Assembly (NCBI GenBank): GCA_001801685.1
Contig: MGYJ01000001.1
Coordinates: forward strand, 1-55,213
Reading direction: 5' to 3'
From: Gammaproteobacteria bacterium RIFCSPHIGHO2_12_FULL_63_22
Lineage (GTDB): Bacteria > Pseudomonadota > Gammaproteobacteria > Xanthomonadales > Xanthomonadaceae
Length of the DNA: 55,213 bases
How positions within the stretch are numbered: the stretch's first letter is position 1; the number at the start of each line of letters is the position of its first letter. Positions 1 to 55,213 of the stretch are shown here, in pieces. The translations under genes were made by a program, and so were the position numbers. The notes beneath the pieces are model-generated. The model saw only the letters and a list, made by a program, of their open reading frames with translations, was not told the DNA's origin and made no database searches.

Positions 1-344
1 AAGCGATACATGTCGAGCGGATCACGGCGCCAGGGCAGCGGCTTGCCATCCACGCTGAAGCGCAGGCCGCCCAACTCGTCGATCGGCCCGCGCGGGCCGT
101 GGTTGCCGGGCAGCCACTGCGGGTAGTACAGGTGCACGGTGCCGGGCTTGACCGGAATCTCTTCACGCACGCGGAAGATACGACGGGCCAGGTCGGTCGC
201 GTCCACGTTCAATGAAAGGATGCCGTCGTAGGGCGTGCTGGCAATGCCGGCATCGGTCGCGGCCTGCGCAGATGAAGCCTGCGGCAGGGCGAGGGCAAAG
301 GTCAGGGCGGAGGCGAGGGCGAGGACACGGCAGGTTCGATTCAT
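1..344 (-). CDS. M61-family peptidase (PDZ/glycyl aminopeptidase type), N-terminal part
   Basis: Only the first 114 codons are present; the gene runs off the left edge of the window. It starts at the ATG whose complement is at 342-344 and opens with a signal peptide (MNRTCRV, hydrophobic core, ending near SSAQA), so the product is exported. The mature start includes the stretch YYPQWLPGNHGPRGPI, which is typical of the N-terminal beta-sandwich of bacterial M61 aminopeptidases. The HExxH catalytic domain and PDZ domain would lie beyond the edge. It is divergent from the flavin reductase gene across about 140 bp. The family assignment rests on this short motif, so the peptidase activity itself is inferred. 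Confidence 0.75.
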   Translation of the reverse strand, partial: MNRTCRVLALASALTFALALPQASSAQAATDAGIASTPYDGILSLNVDATDLARRIFRVREEIPVKPGTVHLYYPQWLPGNHGPRGPIDELGGLRFSVDGKPLPWRRDPLDMYR

Positions 345-483
345 GGTTCCGGGGCGGGATGGGGCAGATACCGGATTCTCACATGCCCAGTGTTCGTTTC
401 GCGTCTGCAACGCTGCATCCTTTCCATCGCGCTTGGGTATGGGGTGGCCGGGGCCATGAATCGGGTTCCTTCCGGAGAATGCC

Positions 484-1581
484 ATGACCACCACGCAGTC
501 CCTGTTCCAGCCCCTGTCCGCCGGCCCGCTTTCGCTCGGCAACCGCATCGCCATGGCGCCAATGACCCGCTCGCGCGCGCCGGGCAACGTGCCCAATGCC
601 GTGATGCGCGAGTACTACCGCCAGCGCAACGGCGCCGGGATGGTGATCACCGAAGGCACTGCATCGTCCCCGGAAGGCCTCGGCTACGCCCGCATCCCCG
701 GCTTGTTCAACGCCGAGCAGGCCGCGGGCTGGGGCGAGATTGCCCAGGCCGTGCACGAGGGAGGCGGGAAGCTGGTGATCCAGCTGATGCACACCGGACG
801 CATCGGCCACCCGGAAAACCTGCCTGCGGGCGCGACGATGATCGGACCGTCGGCGGTCGCCGCCGTCGGCCAGATCTGGACCGACACCGCGGGCATGCAG
901 CCGCATCCGGCACCGAAAGCCATGGATGACGCCGACCTGACCCGTGTGCGCGACGAATACGCGCAAGCCGCGCGCCTGGCCGTGGCCGCCGGCGCGGACG
1001 GCGTGGAACTGCACGCCGCCAACGGTTACCTGCTTGCCCAGTTCCTCAATCCCAAGAGCAATGTGCGCGACGACCGCTACGGCGGCAGCGCTGAAAACCG
1101 CCGACGTTTTGTTCTGGAGGTCGTGGATGCCGTGTCGGCCGCCATCGGCGCCGATCGCGTCGGCATCCGCATCTCGCCGTTCAACACCTTCAACGACCTG
1201 GCCAGTGGCTATCCCGGCGAGGAAGCCGACACCCTGGCGCTGGTGCGCGAGCTGGCCGCACGCAAGCTCGGCTACCTGCACCTGATCGCGACGCCGGGCG
1301 CCGTACCCGACAGCACCGTGCAGGGCGTGCGCGCCGCGTTCCCGGGCGTGCTGATGCTGGCCGGAAATTTCGACCGCGATCGTGCCGAGGCCGCCCTGGC
1401 CGATGGCAGCGCCGATGTCATCGCCTTCGCGCGCGGCTTCATCGCCAACCCCGACCTGCCCAAGCGCATGCGCCTGGACCTGCCGCTGGCGAGTTTCGAC
1501 GCAGCGACCCTGTACACGCCGGGGGTCGATGGCTACAGCGACTATCCGGCCTATGACGCCGAGTCGATCGAGGCTGCCTGA
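484..1581 (+). CDS. Old yellow enzyme family NADH:flavin oxidoreductase / alkene reductase (NemA-like)
   Basis: A 365-residue FMN-dependent TIM-barrel ene-reductase, expected to reduce activated C=C bonds such as N-ethylmaleimide or 2-cyclohexenone with NAD(P)H in the cytoplasm. The substrate-binding His/Asn pair and catalytic Tyr are visible in HAANGY (His177, Asn180, Tyr182), followed by the family signature QFLNP..N.R.D.YGGS. The C-terminal FARGFIANPDLP segment contributes to FMN phosphate binding. Length matches the NemA/OYE class. The ATG is preceded by GGAG at a good distance. The physiological substrate is unknown. Single gene, divergent from the M61 peptidase. Confidence 0.92.
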   Translation: MTTTQSLFQPLSAGPLSLGNRIAMAPMTRSRAPGNVPNAVMREYYRQRNGAGMVITEGTASSPEGLGYARIPGLFNAEQAAGWGEIAQAVHEGGGKLVIQLMHTGRIGHPENLPAGATMIGPSAVAAVGQIWTDTAGMQPHPAPKAMDDADLTRVRDEYAQAARLAVAAGADGVELHAANGYLLAQFLNPKSNVRDDRYGGSAENRRRFVLEVVDAVSAAIGADRVGIRISPFNTFNDLASGYPGEEADTLALVRELAARKLGYLHLIATPGAVPDSTVQGVRAAFPGVLMLAGNFDRDRAEAALADGSADVIAFARGFIANPDLPKRMRLDLPLASFDAATLYTPGVDGYSDYPAYDAESIEAA

Positions 1582-1678
1582 ACGCCCCGTTCACGGGCCG
1601 CCGCGCTGGAGCAGGAATTCAAGGATTCCGCGCTAGAGTGGCGGCCCAAACGTGGCTGGGTGTCGAGGCTGTAATTTC

Positions 1679-3076
1679 ATGGGCAAGTGGACTTTCAATC
1701 GCGCCGGCTGGCTGGCGCTGGCAATGATGTTCCTGGCGGGCTGCGCAACGCAGCCCGACTTGATGCGCCTGTACGAAGGCGTGAGCGATGACCCGAACCA
1801 GCCCCCGGTGATCGTGATCCATGGCCTGGCGGGATCCACCCTGGTGGACGCCAAGACTGGCAAACAATTCTGGCCGGGCTCGCTGAGCACGTTGACCTTC
1901 AGCAATTACACCGAACTCGCGCAGATGAGCAGCGAGTATCGCGAAGGCGAAGGCCTGGTGCCGGGCGAGTTGTTCGCCAGCGTGGCCGGCGTCGATTTCT
2001 ATGGCGAGATGCTGCACAGCCTGGAAACCGTGGGTCGCTTCAAGCGCGGCGTGCCCGGGCAGGCCGTCGGGGATGAGCGCCGCCGCTATTACGTGCTGTT
2101 GTACGACTGGCGCAAGGACAACCTGCTGGCCGTGCGCAAGCTGCATGCCCTGATCGAGCAGATCCGCAGCGACTACAACGATCCCACCCTGCGCGTGGAC
2201 ATCATCGCGCACAGCAATGGCGGCGTGATCGCCAACTATTACCTGCGCTACGGTCCGCGCGACGTGCTCGACGAAACCACGCCCGCGCCATGGAACGAAG
2301 GCGACAAGCGCATCCGCCGCCTGGCCATGCTGGGCACGCCGGTGCTGGGCGCCGTCACCAGCCTGGAGCGCCTGCTCTATGGCACGCGCATGGCCGTGCG
2401 CACGGTGCCGGTGGAAGTGATGGTCACTTTCTCCACGCCCTTCCAGGCCTTGCCGCATCCCCTGGTGAAGTCGGTGCTGGACACCAGCGGCAAGCCGCTC
2501 GACCTCGACATCTATGACCTGTCGGTCTGGAAGGACCGCAAGTGGGGCGTGTTTTCACCCGAGGTGATGGCGCGTGTGCGCAGTTCCGTGGCCACGCCGA
2601 CCCAAGGCGAACTGGCGCTGGCCGACGTGCAGCAGACCTTCGCGAAAAACCTCGAACGCGGACGAAAGATGCAATGGGCGCTGTCGGCGCCGGTGCCACA
2701 AACCCGCGTGGACGTTTCGGTTTTCGGCGGCGACTGCGAACCGACGCCGGCGCACGCGGTGCAGCTTGAGGAAGCAGACGGCACACGCCTGGTTTTCCGT
2801 CCCGGACAGGTCGCAGGCAAGACCCTGCCCGGCCAGCCGAGCATCAGGAACAACGGCGTGGACTTCGAGAAGCTGATGTTCGAGCCCGGCGACGGCCTGA
2901 TCCCGCGTTCGTCCCAGGTCGGACGCCTGTCGGCGGCCGAAGCAAGCCCGGAGGCGGTGGCGCGCTTCCATCCGCTGCCGGTCTCGCAGACCTTCTTCCT
3001 GTGCGAATCGCATGGCAGGCTGACCCACAACCTGTATTTCCAGAACAACCTGCTGTACTTCCTGATGGCCAGGTGA
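1679..3076 (+). CDS. LCAT-like alpha/beta hydrolase lipoprotein (predicted lipase/acyltransferase)
   Basis: A 465-residue predicted lipoprotein. I chose the ATG at 1679 rather than the upstream in-frame GTG at 1652 because it begins directly with a lipoprotein signal peptide (MGKWTFNR..) ending in lipobox LAGC (Cys22). The mature protein has the lecithin:cholesterol acyltransferase-like N-terminus (VIVIHGLAGS..., QFWPGS) and a nucleophile elbow AHSNGG with Ser179. A late His (ESHGRLTHN near the C-terminus) could complete the triad. Probable role: membrane-anchored esterase or phospholipid acyltransferase. The substrate cannot be read from sequence. No operon partner is obvious; the next gene starts 63 bp downstream. 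Confidence 0.8.
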   Translation: MGKWTFNRAGWLALAMMFLAGCATQPDLMRLYEGVSDDPNQPPVIVIHGLAGSTLVDAKTGKQFWPGSLSTLTFSNYTELAQMSSEYREGEGLVPGELFASVAGVDFYGEMLHSLETVGRFKRGVPGQAVGDERRRYYVLLYDWRKDNLLAVRKLHALIEQIRSDYNDPTLRVDIIAHSNGGVIANYYLRYGPRDVLDETTPAPWNEGDKRIRRLAMLGTPVLGAVTSLERLLYGTRMAVRTVPVEVMVTFSTPFQALPHPLVKSVLDTSGKPLDLDIYDLSVWKDRKWGVFSPEVMARVRSSVATPTQGELALADVQQTFAKNLERGRKMQWALSAPVPQTRVDVSVFGGDCEPTPAHAVQLEEADGTRLVFRPGQVAGKTLPGQPSIRNNGVDFEKLMFEPGDGLIPRSSQVGRLSAAEASPEAVARFHPLPVSQTFFLCESHGRLTHNLYFQNNLLYFLMAR

Positions 3077-3139
3077 GACCGCGGTCGCAGATCGCGCGAT
3101 GGACTCCCCGACCGGCCTGCTGCGCAATAGAATGGATCC

Positions 3140-3892
3140 ATGAAGGATCTCCGCGCCCTGCTGATCGACTGCCGCATCGAACTGCGGCGGCTGGTGCGCG
3201 ACTTCCACAAGACGCCGTTGTGCGAGCGCCTCGACGCCGCGACGCAGGCCTTGGCCAATGCGCCGGCGGAAGATGCGCCGCCACCCGATCCGGCTGCGCC
3301 CGGGCAGCGCCAGGTTCGCGAAACATCCAACCAGGTCGCCCTGGCCTGGCAGTTGGTCGCGCGCGATTTGAAATTCACGCATCCGCCCTTGTATGAGGCG
3401 ATGAGCAAGAAAGTGATGGCGCGCCTCGAAACAAAGACGCTCATCGACCAGGTCGATGAATTGCGCCAGGCCGAAGCCAACGTCGCCGGCTTGCGCCAGC
3501 ACCAGTCGGAACTTGAAGCGCAGCAAAAAGCCACCGAGGCAGAACGCGATACCTTGCTCGGTGCGCTCGCCGCCGCCGTGCCGCAGTTGAAGGATGGCGG
3601 CGACCGCATCGGCGTTGCCCTGGCCCGCATCGATTGCCTGAAGGCGCAGTCGGCGAAGGCCGCGCCGGTGGTCACCGTAGGCACGGTGGCCGAAGAAGAA
3701 ACGCGCATCCCCAGCGAAGAGCTGATGTCACTGATCGCGGCTGGCGGCCGGCAGTTCACCCAGGCGCAACGCGAGTGGTGCGTTGGCGAGGCGATGGTGT
3801 TGTCAGGTTTTCAGTACACGCCGATGGAGCTGATTGAACAAGGCGACGCCAGCATCGCCAGGATCATCGCCGGCGCCCGCAAAAACCACTGA
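3140..3892 (+). CDS. Hypothetical protein with central coiled coil
   Basis: A 250-residue soluble protein of unknown function. There is no signal peptide or membrane segment. Residues about 105-150 (TLIDQVDELRQAEANVAGLR.. into ELEAQQKATEAERD) form a charged heptad-like stretch consistent with a coiled coil. The C-terminal 60 residues (EELMSLIAAGGRQFTQAQREW..) look like a small helical domain. The ATG at 3140 is the first good start after the lipase gene. The last 29 bases overlap an antisense remnant described separately. I recognise no family. Confidence 0.65.
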   Translation: MKDLRALLIDCRIELRRLVRDFHKTPLCERLDAATQALANAPAEDAPPPDPAAPGQRQVRETSNQVALAWQLVARDLKFTHPPLYEAMSKKVMARLETKTLIDQVDELRQAEANVAGLRQHQSELEAQQKATEAERDTLLGALAAAVPQLKDGGDRIGVALARIDCLKAQSAKAAPVVTVGTVAEEETRIPSEELMSLIAAGGRQFTQAQREWCVGEAMVLSGFQYTPMELIEQGDASIARIIAGARKNH

Positions 3893-4028
3893 TCGAACCG
3901 CCAAAGCTAGCCACGCGGCCGGCCCCGCGCTCGCTTTCAGTGAACTGGTCTGCAGTTTTGCCCAGCCACCGCCTGGCAAGGCTGGACAGATCGATTTCAG
4001 CGCTCATGATGGGTTCCTGCGTCGACAT
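3864..4028 (-). pseudogene. Decayed DUF1003-like membrane protein remnant
   Basis: The minus strand encodes a 54-residue fragment beginning MSTQEPIMSAEIDLSSLARRW and ending at a TGA inside the adjacent gene. The opening (IDLSSLARRWLGKTADQFTESER) resembles the N-terminus of DUF1003 membrane proteins. It is followed directly by RVASFGGS, which resembles the motif just before the first membrane helix (family pattern: RVA.FGGSW.FI). The 20-40 residues usually found between these motifs, and the membrane helices after them, are missing. A G-rich ribosome-binding-like tract precedes the start. I read it as an internally deleted and truncated gene. The family call is from memory of the pattern, hence moderate confidence. 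Confidence 0.4.
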
Positions 4029-4062
4029 TCCCCCCAAGGTCGAAAGGCAAGCCTGATCCCCC

Positions 4063-4494
4063 GTGTCCGCCAGCCCCGCCACCAGTTCGCACTGCCCTTG
4101 CGGCAACTTGCGCCCCTACGCCGACTGCTGCGGCCGCTTCCATTCGGGTGAAAACGCCGACACGCCGCAACAACTGATGCGCTCGCGCTACAGCGCGTTC
4201 GTCTTGCGCCTGCCCGACTACCTGCTCACCAGCTGGCATCCCGACACGCGGCCGGAAACACTGGAGCTCGCGGACACCGATCAGTTGCGCTGGCTGGGCC
4301 TGGATATCCGTTCGAAGCAACTGGGCGCCAGCGGCCTGCGCGCGCGCGTGGAATTCATCGCGCGCTATCGCGAAAGCGGCGGGCCGGTGCAGATGCGCCA
4401 CGAGATCAGCCGCTTCGTGCGCGAAGACGGTCGCTGGTACTACGTGGACAGCGAATTTCCGCGTCCGCCGGCACCGTTCCCCGATCGCCGCTAA
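4063..4494 (+). CDS. YchJ-family protein (SEC-C-like zinc motif plus NTF2-like domain)
   Basis: A 143-residue protein. The N-terminus carries the cysteine motif CPCGNLRPYADCC typical of YchJ/UPF0225 and SEC-C zinc-binding modules. It is followed by the family signature T..QLMRSRYSAFVL...YLL.SW and an NTF2-like fold ending in a W-Y-Y-V-D strand. The start is a GTG placed just before the cysteine motif. YchJ proteins are small cytoplasmic proteins of unknown biochemical role; zinc binding is inferred from the cysteines. It lies 10 bp upstream of the YecA-family gene, so the two are probably co-transcribed. Confidence 0.88.
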   Translation: MSASPATSSHCPCGNLRPYADCCGRFHSGENADTPQQLMRSRYSAFVLRLPDYLLTSWHPDTRPETLELADTDQLRWLGLDIRSKQLGASGLRARVEFIARYRESGGPVQMRHEISRFVREDGRWYYVDSEFPRPPAPFPDRR

Positions 4495-4504
4495 GATTGC
4501 GGGC

Positions 4505-5131
4505 ATGACCACGCCCGCCTATCTGTCCGACGACCAGGTTGAACGCCTGTCCGAATTGCTCGAACGCCGCGCCGTGCCCGCGCAGGGATTCAACCTGGAG
4601 GCCCTGGACGGTTACCTGTCCGCGCTGGTGGTATCCCCCGGCCCGGAGATTCCCTTCGATGAGTGGCAAGCCGCGGTTTGGGGCGAAGCGCCGCGTTGGG
4701 ATTCCACCGCGCAGGCGGCTGAAGCCGACGAACTGCTGCGCGGCCACTGGAACGGCTGCAGCGCGCGCGTTCGCCAGGGCGAGGATCCGCCGGAGCATCT
4801 CGCGCCATTGTTGTGGTTGCCCGAAGACCCGATGGCCGAACATCCCGATACCCTCGATGTCGGTCGGGACTGGGCGCTGGGTTTTTATCGCGGCGTCGAT
4901 CTGCGCGCCGAGGCGTGGGACGCGTGGCTCGAGAAGGAGGACTGGATCGACGAGATCTTCGGTCTGCTCGAACGCCTCGCCACGGGCGAAGTGCTGGGCG
5001 AGGATGAGAGCGAACCAGCGACACCGCTGACTTATCGCGAGCGGCTGGAAATTACTGCGAGCCTGCCGGCGATGCTGGCTGACCTGCATGAGTACCGGAT
5101 GGGCCAATCTCCACCTGGCGCGCGGAAATAA
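4505..5131 (+). CDS. YecA/YgfB (UPF0149) family protein
   Basis: A 208-residue acidic protein. LSDDQVERLSELLERR, followed by GFNLEALDGYLSALVVSPG, is the characteristic start of UPF0149/YecA proteins, as is the later GFYRGVDLRAEAW segment. Unlike E. coli YecA it has no C-terminal SEC-C zinc motif. Function is unknown; other members are small helical cytoplasmic proteins. Its 3' end overlaps the 3' end of the convergent membrane-protein gene by 80 bp, so its last 26 codons are read on both strands. Confidence 0.85.
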   Translation: MTTPAYLSDDQVERLSELLERRAVPAQGFNLEALDGYLSALVVSPGPEIPFDEWQAAVWGEAPRWDSTAQAAEADELLRGHWNGCSARVRQGEDPPEHLAPLLWLPEDPMAEHPDTLDVGRDWALGFYRGVDLRAEAWDAWLEKEDWIDEIFGLLERLATGEVLGEDESEPATPLTYRERLEITASLPAMLADLHEYRMGQSPPGARK

Positions 5132-5897
5132 CTGGCGCCACGCCCAGCTCAACCTGACGCGCCCGGATCAACGCCGCGATGCGCTTGTGCTGTTCCAGCA
5201 TGCGTCGCACGCTTACCAGCCTGGCCTCGGTGAAAAAGGACCGGTACAGGAGGACATTGGCGAACTTCCTGGTTTTCATGATCTCCGGCGTCGGCGTCGC
5301 GTCGGGCGCTGGCTCAAGCCAGGCGATGTTCGCCTTGCCGGTCAGGTTCGGCTGTCGGAACACGTTGCCCATGTCGAGATCGCCGACCAGCAATGGATCG
5401 GAGAACAGATAGGTGACCTGCAGTTCATCGGCCTGCAGCCGCGTGGCGCTGGCGACCGCGGCACTGAGCGACTGCAGCTCGGAAACAAGCTTCGGGCTTC
5501 GGATCAGGGGCAGCCGGCCCGAGCTCTTCAGGGTCTCGAGCGTGACCTCGCTGATATCGATCTGCGGTAGCAGGAACAGGGCATGCAGAACCAGCTGATC
5601 GCGCACGGCGGGATCGAGCTCCATCCCGGGATCGGTTGCGAAGGCATGGAGCTTTTCGCGGGCGACCTGTTGGCGCTCCATGTTGGCGATCAGCGTCTGC
5701 AACTTGTCGGTCGAATAATCCACGTCCTCGCGCAGGCCGCTTAGGTACCCGGTCTCGGCCGCCCGCTCGCCGCGCGCCTGGTTCCAATTGTCGACTTGCA
5801 GGCCGATGAATACGCCAAGCACGACGATGGCCAGCTCGATCAACACGGACGTCCAGTGCTGGTTCTTCAGGTGCTCGACGATGCGGCGCACGATCAC
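5052..5897 (-). CDS. DUF6090-like single-pass membrane protein, copy 2
   Basis: A 281-residue protein with a short basic N-terminus (MIVRRIVEHLKNQHW), one membrane helix at about residues 17-36 (VLIELAIVVLGVFIGLQV) and the signature DNWNQARGERA. A long, mostly helical region follows, predicted to lie outside the cytoplasm. This layout matches the DUF6090 type. It is a paralogue of the gene just upstream, to which it is joined by an ATGA overlap at 5894-5897. The proline/glycine-rich C-terminus overlaps antisense with the YecA-family gene. The molecular function is unknown. Confidence 0.75.
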   Translation of the reverse strand: MIVRRIVEHLKNQHWTSVLIELAIVVLGVFIGLQVDNWNQARGERAAETGYLSGLREDVDYSTDKLQTLIANMERQQVAREKLHAFATDPGMELDPAVRDQLVLHALFLLPQIDISEVTLETLKSSGRLPLIRSPKLVSELQSLSAAVASATRLQADELQVTYLFSDPLLVGDLDMGNVFRQPNLTGKANIAWLEPAPDATPTPEIMKTRKFANVLLYRSFFTEARLVSVRRMLEQHKRIAALIRARQVELGVAPVISARQVEIGPSGTHAGQPASPAGSQ

Positions 5898-6652
5898 AGT
5901 GACCGTACCTTGTTGCTTCGGTCCGCGGCAAGGTTGGCGATCGCGGTTGCAAGATCGGCATGGCGCAGCTGCAATGCCGGCAACAACCGCGGCTGCGCTT
6001 TCAATTCCGCTGCCGCCTTGGCGATGCTTTCAGCCGGCATTCCCAGCTCGCATGGGTAATCCAGCTGGTGTGCCAGCGAGGCATAGTCCAGGGCCTTGCC
6101 CCTGCGGTCCCCGCATCTTGCCAACAAGGCATCTTGCAACTCGTAGGGAACCGACTCGCGGAACAGGCGACGATATTCGGACTCCTGGGCTTTCGTCGCC
6201 GTCGTTTCATACACGTCGGTCGAGAAGAATGAAATGGCCGCATTGCGCAATCCCGAATCGGCAATCAGGCCGATGGTGCCCGTGGATACCAATTCGTCGT
6301 AGGTGGCGCGGGCACGGGTGTTGGTCTGGATCTGGGTGGCGCGGTAGGTACTGACCAGGAACTGCTCGTCAGTCATCGGGCGCCGTCCGGACAGCGCGTC
6401 CAGCGCCAGCCCGGCATGGATGCGGGCATCTGTGTAGTACTCGATCAACGATTGTTCGCCCCAAAGTTCGTAGAGAATGTCCGCGTGCAAGCGGGTAGTG
6501 AATGCGGCCGCCTTGTTCCGCTGCTCGCGCTCCTGGTTCCAGTTGCTTACCTCGATACCCAGGAACACGCCGCCCACCAGCAGGACGAACTCGATGACGA
6601 TGGCCGTCCAGTTCTGGTCTTTCAGGTTCGCGACAAGTCGGCGAAGGATCAT
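5894..6652 (-). CDS. DUF6090-like single-pass membrane protein, copy 1
   Basis: A 252-residue protein with the same N-terminal plan as its downstream neighbour: MILRRLVANLKDQNW, a membrane helix (VIEFVLLVGGVFLGIEV) and SNWNQEREQR. The large helical domain has two cysteines (ARCGD and YPCEL) that could pair. Past the first 45 residues the two paralogues have diverged strongly. It lies 45 bp downstream of the TolB-like/TPR gene and is translationally coupled to copy 2. The three genes probably form one operon. Function unknown. Confidence 0.75.
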   Translation of the reverse strand: MILRRLVANLKDQNWTAIVIEFVLLVGGVFLGIEVSNWNQEREQRNKAAAFTTRLHADILYELWGEQSLIEYYTDARIHAGLALDALSGRRPMTDEQFLVSTYRATQIQTNTRARATYDELVSTGTIGLIADSGLRNAAISFFSTDVYETTATKAQESEYRRLFRESVPYELQDALLARCGDRRGKALDYASLAHQLDYPCELGMPAESIAKAAAELKAQPRLLPALQLRHADLATAIANLAADRSNKVRSL

Positions 6653-6697
6653 CGGGACATGCTCACTGGCTGACAGCGCAGGTGGTGGCGACAGGGC

Positions 6698-8434
6698 TCA
6701 AGGCGGCAATCCAATTTTCTTCAGCAACGCCGTGAAGCGCGGATCGCCATGCAGGTTGGCCAGCAGCGGATCGGTCTTGACCAGCAGCAGGCCGCCGTCT
6801 TGCTGGGCGTGGGCGCGGTCCAGCCACTGGAAGGCCAGGTCGCGCTGTCCGCGCCAGGCATAGGCCACGCCGACTTGGTATGCCCAGCCCGCGGCATGGC
6901 CGCGGATCAGTTCGGCCAGGGCCCTGTCCGATTCGGGCGCGCGGCCCAGGCTGTGCAGGACCAGCGCCTCGCAAAACAAGCGCCGGGGAGGATCGGGCAG
7001 CCGCTGCGCCGTTGCCAACGCCTTGTCGAGCTTGCCGTCGAGCAGAAGACTCTGCGTCAGGCCGGAGAGGCCGACGGACGTGCCCGGAGCCAGTTGCTCG
7101 GCGCGCACGTACAGGTCTTGCGACTGGGCCAGTTGGCCACGCACGCGGAAGAATTGGGCCAGGCTGCTGATGGCGCGCGGCGACAAGGGATCCAGGTCCA
7201 CGGCCCGATCGAGGGCCCCTTGGGCGTCATCGAACCGGCCCAAGGCGCTGAAGATGTTGCCGGCCTGCTCCTGCACGGCGCTGTCGCCCGGAGTCAGTTC
7301 CAGCGCCCGCTGGATGTCGGCCAGCGCACCGGGAAAGTCGAACGCGGTCTCCACCCGGATCCGGGCGCGGGCGCGATAGCCTGCCGCCAGGGCGGGGTCG
7401 AGCCGGATGGCGGTCTGCGCATACTCCAGCGCTTTGGCCTGCGCGGCCACGACCTGTCGGGCATCGGTGTAGTCGTAGGAAACTTCGTAGCTCGACTCGG
7501 CGAGCTCGGCGTAGGCAGCGGCATAGTCCGGGTCGCGTTTTACCGCTTCGGCAAACGCCGCCATCGCCCCGTGCCAGCCGGTCATGGAGTCCTGACCCAT
7601 CAGCTTTCGCCCCAGCAGGTAGCTGTCGTAAGCCTGGGTATCGGCACTGCGTTGCACCGCCGGCGCCTGGCCCGGCAGGAGTTTGAGCTTGAGCGCCGCC
7701 ACGACGTTGTTGGCGATCTCGTCCTGCAGGGCGAACACATCCTTGAACTCGCGATCGTAGGTTTGCGACCAAAGGTGGAAGCCATCCGCCGTGTTGATCA
7801 GCTGCGCGGTGACGCGCAGGGTGTTGCCGCTCTTGGCGACGCTGCCTTCGAGCACGGTGGCGACGTTGAGCTTTTCGCCGATGACCCGCAGGTCTTCGTT
7901 CCTGCCCTTGAAATGGAAGGACGAGGTGCGGCCGGCGACATGCAAACCCGGCAGTTGCGCCAGCGCATTGAGCAACTGCTCACTCAATCCGTCGGAGAAA
8001 TATTCCTGGTCCTTGTCCTGGCTCATGTCCACGAACGGCAACACGGCAATGGACCGGGCGCTGACCGGGGGCGTGGTGGGCGCGACGGCGGTTGCCACCG
8101 TGGCGGTGGGCGCTTGCTTGCCCGGCAATTCGCGGAAGTACCAGCCCAGCGCCAACGCTGCCAACACGGTCGCAATCGCAAACACTCGCTTGCTGCCGGT
8201 GCTGGCGGCATCCACCTTGATGCCTTCGGGCGTGATGTCGAACACCCAGGCCATGACGACGGCGATCGGGAAGCCAAGCAGGACCAGGAAGGTGGTCAGC
8301 CGCGGCACCCATTCCGGCAGGTTCAGTTGCGGTGCGACCGTCGCCGCCACCTGGATCACGAGCCAGCCGACCACGGCATAGGCGGCGGCAACCCGGAATA
8401 CCTTGCGACGCTTGAGTTCGGCGACCAACGACAT
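6698..8434 (-). CDS. TolB-like/TPR membrane protein (adenylate-cyclase-associated family type)
   Basis: A 578-residue protein. I place the start at the ATG complementary to 8432-8434 (MSLVAELKRRKVFRVAAAY), the standard N-terminus of this family. The open frame extends further upstream without family features. Two N-terminal membrane helices (about residues 12-32 and 45-66) and a third (about 80-98) are followed by a periplasmic-type TolB N-terminal-like domain (SIAVLPFVDMS..., YFSDGLSEQLLNAL, VATVLEGSV, RVTAQLIN). Tetratricopeptide repeats run from about residue 270 to the end. In relatives this module follows a cyclase or winged-helix domain; here no such output domain exists. Likely a scaffold or sensor heading the operon with the two DUF6090-like genes. 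Confidence 0.85.
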   Translation of the reverse strand: MSLVAELKRRKVFRVAAAYAVVGWLVIQVAATVAPQLNLPEWVPRLTTFLVLLGFPIAVVMAWVFDITPEGIKVDAASTGSKRVFAIATVLAALALGWYFRELPGKQAPTATVATAVAPTTPPVSARSIAVLPFVDMSQDKDQEYFSDGLSEQLLNALAQLPGLHVAGRTSSFHFKGRNEDLRVIGEKLNVATVLEGSVAKSGNTLRVTAQLINTADGFHLWSQTYDREFKDVFALQDEIANNVVAALKLKLLPGQAPAVQRSADTQAYDSYLLGRKLMGQDSMTGWHGAMAAFAEAVKRDPDYAAAYAELAESSYEVSYDYTDARQVVAAQAKALEYAQTAIRLDPALAAGYRARARIRVETAFDFPGALADIQRALELTPGDSAVQEQAGNIFSALGRFDDAQGALDRAVDLDPLSPRAISSLAQFFRVRGQLAQSQDLYVRAEQLAPGTSVGLSGLTQSLLLDGKLDKALATAQRLPDPPRRLFCEALVLHSLGRAPESDRALAELIRGHAAGWAYQVGVAYAWRGQRDLAFQWLDRAHAQQDGGLLLVKTDPLLANLHGDPRFTALLKKIGLPP

Positions 8435-8681
8435 GCAGCAGCCCCTGTGCCGCGCATCGGGGCGCGGCCTGCCTGGCTTGGATGATGCCAGAGACTGGGA
8501 CGGCCCATGGAGGCAGGAGGACCGCGACTGTCCAGTCGAACACCCATTCCATCGACCCCGCCTGGTTGGCTGCGCCGGAACGCCGCAGCGGCCGCCGCTC
8601 GGTGGACTCATGACTTTCCGCACTGATGCTGTGTGTTGGGACAGTAGGACACTATAGATCCCTTTTGTTCCGAGTCCTCCA

Positions 8682-9533
8682 GTGAATAAGAAGCTATTTG
8701 CCCTGTGTTTTTCCGGAATCCTGTTCGGCACGGCCGCGGTACACGCCGAGATCCCGGTCCTGCGTGAGCGCAATCCGGCGCAGCGCCCGGCGCTGCTGGT
8801 TCTGGGCGTTTCCCACTTCGCGAATCCGGGAGCCGACCGGGTGAACGTGAAGTTCGATGACGTGCTGGCGCCGGCGCGGCAAGGCGAGATCGAAGCGCTG
8901 GTCGATGCGCTGGCGGCGTACAAGCCGACGCACGTGGCCGTGGAATTTCCCGCCGACCGGCAGGACGAGCTCGACGCGCGCTACCGCGATTACCTGGCCG
9001 GGAAGTACACGTTGACGCGCAACGAGGTCGATCAGATCGGCCTCAGGCTGGCCGCCCGGCTCGGCCTGCCGCGCGTCGATGCCGCCGATTGGAACGAGTT
9101 CCCGCCAGGCACCGAAGCGGACTTCGACTACATCGTCTGGGCCAACCAGCACAACGAGCAGGCGCGCCTGGAGCGCGTGTCCAGCTCGAGCCGCGCCGCC
9201 GCCAAGGAAGCGGAAGCGCTGCTGGCGCGTTCGACCATCGGCGGGTACCTGTGCGCGTTGAACAAGCCCGAGGCCCTGGCGCGCAGTGCGCAGGTCTATT
9301 TCGACATCGCGCTGTTCGGCGATGCCAAGGTCAACCCGGGCGCGGTGTACACGGGCAATTGGTATGCGCGCAATCTGCGCGTCTTCGCCAACCTGGTGCG
9401 CATCGCGCCGAAACCGGAGGACAGGATCGTCGCCATTTACGGCGCGGGCCACAAGCCGCTGCTCGACCGCTATGCCGCCGAATCGCCGGCGTTCAAGGTG
9501 GATGACGCCCGAGAGGTGCTGCGATGCCCCTGA
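8682..9533 (+). CDS. Secreted DUF5694-like protein (TraB/TIKI/ChaN-like fold)
   Basis: A 283-residue exported protein starting at GTG 8682, with signal peptide MNKKLFALCFSGILFGTAAVHA. The core shows VLGVSHF near the start and YGAGHKPLLD near the end. Two histidine-containing, strand-turn motifs at these positions are typical of the EreA/ChaN/TraB/GumN superfamily, which includes metal-dependent hydrolases and haem-binding proteins. A conserved acidic stretch (HVAVEFPADRQDEL) lies between them. Its stop overlaps the start of the dipeptidase gene by 10 bp, so the two are co-translated. The substrate is unknown; hydrolase activity is inferred only from the superfamily. Confidence 0.72.
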   Translation: MNKKLFALCFSGILFGTAAVHAEIPVLRERNPAQRPALLVLGVSHFANPGADRVNVKFDDVLAPARQGEIEALVDALAAYKPTHVAVEFPADRQDELDARYRDYLAGKYTLTRNEVDQIGLRLAARLGLPRVDAADWNEFPPGTEADFDYIVWANQHNEQARLERVSSSSRAAAKEAEALLARSTIGGYLCALNKPEALARSAQVYFDIALFGDAKVNPGAVYTGNWYARNLRVFANLVRIAPKPEDRIVAIYGAGHKPLLDRYAAESPAFKVDDAREVLRCP

Positions 9534-10768
9534 TGACGACAGCGAATCTTCGGCTCATGGCGGTGGCGATGTTGGCATTCGCGACATCCGTGAGCGCCGC
9601 GCCCGGCGGCGGCGACGCCGCTGCCGCCATGCACCGTCGCGTACTCACGATCGACAGCCACGTGGACACGCCCACCTTCGTGCTTCGCAAAGGGTGGGAC
9701 ATCGGCGAGCGGCATCGTCCGCAAGACGATTTCTCCCAGCTCGATATCCCGCGGATGGAAGACGGCGGCCTGGATGCGGCGTTCTTCGCGGTCTATCTCG
9801 ACCAGGGCCCGCTGACGCCCGAGGGCTACGAACGCGCGCATCAGCGCGGCATCATGAAGGCCGTCGCCATCCGGGAGGCGGTGCTGAAGCACGGCGATGA
9901 ACTCGACCTCGCGCTCACCGTCGAGGACGCACACCGGATTGTCGCCTCGGGCCGGCACGCGATCTTCATGAGCATGGAAAACGCCTACCCCGTGGGACGC
10001 GATCTGTCGCTCCTGCCGGCGTTCCACGCGCTGGGCGTGCGCATGATCGGCCTCGTCCATGAGCAGAACAACGATTTCGCGGACTCCGCGACCGACGATG
10101 CGGGGCCGAAGTGGCACGGCCTCAGCGACGCGGGGCGTGAACTGGTCCGGCGCGCCAACGATCTGGGCATGGTGGTGGACGGCTCGCATGCCTCTGACGA
10201 GGCGCTCGACGACCTGATCGCAACCTCCCGCACGCCCGTAATCCTGTCCCACTCGGGCGTGCGTGCCCTGTTGGACCACCCGCGGAATCTCGACGACGCG
10301 CGCCTCGAGCGACTCGCGGCCAGCGGAGGCGTAATCCAGATCGAAGCCTATTCGCCTTACCTGGTCGCGACGCCGCGCGATCCCCCCGAACGCGCGGATG
10401 CGGAAGATTCGCTGTTGAAGAAGCTGGGAATTACCTCGCTCGGCGAGGCCACGCCCGGGCAGAAGCGCGCGCTGGTTGCGGGCGTGCGCGCCCTCGACCA
10501 ACGCTTCGGCAAGCCGCGCGCGGGCATCGACGACTTCGTGGCGCAGCTGCTGTATGCATTGCGGCGCGTCGGCCCGGACCACGTCGGCATCGGCAGCGAT
10601 TTCGACGGCGGCGGTGGCGTTGCGGGCCTGGAAGACGTTTCCGACTATCCCGAAATCACGCGACGGCTGATCCTGGCCGGCTATGACGAAAGCGACATCG
10701 CGAAGATCTGGGGAGGCAACGTGCTGCGTCTGGTGGAGCGCGCCCAAGCCGCGGGAAAATCCCGCTAG
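9524..10768 (+). CDS. Membrane dipeptidase (M19 family), exported
   Basis: A 414-residue zinc dipeptidase with a signal peptide (cleavage near SVSAA). M19 metal ligands are visible in order: HxD in DSHVDTP (His46, Asp48), the bridging Glu in SMENAYP, His in DGSHA and His in LSHSG. IGSDFDGGGG near the C-terminus supplies the catalytic-site Asp. Expected to cleave dipeptides, possibly including D-amino-acid dipeptides, in the periplasm. It overlaps the upstream DUF5694-like gene by 10 bp, pointing to a shared periplasmic scavenging or turnover role. Confidence 0.93.
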   Translation: MPLMTTANLRLMAVAMLAFATSVSAAPGGGDAAAAMHRRVLTIDSHVDTPTFVLRKGWDIGERHRPQDDFSQLDIPRMEDGGLDAAFFAVYLDQGPLTPEGYERAHQRGIMKAVAIREAVLKHGDELDLALTVEDAHRIVASGRHAIFMSMENAYPVGRDLSLLPAFHALGVRMIGLVHEQNNDFADSATDDAGPKWHGLSDAGRELVRRANDLGMVVDGSHASDEALDDLIATSRTPVILSHSGVRALLDHPRNLDDARLERLAASGGVIQIEAYSPYLVATPRDPPERADAEDSLLKKLGITSLGEATPGQKRALVAGVRALDQRFGKPRAGIDDFVAQLLYALRRVGPDHVGIGSDFDGGGGVAGLEDVSDYPEITRRLILAGYDESDIAKIWGGNVLRLVERAQAAGKSR

Positions 10769-10814
10769 GCGTGTTCGAGGATGGGCAGCCCCGTTCCCCG
10801 GGGCGCGGTGCGAG

Positions 10815-10891
10815 TGGCGCGCCCGACAGGATTCGAACCTGTGACCCTTGCCTTCGGAGGGCAATACTCTATCCAGCTGAGCTACGGGCGC
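10815..10891 (-). tRNA. tRNA-Arg (anticodon CCG)
   Basis: On the minus strand a 77-nt cloverleaf can be folded. The acceptor stem is GCGCCCG/CGGGCGC, with discriminator G and an encoded CCA end. The D-arm contains AGCTCAGCTGGATAGAG and the anticodon stem TTGCC/GGCAA encloses the loop CTCCGAA (anticodon CCG, reading CGG). The T-arm contains GGTTCGAATCC. It stands alone between the dipeptidase gene and the c-di-GMP gene. I saw no second copy of its 3' end nearby, so there is no sign of an integrated element. Confidence 0.97.
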
Positions 10892-11056
10892 GTGGTCGTA
10901 TTCTCGCATGGGGGCCGCGGAGACACTACTTTGGCCGGTTCCAGCCTGAATGCGGGCCCTTGCGATTGCCATAGGGTGAGCCAAGCCACGTACGGCGAGC
11001 CCCGCATGTAGCAAAGTCGGGAGGCGGCTATCCGCTCCGCATGACACCAGGCTGGC

Positions 11057-13561
11057 ATGACTGCCGTTCCACCCGGAGACGACATCGACGAGGCGACCCG
11101 GCGCGAAGACGAGCGCTGGCGCTACGCGCTGGAAAATGCCGAGGACGGCCTGTGGGACTGGAGCGCGGTCACCGACCGGGTGTACCGGTCGCCACGCTGC
11201 CACACCATGCTCGGCTACGGCGTGGACGAGGTCGGCGACACCCTCGAAGCGTGGCGCGCACTGTTGCATCCCGACGACCAGGCCCGCCAACAACAGGCCA
11301 TCGCCGACCACCTGCGTGGCGGCAGCGGCAATTACAAGGTCGAGTACCGCCTGCGCGACGCCACCGGCAACTGGCGCTGGATCCTCGATCGCGGCAAGGT
11401 CATCCACTGGTCGGCGGACGGCCGCCCGGTGCGGGTGATCGGCACCCATACCGACATCTCCGGTTACAAGGAACTCGAGCAGCGCCTGCGCGAGCGCGAA
11501 CGGCTGCTGGCCGAAGCGCAGCGCGTCGGCCACATCGGCAGTTGGGCGCTCGATACCGCGACCAACGAAGTCTGGTGGTCACCCGAGATGTTCCACATTG
11601 CCGGTTGGCCGGAAGGCCAATCCGTGCCCAGTTGGGAACAGCAGCGCGCACTGTACCTGCCTGAATCCTATGCACGGCTGAGCGACGCCGTGGCTCGCGC
11701 CCTGCGCGACGGCGTGGGCTATGCGATGGACGTGGAACTGCAACGACCCGATGGCGACCGACGGGCGCTGGAAGTGGTGGCCGAAGTCATCCGCGACGAC
11801 CTGGGAAGCATTGAACGGCTGGTAGGCGCAGTGCATGACGTCACCGATGAGCGCCTGGCCACGGCCGCCGCGCGCTGGCGCAATAAATTACTCGATCGCA
11901 TTGCATCGGTGGGAAGGATTGGCGGCTTCGACATGGACGTGGACACCGGCGCCGTGCAATGGACCGATGAAAATTACCGGATTCATGGCGTTGATCCCGC
12001 GACGCCCGTGGTGTTGGAGGAATTGCTGGAGCGCTACGACGACAGCTCGCGGCGGCGACTGCTGGAAGCGCTCGCGCGCCTGCAGACCGGCAGTAGTCGC
12101 GAGGAATCGGTCGAAGCGCAGTACGTCACCGTCGATGGCCGACGGCTGGTGCTGCGCATCACCGCCAACATCGAGGACGAACCCGGTTCGCGACGACGCA
12201 TCACCGGGCTCACCCAGGACATCACCGAAGAACGCGAAGCCGGCGAACGCATCGAACAACTCGCGCATTTCGACACGCTGACCGGATTGCCCAACCGCTT
12301 CCTGTTCCGGCAGCGCGCCGTCGAGGCGATTCGCGTCGCGCAACGCGCGCAGTTGACGCTCGGCCTGCTGTTCGTCGACCTGGACCGCTTCAAGTACGTG
12401 AATGACACGCTCGGCCACGCCGTGGGCGACCTGTTGCTGCAGGAAGTGTCGGGCCGGCTGAAGGCCTGCCTGCGCGGCAGCGACCTGATCGGCCGCCAGG
12501 GCGGCGACGAGTTCATGGTGATGCTGTGCGAGATGCGCAAGCCGGAAGACGCGGCGATCGTCGCCGAAAAGATCATCGCCGCGGTTGGCGTGCCGATCAC
12601 GTTGGGCGATGTGGAGGTACAGGTCGGTTGCAGCATCGGCATCGCCTTGCTCAGCGACAACAATCCGGACATGGAATCGCTGATGCGTGCCTCCGATACC
12701 GCGATGTACGCGGCCAAGGAAGCCGGTCGCAATACCTTCCAGTTCTACAACGACAGTTTTTACGAACGCGTGCATCGTCGTGGCTTGCTGGAACAGGAGT
12801 TGCGCCAGGCGGTCGCGCGCAAGGAGTTGTTCCTGGTCTATCAGCCGACGGTGTCACTGTCCGGGCAGGGCGAAGTGGTGGGCATCGAGGCCTTGTTGCG
12901 CTGGCAGCGCGCGGATGGCGAGCTGCGATCGCCGATCGAGTTCATCCCGATCGCCGAGGACACCGGCGAGATCGTGCCGATCGGCCTGTGGGTGCTGGAA
13001 GAGGCTTGCCGCCAGGCCTGTGAGTGGGACGCGACCGGCGTGCGTTTCTCGTCGATCGCGGTGAACGTATCTGCGGTGCAGCTGCGCGACCCCGAGTTCG
13101 CCGGGCGCGTGCTGATGATCTGCGCGCGAACCGGCTGGCCGCCGACCCGCCTCGTGCTGGAGCTGACCGAATCGGCCCTGATGCGAGACACCGACGTGCT
13201 TCGCCGGACCTTTGCCGTGTTCGAAGAGAACGGCATCAACCTGTCGGTCGATGACTTCGGTACCGGCTTCTCAAACTTGCTGTACCTGCATCGCTTCCCG
13301 ATCCAGCAGCTGAAGATCGATCGCAGCTTCGTCAGCCAGATGCTGGAAGACCTTCAAGTGGGCGTGTTGACGCAGGCCATCATCAACCTGGGCCATGCCA
13401 TGGGCCTGACCGTGATCGCCGAGGGCGTGGAAACCGAAATCTCGCTGCGCGCGCTGCGCAACCAGGGTTGCGATGAAGCGCAGGGTTACCACATGACCCG
13501 TCCGCTCTTGCCGGCCGACATGGCCACCTGGATTCGTGCGCGAGTCGCTGCCGCCGACTAG
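11057..13561 (+). CDS. PAS-PAS-PAS-GGDEF-EAL cyclic-di-GMP enzyme
   Basis: An 834-residue cytoplasmic protein without membrane helices. Three PAS-type sensor domains occupy about residues 15-140, 150-260 and 275-390; the first has the PAC-like ending GTHTDISGYKELEQ. The GGDEF domain (about 400-560) has an intact active-site GGDEF near residue 482, preceded five residues earlier by the inhibitory-site RxxD (RGSD). The EAL domain (about 575-825) has intact EALLRW, NVSAVQ, ELTES, DDFGTG, LKIDRSF and EGVETE. Both synthesis and hydrolysis of c-di-GMP are therefore possible, with product feedback on the cyclase. The signal sensed by the PAS domains is unknown. Confidence 0.95.
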   Translation: MTAVPPGDDIDEATRREDERWRYALENAEDGLWDWSAVTDRVYRSPRCHTMLGYGVDEVGDTLEAWRALLHPDDQARQQQAIADHLRGGSGNYKVEYRLRDATGNWRWILDRGKVIHWSADGRPVRVIGTHTDISGYKELEQRLRERERLLAEAQRVGHIGSWALDTATNEVWWSPEMFHIAGWPEGQSVPSWEQQRALYLPESYARLSDAVARALRDGVGYAMDVELQRPDGDRRALEVVAEVIRDDLGSIERLVGAVHDVTDERLATAAARWRNKLLDRIASVGRIGGFDMDVDTGAVQWTDENYRIHGVDPATPVVLEELLERYDDSSRRRLLEALARLQTGSSREESVEAQYVTVDGRRLVLRITANIEDEPGSRRRITGLTQDITEEREAGERIEQLAHFDTLTGLPNRFLFRQRAVEAIRVAQRAQLTLGLLFVDLDRFKYVNDTLGHAVGDLLLQEVSGRLKACLRGSDLIGRQGGDEFMVMLCEMRKPEDAAIVAEKIIAAVGVPITLGDVEVQVGCSIGIALLSDNNPDMESLMRASDTAMYAAKEAGRNTFQFYNDSFYERVHRRGLLEQELRQAVARKELFLVYQPTVSLSGQGEVVGIEALLRWQRADGELRSPIEFIPIAEDTGEIVPIGLWVLEEACRQACEWDATGVRFSSIAVNVSAVQLRDPEFAGRVLMICARTGWPPTRLVLELTESALMRDTDVLRRTFAVFEENGINLSVDDFGTGFSNLLYLHRFPIQQLKIDRSFVSQMLEDLQVGVLTQAIINLGHAMGLTVIAEGVETEISLRALRNQGCDEAQGYHMTRPLLPADMATWIRARVAAAD

Positions 13562-13598
13562 CTGCGAGCCAGGCAGCGGCGAATCAGAAAGCGGCGAA

Positions 13599-13832
13599 TC
13601 AACTCGGGCGGTACACCGCAGCGTGGATGGTGGACATCACGCTGACCACGAACCAGCCGAAAGGCAGCAGGCTCAACGTCAGCAACCAGGTGATGCCGAA
13701 CGCCGCGCAGGCGAGCACGAACCAGTTAATCGCCCACAGGATTCGACCCTGCAGCAACTGGCCGAGACCGGGCACGAAGAAGCTGCACAGCGCGGCGATG
13801 ACGTTGCCGGTGGAACCTTGTCCGTTGCTCAT
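13599..13832 (-). CDS. Small membrane protein with two helices (TM2-like)
   Basis: A 77-residue protein with two hydrophobic segments (about 9-28 and 31-70, the latter possibly two spans) and the motif FFVPGLGQLLQGR. The PGLGQ..QGR pattern is common to many small TM2-like/YqaE-like membrane proteins, where it forms the turn into the first helix. The function is unknown. It is convergent with the c-di-GMP gene and divergent from ubiA. Confidence 0.75.
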   Translation of the reverse strand: MSNGQGSTGNVIAALCSFFVPGLGQLLQGRILWAINWFVLACAAFGITWLLTLSLLPFGWFVVSVMSTIHAAVYRPS

Positions 13833-13912
13833 GGCGGTTGCCTGTTTCCCTGGTGGCCTGGAGGGAAGATGCGGCCAAGTGGCCCGCAGTTCAAGTTTGT
13901 TAGGCTAGCGCC

Positions 13913-14821
13913 ATGATCATCCACCCCCCCGGCTCGCGGCGCGCCGGCTTCGACTGGCGCGAGCGGCTTCCGCATTACTGGCAACTGATCCGTGGCGACC
14001 GTCCCGTCGGCACCCTGCTGTTGCTGTGGCCGACGGCCTGGGCGCTTTGGCTGGCTGCAGGCGGCATTCCGCCCCTGAAGCTGCTGCTGGTGTTCGGCGC
14101 CGGCGTCTGGCTGACGCGTTCGGCCGGCTGCGTGATCAACGACTACGCCGACCGCTGGCTGGATCCGCAAGTAGCGCGCACGCGCACGCGGCCACTCGCC
14201 ACGGGCGCAGTCAGCCCGCGCGAGGCGCTGTGGGTTTTCGTGGCGATGATGCTGGCCGCGTTCGGCCTGGTGCTGCTGACCAATCCCCTGACCATCGCAC
14301 TGAGCGTGGCGGCCCTGGCGCTGGCGGCGACCTATCCCTTCCTCAAGCGCTACACCTACCTGCCGCAGGCGTGGCTCGGCCTGGCGTTCGGTTGGGGCAT
14401 CCCGATGGCCTTCGCTGCGGTGCAAGGCCAAGTGCCGGTGCTGGCCTGGCTGTTGTTCCTGGCCAACCTGCTGTGGACCACCGGCTACGACACCTGGTAC
14501 GCGATGGTCGACCGCGAAGACGATTTGCGCGCGGGCTCGAAGTCCACGGCGATCCTGTTTGGCGACGCGGACCTGATCGCGCTGGCGATTTTGTACGGCG
14601 GCTTCTTCATTGCGATGTTCCTGCTCGGCCAACGCGCGGCGTTGGGCGTGAACTACTGGGTGGGACTGATGGTGGCGGCGGGATTCACCGGCTGGCTGTT
14701 CGCGATAGGACGCGACCGGCAGCCGGCGAACTGCTTCCGCGCCTTCCTCGCCAACCAGTGGGTCGGCCTGGCCGTATTCGCCGGCATTGCGCTGGAGCTG
14801 GCAATGAAACCCGCCGCCTGA
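13913..14821 (+). CDS. ubiA: 4-hydroxybenzoate polyprenyltransferase
   Basis: A 302-residue integral membrane prenyltransferase that attaches the polyprenyl tail to 4-hydroxybenzoate in ubiquinone synthesis. The first Asp-rich motif is clear: NDYADRWLD from Asn76, followed by [10 protein letters not shown]. The second is [20 protein letters not shown] at about 195-215. Both bind Mg-diphosphate. Seven to nine hydrophobic helices surround these motifs. Length and motifs fit UbiA rather than the haem O synthase or chlorophyll synthase branches. It is convergent with comF, and no chorismate lyase (ubiC) gene is adjacent in this window. Confidence 0.95.
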
Positions 14822-14842
14822 GTTGTTCGCCTCCTGGATTGC

Positions 14843-15541
14843 CTAGGCGCGCGCGATGGTCCAGGCATCCACGCGCTGCACGCCGCCTGACAAAAGCACT
14901 CGTGCGCATTCGGCCAGGGTGGCGCCGGTGGTCATCACGTCGTCCACCAAGGCAATGTGCGGCGGCAAGCTTGCGCGGGGACGCAAGGCGAAGGCATCGC
15001 GCATGTTGCGCTTGCGTTCGGTGGCGCCCAGTTCGGTTTGTGGATGCGTCGCCCGCCGCCGGACCAACGCGTTCGCGAGCAGGGGAACGCGAGTACCGCG
15101 CGCCAAGGCGCGAGCCAGCTCGAGCGCCTGGTCGTAGCCGCGCGTGCGCAAGCGGCTTTGGTGCAAGGGCACTGGCACCAGGGCCTGCGGCAAGTCACCT
15201 GGATCCATCGGCCATTGCATCAGGGTCGCCAGCAACTCGCCTGCGGCGAGGTCGCCATGGAACTTGAACCGGGGCAGCAGGCGATCGATGGGAAAGCGGT
15301 AGTGCAGTGGACAGAACGACTGGGTGAACGGCGGAGGATCGAGCCGGCAGGCGCCGCAATGTGATTGGCCGACCGTCGCGAGGCCGATCCCGCACTGCCG
15401 GCAAGCATGCTGGTTCCACGGCAGTTGCACGCGACACGCCTCGCACAGGTCGAGACCGCCGTGGCCGGGCTCGCCGCAGGCCAGGCAACGCGGCGCCAGC
15501 AGGATGCGGCTGAACCGGTGCAGGACGGCGGCGATCAGCAT
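14843..15541 (-). CDS. comF: ComF-family phosphoribosyltransferase-like protein
   Basis: A 232-residue protein with the usual ComF layout. The N-terminal zinc-ribbon cysteines appear as CLACGEPGHGGLDLCEAC, then CRQCG, then CGAC. A type I phosphoribosyltransferase domain follows, with PRPP-binding loop ALVDDVMTTGATL. ComF is needed for DNA uptake in some naturally competent bacteria, but homologues such as GntX also occur without competence. In this lineage it often precedes the biotin genes, divergently, as here. Zinc and PRPP binding are inferred from motifs. Confidence 0.92.
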   Translation of the reverse strand: MLIAAVLHRFSRILLAPRCLACGEPGHGGLDLCEACRVQLPWNQHACRQCGIGLATVGQSHCGACRLDPPPFTQSFCPLHYRFPIDRLLPRFKFHGDLAAGELLATLMQWPMDPGDLPQALVPVPLHQSRLRTRGYDQALELARALARGTRVPLLANALVRRRATHPQTELGATERKRNMRDAFALRPRASLPPHIALVDDVMTTGATLAECARVLLSGGVQRVDAWTIARA

Positions 15542-15613
15542 CGGGCATACTCGCTGCCGGCTCCGCGGGAAGGCGCAGCCAAACTTTCATCATCACCAAC
15601 AGGGGCATTACCG

Positions 15614-16201
15614 ATGACCATTTCCAACGGCGGGCGCTTGCTCGCCTGCAGCCTGCTTTGCGCCGCGATTGCGCTGTCCGGCTGCACGTCCACCAGCTCA
15701 ACCAAGGCCAAGTCATTGAAGAACAGTTCGACGCAGGCCTCGGGGCTGTCGGATTGCGAACACATCACGGTGATGCCATTCCCGATGCCGGCCAAGCGCC
15801 AGAAGGATGCGTCCATCGGCGTGACCTTCGCCCAGGGTATCGAAGCACGCCTGGAGAACGACTTTGGCCCCATCTTCCAGACCGTGGAATACGGCACCGC
15901 CGCGCGCGGCCTGGACAAGGAATGCCTGGTGACGGGCAGCATCACCAAGTACAAGCCCGGAAGCCGGGTGGCGCGCGCGATCCTGATCGGCCTGGGCGCA
16001 GCGAGCCTGGAAGGCAATGTCGTGGTTAAAGATGCCGCCACCGGCACAGCCTTGCTGAGTGCGCCCTTCGACAAGCTCTGGGCCTGGGGCGGCATCCTGG
16101 GCGCCAGCAAGGGCATGGACGACATGGTGACGGAGACCTCGGCATCGGTGGCGGCGACCATTGCCCACGGCAAGGGTTGGAACCCGCCCGCAGGGAAGTA
16201 A
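15614..16201 (+). CDS. Predicted lipoprotein, DUF4410-like
   Basis: A 195-residue lipoprotein. The open frame extends upstream, but the ATG at 15614 begins a clean lipoprotein signal with lipobox LSGC (Cys24), so I place the start there. The mature part ([12 protein letters not shown]..., [40 protein letters not shown]) matches the pattern of DUF4410-type periplasmic lipoproteins: two parallel strands, then a glycine-rich loop with a short hydrophobic segment ([12 protein letters not shown]). The function is unknown. A stem-loop lies 25 bp after the stop. Confidence 0.72.
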
Positions 16202-16225
16202 GCGCGGACAACCGGGGTTCGCGGT

Positions 16226-16251
16226 ACGGGCGGCCGGAGAGCGCCGCCCGT
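16226..16251 (+). terminator. Terminator-like hairpin after the lipoprotein gene
   Basis: A perfect 9-bp stem, ACGGGCGGC pairing with GCCGCCCGT, around an 8-nt loop, 25 bp past the stop codon. There is no U-tract after it (GTTGTCGAG), so it may only weaken read-through into bioB or protect the mRNA 3' end. Confidence 0.4.
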
Positions 16252-16286
16252 GTTGTCGAGTCCATCACGGTGGTGCCTTTGATTCA

Positions 16287-16315
16287 TTGACACGGGGGCG
16301 GGGCCTTACCAGACT
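16287..16315 (+). promoter_or_regulatory. Candidate sigma-70 promoter of the biotin operon
   Basis: A consensus -35 box TTGACA at 16287-16292, a 17-bp GC-rich spacer and a weak -10 box CAGACT at 16310-16315. It lies about 40 bp before the bioB start. The -35 match is perfect, but the -10 matches the consensus at only three positions. I saw no obvious BirA operator palindrome. Confidence 0.4.
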
Positions 16316-16352
16316 GCCCCTCTGCCGCCCCCGGCGCGATAGGATTTTTCCC

Positions 16353-17390
16353 ATGCCTTCTGTCCTCCGTCATGACTGGTCGCGCGACCAAGTGCTGGCG
16401 CTGTTCGCCCTGCCATTTCCGGAGCTGATGCACCGCGCCGGCACGGTGCATCGCGAAAATTTCGACCCCTCGCAGGTTCAGGTTTCGACCCTGCTGTCGA
16501 TCAAGACCGGCGGCTGCCCCGAGGATTGCGCCTACTGTCCGCAAAGCGCGCGCTACAACACCGGCGTCAAGGCGCACAAATTGCTTTCGCTCGACGAAGT
16601 GATCGAGAAGGCCAGCCAGGCCAAGGCAGCCGGCGCATCGCGCTTCTGCATGGGCGCCGCGTGGCGTTCGCCCAAGGACAAGGACGTGGCGCAAGTGGCC
16701 GAGATGGTAAGCGCGGTGAAGGCCCTGGGCCTGGAAGCCTGCGCGACGCTGGGCATGCTCAGCCCCGACCAGGCCGGCACCCTGAAGCGCGCCGGGCTCG
16801 ACTACTACAACCACAACCTCGACAGCGCGCCGGATTTTTATGGCGACGTGATCAAGACGCGCGAATACCAGGATCGCCTCGATACCCTGGAACACGTGCG
16901 CAATGCCGGACTGAAAACCTGCTGCGGCGGCATCGTCGGCATGGGCGAGACGCGCGACCAGCGCGCGGGCCTGTTGCAGAGCCTGGCCAATCTTCCGGAA
17001 CACCCCGGTTCCGTGCCCATCAATCGCCTGGTGCAGGTCGAAGGCACGCCGCTGCATGGCACGGCCTTGCTCGATCCGTTCGAGTTCGTGCGCACGATTG
17101 CGGTCGCGCGCCTGATGATGCCGAAATCGGTAGTGCGCCTGTCGGCCGGCCGCGCCGAAATGAACGAGGAATTGCAGGCACTGTGTTTCCTGGCGGGCGC
17201 CAACTCGATCTTCTACGGCGAGAAACTGCTGACCACCGGCAATCCCGATGTCGAGGCCGACCAGGCCTTGTTCGAACGACTGGGATTGGTGCCGATGCAG
17301 GTCGTGCAGGAGTCGGGCACCGTGCATGCCGATGTCCTGCAGGCCACGACCGAAGTCGCCGCCAACGACGTGCGTTCCTGCGCCGCCTGA
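16353..17390 (+). CDS. bioB: Biotin synthase
   Basis: A 345-residue radical-SAM enzyme that inserts sulfur into dethiobiotin, the last step of biotin synthesis. The [4Fe-4S]/SAM motif CxxxCxxC is at Cys55, Cys59 and Cys62 ([13 protein letters not shown]). Further family motifs are [36 protein letters not shown] and [10 protein letters not shown], the last carrying the Arg ligand of the [2Fe-2S] cluster. I chose the ATG at 16353 because upstream codons in the same frame lack family features. It is first in bioB-bioF-bioH-bioC; bioF starts 6 bp after its stop. Confidence 0.98.
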
Positions 17391-17396
17391 TCCCGG

Positions 17397-18587
17397 ATGC
17401 CGCGGGTTCGCCTTACCGACCGGGTACTGGGCGCGCGTGCCGAACGCAGCGCCGCCGCCCTGTCGCGCCCGCGCCGGGTGCTTGAATCGCGCGATGGCGT
17501 GCGCGTGCATGTCGGCGGCCGCGACCTGGTCAATTTCTGCAGCAACGATTACCTCGGCTTGTCCCAGCACCTGGACGTGGTCAGCGCGTTCCAGGAAGCA
17601 AGCGCATTCCACGGCGTCGGCAGCGGCGCCTCGGCGCTGGTCTGCGGGCATTACGGCGAACACGCGGCATTCGAGCGCGAAGCCGCCGAGTGGATGGGTT
17701 ATTCACGCGCGCTGCTGATGGGCAGCGGCTACCTGGCCAACCTGGCGGTGATGCAGTCGCTGCTCGGGGATGGCGATGTCTGCGTGCAGGACAAGCGCAA
17801 CCACGCCTGCCTGATTGACGGTGCGCGACTTGCGGGTTGCGACCTGCGCCGTTATCCGCATCGCGATGCGGAAGCGGCGATGCGCCAGCTGATGTCGCAC
17901 CGCGATGGCGCGGCGATGCTGGCGACCGACGGTGTCTTCAGCATGGATGGCGACCTCGCGCCCTTGCGCGACCTGGCCATGTTGTCACGCAGCCAGGACG
18001 CAATGCTGTACGTGGACGACGCGCATGGCATCGGCGTGATCGGGCCGGAGGGCCGCGGCAGCGTGGCTGTCGCCAACCTGACCCAGGCCGAAGTGCCGTT
18101 GCTGGTATTGCCGCTGGGCAAGGCCTTTGGCGGACAGGGCGCGCTGCTGCTCGGCAGCGACGCGCTGGTCGGGCACATCGCCGAAACCGCGCGGCCCTAT
18201 CTTTTCAGCACCGCCCCCGCGCCGGCAATGGCGGCGGCGATGCGCGCCTCGCTGCGCCTGATCCGTGGCGAACCCTGGCGCCGCGCCAAGCTCGCCTCGC
18301 TGATGATGCGATTCCGGCGCACCGCCCTGCGCGCCGGCGTACCGCTGCTGGAATCCTATACGCCGATCCAGCCCGTCCTGATCGGCGACAACGCACGCGC
18401 CGTGGCGGCATCGGCGGCCTTGCAGGCGCAGGGCTTCCTGGTCGGCGCGATCCGCCCGCCCACCGTTCCCGAAGGACAGGCGCGCTTGCGCGTAACGCTG
18501 AGCGTGCTGCATTCGGAAAACGACATTGACTCGCTCGTTCGGGCGCTCGCACCGATCTGCCACGCCGCCGAAAGCGTCAACGCCTGA
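17397..18587 (+). CDS. bioF: 8-amino-7-oxononanoate synthase
   Basis: A 396-residue PLP enzyme that condenses pimeloyl-ACP/CoA with L-alanine to give 8-amino-7-oxononanoate. Visible family features are [12 protein letters not shown] near the N-terminus, [35 protein letters not shown], and the PLP lysine in [11 protein letters not shown] (Lys242). Length is standard. It is the second gene of the biotin operon, 6 bp after bioB, with bioH starting one base after its stop. Confidence 0.97.
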
Positions 18588-18588
18588 C

Positions 18589-19356
18589 ATGCAGATAACG
18601 GTTCGCGGCAGCGGCCCGCCGCTGGTGATGCTGCACGGCTGGGCGATGCACGGCGGCATCTTCGAACCCTTGAGCGCGAGGCTCGAGTCATCCTTCACCC
18701 TGCACGTGGTCGACCTGCCGGGCCATGGTGCCAGCGCGCACAGCGGCGTTCCGCTCACGCTCGATGCCGTGGCGCGCGACGTCGCCGCACGCACGCCACC
18801 CGCCATCTGGCTGGGCTGGTCGCTGGGCGGACTGGTCGCGCTGCACGCCGCACAGGCGATTCCAGCGTCGGTGCGGGGCCTGGCGATGTTATGCGCCAGC
18901 CCGCGCTTCGTGCGCAGCGAAAGTTGGCTGCAGGGCATGGACGCCAGCGTGTTCACTGGATTCGCCAACGACCTTGCGCGCGATTACCGCGCCACCATCG
19001 ACCGCTTCCTGATGCTCGAGGCGCAGGGGTCCGACCACGTGCGCGATGACATCCGGTTGTTGCGCGAACAGGTCTTCGCGATCGCATCGCCGGATCCGGC
19101 GCGATTGGTGGAAGGATTGGCACTGCTGCAGGAAAGCGACCTGTGCGGGGGATTGCCTACCTTGTCGATGCCAAGCCTGTGGCTCGCCGGCCGTCGCGAC
19201 CGCCTGGTGTCGCCGGCGGCGATGCGCGCCGCCGCCGCGCTGGCGCCGGGCTCGCATTTCGTCCAGTTCGACCACGGCGGCCACGCGCCTTTCCTGAGCC
19301 ATGCGGCTGACGTGGCGTCCGCGCTGCTCGAATTTTCGGCGACACTGCGCGCATGA
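18589..19356 (+). CDS. bioH: Pimeloyl-ACP methyl ester carboxylesterase
   Basis: A 255-residue alpha/beta hydrolase that removes the methyl group from pimeloyl-ACP methyl ester, ending the BioC-BioH route to the biotin precursor. The oxyanion region is VMLHGWAMHGG and the nucleophile elbow is GWSLGG (Ser78). The triad Asp lies in GRRDRLVSP and the His in DHGGHAPF. The position between bioF and bioC, with an ATGA overlap onto bioC, makes the assignment much firmer than fold similarity alone. Confidence 0.95.
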   Translation: MQITVRGSGPPLVMLHGWAMHGGIFEPLSARLESSFTLHVVDLPGHGASAHSGVPLTLDAVARDVAARTPPAIWLGWSLGGLVALHAAQAIPASVRGLAMLCASPRFVRSESWLQGMDASVFTGFANDLARDYRATIDRFLMLEAQGSDHVRDDIRLLREQVFAIASPDPARLVEGLALLQESDLCGGLPTLSMPSLWLAGRRDRLVSPAAMRAAAALAPGSHFVQFDHGGHAPFLSHAADVASALLEFSATLRA

Positions 19357-20243
19357 ATGCTTCCCGTCCGTCCGTGTTCGACCGCCGCCGCCTGCGCCAC
19401 AGCTTTGGTCGCGCCGCGGCCGGCTATGCCGAAGTCGCCGTACTGCAACGCGAAGTCGAATCGCGCCTGCTGGAACAACTCGATGCGCTGGGTGACAAGC
19501 AACCCTTGCGCATCCTGGACGTCGGCAGCGGCCCGGGCCGCGCCAGCGGCGTGATGAAGGGGCGCTGGCCGAAGTCGCAAGTGATCGCGCTCGATATTGC
19601 ATTGCCGATGTTGCGACAGGTGCCGCGCAACACGCGCTTCTGGCGTCCGGTGCGCCAGGTCTGCGGCGAGGCGTCGCAACTGCCCTTCGCGGACGGCAGC
19701 ATCGACGTCATCTTTTCCAACCTGTGCCTGCAGTGGGTGCCGGACCTGCCCGCGGCCCTGGCCGAGTTCCGCCGCGTGCTGCGCGAAGACGGCTTGTTGC
19801 TGTTTTCAACCTTCGGCCCCGACACCCTGGTCGAATTGCGCGAAGCTTATCTGCAGGCGGGCGAACGAACGCCGCCGCTGTCGCCCTTCGCCGCCATCCA
19901 GCAAGTGGGCGATGCGATGATCGCCGCCGGTTTTCGCAATCCGGTGCTGGAGCGCGACCTGTTCAATCTCGAATATCCGCAGGTGATGGGCCTGTTGCGC
20001 GAGCTGCGCGCGATTGGCGCAGGCGATGCACGCGTGCAACGTCCGCGCGGCCTGGGCGGCAAGTCGCGCCAGAAAAAAATGATCGAAGCCTACGAGGCGC
20101 TGCGCGAAGGCGAGCGCCTGCCCAGCACCTGGGAAGTGATCAGCGCCTCGGCCCGGGCGCCGGGCGCGGGCACACCGCGCCGCGAGGGCGCGGTGGACAT
20201 CGCCAGTTTTCCAGCCGACCGGATTCCACGCCGTTCGCGCTAG
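19353..20243 (+). CDS. bioC: Malonyl-ACP O-methyltransferase
   Basis: A 296-residue SAM-dependent methyltransferase that methylates malonyl-ACP to start pimelate assembly. The N-terminal FDRRRLRHSFGRAAAGYAEVAVLQREV is typical of BioC. The SAM-binding motif I is ILDVGSGPGRASG and the later motif SNLCLQWVPDLPAAL is also family-like. It overlaps bioH by ATGA. BioC and BioH together form the complete methyl-mask pathway. bioA and bioD are not in the window, so they must lie elsewhere. Confidence 0.95.
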   Translation: MNASRPSVFDRRRLRHSFGRAAAGYAEVAVLQREVESRLLEQLDALGDKQPLRILDVGSGPGRASGVMKGRWPKSQVIALDIALPMLRQVPRNTRFWRPVRQVCGEASQLPFADGSIDVIFSNLCLQWVPDLPAALAEFRRVLREDGLLLFSTFGPDTLVELREAYLQAGERTPPLSPFAAIQQVGDAMIAAGFRNPVLERDLFNLEYPQVMGLLRELRAIGAGDARVQRPRGLGGKSRQKKMIEAYEALREGERLPSTWEVISASARAPGAGTPRREGAVDIASFPADRIPRRSR

Positions 20244-20264
20244 ATTCCCCCCTGCATCGGCCGA

Positions 20265-21068
20265 TCAGAAGCCGTGCTTCACCGACAATCCGCCGCCCCA
20301 GTCCGGGCTGCCGTCGGAGAAACCGCTGAGGACATAAGCCTGCCACTTGGTGGAATCGCCCACCTTGTGGTTGTAGAACGCCGTCAGCTCGTTGCGTTCC
20401 TGGCTTTTGTCGGAGGCCCGCTGCCGATAGTCGAAGACCGCGCCCCAGCTCGAGGCGTCGTTGAGTTTGTAACTGGCGCCGAGGTTGGCTCCAAACACGT
20501 CATCGAGTTGCAGGAATTCCGAATCGCCGAGCATCGCGTAGGACGCACCGCCAAACACGGTCCAGTCGCCGCGAGCCTGGTAGGCGTCGACACCGAGCGT
20601 GTAATCGTTCTGACCCGAACCCAGGCCCTGGTCGGCGTCGGCGGTGCCGAATTTCACCTTGCCCGTCAGGTCCAGGCCGAAACCGGTTTTCGGGTTGCTG
20701 ACCAGCGCGTAGCTCGCCGCTGCCACCACATCACCCAGCCCGGAGGCCGATCCCTCGGTGTCGGTCGTCGGCACGCTCTGGCCATTGCGGCCGCGGCCAT
20801 TCGGATTGCGATTTTCGGTGCCGCCGAGACCGGGAATCACATTGCCCGAACCGGAAACATTGATGTAGGGAACCGTAAGCTTCAGCGACCACGGTCCGGT
20901 GTCATAGCCAAAGATGAAGGGCACCGACCAGATGTCCGTGGTGGTAGTGGCGCCGTACTTGCCGGAGCTGTAATCAAATCCGACGCCGACGCTGCTGCCG
21001 TCCGCGCTGGCGCCAGCAGATGCGGCGAGCGCGACGAGCGCAACGGTTGCGAGCCATTGTTTTTGCAT
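20265..21068 (-). CDS. Predicted outer-membrane beta-barrel protein
   Basis: A 267-residue protein with signal peptide MQKQWLATVALVALAASAGASA. Alternating amphipathic strands run throughout (VGVGFDYSSGKYG, SLKLTVPYINVSG, GFGLDLTGKVKFG, WTVFGGASYAML, GANLGASYKLND). It ends in the C-terminal phenylalanine signature VKHGF used for BAM-mediated insertion. The GLGDV...Y motif recalls a family of uncharacterised transporter-like barrels. It lies 68 bp downstream of the GWG/RAEKP-repeat gene on the same strand, probably in one operon. The cargo or function is unknown. Confidence 0.75.
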   Translation of the reverse strand: MQKQWLATVALVALAASAGASADGSSVGVGFDYSSGKYGATTTTDIWSVPFIFGYDTGPWSLKLTVPYINVSGSGNVIPGLGGTENRNPNGRGRNGQSVPTTDTEGSASGLGDVVAAASYALVSNPKTGFGLDLTGKVKFGTADADQGLGSGQNDYTLGVDAYQARGDWTVFGGASYAMLGDSEFLQLDDVFGANLGASYKLNDASSWGAVFDYRQRASDKSQERNELTAFYNHKVGDSTKWQAYVLSGFSDGSPDWGGGLSVKHGF

Positions 21069-21136
21069 AATTCCATTCCTCGGGGGCGAAAGAAGGCGCC
21101 GGGCGATGCCCGGCGCGTAATAGACGCGGTATCGAC

Positions 21137-21877
21137 TCAGCTTCGGCGTTCGGGGCGGCTCGGCCGCTCAGGGCGCTCGGCCCGCTCCGGACGCTCCGCC
21201 CGTTCCGGACGCTCGGCGCGCGTCGGTTTCTCGGCACGGGCCGGCTTCTCGGCACGCGCCGTGTCGGACTTGCCCTTGGCCGATGCCGTCGCGTCGCCCG
21301 CCGCGGACTTGCCGGTATGCGATGCGCTCACCAGGGCGCCCAGGTTGAAGCCAAGTTGTTTTGCGATTTGTCCCCAGCCCATGCCATCGGTGCGCATCTG
21401 CAAGATGCCGGTGCTGGTGGTCGTGGTGCCGTCGGCATTGGTGACGGTACTGCCCATCAATGCGGCCTGCAGCTGTTCGGCAGTTGCATCGGTGCCGGCC
21501 AGGGCCTGGGCCAACGACAAGGTGATGTTGACCTCGCCCCAGCCCATCTTGCCGGTGGTCGGCACGATCGTGGTCGCGACCGTGGTCGTGCTGGTGGTGG
21601 TGCTGGTGGTGCCGTCGGGATTGGTGACGGTCGTGGTGGTGGTCACGTCGTTGTTGAGCGTGATCTCGGTGCCGTTGCGCAGTCCATCAACCAGCGCCTG
21701 GGCATTGGCCTCGGACCCGGCCAGGTCGGTGTAGGTGCCGACCAGGCGATCCGACGGCACCGACGCTGCGGCTTCGACTTCAGTGTCCGTGGTTGTGGTT
21801 TGCGCCTGGGACGGCGCGACAAACGCGGCAGCGAACAAGCTGGCGCAAAGCAGGGGGAGCAGGGGGGATTTGTTCAC
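21137..21877 (-). CDS. Secreted Thr-rich protein with GWG motifs and R/E/P-repeat tail
   Basis: A 246-residue exported protein of unknown function. The start is the GTG complementary to 21875-21877, preceded by GGAG at 9 nt, rather than codons further upstream in the open frame. Order of parts: signal peptide ending near PSQAQ; a Thr/Asp/Val-rich segment including TTTTTVTNPDGTTSTTT; two related motifs, GKMGWGEVNITLSLAQAL and DGMGWGQIAKQLGFNLG; a spacer rich in Ala and Lys; and a highly charged tail of about 45 residues built of imperfect five- to six-residue RAEKP/ERPERA repeats. The barrel gene follows 68 bp downstream. Confidence 0.7.
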   Translation of the reverse strand: MNKSPLLPLLCASLFAAAFVAPSQAQTTTTDTEVEAAASVPSDRLVGTYTDLAGSEANAQALVDGLRNGTEITLNNDVTTTTTVTNPDGTTSTTTSTTTVATTIVPTTGKMGWGEVNITLSLAQALAGTDATAEQLQAALMGSTVTNADGTTTTSTGILQMRTDGMGWGQIAKQLGFNLGALVSASHTGKSAAGDATASAKGKSDTARAEKPARAEKPTRAERPERAERPERAERPERPSRPERRS

Positions 21878-21975
21878 GAGTTTCTCCGGAAACCTCCGCG
21901 CGGTCGGGGGCGCCGGCGGTGGGCCTAGACTCTGTCGCAGCCGCAAGCAACGCGTCAATCCTCAACGGTGCAGGC

Positions 21976-22045
21976 GCGCCAATTGGCGCTCGCATGTTCA
22001 GCGAGAATTCAATGCGCGTTCACCCACTCGGCAGGTTTGCAAACC
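21976..22045. promoter_or_regulatory. Two perfect palindromes upstream of the barrel operon
   Basis: The 199-bp space between the PH-domain gene and the GWG/RAEKP gene holds two perfect palindromes: GCGCCAATTGGCGC at 21976-21989 and GGTTTGCAAACC at 22034-22045. A TTGACG hexamer pointing toward the GWG/RAEKP gene lies at 21953-21958, without a convincing -10 box. The positions fit operator sites upstream of a promoter. No regulator can be named. Confidence 0.3.
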
Positions 22046-22076
22046 GCGTCACACTTGAAGCTGAAGGCGATTCAGC

Positions 22077-22487
22077 TCATTCGGTTTCGAGGAAACGCAC
22101 GCGCTTTGCGTCGCGACGTGCCTCCACCAGTCCGCGGATCTTCTCGCGCACCGCCTCGGCACCCTGGATGTAGGGCAGCACGATGCCGGGCGAACTTTCG
22201 TCCGTGGTGAACAACTGGACGTGGCCCAGGCCGACCATGCGCTCGAAAAATCCCTGCTCGAACTTGGTGTCTCGCACGCGGTACAGCTCCAGGTCCTCGG
22301 TGGTCTTGGTCAGCACGCCGCGGGTGAACTTGAGGCGCTGGTCGGACAGGCTGTAGATCGTGTTGCGGGTCTCGAGCCATTTCCATAATGCAACTGGAAT
22401 CGGAATCAGCAGCAGGCAGGCAATGAACCAGCCGATGTTCTGCCACTGCGACGGATGCCCCGTCCACACGATGCTTTCTTCAGTCAT
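22077..22487 (-). CDS. PH-domain (bPH2/YdbS-like) membrane protein
   Basis: A 136-residue protein. A short N-terminus (ESIVWTGHPSQWQNIGW) leads into one membrane segment or hairpin (FIACLLLIPIPVALW). A bacterial pleckstrin-homology-like domain follows, with the strand pattern YSLSDQRLKFTRGVLTKTTEDLELYRVRDTKFEQGF. This is the usual layout of DUF304/bPH2 proteins. The ribosome-binding site GGGGGAGCAGGA is strong. Function unknown. It lies 65 bp downstream of the dehydratase gene and may share its transcript. Confidence 0.8.
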   Translation of the reverse strand: MTEESIVWTGHPSQWQNIGWFIACLLLIPIPVALWKWLETRNTIYSLSDQRLKFTRGVLTKTTEDLELYRVRDTKFEQGFFERMVGLGHVQLFTTDESSPGIVLPYIQGAEAVREKIRGLVEARRDAKRVRFLETE

Positions 22488-22552
22488 GTCCTGCTCCCCC
22501 GGCGTCAGCGCCTAGTCAAGCATGCGCCCGGCAAGCTGACAACGACCTGAGC

Positions 22553-23524
22553 CTACTGCGCCGCGATGGCGCTGAAGCGAATCTCGTCCAGGTCCACGTT
22601 GCCACCCGACAGCACCAGCCCGACCCGCTGGCCGGCAAAGATGTCGCGATGGCGAAGCACGGCGGCCAGCACGGTCGCGCAGGACGGCTCGATCATTATC
22701 TTGAGGCGCTCCCACACCAGCCGCATCGCGGCCATCGTTTCGGCGTCGTCCACCAGCAGGACCTGCACGCCGTGCTTGCGCATCAGTTCGAAATTCAGCG
22801 GGCCGATGGTGGCGCGCAGGCCGTCGCAGATCGTGTCGGGCACGACATCGAGCACACGCGAGCCCCGGCGCAGCGACTCGTAGGCATCGGCCGCGCCGGA
22901 AGGTTCGGCGCCAATCACGCGGATGCTTTGGCCGCAGCCAGCGACGGCCAGCGCGGTGCCGGATACCAGTCCACCGCCGCCCACCGGCGTCACGATCATG
23001 TCCAGTGCGCCCACTTCACGAATCAGCTCGAGCGCCGCCGTGCCTTGGCCGGCGATCACCGCGGGGTCGGTGAAGGGATGCACGAGCCGGGCGCCGGTGC
23101 GCTGGCCGATGTCGGCCGCCATCGCGTCGCGCGCAGCCTGGGTCGGCGCGCACTCGTGCACGGTCGCGCCAAAGGTACGGATCGCCGCGACCTTGGATCG
23201 CACCGCGCCAGCCGGCACCACCACGTGCGCGGCGATGCCGCGGGTGTGTGCGGCCAGGGCCAGCGCGGCGCCGTGGTTGCCCGACGAATGCGTGACGACG
23301 CCTCGCGCGGCTTCATCGTCCGACAGCGACCACACCGCGTTGCAGGCGCCACGAAACTTGAACGCGCCCACGCGCTGGAAGTTTTCGCACTTGAAATGCA
23401 GCTCGGCGCCGGCCAGCGCATCAAGCGAGTGCGACCGCAGCACCGGCGTTACCTGCGCGTGGCCCGCGATGCGCGCGGCCGCGGCCAGTACATCGGCTTG
23501 GGATAAAGTTCTTGCATCAGTCAC
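22553..23524 (-). CDS. Threonine/serine dehydratase-like PLP enzyme
   Basis: A 323-residue fold-type II PLP enzyme. The cofactor lysine is in FKFRGA (preceded by CENFQRVGA), the phosphate-binding loop is PVGGGGLVSG, and THSSGNHGAALALAA is the substrate loop. There is no C-terminal ACT domain, so it resembles catabolic threonine dehydratase or serine racemase more than the feedback-regulated biosynthetic IlvA. The GTG start overlaps the end of the frameshifted EamA gene by 8 bp. A neighbouring transporter suggests amino-acid metabolism, but the substrate (Thr, Ser or a hydroxyaspartate) is not decided by sequence. Confidence 0.85.
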   Translation of the reverse strand: MTDARTLSQADVLAAAARIAGHAQVTPVLRSHSLDALAGAELHFKCENFQRVGAFKFRGACNAVWSLSDDEAARGVVTHSSGNHGAALALAAHTRGIAAHVVVPAGAVRSKVAAIRTFGATVHECAPTQAARDAMAADIGQRTGARLVHPFTDPAVIAGQGTAALELIREVGALDMIVTPVGGGGLVSGTALAVAGCGQSIRVIGAEPSGAADAYESLRRGSRVLDVVPDTICDGLRATIGPLNFELMRKHGVQVLLVDDAETMAAMRLVWERLKIMIEPSCATVLAAVLRHRDIFAGQRVGLVLSGGNVDLDEIRFSAIAAQ

Positions 23525-24456
23525 TCTTTCGCTCCTCGCGATTGCCCAGCAGGCTGCTCAACGCCGATCCCAGCACGACCAGTGCCGCACCCACGTAACC
23601 CAGCGCACCGACGTGTTCGGCGGCAACCGCGCTCGGCCACAGGCCGTGCACGATCGCAATCACGCCCAGGCTCAGCAGCGGCGTCGTGGCCAGGATGGTG
23701 GACACCCGCGACGCCTGCCAGTGCGCCAGCGCTTCCGCGAATGCGCCGTACGCCACCAGTGTATTCAATGCGCAGTAGGCCAGCAGCCACCAGGCCTTCG
23801 CGTCCAGTTTCAACAGCGCCGCCGGATTCGCCAGTGGCAACAGCAGCACGCTGGCCAGCAAATAGATGAAGAGCATGATCGCCGGCGACGTGAGGCGCAT
23901 CAGCAGCTGTTTCTGGATCAGGGCGTACGCGGCCCAGACGATCGCCGCCAGCACCACCAGGCTTGAACCCAGGGCATATTCGCGGGCGCTGGTCAGTGCG
24001 TGCGACGACTGGTCGCGGAAGAACACCAGCAAGCCCGACACGATGATGGCCAGGCCCAGCCTGGCCCCAGGCATAACGTTCGCGAAAGATCACGATGCCG
24101 CCCAGGGCCATCAGCAAGGGCGCGAGCTGGATCAGCAACTGGGCGTTGCCGGGCGTGGTGTGCTGGACGCCGAGCAGATAGAAGACGTAGTTGCCGATCA
24201 ACAACACGCCGGCCAGCAACAGAAGATGCCAGCGTGATCGGCCCAGGCCGACAAACTGCCCCAGCCCGCCGCGCATGCCCAGCCAGGCGAGCATCACGCC
24301 GCCCGCGATGACGAATCTGAACCAGGTGAGCGTGTACGGGTCGAGCGACTCCAGGGTGATCTTCAGCGCGACCGGCAAGGTGGACCAACACGCCGCCGTC
24401 ACCAGCGCCAGCAACAAGCCGAGTTTCCAGCGGCCCGAGGCCTGGTGCATGCCCAT
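23517..24456 (-). pseudogene. EamA/DMT-superfamily transporter, single frameshift
   Basis: The two halves of a ten-helix drug/metabolite transporter lie in different frames. The first half (MGMHQASGRWKLG... to IVIFRERYAW, five helices and the first EamA repeat) is read from 24456. The second half (ARLGLAIIVSGLLVFF... to GNREERKSD) continues one base out of phase. The total length is 3n+1. Removing one C from the run CCCC at 24065-24068 restores a full 312-residue protein with the expected junction RERYAWARLGLAII. It is either a recent inactivating insertion or a sequencing/assembly error in a homopolymer. Otherwise no decay is visible. Confidence 0.85.
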
Positions 24457-24564
24457 GTGCGATCCTGTCTGCGAAGGCCAAGCACATTAGCATTCGAGGG
24501 GTCCGGATTAAGCGCCAATTCACCGCGCAACACCGAGACTCCGAAATAGAACAAGGGGTGCATC

Positions 24565-25395
24565 ATGATTTTCGGGCGAGCGGTAATCATCCTTGCGCTG
24601 TCGCTGGGGCTCGGCGCGTGCGCCACCTATTACGACGACGGCGTGCGTTACGAGGACGGCAGCTACTACTCGCCGGGCGATGCCGGCCGCGGCGATTACT
24701 ACTACGCGCCCGAGCCCAGCTACAACCGCTACTACTACGACGAGTTCGACCGCTTCTTCTTCGACTCGTCCTATTACGGCTTCGGTTCGTTCGGCGGTGG
24801 CTGGTATGGCTCGCCGATCTATTCCTATGGCGGCTACTGCTCGGTGCGCTATCGCTATTGCCCGCCGTTCGGTTATTACGATCCGTTCTTCGACCCGTTC
24901 CCGCGCTTCGGCCTGCAGATCTCTTTCGGCAACCGCTGGTACTACCCGTACGACTACGGCTATGGCCACGGCTATGACTACCGCCATCGCGCGCCGCCGC
25001 GTCGCCGGCCCGGCAATCCGGCCACGACGCCTGCGCCCGACGCCGGCGCTCCCCGGGCAGAAGCACCGGACCAGCCCTGGATTCCGCGCCCGGTGGACGA
25101 ACGGCCGCGCCGCGAGCGGCCGCGCCGCGACCCGATGGCCGATGACGGTGCTTTCGTCCCGGACGCCGACCGGGAGGTCATCGACCCGGCGGTAGGGGAT
25201 GACGCAGCCGACGCACCTGTCCGCCGTTGGCGTGGACCGGCGCCCCGGCCGGCGAGCGCGACGCCCAGTCCGGCTCGTCCGCCCAGTGCCGAACCCCGGC
25301 GCAGCAGCCCGCCGCGTAGCGAGGGCAGCAGCGATGGCGATGCCTCGCCGCGCCGGCGCAGTCGCAGCAGCGACCGCGACGATGACGGCAACTGA
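24565..25395 (+). CDS. Tyr/Gly-rich predicted lipoprotein with Arg/Pro-rich tail
   Basis: A 276-residue protein with a lipoprotein signal ending in LGAC (Cys19). Residues about 20-145 are extremely rich in Tyr, Phe, Gly and Asp (for example RGDYYYAPEPSYNRYYYDEF), followed by a Pro/Arg/Asp-rich, probably disordered tail to the end. AAGGGG lies before the ATG. No catalytic motif is visible. Such aromatic-rich lipoproteins occur in Xanthomonadales with unknown role; surface or matrix interaction is a guess. Confidence 0.65.
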   Translation: MIFGRAVIILALSLGLGACATYYDDGVRYEDGSYYSPGDAGRGDYYYAPEPSYNRYYYDEFDRFFFDSSYYGFGSFGGGWYGSPIYSYGGYCSVRYRYCPPFGYYDPFFDPFPRFGLQISFGNRWYYPYDYGYGHGYDYRHRAPPRRRPGNPATTPAPDAGAPRAEAPDQPWIPRPVDERPRRERPRRDPMADDGAFVPDADREVIDPAVGDDAADAPVRRWRGPAPRPASATPSPARPPSAEPRRSSPPRSEGSSDGDASPRRRSRSSDRDDDGN

Positions 25396-25460
25396 CCTTT
25401 AGCGTCGGTTTTTGACCCAAGCGGACGCGCCGGCAACCCGTCCGGCGGCAAAATCCAGGC

Positions 25461-25496
25461 AAAAAAAAGCTGGGAGTTCCCCCCGGAACTCCCAGC
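25461..25496 (-). terminator. Intrinsic terminator (minus strand)
   Basis: Read on the minus strand: a perfect 12-bp stem GCTGGGAGTTCC / GGAACTCCCAGC with loop GGGG (25469-25496), followed immediately by eight T (25461-25468). This is an excellent intrinsic terminator in the minus direction only; on the plus strand no T-run follows the stem. No minus-strand protein gene ends here, which is what points to the small RNA. Confidence 0.92.
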
Positions 25497-25570
25497 CAGC
25501 ATTCCCACGCGAGCCTTGAAGGATCTTGCGATCCGTCGACGCCCCCCGGCGTTTGGCCGCGTTGGGTGCA
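25461..25570 (-). ncRNA. Candidate sigma-54-dependent small RNA upstream of mnmG
   Basis: A predicted transcript of about 110 nt from the sigma-54 promoter at 25581-25596 to the terminator at 25461. Three hairpins follow in order. First, ACGCC-GGGG-GGCGT (25539-25552). Second, GGATC-GCAA-GATCC with a GNRA tetraloop (25521-25534). Third, the terminator hairpin, also with a GGGG loop. No start codon with a credible frame or ribosome-binding site lies in it. Structure, promoter and terminator are seen in sequence; expression and function are inferred. It is divergent from mnmG, so it may also affect that promoter region. Confidence 0.6.
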
Positions 25571-25580
25571 TGGAACCTTA

Positions 25581-25596
25581 AGCAGGGATCGTGCCA
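25581..25596 (-). promoter_or_regulatory. Sigma-54 (-24/-12) promoter, minus strand
   Basis: Minus-strand TGGCACGATCCCTGCT matches the RpoN consensus TGGCACG-N4-TTGCT. The essential GG (25594-25595) and GC (25582-25583) are spaced by exactly 10 bp, and the -24 block TGGCACG is a perfect match. The predicted start is near 25570. No bacterial enhancer-binding protein gene is in the window. Confidence 0.7.
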
Positions 25597-25648
25597 ACTT
25601 TCCCTGTTGCTGGCCCGACAACCCAAGCTGCGCGACAATGGCGCCCCC

Positions 25649-27532
25649 ATGACCCTGCCCTCGCACAAATTCGATGTCATCGTGATTGGTGGCGGCCACG
25701 CCGGCACCGAGGCGGCGCTTGCCTCCGCCCGGGCGGGTGCGCGCACGCTCTTGCTCACGCACAGCATCGAAACCGTCGGCCAGATGAGCTGCAACCCGGC
25801 CATCGGCGGCATCGGCAAGGGCCATCTGGTGAAGGAGATCGATGCCCTGGGCGGCGCGATGGCGCATGCCGCGGACGTCGCCGGTATCCAGTGGCGGACC
25901 TTGAATGCTTCGAAGGGTCCGGCCGTGCGGGCGACCCGCGCACAGGCCGACCGCGCCCTGTACAAGGCGGCGATCCGCCGCATCGTCGAAGCACAGCCCA
26001 ACCTGTCCCTGTTCCAGCAAGCGGTGGATGACATCGTCATCGACGCGGGCGAGGTGCGTGGCGTGCTTACGCAATCGGGCCTGCGTTTCGACGCCACCGC
26101 CGTGGTGCTGACCGCGGGCACGTTCCTGGCCGGCCGCATCCATGTCGGGCTGAGCCAGCACGACGGCGGTCGGGCCGGCGATCCGCCGGCGACGACGCTG
26201 GCGCATCGACTGCGCGAAGGCCCGTTCTCGGTGGCGCGGCTCAAGACAGGTACGCCGCCGCGGATCGACGGCCGCAGCATCGACTATTCGCAACTGGCCG
26301 AACAAGCCGGCGACCAGCCGATTCCCGGTTTCAGTTTCCTGGCCACGCCGGACCGCCATCCGCGCCAGGTCTCGTGCTGGATCACCCATACCAGCGAGCG
26401 TACCCACGACATCATCCGCGGCGGGCTCGACCGGTCGCCGATGTATTCCGGCACCATCGAAGGCATCGGCCCGCGTTACTGCCCGTCCATCGAGGACAAG
26501 GTGGTGCGCTTCGCCGACAAGGACTCGCACCAGATCTTCATCGAACCCGAAGGGCTCGACACCTACGAGGTGTATCCGAACGGCATCTCCACGTCCCTGC
26601 CGTTCGACGTGCAGCTGGCCCTGGTGCATTCGATCAGGGGCCTGGAAAACGCGCACGTGACGCGGCCCGGGTATGCCATCGAGTACGACTATTTCGATCC
26701 GCGCGGCCTGAAGTCCTCGCTGGAAACCAAGGCGGTGCAGGGCCTGTTCTTCGCCGGACAGATCAACGGCACCACGGGTTACGAAGAAGCGGCGGCGCAA
26801 GGATTGCTGGCCGGACTCAATGCCGCGCGCCACGTGCAGCAGCTGCCCGCCTGGAGCCCGCGTCGCGACGAAGCTTACCTGGGCGTGCTGGTGGACGACC
26901 TGGTCACGCACGGCACCACCGAGCCCTATCGCATGTTCACCTCGCGCGCCGAGTACCGCCTGCAGCTGCGCGAAGACAACGCCGATGCGCGCCTGACCCC
27001 GGTCGGCCACGACATGGGCCTGGTGGACGAAGCGCGCTGGGCCGCATTTTCCCGCAAGGCCGATGCGGTCGCTGCCGAGACGGGGCGCCTGGCCGCGATC
27101 TGGGCCGCCCCGAACGGCGCCCTCGCCAGCGAACTGGAGGCCAGCACCGGCGTCTGCCTGACCCGCGAAGCGACCGCCCTGGACCTGATGAAGCGGCCCG
27201 GGCTTGGTTACGCCGAACTGATGTCCCTGGCCAGCCTCGGCCCCGGCACGGATGACCCGAAAGTCGCCGAACAGGTAGAGATCAGCGTCAAATACGCAGG
27301 CTACGTGGATCGCCAACGAGACGACATCGCTCGCCAGCGGCGCCACGAAGACACCCGCTTCCCCGAGGACTTCAGTTTCCGGGGCATCCCCGGCCTGTCG
27401 GCGGAACTGCAGGGCAAGCTCGACTCGGTGCGGCCCGAAACCCTGGGCCAGGCCCAGCGGATTCCCGGCATGACCCCGGCCGCCCTGTCGCTGCTGCGCA
27501 TCCAGCTGGCCCGGCGTCGCCAGGTCGCCTGA
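25649..27532 (+). CDS. mnmG: tRNA uridine-5-carboxymethylaminomethyl modification enzyme, FAD subunit
   Basis: A 627-residue FAD-dependent subunit of the MnmE-MnmG complex, which modifies U34 of tRNAs that read two-codon-box codons. The Rossmann FAD motif is [12 protein letters not shown] (Gly14-Gly16). [23 protein letters not shown] is the family signature, and [22 protein letters not shown] and the C-terminal [15 protein letters not shown] are also characteristic. I chose the ATG at 25649 as the normal MnmG N-terminus, although the frame is open further upstream. The upstream space contains the candidate small RNA on the other strand. Confidence 0.98.
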
Positions 27533-27678
27533 GCTGCCCGCAGCCCGGTCCGTTGGCCCGTAGGGATACCGCCGCTCCATTCCCTATGGTATGGATTCGC
27601 GACTTGGTTTAATGTGTTCTTTACATTCGGCGGGGTTTCCGTCGAAGCACCATGCTTGGCTGCGGGGAGGGGGTGCCC

Positions 27679-27697
27679 GGTTCGTGCAAAACGAACC
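27679..27697 (+). other. Stem-loop in the leader of the autotransporter gene
   Basis: GGTTCGT-GCAAA-ACGAACC forms a 7-bp stem 59 bp before the start codon. It could be a leader hairpin or an operator half-site pair. No T-run follows. In the 223 bp between mnmG and the autotransporter I found no convincing sigma-70 promoter. Confidence 0.3.
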
Positions 27698-27755
27698 AGG
27701 CATTAGTCACCGGGCGGCGTGGTCGGTAGTTCAATCCGTCCTCAGGAGTTCCACC

Positions 27756-29801
27756 ATGCCCCGCACCAAACTTCTTGTCAGCGCACTTGCGCTCGCCCTG
27801 GGCGGCGTGTCCGTTGCCCAGGCGCAGAGCTTCTCTGGCGTCATCACTTTCGGCGACAGCCTGTCGGATGCCGGCAACGTCGCGCTGGTCGACGGCAATC
27901 CATTCACGCCGCCGGGCTCGAGCTTCACCACCAATCCCGATTCGGTCTATGCGGAAATCGTCGCGCAGGCGTTCGGCTTCACCGGCACCAATTCGCTGTC
28001 GGGTGGTAGCAACTACGCATACGGCGGCGCCTGCGCCCGCGCCAACGGCGCGACCTTCACTTGCGTCAACTCGCCGGGCAGCTTCTCGCTGACCACGCAG
28101 TTGGGCGGCTACCTCGCCGCCAATGGCGGCGCCGCCGACCCGAACGCGCTGTACATGATGTGGGGCGGCGCCAACGACATCTTCACCGCCGCGGGCAACC
28201 CGGCCACCGCGCAGCTCAACACCGGCATCGCCGCACAGACCATGGTCGGCCTGATCGGCGCGCTGCAAAACGCCGGCGCGCGCACGATTGTCGTATTCAA
28301 TCTCCCTGACCTGGGCCTGACCCCACTCAACGTCGGCACGCCCGGCCAGGCTGGCGCCACCGGCCTTGCCTTCGTTTACAACAGCACCTTCAACGCCGGC
28401 CTGGCAACCCTGGCCGACGGCATCGTGCCGATCAACACCTACCTGTTGATCAACGAAGTCGTGGCGTCGCCGTCCCTGTATGGCTTCACCAATGTCACCG
28501 GCACGGCCTGCGGCACGCTGTCGGGCTCATTGGCCTGCGGCCCAACCGGCGACCCGAACTACTTCTACCATTACGCCAACGGCAACAACGCAAGCTACCT
28601 GTTCGCCGACGGCGTGCATCCGTCCGGCGCCGCGCACGCGATGCTGGCCAGCGTCGTGTTGTCGACCTTGTCGGCCCCGGGTGAAGTGTCGATGGCCGGC
28701 GAAATTCCGCTGCAGGTTTACGACGACCAGAGCCGCACCATCAATCGCCAGATCTTCGGCGCCGGTGGCCGCGACGTCGGCACGACCAACGTGTACGGCG
28801 CCGTCAACATCGCTCGCCAGGAATTCGAAGCCTCGGCCAACACCAGCTCGATGGACAACGACCTGTTCTCGCTGACCTTTGGCGCCGATTTCCGTTCCAG
28901 CGAAACCTTCAGCTTCGGCGCCGCGGCTACCTTCGGCAGCTCCGACGGCGACGTTGGCGGCAGCAGCATCGAAAACAAGCAAGTGTTGTTGACCGGCTAT
29001 GCCGTCGGTCATTTCGGCAAGGGTTATGTCAGCGGCTCGATCACCGGCGGCAGCGCCAACCTCGACATCGTCCGCCACATCGCGCTCGGCCCGACCGTGC
29101 GTGATGAAGTCGGCAACACCAGCGCCACCCACACCGGTGCAGAACTCGGCGCCGGCTTCAGCTTCGGTGACGACAGCTTCCGCCACGGCCCGTTCGTCAG
29201 CGCTACCTGGCAGAAGGTCGATGTGCAGGGTTATGCCGAAGACGGCCTGCGCTCGACCGCGATGTACTTCAGCGACTTCAATCGCAAGTCCACCGTGGCA
29301 CGCATCGGTTACCAGGCCCAGGGCGACGCCGGCGGCTTCCAGCCCTTCGGCCGCGTGGCCTGGGCGCGTGACACCCAGGACCGCGTGACCCGCGTGCAGG
29401 CAGGCAGCAACACGATGAACGGCCACTTCACCCTGGACGGTTTCCCGGGTGCGGAAGACTGGATCGAAGCCGAGCTGGGCATGGAGTACGCCGTCAGCGA
29501 CAGCACCAATGTGTCGCTTAGCTACCGCGCCCGCCTGAGCGACGATACCCAGGACCTGAAGGCCTTCAACCTCGGCTTCCGCAAGGAGTTCGGCGCGGCC
29601 GCAGCCCCAGCGCCGGAGCCGGTGGTCGAGGAGGTCGTGCAGACCACCTGCGCGGACCTTGACGACGACAGCGATGGCGTCAACAACTGCAACGACAAGT
29701 GCCCGACCTCGCCGGCAGGCGAAGCGGTCGGCGCGGATGGTTGCCCGGTGCCGGCCGCAGAGCCGGAGCCGGTCATGGAGTCGAAGCCCTTCCGCAACTG
29801 A
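27756..29801 (+). CDS. GDSL esterase/lipase autotransporter with TSP3-like C-terminal tail
   Basis: A 681-residue exported protein; the ATG at 27756 follows CAGGAG and begins signal peptide MPRTKLLVSALALALGG...AQAQ. The passenger (about 25-370) is a GDSL hydrolase: block I FGDSLSDAGN (nucleophile Ser), block III GGAND, block V DGVHPSGAAH with Asp and His. A 12-stranded autotransporter barrel (about 385-610) ends in the strand AFNLGFRKEF. Normally the protein would stop there. Here about 70 more residues follow: an Ala/Pro/Glu linker, a Cys-rich calcium-binding-type repeat (DLDDDSDGVNNCNDKCP..., DGCPV) and a short tail. Predicted cell-surface esterase. Confidence 0.9.
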   Translation: MPRTKLLVSALALALGGVSVAQAQSFSGVITFGDSLSDAGNVALVDGNPFTPPGSSFTTNPDSVYAEIVAQAFGFTGTNSLSGGSNYAYGGACARANGATFTCVNSPGSFSLTTQLGGYLAANGGAADPNALYMMWGGANDIFTAAGNPATAQLNTGIAAQTMVGLIGALQNAGARTIVVFNLPDLGLTPLNVGTPGQAGATGLAFVYNSTFNAGLATLADGIVPINTYLLINEVVASPSLYGFTNVTGTACGTLSGSLACGPTGDPNYFYHYANGNNASYLFADGVHPSGAAHAMLASVVLSTLSAPGEVSMAGEIPLQVYDDQSRTINRQIFGAGGRDVGTTNVYGAVNIARQEFEASANTSSMDNDLFSLTFGADFRSSETFSFGAAATFGSSDGDVGGSSIENKQVLLTGYAVGHFGKGYVSGSITGGSANLDIVRHIALGPTVRDEVGNTSATHTGAELGAGFSFGDDSFRHGPFVSATWQKVDVQGYAEDGLRSTAMYFSDFNRKSTVARIGYQAQGDAGGFQPFGRVAWARDTQDRVTRVQAGSNTMNGHFTLDGFPGAEDWIEAELGMEYAVSDSTNVSLSYRARLSDDTQDLKAFNLGFRKEFGAAAAPAPEPVVEEVVQTTCADLDDDSDGVNNCNDKCPTSPAGEAVGADGCPVPAAEPEPVMESKPFRN

Positions 29802-29832
29802 TCGGGCTCGGGCCGCAGCGCGGCCTGGAATG

Positions 29833-29861
29833 AAAAACGCCACCTTCGGGTGGCGTTTTTT
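29833..29861 (+). terminator. Intrinsic terminator after the autotransporter gene
   Basis: The stem AACGCCACC / GGTGGCGTT closes on a stable TTCG tetraloop, is flanked by A-run and T-run, and lies 31 bp after the stop. The flanking A and T tracts extend the pairing, so it could work in both directions. Confidence 0.92.
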
Positions 29862-29947
29862 ATGCGGCCTTCACCACCTGGTCGCTATGAAGGGCGGTCA
29901 GCCCTGGCCGACAGGCTGTCAAAACGCCCTGAGCGGGACGAGCGGGG

Positions 29948-29976
29948 TTGAACAGCGGCGATTATGGGCGTATGTT
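29948..29976 (+). promoter_or_regulatory. Candidate sigma-70 promoter of the TonB-dependent receptor gene
   Basis: TTGAAC (29948-29953), 17-bp spacer, TATGTT (29971-29976); each box matches the consensus at four of six positions. It predicts a leader of about 120 nt before the receptor ATG. Apart from this and the upstream terminator, the 301-bp space between the two genes holds nothing I can identify; no Fur-box-like palindrome was seen. Confidence 0.45.
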
Positions 29977-30102
29977 AAAAATTGATTATGCGCGCCCGGA
30001 GAGGGGTAGCCGCCTCTTCTGCCGGTGCCAGGCGCCAGGCCGTTTTACCGTCGCGACAGAAACTATTCCAAAGAAGCAACTTAATTCAAGGGGAAGCATC
30101 CG

Positions 30103-32883
30103 ATGAAGAAGAAACTCATTGTCACCACGATCAGCAGCGCACTCGCGTTCTGGGCACTTTCCGCAACCGCGATGGCGCAGGACACCGCCGCCACGACTGA
30201 GGAAGAGGCCAAGAAAGCGGCCCAGCTCGAGAAAGTCGTCGTCACCGGTTCGCTGATCCCGCAGGCGCAGCAGGAAACCGCATCGCCGGTGACCACCATT
30301 ACCGCCGAGGACATCCAGAAGCAGGGCTATCGCAACGTCTCCGACGCCTTGCGCGCGCAGCCGCTGGCCACGGGCTCGGTGCAGGACAACCAGTTCACCA
30401 ACGGCTTCACCCCCGGCGCCACCACCATCAGCCTGCTCGGCCTGGATCCCGGCTTCACCCTGATCCTGCTCGACGGTCGTCCGCTCGCCGACTATCCGCT
30501 GCTCTACAACGGCCAGAGCAACATCACCGACCTGTCCACGATTCCGACGGCGATGGTCGAGCGCATCGACATCCTGCCGGGCAACCAGTCCGCCATCTAC
30601 GGTTCCGCAGCGATCGCCGGCGTCGTCAACATCATCCTGAAGAAGCGCCTCGAAGGCACGCAGATGAGCCTGCGCCTCGGTGGTTACGATGCGGGCGGCG
30701 GCGACAACCTGCGCTTCCAGCTGACCGGCGGCAAGACCTGGGATTCGCTCGACCTGACGTACGGCATGCAGTACTCGACCCAGGATGCGATGTTCGGCTA
30801 CCAGAACCCGTGGTACGACTCGACCAACGACAATCCCAACCCGAACGCACGCTTCGGTTCGCGCACTTTCATCATCCTCGACGGCTTCACCGGCCAGTAC
30901 ATCACGCCCACCGCCGAACAATGCGGACGCCTGTCCGAGAATTTCTACGGCACCACGCAGCTCGATTTCCGCCCCGGCTCCGGCACCTTCTGCGGCAGCC
31001 GATTTGAAGTCGGCAACACCAGCTTCCTCAACAAGGAAGACAGCATCAGCGGTTACATCAACGCCAACTGGACGATCAACAGCAACGCCGAGGCTTACGC
31101 CAGCCTGCTCTACAACGTGCATGAAACCACTGCCAGCAGCAGCTCGCGCTTCTGGGTGCCGGACGTCAATGGCAGCTTTGGTTACATCTGGGATGATCGC
31201 GATTTCTCGCTGAACCTCTACCAGCACATCTTCTCGCCCGAAGAAACCGGTGGCCCGCAGGAACAGATCCTGAAGTCGAAGTCCTTCAACTTCGCGGCCG
31301 GCGTGCGTGGCACCTTCGGCGAATCGACCTGGGACTACGACGCCTACTACAGCCGTTCGCAGTTCAACATCACCGATTCGCAGATGTGGCCGCTGACCAA
31401 CGACATCGAGGATTTCTTCCGCGACCAGTTCCTCGGCCCGCAGCTCGGCACCTATTACGGCTATCCGGTCTATCACCCTGACCAGGACGCCTACTACCAG
31501 TCGCTGACCCCGGATGAGTACGCCAGCTTCCTGGACGAGATCCGCACCAAGTCCACCACCTGGACGCACAACGTGAACTTCCAGGTGACCAACTCGGAAC
31601 TGTTCGAACTGCCGGCCGGTTTCGTCGGCATGGCGGCGCTGGTACAGGCCGGCCACCAGGTCTGGAACAACCCGACCGACCCGCGCGTGCTGGCCGGGGA
31701 TTTCTGGGGCATCACCGGTACGCAGGGCGCCGGCAAGCGCGACACCGCCGCGGTGGCCGTCGAATTCCGCGTGCCGATCTTCAGCACGCTGACCGCCAAC
31801 CTGTCGGCACGATACGACAAGTACAAGAACATCGATGCTGGCGACGATGCCCGGGCCACCTACAAGCTGGGCCTGGAATACCGTCCCACCGAGACCTTGC
31901 TGGTGCGCGGCAACTACGCCACCGCCTTCCGCGCGCCTGACATGTCCTACATCTACGCGGGCGACAGTGGCTTCTTCAGCAGCGCGACTGACTATTTCCG
32001 TTGCGAAGAAGCCGGCCAGAATCTCGAGACTTGCACATGGAACCCGGCCAACTTCCAGGGTCGCCGCATCGGCAACCCGGAGCTGAAGTCGATCACCGCC
32101 GAATCGTTCGGTTACGGCTTCGTCTGGTCGCCCAGCCGTCGCTTCGACCTGCGGGCTGATTACTACAACGTGTCGATCGACAATGAAGTGGCCGACCTTC
32201 CGGCCAGCCTGATCCTGTTCAACGAAAACGAATGCCGCCAGGGTCGGCAGGACATCAATTCGCCGTCCTGCCAGGACTTCATCTCGCGCGTTGACCGCAA
32301 CCCGCCGACCGGCTTCCAGCCCAACGCGATCCAGTTGATCCGCACCAACCCGGTCAACATCGCGTCCGAACGCGTCTCGGGCATCATCGCCGCGACGACG
32401 TTCCGTTGGGGCGGCGGTCGCAACGGCAACTTCGAGCTGGGCTTCAGCTACAACAACACGCTCAAGCACGAGTACACGCGCTTCCCCGGCGACCCGGTGA
32501 TCGACGTGCTGGGTTCTCCGACCTTCTCGAGCGAGTTCAAGACGGTGGCCAGCGGCGACTTCAGCTGGGAAATCGGCCGCTTCAACGCCAACGTGCATGG
32601 CACGCGCTACGGATCGACGCCAAACTACGCCGCGCAGCTCGGGCTGCCGGCCATCAATGGCACGCCGGCCGGTGACATCGCCCCGTACATGTTGTTCAAC
32701 CTCAACCTGGGCTATGAAGTCACCGACAACAGCAGGCTCGAGCTGACCGTCAACAACCTCGGCAACCGCAAGCCGCCGCAGGACCTCAGTTGGACGGCCT
32801 ATCCGTACTACAACATCTTCAATTACAACGGATATGGTCGCGCGTACTGGCTGCAGTACTCGATCGACTTCGCGCCCAAGTAA
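30103..32883 (+). CDS. TonB-dependent outer-membrane receptor
   Basis: A 926-residue receptor with signal peptide MKKKLIVTTISSALAFWAL..AMAQ. A short acidic/Lys-rich segment precedes the TonB-box-like KVVVTGSLIP. A plug domain follows (about 45-165: SPVTTITAEDIQKQGYRNVSDAL, LLDGRPLADYPL, VERIDILPGNQSAIYGSAAIAGVVNIILKK given here in part). The rest is a 22-stranded barrel with the late motif RGNYATAFRAPDMS. The long Asn/Tyr/Pro-rich loops and lack of a Fur site suggest an organic substrate rather than a siderophore, but this is a guess. The C-terminus is IDFAPK rather than a terminal Phe. AAGGGGA precedes the ATG. Confidence 0.93.
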   Translation: MKKKLIVTTISSALAFWALSATAMAQDTAATTEEEAKKAAQLEKVVVTGSLIPQAQQETASPVTTITAEDIQKQGYRNVSDALRAQPLATGSVQDNQFTNGFTPGATTISLLGLDPGFTLILLDGRPLADYPLLYNGQSNITDLSTIPTAMVERIDILPGNQSAIYGSAAIAGVVNIILKKRLEGTQMSLRLGGYDAGGGDNLRFQLTGGKTWDSLDLTYGMQYSTQDAMFGYQNPWYDSTNDNPNPNARFGSRTFIILDGFTGQYITPTAEQCGRLSENFYGTTQLDFRPGSGTFCGSRFEVGNTSFLNKEDSISGYINANWTINSNAEAYASLLYNVHETTASSSSRFWVPDVNGSFGYIWDDRDFSLNLYQHIFSPEETGGPQEQILKSKSFNFAAGVRGTFGESTWDYDAYYSRSQFNITDSQMWPLTNDIEDFFRDQFLGPQLGTYYGYPVYHPDQDAYYQSLTPDEYASFLDEIRTKSTTWTHNVNFQVTNSELFELPAGFVGMAALVQAGHQVWNNPTDPRVLAGDFWGITGTQGAGKRDTAAVAVEFRVPIFSTLTANLSARYDKYKNIDAGDDARATYKLGLEYRPTETLLVRGNYATAFRAPDMSYIYAGDSGFFSSATDYFRCEEAGQNLETCTWNPANFQGRRIGNPELKSITAESFGYGFVWSPSRRFDLRADYYNVSIDNEVADLPASLILFNENECRQGRQDINSPSCQDFISRVDRNPPTGFQPNAIQLIRTNPVNIASERVSGIIAATTFRWGGGRNGNFELGFSYNNTLKHEYTRFPGDPVIDVLGSPTFSSEFKTVASGDFSWEIGRFNANVHGTRYGSTPNYAAQLGLPAINGTPAGDIAPYMLFNLNLGYEVTDNSRLELTVNNLGNRKPPQDLSWTAYPYYNIFNYNGYGRAYWLQYSIDFAPK

Positions 32884-32922
32884 GGTCGACGGGCAAGGTC
32901 CCTCGGGATAGCGATTGGAAAG

Positions 32923-32949
32923 GAGCCGGCGATTGCCGGCTCTTTTTTT
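32923..32949 (+). terminator. Intrinsic terminator after the TonB-dependent receptor
   Basis: Perfect 8-bp stem GAGCCGGC / GCCGGCTC with loop GATT, followed by seven T, 39 bp after the stop codon. It separates the receptor from the convergent sulfotransferase gene. Confidence 0.95.
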
Positions 32950-32956
32950 GTGACGA

Positions 32957-34522
32957 CTAGCCCTGTTGCAACGCGCGTTGCAGCGGTTCCAGCTGCGCCT
33001 CGTAGCGCCGCCATTCCTGCAGCGACCGGGTGTGGATGGGCTCGCGGACCTGCGCGCTGCTCAGCGTCGCGACCGGCGCGGCATTGCGCGTCGTGTCCAC
33101 GCAGCCAGGCTCGAAGTCCAGGCCGCAATAATCGAACAGGGCGCGCGCAGTCGCATCGGTGTCCTGTACCAGGCCGGCATAGGCCACGTCGTGGATGGCG
33201 CCCGGCATCGCCTGGTGCCAGTGGTCCATCAGCCGGCGGTACTGCGCATGGTGCGCGGCCAGCGCATCGAGGTCATAGCTGTACGCAAACGCATCGCCGA
33301 ACAAGGCGCGATAGTTCGAGAAACACAGGTCCATCGGATCGCGCGACATGTGCACGATGCGCGCCTGCGGCAAGGCCAGGCGGATGAAGCCCGCCAGCAT
33401 GTAATTGGGCGGCAGCTTGTCCACGTACCAGCGCTTGCCGTTGGCGCGCCATTGGGTTTGCTCGAGATAGCGTCGGCCAAGTTCGGCGAAGTCGATCCGC
33501 GCGGCGCTGGCGACCAGTGCTTCGTCCAGCACGCGATGTCCGTGCAGGTCCGCCGTCCAGCGCCACTGCCGGGAAAAATCGGCAAGCTCGCCGGCCGGCG
33601 TCACTTGCGAATGATTGCCGAGGATGCGTTCGAGCAAGGTCGTGCCTGAACGCGGCATGCCGACGATGAAGATCGGCATCGGGCCTTCGAAGCGGTGCTC
33701 GCGCGCCTGCAGGAATTGCGGCGTGCAGCGTTCGATCACCGCATCGAACAGGCTTTGCTCGAGCTGCGGCTGGTGCTTCAGGCGCTCGTGCATCACGGCG
33801 TTCGCGCGCTGCAGCGCGGCCCAGGCTTCGTCATTGCGGCCCAGGTCTTCGAGTTCCTTGTACTGGGCGAATTCGAAACCGGCGTGGTCTTCGGTGCCGG
33901 CGGGCACTTCGGCCAGGCGCTGGCGAATGAAATCCAGGTGGTTGTCCTGCGCGGTCCACTTGCGCAACCGCGCCAGCGTGAGCGAGGCGCGGCCGAACGT
34001 CGGGCCCATGCGCAGGCAGGCCTCGAGTTCGCTTTCAGCCTCGCCGACGCGGCCATTGAACTGCAACTGGATCGCCCGGAAATAGCGGAAGTCGGGATTG
34101 TCGAAGCCCAGCGCACGCGCGCGATCCATCAGGGCGAGCGACTCTTCGTGCAGGCCCAGCCCCTGGTAGATATGCGCCAGGCCGGCCAGCGCCGGGGCAT
34201 TGCGGGTGCGCGCCACTTCCGGATGCGCCATGCAGGCGCGTGCGGCATTGATCTCGCCGACCTTCACCAGGCATTGCGCCACGCGGCAGATCATGTCGGC
34301 ATCGTCGGGCAAGGCAAACGCCGCGAACTTGGCTTGCTCCGCCGCGCCGCGAACACCGCCCTGCGCGAGCAGGACGCTGGCCAGCAACAGCCGTGCCGGG
34401 ATATGCCAGGGGGACAGCTCGACCAGTTTTTCGAACGACGCCTGCGCGGCGGGAAGGCGGCCAGCACGGATATGCTGCTGGCCCGATTCCCACAGTTGCC
34501 GCGCCGGGTCGGGGCGATTCAT
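32957..34522 (-). CDS. TPR-sulfotransferase
   Basis: A 521-residue protein with N-terminal tetratricopeptide repeats (about 1-250) and a C-terminal sulfotransferase domain. The 5'-phosphosulfate loop for PAPS is FIVGMPRSGTTLLERIL at about 285, and the 3'-phosphate motif is seen around HMSRDPMDLCFSNY. This architecture is common in Xanthomonadales, often as tyrosyl-protein sulfotransferase-like enzymes, but the acceptor is unknown. Its ATG overlaps the glyS stop (ATGA), so it is translated as the third gene of the glyQ-glyS operon, an unusual partner for a tRNA synthetase. Confidence 0.87.
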   Translation of the reverse strand: MNRPDPARQLWESGQQHIRAGRLPAAQASFEKLVELSPWHIPARLLLASVLLAQGGVRGAAEQAKFAAFALPDDADMICRVAQCLVKVGEINAARACMAHPEVARTRNAPALAGLAHIYQGLGLHEESLALMDRARALGFDNPDFRYFRAIQLQFNGRVGEAESELEACLRMGPTFGRASLTLARLRKWTAQDNHLDFIRQRLAEVPAGTEDHAGFEFAQYKELEDLGRNDEAWAALQRANAVMHERLKHQPQLEQSLFDAVIERCTPQFLQAREHRFEGPMPIFIVGMPRSGTTLLERILGNHSQVTPAGELADFSRQWRWTADLHGHRVLDEALVASAARIDFAELGRRYLEQTQWRANGKRWYVDKLPPNYMLAGFIRLALPQARIVHMSRDPMDLCFSNYRALFGDAFAYSYDLDALAAHHAQYRRLMDHWHQAMPGAIHDVAYAGLVQDTDATARALFDYCGLDFEPGCVDTTRNAAPVATLSSAQVREPIHTRSLQEWRRYEAQLEPLQRALQQG

Positions 34523-36600
34523 GCGTTGGACAATTGCTCCACCGCGGCGACCGCGGCGAAACGATCCGCCAGGCGACGCAGCAAGGCGAGGCGGTTGCCG
34601 CGCACGGCGGCATCGTCGGCCATCACCATCACGCCATCGAAGAAGGCATCCACCGGTTCGCGCAACTGCGCCAGCCGACGCAACACGCCGAGGTAATCGC
34701 GCGCGGCCAGCAGGGGCGTGGTGTCGTTGATGGCTTCGGCCAGGGCGGCGTCCAATGCTTTCTCTGCGGGCTCGACCAACAAGGCGGCATTGATGCTGTC
34801 GGGCACCACGCCTTCGTTCTTGCGCAGGATATTGCGGATGCGCTTGTTGGCAGCCGCCAGCGCCGGTGCTTCGGGGAGCTTGGCGAATTCAGCGATCGCC
34901 TTCAGGCGCTGGTCAAAATCAGCGAGTGATTCGACGGCATCACCCAAGGTCGACACGGCATCGAACTGCGCGTTGCCCAGGCCCTGGTCGCCGTAGTAAC
35001 TGCGCAGGCGTTCGATGATGAAACCGGCGAGTTCTTCGGTGGCGGCCGGATCGGCTTGGCCAACACCGGCGTTGGCCAGCGTCAGCAGCGGACGCAGGGC
35101 GCAATCGATCTGCCCTTCCACCAGCGTGCGCGCCAGGCCCAGCGCATTGCGACGCAGCGCGAACGGATCCTTGTTGCCGCTCGGCTTGAGTCCGGCGGCG
35201 AAACCACCTGCAAGGGTATCGAGCCGCTCGGCCACGGCCAGCACCTGCGACAACCGCGACGGCGCGATGGCGTCGCCGCCAAAACGCGGCAGGTAGGCAT
35301 GGTCGATGGCATCGGCCACGTCGCCGGTTTCACCAATCGCGGTCGCGTAATAACGACCCATGATGCCCTGCAGTTCCGGAAACTCACCGACCATGCGCGA
35401 CTGCAGGTCGGCCTTGGAAAGTTGCGCGGCGCGGCGCGCCATTTCCGCATCCACGCCGACCTGGTGGGCAATGGCCGACGCCAGCGTCGCCACGCGGTCT
35501 GTCTTGTCAGCGTAACTGCCCAGCTTCTGCTGGTAGGTCACCGAGGCCAGGCCCTCGCGCATCGATTCGATGCCCTGCTTGAGGTCTTCGTCGAAGAAGA
35601 ACTGCGCGTCGGCGAAACGCGGGCGGATCACCCGCTCGTAGCCCTTGCGCACTTCGGACGGATCGGACGATTCAATGTTCGCGATGCCAACAAAGTGTTC
35701 GGTCAGGCGATGTTCGCGATTGAGCACCGGGAAGAATTTCTGGTTCGACTCCATGGTCGAGATCAACGCTTCGTGCGGCACGCGCAGGAACTGCGGCTCG
35801 AAACTGCACAGGATGGCGCGCGGCCACTCGACCAGGCAGCTCACTTCCTGCAGCAAGGCTTGCGCAACGCGCGCCACGCCATCGGCGCGCGCCGCGGCGC
35901 TTTCGATTTCCTCGCGCACCCGGGCCAACCGTTCGACCGGATCCACCAGCACGTAGGCCTGGCGCATTGCGTCCACGTAATCTTCCGGCACCGAAATCCA
36001 CACCGGCTTGCCATGGTGGAAGCGATGGCCGCGGCTCATGCGGTCCGAGCGCAGGCCCAATACTTCGGCGTCCACGACATTTTCGCCGAGCAGCACCAGC
36101 AACCAGTGCGCCGGCCGGACGAAGGCGATATCGCGATTGCCCCAACGCATCGGCTTGGGAATCGGCAACGCCTTCACCGCCTCGTTGATGATCTCGGGCA
36201 GCAGGTCGGCCGTGGCCGCGCCCGGTTTTTCAGTGCGCGCGACGAAGCGTTCGCCCTTGCCGTCCGTAACGGTCTGCAGCTGCGAAATCTCGACACCGTT
36301 CTTGGCGGCGAATCCAACCAGTGCCTGGGTCGGCTGGCCCTGGGCGTCGAGACCGATGTTCTTGTACGGGCCGAGCGAATCACTCTTCTGCGTGGGCTGT
36401 TGCAGCGCGACGGCGGGCAGCAGTACGGCCAGCCGACGTGGTGAATACAAGGGCGCCGCGCCGGTGCGATCAAACTCCACGCCACGTTTTTCCAGACCGG
36501 CGCAAACGCCATCGAAAAAAGCGCGCGCCAATTCCGGCAGCGCCTTGGGCGGCAACTCTTCCGTGCCGATTTCGACCAGCAGCGATTTCATGTCAGCCAT
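34519..36600 (-). CDS. glyS: Glycyl-tRNA synthetase beta subunit
   Basis: A 693-residue beta subunit of the alpha2-beta2 glycyl-tRNA synthetase. The N-terminus [20 protein letters not shown] is diagnostic, as are [10 protein letters not shown] and the HD-type segment around [21 protein letters not shown]. The C-terminal anticodon-binding-like region follows. I start it at the ATG complementary to 36598-36600 (MADMKSLL), overlapping the end of glyQ by 8 bp; an alternative ATG lies three codons later. Upstream codons in the frame are antisense noise within glyQ. Confidence 0.97.
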
Positions 36601-37522
36601 GGGCCACGTCCTTGGCCGTTGCGTCGGCTGCATTCCTTGCCAGGCCGGGGAAGCCAAGCTTTTCGCGTTGCGCGTGATAGGCCTGCGCGACATTGCGTGA
36701 CAGCGTGCGCACGCGAAGGATGTAGCGCTGCCGTTCCGTCACCGAGATGGCGCGCCGCGCATCGAGCAGGTTGAAGCAATGCGATGCCTTGCAGACCTGT
36801 TCGTAGGCGGGCAGCGGCAGGCCGTGTTCCACCAGCTTGTGCGCTTCGGCTTCGCAGGCATCGAAGCGATGGAACAACTCGGCGACATCGGCCACTTCGA
36901 AGTTGTAGGTGCTCTGTTCCACTTCGTTCTGGTGGTACACGTCGCGGTAGGTGACGGTGCCCTGCGGGCCGACCGTCCAGACCAGGTCGAACACGTTGTC
37001 GACATTCTGCAGGTACATGCACAGGCGCTCGAGGCCGTAGGTGATCTCGCCCGTGACCGGGCGACACTCCAGGCCGCCGGCCTGCTGGAAATAGGTGAAC
37101 TGGGTGATCTCCATGCCGTTCAGCCACACTTCCCAGCCCAGGCCCCAGGCGCCCAGCGTCGGCGACTCCCAGTTGTCCTCGACGAAGCGCAGGTCGTGCA
37201 CCAGCGGGTCCACGCCCAGTGCCTTCAGCGATCCGAGATAGCGCTCGACCAGGTCGTCGGGGTTGGGCTTCATCACCACCTGGTACTGGTAGTAGCGCTG
37301 CAGGCGATTGGGATTCTCGCCATAGCGGCCGTCGGTCGGACGGCGGCAGGGCTGCACATACGCGGCGTTCCATGGCTCGGGGCCGAGCGCGCGCAGGAAG
37401 GTCGCGGGATGGAAGGTGCCGGCGCCGACCTCGAGGTCGAGCGGCTGGATCAGCACGCAGCCTTGCTCGCCCCAATACTGGTTCAGGCGAAGGATGAGTT
37501 CCTGGAAAGTGGGTGCCGTCAT
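36593..37522 (-). CDS. glyQ: Glycyl-tRNA synthetase alpha subunit
   Basis: A 309-residue catalytic alpha subunit. [20 protein letters not shown], then [37 protein letters not shown] (shown in parts), is nearly invariant in the family, as is [12 protein letters not shown] start at the ATG giving MTAPTFQEL; codons upstream lack family sequence. The subunit activates glycine and partners with GlyS, encoded immediately downstream. It is divergent from the membrane-protein gene at 37629 across about 106 bp. Confidence 0.97.
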
Positions 37523-37628
37523 CGTGGAAACCGCCGTGCGAAGGTGCGCGCAATCAAAGGCGGTTAGTATAGCTGGCATGCGCGCGGGGCTTGGTTTTCG
37601 TGCCCCGGAACCCGACAAGGATCTGTCG

Positions 37629-38528
37629 ATGGAAAAGCCACCAATCACGTTGTCCACACCCTACCGTTGGCTGGGCGAAGCGCTGGCCATGTGCCGCCAG
37701 CATCCGGCCGCGTTCATGGGCGCCTCGTCGGTGCTGCTGGTGGTGGGTTTGTTGCCGACCATCCTGCAGCGGATCGCCGCGTCCATCCTGCCGCAGACAT
37801 TGGTCCTGCAGGCGCTGGTGTACGTGTTGTTCTCGATGTTGCTGTTGCCGCCGATCGTCGGCGGCTTCTACCGGCTGACGCACGCGGCGCGGCTGGGCAA
37901 GCCGGTGACGATGTGGGACCTTTTCCCCATCCTGTCCGACGGGCCCGCGGCGCGGCGCCTGGTCGGCACCAACCTGATCTTCTTCTTCCTGCTGCTCGCG
38001 TTCGTGGTCGTGCCGGTGGTGGCGTTGGGCGGCAAGGAACTCACCGCCTTCATGGCCGCGCTGGCCGCATTGAAACCCGGCACCACGCAGTTGCCGACGA
38101 TGCCCTCGGGCCTGGCGCCGCTATTGGTCGGCGCGGCACTGGTTACGCTGGTGATCAACACCGCTAAAGAACTGGCCATGGCCCAGGCCAGCCTGGGCGA
38201 TCGCTCACCGCTGGTCGCGACGACGGATGGCTTCAAGGTGGCGCTACGCCACGCCGGCACCTTCCTGCTGTTCTACCTGCCCGTAGCCGCGCTGGCCTTC
38301 CTGGGCTTCCTGGCGTTTGCGCTGGTGGCGGTGTTGATCGGCGCGGTGCTCAGCCTGATCAGCCCGATGCTGACCTACCTGTTGATCGTGCCGGTGGCCG
38401 TGGTGGTCGGGCTGGCGTACTACGCGCTGGTATTTGCGTTTTTCTACAGCGCCTGGCGTGACACGCTGGCCGAAGGCCAGTTGGACACCGGGCCCGCGCC
38501 GGAAGCGGCGCACCAGATCGAGGTCTGA
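37629..38528 (+). CDS. Multi-span membrane protein of unknown function
   Basis: A 299-residue protein with about six hydrophobic helices (for example [59 protein letters not shown], and two long C-terminal ones). A conserved-looking segment [22 protein letters not shown] lies in a loop. This pattern resembles BPSS1780-like/DUF-type membrane proteins. The ATG at 37629 ([19 protein letters not shown]) fits best; an in-frame ATG lies 17 codons upstream. Convergent with the RDD gene, with 2 bp between the stops. Confidence 0.7.
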
Positions 38529-38530
38529 AG

Positions 38531-39259
38531 CTACAGCGTCGCGATTTGTCCCAACAGCCAGAAGAGCCGCAGCAACATCCCGGTCGACAGCAGCAACAGC
38601 AACGCCACCTGCGCCCATAACAGTGCGCGTGCCCACGTCGGCATCGGACCCAGCGCGGACACACGCGCGCCGGCCAACAAATCGTGCAAGGCGCGGCCGT
38701 CCTGGCGCCAGCCGGCGAGGGCATGGCCGAGGTTCAAGCTCAGCCAGCTCAGCGAGCCGGCGAAGAAGCGCAGCGCCGTGCGCGCCAGTCCCAGTCGTCC
38801 GCCGTGTTCCGATTGCACCTGCACGCCTAGCAGGCGCTTGCCCGGCGTGGCCTGCCAACGGCTTGCTTCGAAGCCGATGAAATAGAGCGCCGCGATGCCG
38901 GCGATGAGCAGACAGGCCTGCAATACGGCCGAGCCCGTGCGGTTGATCTGTTCGGACACCAGTGCGCGCTGCTGCGGGTCGGCCATCAACTGCCTTGCCA
39001 AGGCGAGCGGATCGGTGATGGCGCCGTCGGCGGAAAACACGCGATCCATCATCCACGACTGCAGCGTGGCCAGCAGGCGGTTGGCGGCGGCGACGGATTC
39101 GCGAACCGCTGGCGCGACCAGCAAGACCAAGAGCGGCGACAGCAGCCCGATATCCAGGCTCCAGGCCAGGTAACGGCGCCAGAATCCGGCGGGCCGCCTG
39201 GCCGCGTCGTCGTTGGCGGCAAGCACGACCGGCGCCTGCGCTGCCGGCCCGGGCGTCAC
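38531..39259 (-). CDS. RDD-family membrane protein
   Basis: A 242-residue protein with the RDD layout. The first helix contains RRYLAWSLDIGLLSPLLVLL (Arg, then Asp), a central region and helix LLIAGIAALYFIGFEAS follow, then WQATPGKRLLGVQV and RALHDLLAGARV, where the His-Asp near the end is typical. The GTG start overlaps the tatC stop (GTGA, 39256-39259), so it is translationally coupled to the Tat operon. Function unknown; the family includes transport-related proteins. Confidence 0.85.
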   Translation of the reverse strand: MTPGPAAQAPVVLAANDDAARRPAGFWRRYLAWSLDIGLLSPLLVLLVAPAVRESVAAANRLLATLQSWMMDRVFSADGAITDPLALARQLMADPQQRALVSEQINRTGSAVLQACLLIAGIAALYFIGFEASRWQATPGKRLLGVQVQSEHGGRLGLARTALRFFAGSLSWLSLNLGHALAGWRQDGRALHDLLAGARVSALGPMPTWARALLWAQVALLLLLSTGMLLRLFWLLGQIATL

Positions 39260-40008
39260 GGCGCGACCGGACCGGGCTCGGTGGCGCGTCGGCGCATGAT
39301 GCGCGCCATCAGCAGGCCGGCTTCGTAGAGCAGGCACATCGGTACGGCCAGCAATATCTGTGACAAGCCGTCGGGCGGCGTGATGATGGCGGCGATGATG
39401 AAGATGGCGACGATGACATAGCCGCGCCAATCCGCCAGTTGCTTCGGCGTCACCCAGCCCAGGATGACGGCGATGACGACGGCGACCGGCACTTCGAAGC
39501 TGACGCCACCGGCCAGGAACATCACCAACACGAAATCGAGGTAGTGGCTGATGTCGGTCATCATCGCCACGCCAACCGGCGCGGTGCTGCTGAGGTAGGC
39601 GAACATCACCGGCAACAACAGGAAATAAGTGAACGCGCAGCCGGCGTAGAACAACAGCGTTGCCGCCACCAGGATCGGCCGCGCCAGCCGCTTTTCCTTG
39701 TCGTACAAACCGGGCGCGACGAAGGACCACAACTGGTACAGCACCACCGGCATCGCCACCATCAGCGCGGCGAAGAAGGCCAGCTTCACCGGCACGAAAA
39801 AGGTGGAGGTGACTTCGATCGCGATCAGCTGGCCGCCCTTGGGCAGGCTACGCAGCAAGGGTTCGGAGATAAGCGTGTACAGGCGATCGGAAAACGGCAG
39901 GATCGCCAGGAACGCCACCACCACCGCCAGCACCGCGCGCAGCAGGCGATTGCGCAACTCCAGCAGGTGCGCGATCAAGCTTTCTTCGGGCGGCTTCGGT
40001 GACGTCAT
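39256..40008 (-). CDS. tatC: Sec-independent protein translocase TatC
   Basis: A 250-residue six-helix membrane protein that recognises twin-arginine signal peptides together with TatB. Family motifs are [12 protein letters not shown] at the N-terminus, the [19 protein letters not shown] segment, SFEVPVAVV and the C-terminal [11 protein letters not shown]. The start overlaps the tatB stop (ATGA). Complete tatABC on the minus strand gives a functional Tat system. Confidence 0.97.
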
Positions 40009-40496
40009 GCGTCGCGCCGGCCGAGGGGCGCCAGCAGGTCGCCCTGCACGGGCGCGTCGTCGAATGGCGATGCATCGTCGGCGACTTGCGCAGCGGGCTC
40101 CTCGACGGATTCATCGGCGGCTTCGTCGCGCATCGCGACCGGTTCGGTTTCCGGCAGCCAGCCGTCCGCGTCTTGCGATGCTTCCTGCGTTGCGTCCGCG
40201 CCCAAATCCACGCGTGTCGGCAAGCCCGGGTCGAGGTCGGCGAAACCATCACGCAGGTCCTGTTCCAGCGCCTGCATCTGCGGCTTGAGTTCTGCCATCG
40301 GCTCGGTGAACTGGCGCTTGAATTCCTCGGCTGCCAATTCGCGCTCGAGTTCGGACTTCACCGAATACCACTGCGCGCGTGCGCGCCGTATCCACAAGCC
40401 GGCGAAACGCGCCGCCTTGGGCAGGCGCTCGGGGCCGAGCACCAGCAAGGCCACGACTGCAACGATCAGCAGTTCACTGAAGCCGACGTCGAACAT
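40005..40496 (-). CDS. tatB: Sec-independent protein translocase TatB
   Basis: A 163-residue protein. The N-terminal helix [26 protein letters not shown], with Glu8 and the GPERLP hinge, is diagnostic of TatB rather than TatA. An amphipathic helix follows ([18 protein letters not shown]), then an acidic, disordered C-terminus. It lies 27 bp after tatA and overlaps tatC. Confidence 0.95.
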
Positions 40497-40523
40497 CGAT
40501 TTGGGCTCCGCCTGGACCGCCGG

Positions 40524-40733
40524 TCAATCCTTGCGCGATTCGTCGCGCAGGTCGGCCTTGGGGGCATCGGTCTTGTTGGCGTCAGCCGGCGGCGTCTCAT
40601 CGCCACTCATGCCCTTCTTGAAACCACGCACGGCATCACCGAGGTCGCCGCCGAGATTCTTGAGGCGCTTGGTCCCGAAGATCAGCAACACGATCACCAG
40701 GACGATCAGTAGTTCCTTCCAGCCCAGGCCCAT
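40524..40733 (-). CDS. tatA: Sec-independent protein translocase TatA
   Basis: A 69-residue pore-forming subunit. [41 protein letters not shown] (shown as one helix plus hinge, FGTKRL, and amphipathic helix) is a standard TatA N-terminus, followed by a short charged tail. It is the first gene of tatA-tatB-tatC-RDD. It begins 57 bp downstream of the SYLF gene, so either read-through or a short promoter in that gap could drive it. Confidence 0.93.
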
Positions 40734-40790
40734 GGTCGTGTCCTTGAAAAATGCAGGTGCTAAGGATAGCGCAGCGCAGCCGCCCTGGAC

Positions 40791-41534
40791 TCAGTTCGAT
40801 GCGGCCGGGGCCGGGTCGGGACCCTGGCGTACCGTGCTTTCCTCGAGCTTGTCGCGGAAGCCCACCACGGCATCGGTGCCGCTGCCGGCGCGGCCCTCGA
40901 AGATGGCGCGGGCGGTGTTGCCCTTTCCGTAGGTCGCCTGGTTGGACTTGTTGTCGATGCCCAGGCGGGTGCCGTCCAGCGATACGCCGGCGAACAGGCC
41001 GCGGGCGCGCGAGTAGCTGTAGATCTCGGCTTTGAGTTGTTCATCGGTGCTGGCCTGCGCGCTACGGCCAACCGGGCCGGCGGCCACGCTGGCGTCGGCG
41101 CCGAGGGTGAACTTGCCATTGACGATGGAGTCCACGCCGCGCTTGGAGCGGAACACCAGGATCACATCCGCCGACTGCACGCCTGCCTGGAAGCCAAAAC
41201 TGCCGCCGGTGAGGGTGATGAAGCTGGGGTGCGACCAGGTGCCGTCGGCGCCGCGGATGGCGATCAGGCCGCGACCACGGCGGCCGCCGACCACGAAGCT
41301 GGCCTTCACCACGTTCGGGATGACGGCGATGGCCTGGGCATCCTGAAGCAGGTTGGAGGGAATGGAGTCGTCGGGGATGCGCAGGATTTCGCCGAGCACG
41401 CGACTGGCGTCGTTGGCGCGCTGGTCTTCCACTTCGCCCGCAAAGGCCGGCAAGGCCGCCAGCACCACCAGCAAGGCGAACAGGGCAAGACCGAAGCGGC
41501 GCAGCGTGGCGAAGGGAATCTGGGTGGACGGCAT
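40791..41534 (-). CDS. Exported SYLF-domain (Ysc84-like) lipid-binding protein
   Basis: A 247-residue protein with signal peptide (LALFALLVVLAALPAFA). I place the start at the ATG giving MPSTQIPFATLRRFG. A SYLF domain occupies the rest: IPSNLLQDAQAIAVIPNVVKASFVVGGRRGRGLI, WSHPSFITLTGGSFGFQAG, VILVFRSKRGVDSI and YSYSRARGLFAGVSLDG (shown in parts). SYLF proteins bind phosphoinositides or anionic lipids in eukaryotes; the bacterial role is unclear. It is divergent from hemH, sharing a compact promoter region. Confidence 0.88.
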   Translation of the reverse strand: MPSTQIPFATLRRFGLALFALLVVLAALPAFAGEVEDQRANDASRVLGEILRIPDDSIPSNLLQDAQAIAVIPNVVKASFVVGGRRGRGLIAIRGADGTWSHPSFITLTGGSFGFQAGVQSADVILVFRSKRGVDSIVNGKFTLGADASVAAGPVGRSAQASTDEQLKAEIYSYSRARGLFAGVSLDGTRLGIDNKSNQATYGKGNTARAIFEGRAGSGTDAVVGFRDKLEESTVRQGPDPAPAASN

Positions 41535-41604
41535 GGAATGCTCCGATGTCAGGGGCGGGGCCCCGGGGCGAAGAACACAGCGTGAACCGTTCTTCATGTA
41601 TGGG

Positions 41605-41612
41605 ATGATAAT
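41605..41612. promoter_or_regulatory. Overlapping divergent -10 elements of hemH and the SYLF gene
   Basis: ATGATAAT contains GATAAT reading toward hemH (41607-41612) and, on the minus strand, TATCAT reading toward the SYLF gene (41605-41610). Each matches the TATAAT consensus at five of six positions. The -35 regions are poor. A GGAAC-A-GTTCC palindrome lies at 41629-41639, directly before the hemH ATG. Confidence 0.35.
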
Positions 41613-41640
41613 TTGACTGCTTGCCATTGGAACAGTTCCC

Positions 41641-42651
41641 ATGAGTCCGCGCTTCCGCGACGGTGTCGCGCCTGTACCCGCCACCCGTACGGGACTGTTG
41701 CTGGTCAACCTGGGCACGCCTGACGCGCCGACCGCCGGCGCGGTGCGCCGCTACCTGGGCGAATTCCTGCACGATTATCGCGTGGTCGAACTGACCCGCT
41801 GGCTGTGGTGCCCGATCCTGCACGGCATCATCCTGCCGCTGCGTTCGCGCAAGGTGGCGCACAAATACGCCAGCATCTGGACCGACAAGGGCTCGCCACT
41901 GTTGGCGCTCAGCCGCGACCTGGCCGAGGCGATGCAGGCGCAGATGCCCGAATTCGAGGTGCGCCTGGCCATGCGCTACGGCCAACCTTCCATCCGCGCC
42001 GAACTGCAGGCCATGCGGGCGCGCGGCCTGCAGCGGCTGCTGGTGCTGCCCCTGTATCCGCAATATTCCGCGTCCACGGTGGCCGCCGTGCACGACGCCG
42101 TGTTCGCCGAACTGCGCCAGTGGCGGGTGATGCCCGAGCTGCGCCTGATCAACGACTACCACGTGGATGAAGGCTGGTTGGACGCATTGGCAGCCAGCGT
42201 GCAGAACCACTGGGACCTGCATGGCCGCGGCGAAATCCTGCTGATGTCCTTCCATGGCGTGCCGCAACGATTCATCGCGGCGGGCGATCCGTATGCGCGC
42301 CAATGCGAGCTGGGCGCACGAGCACTGGCGCAGCGCCTGCAACTGGACGATTCCCAGTGGCAGCTGACCTTCCAGTCGCGATTCGGGCGCGAACCGTGGC
42401 TGCAGCCTTATACCGACGAGACGTTGAAGGCGATGGCCGCGCGCGGCGTGCGCAACGTGGACATGGTCTGCCCCGGATTTGCCGTGGATTGCCTGGAAAC
42501 ACTCGAGGAAAATTCGGTCGAGAACGCCGCGATCTTCCGCGAAGCCGGCGGCGAAACGCTCTGCTACATCCCGGCACTGAATTCGTCGCCTGGGCATGTC
42601 GCGGCGCTGGCCGCGCTTGCTCGCCGCCATGTGCAGGGCTGGCCGCATTGA
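41641..42651 (+). CDS. hemH: Ferrochelatase
   Basis: A 336-residue enzyme that inserts Fe2+ into protoporphyrin IX, the last step of haem synthesis. Characteristic features are GLLLVNLGTPDAPT, RRYLGEFLHD, the active-site His in LMSFHGVPQRF and the conserved Glu in CPGFAVDCLETLEE; LPLYPQYSASTVA is also family-specific. The long N-terminus (about 17 residues before GLLL) is slightly extended. An alpha/beta hydrolase gene follows 24 bp downstream. Confidence 0.97.
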   Translation: MSPRFRDGVAPVPATRTGLLLVNLGTPDAPTAGAVRRYLGEFLHDYRVVELTRWLWCPILHGIILPLRSRKVAHKYASIWTDKGSPLLALSRDLAEAMQAQMPEFEVRLAMRYGQPSIRAELQAMRARGLQRLLVLPLYPQYSASTVAAVHDAVFAELRQWRVMPELRLINDYHVDEGWLDALAASVQNHWDLHGRGEILLMSFHGVPQRFIAAGDPYARQCELGARALAQRLQLDDSQWQLTFQSRFGREPWLQPYTDETLKAMAARGVRNVDMVCPGFAVDCLETLEENSVENAAIFREAGGETLCYIPALNSSPGHVAALAALARRHVQGWPH

Positions 42652-42675
42652 GCGCGCTGGCTTGAGCAGGCCGGG

Positions 42676-43527
42676 ATGAGCACGGAAATTTCGCTGGCCA
42701 CCGCGCGCGGCACGCTGACCGCGCTGCGCAGTGGCAATCCCGACGGACCGCGGCTGCTGGCCTTGCATGGCTGGCTCGACAACGCCGCCAGCTTCATCCC
42801 GCTGCAGCCGGAGCTGAAGGACTTCGACCTGGTCGCGCTGGATCTTCCCGGCCACGGCGGCAGCGCGCACCGCATGCCCGGCTACGACTATGTGTTCGTG
42901 GACTGGATCCACGACGTGCTGGACGTGCTGGATGCACTCGGCTGGAAAACCGCAAACCTGCTCGGGCACTCGATGGGCGGTGCCATTGCAACGATGGTCG
43001 CGGCCGGCGCGCCCGAGCGGATCGAGCGACTCGCCCTGATCGAAGCACTCGGCCCGATCTCGGGCAAGGCTGAAGAGGCAGGCAGCCGATTGCGCACGGC
43101 AGTGAAGGCGCGGCGCGCGCTGGACGGTGGCAAGACGCCGCGAGTGATTCCCGCGCTGGACGCTGCGGTTGCGGCACGCCTGGCGGTATCGCAGATGAGT
43201 ACCGAGGCAGCGACCTTGATCGTCGAGCGCAACCTGCGCAGCGTCGCGGGCGGATATGCCTGGCGATCGGATCCGCGCCTGACGCTGCCCGGGCATGTGC
43301 GTACCGACGAGGCCTTCATCCACGGCTGGATCCGCGCCATCGAGGCGCCGACGCTGGTCATCGCGGCCGATCCGGCGCCGGTGTACTTCACGCCCGAGGC
43401 GCGAGATGCCCGGGTCGCGCAATTGCAGGACGGCCGTTGCGAAGTGGTTTCCGGCGGCCACCACCTGCACATGGAGCAGGCGCCGCGCATCGGTTCGTTG
43501 TTGCGCGAGTTCCTGCTTACCCGCTGA
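42676..43527 (+). CDS. Alpha/beta hydrolase
   Basis: A 283-residue hydrolase with LLALHGWLDNAASF (oxyanion loop), nucleophile elbow LLGHSMGGAI (Ser99), Asp region TLVIAADPAP and His in SGGHHLHMEQAP. It resembles the serine-hydrolase-like/YbfF-type esterases. The substrate is unknown. It is probably co-transcribed with hemH. Its 3' end overlaps the convergent metallopeptidase gene by 11 bp. Confidence 0.85.
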   Translation: MSTEISLATARGTLTALRSGNPDGPRLLALHGWLDNAASFIPLQPELKDFDLVALDLPGHGGSAHRMPGYDYVFVDWIHDVLDVLDALGWKTANLLGHSMGGAIATMVAAGAPERIERLALIEALGPISGKAEEAGSRLRTAVKARRALDGGKTPRVIPALDAAVAARLAVSQMSTEAATLIVERNLRSVAGGYAWRSDPRLTLPGHVRTDEAFIHGWIRAIEAPTLVIAADPAPVYFTPEARDARVAQLQDGRCEVVSGGHHLHMEQAPRIGSLLREFLLTR

Positions 43528-44287
43528 TCGTGCGACGCAGCTCGGCCTTGATGGCCAGGCCGTCGCCATGCAAGTAGTCGCGGTCGGCGTGCCAGTCCGG
43601 GCAACGCGCTTCCACCTCGCGCCAGAAGCGCCGCGAATGATTGCGATGGATCAGGTGGCATAGCTCGTGCACCAGCACGTATTCGAAGGCCCGCGAACGG
43701 CCCACCACCAGTGCCAGGTCCAGCGACAAGGCATCGGTGGGGCTGAGCGATCCCCATAGCGACGACAGCGGCCGCAGGCGGAAGGCGATCGGCGCGCGCG
43801 GCAGGCTGGGCAGGTATTTCGGCAGCCAGGCACCCAGGTCGGCGCGCGCCTGCTGCAGGTAGAAATCCTTCAGCGCCGAACGCATCTGTTTCTCGCCGGC
43901 CTTGGCGGTCTGCGTGATGACCACCGCGTGTTCGCCGAGCTCGGCGCGCGTGTAGCGGCCTTCGCGCCACTCCAGCGGAATTCTTTCATCGCGCAATTGC
44001 AGATGGGTATCGCGCTCGCGCGTGAACGGTTGTGCCTCGACCGTCGGTCGTTTCGCCAATTGGGACTGCAGCCAGTCGCGATGTTCGAACAGGAAGGTTT
44101 CGGCCGAGCGCACCGACGCGCTGCGTGGCACGGTGAGGCGGATCCCGCGTTCATTCACGATCAGCCGCAGCGTGCGGGCGCGCGCATCGCGCACCCAGCG
44201 CACCGGCACCGCCTCGCCACTGCGCAGCACCAGTTCGCGCGCCGCTTCTTCGGTGCGCGGGGGCTCGGGGAAGCCAAACCAGTTCAT
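43517..44287 (-). CDS. YgjP-like (M48/DUF45) zinc metallopeptidase
   Basis: A 256-residue protein. The C-terminal metallopeptidase motif VLVHELCHLIHRNHSRRFWREV gives HExxH plus the third His in NHSRRFW, standard for YgjP/DUF45. The N-terminal half (RTLRLIVNERGIRLTVPRSASVRSAETFL) is the usual beta-rich region. It may start at ATG 44287 or the adjacent GTG 44290; both overlap the upstream NTF2-like gene's stop, so the two are coupled. The substrate is unknown. Confidence 0.88.
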   Translation of the reverse strand: MNWFGFPEPPRTEEAARELVLRSGEAVPVRWVRDARARTLRLIVNERGIRLTVPRSASVRSAETFLFEHRDWLQSQLAKRPTVEAQPFTRERDTHLQLRDERIPLEWREGRYTRAELGEHAVVITQTAKAGEKQMRSALKDFYLQQARADLGAWLPKYLPSLPRAPIAFRLRPLSSLWGSLSPTDALSLDLALVVGRSRAFEYVLVHELCHLIHRNHSRRFWREVEARCPDWHADRDYLHGDGLAIKAELRRTISG

Positions 44288-44799
44288 CACGATGCCGATG
44301 AGCGGAACGCCGTCAGGTTGCTGGCGGCGCGGGCAGCGACCTTGCGCCGGAGCAGGGGCGACCAGCCGAGCAGCCAGCCCGGCGCACCCAGCGCCTGCCG
44401 CGACCAGGCCCAGAAATCGAAACGGTCGCGATGGCTTGATATCAAACCATCACGAAACGCGAATTGCGCATCGATGCGGTTGTGCACCAGGCGGCCGGTG
44501 GCGCTGAAGCGATAATGGGCTTCCCAATGCGCGTGGCCGGTCGTTTCATCGGCCGTGACTGCGGTGTGGGTGAGCGACCAGGCGTCCATGCCCTTGGTGC
44601 GCGTGGCCACGCACAACATGTTCCACATGGCGGCGATTTCATCGCGGCCCGTCAGTTCGAAAACTTCATCCTTGAACACCGCGTCGGGCGCGTAACACGC
44701 AGCCATCGTCGCTGCATCGAGCTGCGCGAAGGCGCGGTAGAAACGCTCGATCAGGTCGCTGTTGGCGCGGGCGTTGGCGTCGGCTTGGGGGGAATCCAT
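44287..44799 (-). CDS. NTF2-like (SnoaL/DUF4440-type) protein
   Basis: A 170-residue protein with an NTF2-like fold: LIERFYRAFAQLDAATMAACYAPDAVFKDEVFEL, then EIAAMWNMLC, then WEAHYRFSATGRLVHNRIDAQFAFRDGLI (shown in parts). The C-terminal tail (ALGAPGWLLGWSPLLRRKV) is amphipathic. Such proteins can be isomerases, hydratases or binding proteins. Upstream partner of the YgjP-like peptidase. Confidence 0.82.
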   Translation of the reverse strand: MDSPQADANARANSDLIERFYRAFAQLDAATMAACYAPDAVFKDEVFELTGRDEIAAMWNMLCVATRTKGMDAWSLTHTAVTADETTGHAHWEAHYRFSATGRLVHNRIDAQFAFRDGLISSHRDRFDFWAWSRQALGAPGWLLGWSPLLRRKVAARAASNLTAFRSSAS

Positions 44800-44822
44800 C
44801 AGGCCTGATTCTAACGCCAGTT

Positions 44823-45734
44823 TCAGTCCTCGGGGCGGCTCAGTTTCAGGGCTTTTTCCAGCGCCGTGAACACGCGCGCCAGCTCCGCCGACATCAGCGC
44901 ATAACGCGCATCCAGCTCGGCGTTCAGCGAGTCGCGTTCGGTGTTTTCCAGCTGGTCCACCGCGCCGTCCAGGAACTTGAGCTTGCGCACGACCAGATCC
45001 TCGCCCAGCACGAAGCTGACGTGGTCGTCGAACACCAGCGCCAGCTTCGAAACCTGCTTGCCCGACTCCAGATGCTTGCGGATCTCATCGCCCAGCAATT
45101 CCTGGCGCTGGCATTTCACGATCGCCCCGCCATCCACCGGATCCTTCAACTCGCACTCGTCGCCGAGCGCAAAACCCGCGGGCAATGGCTCGCCGGCGAT
45201 CCAGCCGGTCAGCAGCGCGCGTGGCGACAACTCGGCATTGAGCGGCAGCGCCGGAAAACTACCCAGCGCGTGGCGCAATTCGGTGATGAAGCCTTCGGCC
45301 GCCTTGCGCGACGAGGTATCCACGGCGACCACGCCCTGGGCCAGGTCGATCGAGGCATTCAGGCGGCTGGGGCGGACGAAGGCGCGCGGCAGCAGTTCGT
45401 GCACCACGTCTTCCTTCAGGCGCTTGCGGGCACGACCGCCCAGCTTGCGGCCCTCGCGCTGCTCGGCCTGGGCCAGCTTGCGCTGCACCTCGTCGTTGAC
45501 GACGGACGACGGCAACAGCCGGTCTTCGCCACCCAGGGTCAGCCACAGCGCGTTCCCGACCCGGTGCGACAGGGCCGGCTGGTCGCGACCGAACGGCGAC
45601 ACGAAGCCGCGCGACATCTGCTCCAGCGGGCCGACCGGCTTCAGGGCCCACTCGGCCAGCGCGTCGTCGATGCTGTCAAAGGACTTCTTGAGGGACGGAT
45701 TGAAACGGAACAGCGTCAGGTTGCGAAAGAACAT
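44823..45734 (-). CDS. rdgC: Recombination-associated protein RdgC
   Basis: A 303-residue DNA-binding protein that forms a ring around duplex DNA and limits RecA loading. MFFRNLTLFRF at the N-terminus, GFVSPFGRD, LLPSSVVNDEV and LLPRAFVRPSRLNASID are strongly characteristic; length matches E. coli RdgC. Single gene, divergent from the DUF465 gene across 74 bp. Confidence 0.96.
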   Translation of the reverse strand: MFFRNLTLFRFNPSLKKSFDSIDDALAEWALKPVGPLEQMSRGFVSPFGRDQPALSHRVGNALWLTLGGEDRLLPSSVVNDEVQRKLAQAEQREGRKLGGRARKRLKEDVVHELLPRAFVRPSRLNASIDLAQGVVAVDTSSRKAAEGFITELRHALGSFPALPLNAELSPRALLTGWIAGEPLPAGFALGDECELKDPVDGGAIVKCQRQELLGDEIRKHLESGKQVSKLALVFDDHVSFVLGEDLVVRKLKFLDGAVDQLENTERDSLNAELDARYALMSAELARVFTALEKALKLSRPED

Positions 45735-45808
45735 TCAAAATCCACGATAAATCCAATCCCCTAGTTTACCCTCTGTCGCCGCCGCGCCCGCAGGGTTAAG
45801 CTCGATGA

Positions 45809-46018
45809 ATGGCCCAGCCGCCGGACACCGCCAAGATCACCGCACAGTTGGTCGAGCTGCGCCTCGAGCACCGCGACCTGGACGCGGCCATCGCCAAGCT
45901 CACGACCGACATGGCCGCAGACGAGCTGGCGGTCAAGCGCTTGAAGAAACGCAAGCTGCGCATCAAGGACATGGTGGCGTACCTCGAGAACCAACTCATC
46001 CCGGACCTCGATGCTTGA
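45809..46018 (+). CDS. DUF465/YdcH-family small helical protein
   Basis: A 69-residue protein. ITAQLVELRLEHRDLDAAIAKL...DELAVKRLKKRKLRIKDMV (in parts) is the typical YdcH helical hairpin: a conserved LRxEHRxLD motif and a basic LKKRKLxIKD segment. Function unknown; members are small cytoplasmic proteins. Confidence 0.9.
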   Translation: MAQPPDTAKITAQLVELRLEHRDLDAAIAKLTTDMAADELAVKRLKKRKLRIKDMVAYLENQLIPDLDA

Positions 46019-46589
46019 TTCGTCCTATCAAGAGCGGTTTACGAGATAGCGCGCGGCGCCGGGTCAGGGCATGTTCGTCCGCGTCTTGGAAAAAACGTCC
46101 TGTTTTTTACAAGCCGCCGTTCTTTGCGTCCTGCACCACTCGGACGAACATGCCCTGCCCCGACGTCGACCCAATCACGGCCGCACGTTTCAGGCTGAGA
46201 GCAAAGGCGCTCGAGCTCTCTCCTCCCGACGGGAAAAAGCCGAAGCGCGAAATCCCCTTCTCCCCCACGCCAAATCAAGGGAAGTGCACACGTGGCTTCA
46301 CCACGTGACAAGCCGCGCTTCGACAGAATAAGAACGGCCACGACGAACCCATCGCGCATTCTTTCTGACCCTGCCATTCGCCGAGACGAAGCGGAAGCCT
46401 TGTATCGGTGCCTGGTCGTGAGGACAGCAGGATAGAACTACGGATTACGTCTGGGAGCGGGGGGCGGTGTTTGCTTCGACCAAGTCGCGCGAGCGCCGAC
46501 AGGCGCGAGTGCAGCGACTCGAAGTGAATACCGACCCCTGCCTCGCCGTAACGCAAATCCGCTCGTACGCTAAACCGCTTCCAGAAGAA
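46019..46589. other. Gene-free stretch of about 570 bp
   Basis: No credible gene lies between the DUF465 gene and the 3' end of plsB. The left part holds the nested inverted repeat listed separately. A second small hairpin, CACGTGG-CTTCA-CCACGTG, lies at 46289-46307. The remainder shows no promoter, tRNA or repeat that I can recognise. It is less GC-rich than its surroundings in places. Confidence 0.7.
46061..46161. repeat. Nested inverted repeat element (about 101 bp)
   Basis: The outer arms at 46061-46081 and 46141-46161 are inverted copies (20 of 21 bases match; core CAGGGCATGTTCGTCCG). Inside, AAAAAAC-GTCCT-GTTTTTT forms a second hairpin at 46090-46108. The heptamer CGTCCTG occurs at 46096-46102 and again at 46127-46133. 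There is no coding frame. The form resembles REP/BIME-like or MITE-like dispersed elements, but copy number cannot be judged from one window. Confidence 0.75.
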
Positions 46590-49181
46590 CTAAGGAGCCG
46601 GAGAAGCGACTTTGCTGACGGCCTCGGGCGAGATCTTGGTGATGGTGTGCCGAAGCTCGCGACTGAGCACGAGCTTGGCGTCTTTTTCCCAGTTGTTCAG
46701 GCGCTCGTCGAAATCGAGTTTGCCATTCGGGCAGATCCACACGAGCTTCAGGTCGCGCAATTTTCCGATGAAGCCGCGGAACAGCGACTTGTCGAAGAAC
46801 TCCGGCGCCGCCGGGGCATACAACAGCGACAGGCGTTGCGCGGCGAGGTGGCACAGGGTTTCGAGTTCGCCGGCCGACAGGGTGCGCGGGCCGTTCTTCA
46901 CCAGCGTGGTGATGGCGATGAAGTAGCGCTCGAAAGCCTGTTGCAGGCTGTGCGCGATGGCGCGCAGGCGGAACACTTCGTCGGTCTGGCCGGGGCCGCG
47001 CGACAGGATGCCGCCGTCTTCGTCGTTGACCACGTGCAGCAGGCCTTCGGCGATGAAAAGATCCATCGTGGCATTCAGGCGCTCGGTGAATTCATCCTCG
47101 GTCCAGGGCAGGAACAACTCTTCCTGGATGAAGGGATAGATGGTGGTGCCCAGGCGCAGCATGCCCGCGCGCGACAATCGGCGGTTGTTCTGGAAGCACA
47201 GCGCGATCCAGGCCGCGGCGCTGAACAGGTGCAGGACGTTGTTGCGGAAATAGCTCTGCAACACCGCGGTCTCGCCTTCCAGGCCGAGCACGTCGCCCAG
47301 CGGATGCTTGCGCCGGGTCAGCACGTCGATCTTCTCGCCATAGGCGATGATTTCCGCGGGCTCCATCGGCGTGACGGTGACACGGTCGGAATAGGGCAGC
47401 GCGGCCAGCAGCTTCTTCGACAGCGCAAGCTGCGCCAGCAGATCGCTTTCGGCCATCGCGTGCTTGGGCGTGGACAGCAAGGCAATCGCCAGCAGATTGA
47501 TCGGGTTCACGTCGGCGGCGCGGTTGATGTTGACCTGGATGCGCTGCGCCAGTTCGTCCACCACGTCGCTGAACCAGGTCGGCTTTTCTTCCTTCATCTG
47601 GGTGCGCCACTCGGGGTCGGTCGCGGCCAGCACCTCGTCCATGCGCACCGGCTCGCCGAAGTTCACCGTCACCTTGCCGTAGTGCGAGCGCAGCACTTCC
47701 AGCACGCCGCGCAGCAGGGCCCAGATGGTTTCCTTCGCCTTGGGCTGGCCGGTGAGCTCGTCCAGGTAGCTCTTGCCCTCGATCAGTTTTTCGTAGCCGA
47801 TGTACACCGGCTGGAACACCACCGGCCGGCGCGGCGCGCGCAGGAAGGCGCGCACGGTCATCGCGATCATGCCGCCCTTGGGCGCCAGCAAACGGCCGGT
47901 GCGCGAGCGGCCACCCTCGATGAAGTACTCCAGCGAAAAACCTTCGCCGACGAGTTGCGCCACGTATTCGGAAAACACCGCGGCATACAGCGCGTTGCCG
48001 CGGATGCTGCGACGCAGGAAGAAGGCGCCGCCGCGGCGCAGCACCGAGCCGATCACCGGCAGGTTGAGGTTGTCGCCGGCGGCGATGTGCGGCGGCACGA
48101 TGCCGTGCTGGTACAGCAGGTAGCTCAGCAGCAGGTAGTCCATGTGGCTGCGATGGCAGGGCACGTAGACGATTTCGTGGCCGGGCGCGACCTGCTTGAG
48201 CTTGTCGAGGTGGTGGATGGTGACGCCGTCGTAAATGCGGTTCCAGAAACCGGTCAGCGCAAACGACAGCGACTTGACCACCGGATTGGAATAGTCGGCG
48301 GCGATTTCCCAGGCGAAACGATGGGCTTTCTTCCAGGCCTCCAGATACTCGCTGCCATCGCGGCGGGCTTGATCGGTAATTGCCTTGCGCACCGGCTCGG
48401 CATCAAGCACGCGGTCCACCAGCAGGCGGCGCGTGGAAAGATCGGGCCCGATGACCGCCGCGCGAATCTTGTGGAAGTGCGCGCGCAATACGCGCGAGGT
48501 CTTGCGCACGGTGCGTTCGTGCGGCAACTGCTCGGCCAGGATGTCGCGCACCGGAAAGCTCGGCGAGAACTGCACGACCGTGTCGCGGCCGTTCAACAGG
48601 ATGGCGAGCAGGCGACGGAAGCGGCCGACCAGCGCCCAGTGTTCCGAGAACAAGACCGAGAACCAGCCCGACTGCCTGGCCGGCGCGCGGCCGACAAAGA
48701 TCGACACCGGCACCAGTTGCACGTCCATGTCCGGCGAGATGCGATGCGACATCAGCAATCGCGACAGGCCCTGCGAGTAACTTTTTTTCTTCGTGCCTTG
48801 TGCGGCGCCACCGCCTCGGCGCGAGAGCGCGATGTAGGCGCGCTTGCGGCCGAGCGGATCGCTGGGCAGCGGCGCGAACGGCGATGGCAATCCTGCTTCG
48901 CGACAGGCGCGGTCCAGGATCAGCGCGTTGGACAGGCCGTAGTTTTCCATCACGTAGCAGACCGGCCGGTCCAGCACGAAGGGCGGCACGGTCGGTTCGC
49001 GCTTGATCTCGATCCAGGGTGCCAGCAGGCGCTCCATCAGACGGACCCACCAGGGCGGCCGGGCGAGCGTCGCTGCCACGCCGCGTGGCGGCGGGCCTGG
49101 TGGGGGCGACGCAGTCGGTGCCGGACGCGCCGGGGGCGCGGGCGTCGGCGGGTCGAGCGGCAACTCGGGCTGTTCGGTCAT
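46590..49181 (-). CDS. plsB: Glycerol-3-phosphate 1-O-acyltransferase
   Basis: An 863-residue membrane enzyme that makes lysophosphatidic acid, the first step of phospholipid synthesis. The acyltransferase motif HX4D is CHRSHMD (His343, Asp348). IEGGRSRTGRLLAPKGG supplies the glycerol-3-phosphate-binding block, and PVYIGYEKLIEGKSYLDEL is a further conserved block. A Pro-rich N-terminus (about residues 8-33) precedes the conserved region. Length is as in E. coli PlsB (807) plus about 50. Its ATG overlaps the stop of the upstream lipoprotein gene (ATGA). Confidence 0.96.
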   Translation of the reverse strand: MTEQPELPLDPPTPAPPARPAPTASPPPGPPPRGVAATLARPPWWVRLMERLLAPWIEIKREPTVPPFVLDRPVCYVMENYGLSNALILDRACREAGLPSPFAPLPSDPLGRKRAYIALSRRGGGAAQGTKKKSYSQGLSRLLMSHRISPDMDVQLVPVSIFVGRAPARQSGWFSVLFSEHWALVGRFRRLLAILLNGRDTVVQFSPSFPVRDILAEQLPHERTVRKTSRVLRAHFHKIRAAVIGPDLSTRRLLVDRVLDAEPVRKAITDQARRDGSEYLEAWKKAHRFAWEIAADYSNPVVKSLSFALTGFWNRIYDGVTIHHLDKLKQVAPGHEIVYVPCHRSHMDYLLLSYLLYQHGIVPPHIAAGDNLNLPVIGSVLRRGGAFFLRRSIRGNALYAAVFSEYVAQLVGEGFSLEYFIEGGRSRTGRLLAPKGGMIAMTVRAFLRAPRRPVVFQPVYIGYEKLIEGKSYLDELTGQPKAKETIWALLRGVLEVLRSHYGKVTVNFGEPVRMDEVLAATDPEWRTQMKEEKPTWFSDVVDELAQRIQVNINRAADVNPINLLAIALLSTPKHAMAESDLLAQLALSKKLLAALPYSDRVTVTPMEPAEIIAYGEKIDVLTRRKHPLGDVLGLEGETAVLQSYFRNNVLHLFSAAAWIALCFQNNRRLSRAGMLRLGTTIYPFIQEELFLPWTEDEFTERLNATMDLFIAEGLLHVVNDEDGGILSRGPGQTDEVFRLRAIAHSLQQAFERYFIAITTLVKNGPRTLSAGELETLCHLAAQRLSLLYAPAAPEFFDKSLFRGFIGKLRDLKLVWICPNGKLDFDERLNNWEKDAKLVLSRELRHTITKISPEAVSKVASPAP

Positions 49182-50065
49182 GGCGCGGTGGCCGGCTGGG
49201 TCGGGCCGGCGGGACTGACCAGCGCCTGTTCGGCATTGCGCACCGCGTCGGCGCTGTACCAGCGGCCGTCACGACGCAGCAGCTGCATTTCGAAGCGCAC
49301 GGTCTTGCCCAGCAAGGGATAGCTGACCTCCATGGTTGCCACGGGCCCGTCCACGGCCTTCACCCGCGCCTGCACCTGCGCCAGCGAGGCATCGGCGTCC
49401 AGGCCATAGATGCGGCCGATCTGCTTGAGGCCCTTCAGGCCGCGACCGGCTTTTTCCAGGGTCGGGATCATTTCCAGGCGGCGGCTGTCGACCAGGGTGG
49501 GCAGGTTGATGTCACGTGCGGTCTCGGTCAGCACGCCGATGGCACGACGCGCGCGGTCGCGATCGGTCACCAGCTCGGGCCGCAGCCAGTTGATCAGGGT
49601 CGAGCCCATGGCCTTGGCGTGGGCTTTCTCGGCGGCGGTCAGCTTCGGGTTGGCGGTGATCACCCCGTTCAGGAAGATGCCACCGGTGGCCTGCATCAGC
49701 GGCCACTGGGAATTGAGTTCTTCTTCGATCTTCTTCAATTTTCTGTCAAATGAGTCATAAAGTTGGGCTTCTGCGTTGGGCGCCGTCAGACGGCCCATCC
49801 ACTTCGCATAATCCTTTTGCTGGGCCGGGGTCGGCGCGGGCGCCGATGCGAGGTTGGCCTTCCAGCGCGCCTCCATCCGCTTGTGCAGGGCGGGCGGCAT
49901 CGACAGTCGGGAATAGCGGACCAGGTCATCGTCCCTGACCGCCTGGGCCAGGCCCTTCACCGCAGCCACCGGATCGCCGGGCGCCACGACTTCGCGGCGA
50001 CAGCCCGCCAGGGCGAGCAAGGCCAGCAGGGTCAGCGGTAGCCAGCGGGAAAACAGTCGCGACAT
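49178..50065 (-). CDS. Predicted lipoprotein of unknown function upstream of plsB
   Basis: A 295-residue lipoprotein with lipobox LAGC (Cys22). The mature part is mostly helical (VAAVKGLAQAVRDDDLVRYSRL..., LYDSFDRKLKKIEEELNSQW) and ends in a beta region (ATMEVSYPLLGKTVRFEMQLLRRDGRWYSAD). The last segment resembles an NTF2-like or DUF4878-type fold. It is translationally coupled to plsB, which suggests an envelope role, but no function can be assigned. Confidence 0.72.
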   Translation of the reverse strand: MSRLFSRWLPLTLLALLALAGCRREVVAPGDPVAAVKGLAQAVRDDDLVRYSRLSMPPALHKRMEARWKANLASAPAPTPAQQKDYAKWMGRLTAPNAEAQLYDSFDRKLKKIEEELNSQWPLMQATGGIFLNGVITANPKLTAAEKAHAKAMGSTLINWLRPELVTDRDRARRAIGVLTETARDINLPTLVDSRRLEMIPTLEKAGRGLKGLKQIGRIYGLDADASLAQVQARVKAVDGPVATMEVSYPLLGKTVRFEMQLLRRDGRWYSADAVRNAEQALVSPAGPTQPATAP

Positions 50066-50161
50066 CAGGGCCGGGCGGGAGGACGGTAGGCGAATTTAGC
50101 AGATTGCCTTCCCCTGCCGCCTGAGCGGCCTGGGCCAGACCGGTCGCAGGGCGCCGGCAAC

Positions 50162-51061
50162 CTAGTAGCGCAGCGCGTCGAGCTTCTGCTGGCGGCGTTC
50201 GGCCTCGGGCTGCGACCAGCTGTTGTTGAACAGGGCCGGCTCCCAGCTGCCGTAGCTGGGGTTGGGCAACACGAACCAGCGCTCGCCGACCCAGCCCAGG
50301 TAAGGCCGCACCGCCTGCTCGCGGCCGGCCGGCGTGTTGGCCACTACCGTCACCATGTCGCCGATCTGGTCGCCGAACTGCATCAGCACGCGATATTTGC
50401 GCCCGACCAGCTGGCGGCGACAGCCCTTTTCGGAGCCTTCGCTCTCGCAACCATCGACCACCATGCCCAGGCCCATGAACTGACTGGCGTCCTTCACCGG
50501 GAAGCCAGCCTTGCGCAAGTTGCCCAGGGTGGCGTCGCCGAGATCCTCGGCCCGGTTGGACAAGTAGAAGATCTTGACCCCGCGGGCGCTGGCGGCGCGG
50601 GCGAATTCCAGTGCGCCAGGCACGGGCTTGGCGGCTTCCTCCTTCACCCACTCGGCCCAGGTGGCTTCGTTGTAGGACAGGCCGTCGCGGATCAGGCGCG
50701 CCTGGTAAGGCGAGTTGTCGAGCATGGTTTCGTCCACGTCCACGATGATCGCGGGCGGCAGGCCCTTGGCGCTGTTGGCGCGGTCCTCCTTGGTCAGCGC
50801 ATCCCAGCCCGGGGTCTTGATCGCGCGATCGAGCTGCACCAGCGCGCCACGCCAGGTCTGCCCGGCGATCAGGCGGAATTCCACCGACGTCTGCATCCAG
50901 GCCACGGCATTGAGGTTGTCATTGTGAGATGCCGCCGCCTTGCCGGCGACAGTCGAACCGGCGCCGGGCTCGGCCGTGGCGTGCGCGCGCGTAGGCAAGG
51001 TGTCGCAGGACGACAGCAGGGCAATCAGCAGGGCGGCAGGCAGGAATCGAAGCAGGGCCAT
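50162..51061 (-). CDS. Acid phosphatase / 5'-nucleotidase, lipoprotein e(P4) family
   Basis: A 299-residue HAD-superfamily lipoprotein. I place the start at the ATG giving MALLRFLPAALLIALLSSC (lipobox Cys19). HAD motif I is VDVDETMLDN, motif II is in FYLSNRAED, and later LMQFGDQIGD contributes motif IV Asps. AVAWMQTSVEFRLIAGQTWRGA matches the e(P4) N-terminal region. Predicted to hydrolyse phosphomonoesters or nucleotides outside the cytoplasm. Divergent from the cyanophycinase-like gene. Confidence 0.93.
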   Translation of the reverse strand: MALLRFLPAALLIALLSSCDTLPTRAHATAEPGAGSTVAGKAAASHNDNLNAVAWMQTSVEFRLIAGQTWRGALVQLDRAIKTPGWDALTKEDRANSAKGLPPAIIVDVDETMLDNSPYQARLIRDGLSYNEATWAEWVKEEAAKPVPGALEFARAASARGVKIFYLSNRAEDLGDATLGNLRKAGFPVKDASQFMGLGMVVDGCESEGSEKGCRRQLVGRKYRVLMQFGDQIGDMVTVVANTPAGREQAVRPYLGWVGERWFVLPNPSYGSWEPALFNNSWSQPEAERRQQKLDALRY

Positions 51062-51188
51062 CGGTGCGTCCGGATCGGGTGCGGACCGGCATTGTCGCAA
51101 ACTTCGATGAAAGGACAGCGTCAGGCTTGTAGTCATTGCAGTGCCGGGTGAGACTCCGGTCACGTTCTTTCATGAAGAGGGTGCCCCG

Positions 51189-52196
51189 ATGCTGCGTCGC
51201 CTGCTGCCCACGCTGTGCCTGCTCGCCCCCTGCCTGTTCGCCCTCGCATCCCCGGCGATGGCGGGAAAGAAGCCGGCGTATACCTACGCGCGCGCAGGCA
51301 GCGCTGCCGATGTCGTTCGCGCCACCACGCCCGGCGTGGTCCTGATGGGTGGCAGCACCGATGTCGATGCGGCGTTCCAGTGGATGTGCGGCCTGGGTGG
51401 CAATGGCGATTTCCTGATCATCCGCGCCACCGGCACCGATGCCTACAACCCCTACATCCTCGACCTGTGCCCGAGTGCGAATTCGGTCGCGACGCTGATC
51501 ATCCCCAGCCTGGCGGCAGCGAATGCACCCGAAGTTGCGGCGATCATCGCCAAGGCGGAGATGGTGTGGCTTGCGGGCGGCGACCAGTCCAACTACATCA
51601 ATTTCTGGAAAGGCACGCCGGTTCAATCGACCTTGAACGCGCGCATCGCGGCGGGTGTGCCGGTCGGCGGCACCAGCGCGGGACTGAACGTGCTCACGCA
51701 GTTCGTGTACACCGCGCAGGGCAGCCAGGGCGCGACATCGAGCCAGGCGGTGGCCGACCCCTTCAATCGCTACATGACCTTCGATCGCGATTTCGCCGCG
51801 TTGCCCGTGATGCAGGGGATTATTGGTGATCCGCACTTTGCCGCGCGCGACCGCATGGGCCGCGACATCGCCTTCCTGTGCCGCGTTGCCGCGAATGGTT
51901 GGAGCGCCGCGCCGCGCGGCATCGCGGTGGATGAAATGACGGCGCTGCTGGTGGACGTCAACGGCCACGCCACTGTCGTCGGTTCGGGCCACGTGTATTT
52001 CCTGCAGGCGCCGGGCATGCCGCAGCAGTGCTCGGCGAAGAAGCCACTCACCTATCTAAACATCGCGGTCGGACGCATCAGCGCGGGCAACAGTTTCGAG
52101 GTGCCGACATGGCAGCGCTCGGGTGGCGCTGGCTACAGCGTGTCGGTGACGGCGGGCGTGCTCAGTTCGACGCAAGCGGGCGGGTCAGCTTACTGA
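51189..52196 (+). CDS. Exported cyanophycinase-like serine hydrolase (S51 family)
   Basis: A 335-residue protein with a signal peptide (start at ATG 51189, cleavage near SPAMA), so it is periplasmic or secreted. The S51 nucleophile lies in GGTSAGLN (Ser163). Other features are VVLMGGSTDVDAAF, LAGGDQSNYINFW and GIAVDEMTALLVDVNGHATVVGSG. Classical cyanophycinases split the Arg-Asp polymer cyanophycin; secreted ones would attack external polymer. No cyanophycin synthetase is in the window. Other S51 peptidase activities are possible. Confidence 0.85.
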   Translation: MLRRLLPTLCLLAPCLFALASPAMAGKKPAYTYARAGSAADVVRATTPGVVLMGGSTDVDAAFQWMCGLGGNGDFLIIRATGTDAYNPYILDLCPSANSVATLIIPSLAAANAPEVAAIIAKAEMVWLAGGDQSNYINFWKGTPVQSTLNARIAAGVPVGGTSAGLNVLTQFVYTAQGSQGATSSQAVADPFNRYMTFDRDFAALPVMQGIIGDPHFAARDRMGRDIAFLCRVAANGWSAAPRGIAVDEMTALLVDVNGHATVVGSGHVYFLQAPGMPQQCSAKKPLTYLNIAVGRISAGNSFEVPTWQRSGGAGYSVSVTAGVLSSTQAGGSAY

Positions 52197-52302
52197 ACGG
52201 ATCGACGGGCGCCGGCGGCGGCGCAGCCAGCGCCGTGGCCGCAATTCCACTTGACCGGCGTGTATTGAGGGGACAGGCGCATCCGGCGTCCGGGAGTAGG
52301 GC

Positions 52303-53589
52303 GTGGGCGCACACAGCTGGCGGTTCGGCGCGATGGCGCTTTTGTTGGCAGGGTCGATGCAGGTGGCACAAGCGCAGTCAACGGATGGCTACCATGCCAT
52401 CCAGGTGTTCCCGATCGTGGTTGACAGCGCCAGCTTCGCGCAGCGCTTCCACTTCCGGGCCACCTATACCTGGGACCCGACCGAGGTCCTGGTCAAGTTC
52501 TATCCGGCGCAAGGAACCGCGCAGCCGCTGCCGCTGACTTGTCCCAGTTTCACCCTGTTGGACCTGGGCGAACGTCGCTTCTCCAGCTTGCGCGAACTGT
52601 GTCCCGACCTCGTGCCGGGAACCGCCTTCGGCACGCTGGTCGTGCGCACGGAATCGGGCCAGTCGTTTGCCGGCTTCTCGCGAGTCAGCAATCCAGCTGG
52701 CAACGGCTTTTCGGTCGAGTCGTTTCCAGCCAACACCTTCACCGCTGCCGTCAGCGCCGTGACTGGCCTGCGCCGGCTCGCCGCACAGTCTGGCTCGCCG
52801 GCCTTCCAGAGCAATTGCTTCATCGGCAACCTGGCCGAGCTCTCGCCGACGGGTACCCCGGTCGCCACCCAGGTGTTCGTCTCGCTCAACGATGCCAGTG
52901 GCATGCTGCTCGGCCAGACCCAGGTCGAGGTGAAACCTGGCGAGCTGATTCGACTGCTTGACGTGTTCGCCGCGGCGGGCGTGCCGAACGGCGACAGGGA
53001 CGACACGGTTGCGAACTTCGAATCCTTCGGCCCGAGCACGGGGCTGATGACCTTTTGCACCGTGCAGGACAACACGAGCTTTGGTGCCGATTTCCGCATC
53101 GGCAAACAGGAGTTGGGATTCGGCGGGATTCCAGGAGCCCAGGACGAAGGCGCCATGCGCTGGACCTTCAATGACGCCGAGGAAGCGATCGACAACGAGG
53201 TGTCCGGCGCGCCCTTGGCGATTCCGGCCGGCGCCTCGCGCAACATCCACCTGTTCTATTTCCGCCATCCAGACGTCATCAGCTGCGGCCTGCTGGACGA
53301 CGACCTCAGCGAGATCAACCAAAGCTACGGATTGGAAATGCGCCTGCGCGTGCACGATGACGATGGCTGGCGCGTGCTGGCCGGCGGCAACGACGTCGTC
53401 CAGTTCGCCAACCTCTACCTGGGTGACAAGGCGCGGCACGGCTCGGGCGCCAACACCACTTACCATCTCGAGGTCGAGAGCAACGGCCAGAACGTGGGCG
53501 CGATCCGGCCCTACTTGCTGGCCTGCACCAGCGGCAGCGGGCACAGCAAGGGCGAACTGTTTCGGAAAGGCTTGGGCACGAGCTTCTGA
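52303..53589 (+). CDS. Secreted protein of unknown function
   Basis: A 428-residue exported protein. I prefer the GTG at 52303 (preceded by GGGAG) to the ATG at 52333, which has no ribosome-binding site; both give a signal peptide ending AQAQS. The mature part is predominantly beta, with repeats of short strands (FHFRATYTWDPTEVLVKFYP, TQVFVSLNDASGMLLGQTQVEV given in parts) and six cysteines spaced through it. It may form Ig-like domains. I recognise no family. It is 106 bp downstream of the cyanophycinase-like gene. Confidence 0.7.
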   Translation: MGAHSWRFGAMALLLAGSMQVAQAQSTDGYHAIQVFPIVVDSASFAQRFHFRATYTWDPTEVLVKFYPAQGTAQPLPLTCPSFTLLDLGERRFSSLRELCPDLVPGTAFGTLVVRTESGQSFAGFSRVSNPAGNGFSVESFPANTFTAAVSAVTGLRRLAAQSGSPAFQSNCFIGNLAELSPTGTPVATQVFVSLNDASGMLLGQTQVEVKPGELIRLLDVFAAAGVPNGDRDDTVANFESFGPSTGLMTFCTVQDNTSFGADFRIGKQELGFGGIPGAQDEGAMRWTFNDAEEAIDNEVSGAPLAIPAGASRNIHLFYFRHPDVISCGLLDDDLSEINQSYGLEMRLRVHDDDGWRVLAGGNDVVQFANLYLGDKARHGSGANTTYHLEVESNGQNVGAIRPYLLACTSGSGHSKGELFRKGLGTSF

Positions 53590-53610
53590 CCGGGTGCGCG
53601 AGGGCCGGGA

Positions 53611-55213
53611 TCAGGCATCGAAGAATGCCGCGAGATCCTTCAATGCGGCTCGGCCGCGTTCTTTCTTCTGCACGGACTCCAGCTCCGGGTCGGCGCCGTC
53701 GCGCTGTAGATCACCTGCGGGAAGTTCGTCGATGAAGCGGCTCGGCAACAGGTGCTGCGCCTCGCCCCATCTTTTTGCTTCCGCGCAATGGGAAATGGTC
53801 AGGCGTTCCTTGGCGCGGGTGATGCCGACGTAGAACAGTCGGCGTTCTTCTTCCAGGCTGCCCTCGTCGATGCTGTGCTCGTGCGGCAAGTTGCCGTCTT
53901 CGCAACCGATGATGAAGACCGCTCGGAATTCCAGGCCCTTGGCGCCGTGCAAACTCATCAGCCGGACTTCGTTGCCGGCTTCGCCGCGGTCGGCGTGCGT
54001 CAGCAGGGCCAGCTGCGCGGCGAGTTCGCCGGGACCGCCGCCCTTGGCTGCTTCGAACCACAGCGCGAGTTCATCCAGGTTTTCGCGACGCTTGGCGAAG
54101 GTCGCCTCGTCCTTGCAATGCGCGCGTATCGCCGCCAGCAAGCCCGATTGCTCGACCAGCTGCCGCGTGAGTTCGGCCGGCGTGGCGCGTTCCGACAAGT
54201 CGCGCAGGCGATGGATGATCCGGGTGAATTCATCAAGGCCCGCGGCCGCGCGCGGCGTGAGTTGTTTCAGTAAGGCAATTTCTTCAGCGGCGCGCGACAG
54301 CGAATACCCGGCCTGCTGCGCCATCTGCGCCAGCTTGGCCAACGTGGTGCCGCCGACTTCGCGCTTGGGCGATCCGATCGCGCGCAGGAAGGCGGCGTCA
54401 TCGTCCGGGTTGGCCAGCACACGCAGCCACGACAGGGCGTCCTTTACTTCGCCGCGGTCCAGGAAGGCCGTGCCGCCGCTCAGGTGATACGGAATGCGCA
54501 GCAGCTGCAGCGCCTTTTCCAGCGGACGCGACTGGTGGTTGCCGCGGAACAGGATGGCGAACTCGCTCCACGGGATTTCCTTGGCCTGCTTGAGGTAGGA
54601 AATCTCCGCGGCAACGCGCTCGGCCTCGTGCTCGTTGTTCTTGCAGGCCCAGATGCGCACGCTTTCGCCGTCGCCGTGCTGGCTCCAGAGTTGCTTGAGG
54701 TGCACGTGCGGGTTTTTCGCGATCAGTGTGTTCGCGCAACGCAGGATGCGGCCCGAGCATCGATAATTCTGCTCGAGCTTCACGACTTTCAGTTGCGGAT
54801 AATCCAGCGCCAACTGATCGAGGTTTTCCGGATTGGCGCCGCGCCAGGCATAGATGCTCTGGTCGTCGTCGCCGACGCAGGTCAGGTGGCCGCGCGGGCC
54901 GGCCAGTTGTTTCAGCAAGCGGTATTGGGCGCCATTGGTGTCCTGGCACTCGTCCACCAGCAGGTAACGGATGCGTTCGCGCCAGGCCGGCGCGAGCTCG
55001 GGATCTTCTTCCAGCAAGCTCAACGGCAGGCGGATCAGATCGTCGAAGTCCACGGCGTTGAAGGCTTGCAGGCGGTCCTGGTAGCGCTTGTATAAAACGG
55101 CCGCTTCACTCTCGCGCGCACTGCGGGCGGCGGCCGCCGCCTGTTCCGGCGACAGGCCTTCGTTCTTCACCCGCGACACCAGGCCACGCAAGGATTCCAG
55201 CGCATCCTTCTTC
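53611..55213 (-). CDS. rep: ATP-dependent DNA helicase Rep (C-terminal part)
   Basis: 534 codons of a UvrD/Rep superfamily 1 helicase; the 5' end lies beyond the right edge. Visible motifs are II (LLVDECQDTN), III (VGDDDQSIYAWRGANPENL), IV-like (ILFRGNHQSRPLEK), V (VRLMSLHGAKGLEF) and VI (EERRLFYVGITRAKERL). NYRCSGRILR.AN.LIAKNPH and LANPDDDAAFLRAIGSPKREVG fit Rep better than UvrD or PcrA. The Walker A motif is off-window. It is convergent with the unknown secreted protein gene. Confidence 0.95.
   Translation of the reverse strand, partial: KKDALESLRGLVSRVKNEGLSPEQAAAAARSARESEAAVLYKRYQDRLQAFNAVDFDDLIRLPLSLLEEDPELAPAWRERIRYLLVDECQDTNGAQYRLLKQLAGPRGHLTCVGDDDQSIYAWRGANPENLDQLALDYPQLKVVKLEQNYRCSGRILRCANTLIAKNPHVHLKQLWSQHGDGESVRIWACKNNEHEAERVAAEISYLKQAKEIPWSEFAILFRGNHQSRPLEKALQLLRIPYHLSGGTAFLDRGEVKDALSWLRVLANPDDDAAFLRAIGSPKREVGGTTLAKLAQMAQQAGYSLSRAAEEIALLKQLTPRAAAGLDEFTRIIHRLRDLSERATPAELTRQLVEQSGLLAAIRAHCKDEATFAKRRENLDELALWFEAAKGGGPGELAAQLALLTHADRGEAGNEVRLMSLHGAKGLEFRAVFIIGCEDGNLPHEHSIDEGSLEEERRLFYVGITRAKERLTISHCAEAKRWGEAQHLLPSRFIDELPAGDLQRDGADPELESVQKKERGRAALKDLAAFFDA

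Follow-up and report, generated by a model that had tools for sequence, protein, structure and literature searches.

CrcZ/CrcY, Qrr and GlmY/GlmZ are sigma-54-dependent small RNAs, and none of them is known to be opposed by a convergent RNA whose loop is complementary. The small RNA considered here, asX1, has a -24/-12 promoter in common with them, but they are unrelated families. There is also a likeness to the class of anti-sRNAs or sponges, as asX1 would work by pairing with another regulatory RNA, but in the present case the two would be encoded by convergent neighbouring genes, one of which has a sigma-54 promoter.

In X. campestris, asX1 (Rfam RF02235) was found in the genomes analysed, with expression in strain CFBP 5828R (PMC4652430). 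It is listed in Xylella fastidiosa by Rfam, where it was found in cellular RNA only, and an sRNA group including asX1 was linked to virulence (PMC12189769). The portions of PMC4652430 and PMC12189769 considered here give no mechanism for asX1. The sigma-54 consensus is given as TGGCACG-N4-TTGC with GG at -24 and GC at -12, and the corresponding X. fastidiosa survey considered a site only if it was intergenic and lay on the coding strand of an annotated gene (PMC3224663). The titles and abstract openings on Xanthomonas sRNAs, RpoN and Xylella RpoN make no mention of a sigma-54 promoter of asX1, and in a term look-up gidA was absent from PMC7694677, PMC3039613, PMC2996969 and PMC12316311. Another described RNA, sX13 (RF02232), uses 4C/5C loops to act on GGGG motifs (PMC3771888). 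Like asX1 it is a structured Xanthomonas-family sRNA that uses exposed homopolymer loops (PMC3771888), and it occurs in the same genome as the RNA described here, but its loops are C-rich, it belongs to another Rfam family and it lies on a separate contig (C19). This diverged sX13 copy with C-rich loops is located at G000:C19:71315-71428 (locus L142).

The small RNA beside mnmG and its fold

The window, that is, the whole stretch of 55,213 nucleotides that was analysed, carries on its minus strand a candidate small RNA of about 110 nt (25461..25570), which was delimited by a match to RF02235, by our own model R1 and by its predicted fold. The predicted 5' end lies at about 25570-25568, the start of the Rfam model corresponding to 25568. 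The RNA is divergent from mnmG (gidA; 25649..27532, plus strand), assigned by its open reading frame and its homologues, and convergent with a hypothetical lipoprotein-like frame taken from the ORF list (24565..25395, plus strand). The preliminary description had regarded it as an RNA of an unrecognised kind at mnmG; on comparison, it is instead a divergent copy of asX1. This assignment is made because the RF02235 match is full-length (model positions 1-115; 35.9 bits, E 9.4e-4 over 501 bases), because intermediate relatives link the two, and because R1, our model of 38 aligned sequences, of which the window is one, gives it 68.3 bits. The closing stem, the terminator hairpin and the location beside mnmG are shared with asX1. 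On the other hand, the window copy scores below the RF02235 cut-off of 70 bits, a scan of the window at the Rfam gathering threshold giving nothing for asX1, and its hairpin 2 is replaced, with the GGAACAGGGG loop absent.

In a DNA search of 61 genomes, one being its own, 31 had a match at E <= 0.1, and the best non-self match was 84% identical; the intermediate relative L003 is 84% identical over query positions 43-185. When the loci of seven relatives were scanned with Rfam by E-value, RF02235 was found in five (66.6-92.1 bits) and not in the L003 and L017 loci. Within the genus, L008, L024, L012 and L005 reached 74.9, 71.3, 67.5 and 66.6 bits, respectively. At E <= 0.01, RF02235 was present in 129/149 family genomes, a search in which the window's own genome was missed; 102 were above the cut-off, and the best relatives reached up to 131.6 bits. 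It was found in 0/14 control genomes. When 200 genomes of the order were searched with R1, 35 genomes had a match at E <= 0.01, every one from the window's own family. The named records that carry asX1 together with the C-rich hairpin described below are from Stenotrophomonas, Luteimonas and Arenimonas. In 137 of the 148 asX1 loci, mnmG is the divergent neighbour within 700 nt. A search with the asX1 region only placed it once in its own genome, with no paralogue, and a plasmid search with the window region gave no match. Elsewhere in the window, a tRNA-Arg (CCG) gene is located at 10815-10891 on the minus strand.

All the elements of the RNA listed in the preliminary description were found in their places, namely a hairpin with a GGGG loop, one with a GCAA tetraloop, and the terminator with its GGGG loop and T run. 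By the predicted fold, hairpin 1 spans 25539..25552 with its GGGG loop at 25547-25544. Hairpin 2, with the GCAA loop, spans 25518..25537 according to the fold, motif counts and alignment, and in the window it is without the GGAACAGGGG or GAACAGGGG loop that this hairpin bears in most relatives. The intrinsic terminator (25461..25497) has a GGGG loop at 25484-25481 and the T run, and 13 pairs (25497-25468) were counted in place of the 12 bp given earlier. The two small hairpins exist as described, but a long closing stem around both (25499..25569; 5' arm 25569-25555, 3' arm 25515-25499) had been overlooked. Since both inner hairpins are enclosed by it, the RNA is predicted to form a three-way junction followed by a terminator. 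The fold has a z of -6.03, and 0/200 shuffles were equally low.

Comparison with relatives supports this structure. In alignment A1 (38 sequences), 93.2% of the cells pair, and both-side changes occur in 24/31 pairs; the double-change cells number 153 vs 46.5 in shuffles, with 0/500 shuffles as high, and the signal vanishes when the partner is slid. The closing stem, helix 2 of the counted structure, has 9/11 pairs altered on both sides in relatives. Two sets of loci were used for the counts that follow. The DNA-match set (L003-L024) comprises 20 loci of the same genus, while L017 and L022 are of the same family. From the 129 RF02235 genomes, five were already in this set; the other 124 hits were fetched and one duplicate was dropped, which left 123 RF02235-selected loci. 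The hairpin-2 loop is the family's most conserved exposed stretch. The motif A[AG]C[AG]GGG, counted anywhere in the RNA, in hairpin 2 or elsewhere, was present in 123/123 RF02235-selected and 18/21 DNA-match copies, and it is absent from L003, L004, L006 and the window.

The sigma-54 promoter and its candidate activator

The -24/-12 promoter TGGCACG-N4-CTGC was found where the preliminary description had placed it, at 25582..25596 on the minus strand (GG 25595-25594, GC 25583-25582). Its letters TTGGCACG-ATCC-CTGC span 25597-25582, and the spacing from GG to GC is 10 bp. The Rfam model begins where, by the usual spacing rule, a sigma-54 transcript is expected to start. In this window, the promoter alone gave 1 exact match vs 0.24 expected, with one in 24/100 shuffles, and with one mismatch allowed 6 were found vs 5.84 expected. 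The promoter of the window is beyond chance because it is conserved across relatives, and not by such single-window statistics.

Loss of the GG and GC in relatives had been named beforehand as the observation that would speak against the promoter, and both were kept. The pattern TGG-N10-GC, sought 8-16 nt ahead of the conserved GC[ATG]C, was present upstream of asX1 in 123/123 RF02235-selected loci, all outside the genus set, and the gap from the promoter GC to the conserved GCAC was 11-14 nt in the 141 loci measured first. Promoter letters that the pattern does not fix were also kept, namely the G after the -24 block in 120/123 and, at positions allowing two or three letters, C in 121, A in 122 and T in 123 (n=123), while columns -60 to -5 ahead of the promoter were flat, i.e., without conservation, in these loci. 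The DNA-match set had the promoter in 21/22 loci, the exception being L017. Ten further named mnmG loci showed TGG-N10-GC within ~340 nt in five cases (L035, L037, L038, L040 and L067). Nine weak asX1 matches were noted in genomes initially scored negative; seven had GG-N10-GC by eye, and L341 and L339 had none. RpoN is encoded in the window's genome (G000:C5:78319-78795, E 9.5e-68).

Taken together, the conserved promoter and the covarying fold lend strong comparative support to the proposal of a sigma-54-dependent small RNA divergent from mnmG, and the feature described at this place is confirmed as real. We infer that asX1 is transcribed by sigma-54 RNA polymerase from 25582-25596 on the minus strand, which the comparison strongly supports. 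In genus g10, asX1-like RNAs with a GGGG hairpin and a GGGG-loop terminator occur without a sigma-54 element (L017 1506-1616 and L339 1501-1550, both on the minus strand), and by eye that of L017 is flanked by other genes. In the context of this genus, no asX1 was seen upstream of mnmG in G035, G108 or G134.

The data on regulators are suggestive of PilR as the activator of the asX1 promoter. In genome G099, the search at E <= 1e-20 gave a single enhancer-binding protein, PilR-like by alignment, and the asX1 promoter of this genome is intact (L221). X. fastidiosa is reported to have only NtrC and PilR (PMC3224663), and asX1 is reported in this species (PMC12189769). Among the 80 genomes searched, a PilR match of 67-100% identity, partly fragmentary, was obtained in 54/55 asX1-positive genomes, a tally that excludes G035. 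In a reduced clade of the same genus, which counts as one event, the PilR-like regulators of G001 and G006 (L320, L357) are without the GAFTGA-type sigma-54 contact loop, and a divergent RpoN is retained despite this loss. Upstream of mnmG in G001, G006, G014 and G025, neither asX1 nor a sigma-54 site was found, and G007 offered just 86 nt upstream of mnmG to examine; G006 and G014 still have an NtrC-like protein.

Against PilR, the asX1 promoter of G018, the sister of the window, is perfect, yet even a loose search of this genome gave no PilR match better than 42% identity, and PilR matches are also present in genomes in which asX1 is altered or was not detected (G035, G086, G108, G122, G134, G136, G159 and G182). 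NtrC-, PilR- and IHF-like patterns were sought in 116 regions upstream of asX1, and none was enriched, so that no conserved enhancer site was recognised. The naming of the regulator as PilR is tentative and draws on a weak PilS-like domain alongside (25.7 bits vs a cut-off of 27); no PilR model was among the reported NCBIfam matches of the regulator, and no entry called PilR was among the 35 matches listed in a solved-structure search. The rpoN gene was found in 76/80 genomes; of the four without it, G128 has asX1, and the other three gave no match either to RF02235 or in the DNA search. Co-occurrence of RpoN with asX1 is uninformative because rpoN is this widespread.

A convergent C-rich hairpin and its loop

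The core GGAACAGGGGG, mostly followed by [AG]ATCC, was found in a second hairpin downstream of asX1 in 139/148 loci. Within the 130 to 460 nt searched, its downstream distance from the -24 element was 163-435 nt, with a median of 247. As the core pattern fixes the first ten letters bar one choice, their invariance is partly built in, while the presence in 139 loci is not. The stem showed both-side changes in 12/15 pairs and 90 double-change cells vs 28.9 in shuffles (0/500). Fold energies were indifferent to the strand, that of asX1 being lower in 28/54. RNAalifold gave 15 pairs with 67 G-U and 7 A-C cells on the strand opposite asX1, and 8 pairs with 2 G-U and 23 A-C cells on the asX1 strand, a comparison that sets two different pair sets side by side; asX1 on its own strand had 77 G-U and 19 A-C cells. 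Because the wobble pairs fall on the opposite strand, the better reading is that the hairpin belongs to a putative RNA convergent with asX1, CGGA-UCCCCCCUGU-UCCG.

Conserved promoter-like words were seen ~100 nt upstream of the C-rich core on the strand of the hairpin. The pattern TTGC[GA]-N16-19-CR[AT][GTC]CT, selected only after the sequences were viewed, occurred ahead of the hairpin in 69/138 regions vs 0.5 expected, and a terminator-like site followed the hairpin in 28/138, with 2 in shuffles. A loose-threshold Rfam scan covered 14 loci, 12 with the hairpin and two (L003 and L017) without it. In the 12, no match at the hairpin reached any cut-off; the nearest was RF02884 at L113:1714-1761 on the minus strand (26.5 bits vs 59, E 0.12). 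The hairpin of L038 matched no plasmid and that of L113 no phage in the respective searches, and titles and abstract openings on PilR sRNAs, on Stenotrophomonas sRNAs with gidA and on sigma-54 sponges mention neither it nor a sigma-54 promoter of asX1; those on Xanthomonas sRNAs, RpoN and Xylella RpoN are likewise silent on the hairpin. The convergent C-rich hairpin is apparently undescribed so far. Named records of Dyella, Dokdonella and Luteibacter also keep it, and there asX1 is weak or uncertain (29.6, 13.2 and 12.4 bits). In L353 of genome G182, the hairpin lies immediately upstream of mnmG.

The C-rich loop CCCCUGUUCC complements the hairpin-2 loop GGAACAGGGG of asX1, and the longest complement between the two RNAs sits at both loops in 128/139 loci. 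The commonest complementary stretches were GGAACAGGGG (70), GGAACAGGG (28), GAACAGGGG (25) and UGGAACAGGGG (3). The longest complement had a mean of 9.6 nt (range 6-13), compared with 7.4 for a reversed and 7.3 for a loop-shuffled partner, and the duplex of the ten-letter stretch was computed at -18.8 kcal/mol. Compensatory changes between the asX1 and partner loops were not seen because the loops are nearly invariant.

The asX1 motif was present in 139/139 loci bearing the C-rich hairpin. Nine loci were without the standard hairpin; three of these (L003, L004 and L006) were also without the motif, and six kept it. Among the six, L125 and L151 are rearranged, L224 is cut by a contig end, L234 has a variant hairpin, and L154 and L155 are left without explanation. 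In L125 and L151, asX1 appears flipped relative to mnmG, which lies downstream in the same direction, and the C-rich hairpin of L125 is on the other side. G182 is a counter-case, with the hairpin and no asX1 in place; the genome gave only a chance-level match elsewhere (E 0.84). In the window, as in L003, L004 and L006, both the hairpin and the motif are missing, and no asX1 complement longer than 6 nt exists in 25341-25460, so that the loop complementarity of the relatives is not seen in the window itself. A possible 5' leader remnant of the convergent RNA (ACTGACC..GCGTCG..TTTTTGAC) was called by eye at 25391..25418 on the plus strand, against leader words enriched in relatives, and the C-rich hairpin that succeeds this leader in relatives is absent after it. 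In a partial MnmG tree, for which support values were not shown, L004/L006 were separate from window/L003, and a clade without asX1 stood beside window/L003. It suggests two joint losses of the motif and the C-rich hairpin. Related loci in all these counts are not independent events.

A proposed antagonist and its alternatives

Comparison shows that the RNA is asX1, that its promoter is conserved and its fold covaries, that a partner hairpin with a complementary loop lies beside it in most relatives, and that hairpin and motif can be absent together. On these grounds we consider it fairly probable that asX1 is a sigma-54-switched antagonist of the neighbouring convergent C-rich RNA, and that the window keeps only its scaffold. 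In this process, an enhancer-binding protein would activate sigma-54, upon which asX1 would accumulate; in the window, transcription would stop at the terminator 25497-25461. The exposed hairpin-2 loop GGAACAGGGG would then kiss the loop CCCCUGUUCC of the C-rich hairpin encoded ~100 nt away, and we infer that such a contact in the cell would sequester the C-rich RNA. In the lineage of the window, what is left is the promoter, two GGGG loops and the scaffold of the fold, with the partner and the matching loop missing. As the pairing parts are missing there, asX1 in the window may be either decaying or acting on other C-rich RNAs.

The C-rich hairpin could also be the 3' UTR of a convergent protein gene, with asX1 controlling mRNA stability or the 3' end in cis. 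Same-strand open frames do end ~110-210 nt before the hairpin in 7/9 printed hairpin loci, any open frame being counted without choosing which is the gene, and a run of at least four U follows the hairpin in 15/139 loci (8/139 on the other strand). The name asX hints at an antisense RNA; moreover, the promoter-like pattern is post hoc and fits half, and the terminator-like site is limited to 28/138. That this pattern nevertheless precedes the hairpin in 69/138 loci, and that the Dyella and Luteibacter loci keep the hairpin though the upstream gene appears different by eye, makes a 3' UTR unlikely in our view. As regards the mnmG side, the sigma-54 complex or asX1 transcription might act in cis on the divergent mnmG promoter, with the RNA as a by-product. 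GATAAT/TANAAT-like words are enriched in that region, and such a -10 element lies ~10-74 bp past the -24 element in 85/148 loci, with no strong -35. We judge this very improbable, given that strong covariation of the RNA stems is needless for a by-product, that a divergent mnmG within 700 nt is missing from 11/148 loci, and that mnmG is on the other side in L125 and L151. A cis-antisense action on mnmG was rejected: in those 85/148 loci, the -10-like element of mnmG is situated between this gene and the asX1 promoter, so that overlap of both transcripts is unexpected there.

The GGGG loops had been proposed in the preliminary description to act as a sponge for C-rich-loop sRNAs. For the family, this idea agrees with the convergent C-rich hairpin whose complementary loop is found in 139/148 loci, but in the window neither the partner nor the matching loop is present, and sX13 pairing was no better than in controls. 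A general sponge that binds chiefly sX13 through these loops has the distribution of RF02232 on its side, which at E <= 0.001 was found in 73/80 genomes, 39 of them exceeding the cut-off, and which reaches 46.6 bits vs a cut-off of 50 in the window's genome. The longest accessible complement in 26 genomes was 6.27 nt, compared with 5.66 for shuffled and 6.38 for reversed sX13; asX1 thus shows no specificity beyond base composition, and we hold such a sponge to be quite improbable. Titration of a protein such as RsmA/CsrA via GGA motifs is hardly credible. At least three GGA occur anywhere in the RNA in 119/123 RF02235-selected and 13/21 DNA-match copies, but the GGA of the hairpin-2 motif, present in 114/123, occurs in 1/21 DNA-match copies (20 of these 21 being of the same genus), the ANGGA form is limited to 26/123 and 13/21, and the letters common to all 123 are A[AG]C[AG]GGG. 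A conserved GGA in exposed loops was not found, and the decoy was rejected.

Returning to the antagonist reading, a wider and more doubtful picture can be drawn for the family, in which a housekeeping-type promoter would drive the C-rich RNA, sigma-54 with PilR would drive its antagonist asX1, and the C-rich regulon would thereby be coupled to the programme for type IV pili; the window would then be the state after partner loss. The conserved sigma-54 promoter tells when asX1 is made, and the neighbouring RNA with a perfectly complementary loop hints at what asX1 may act on. If this is true, the two RNAs would form a compact module by which a sigma-54 signal turns off a C-rich regulatory RNA.
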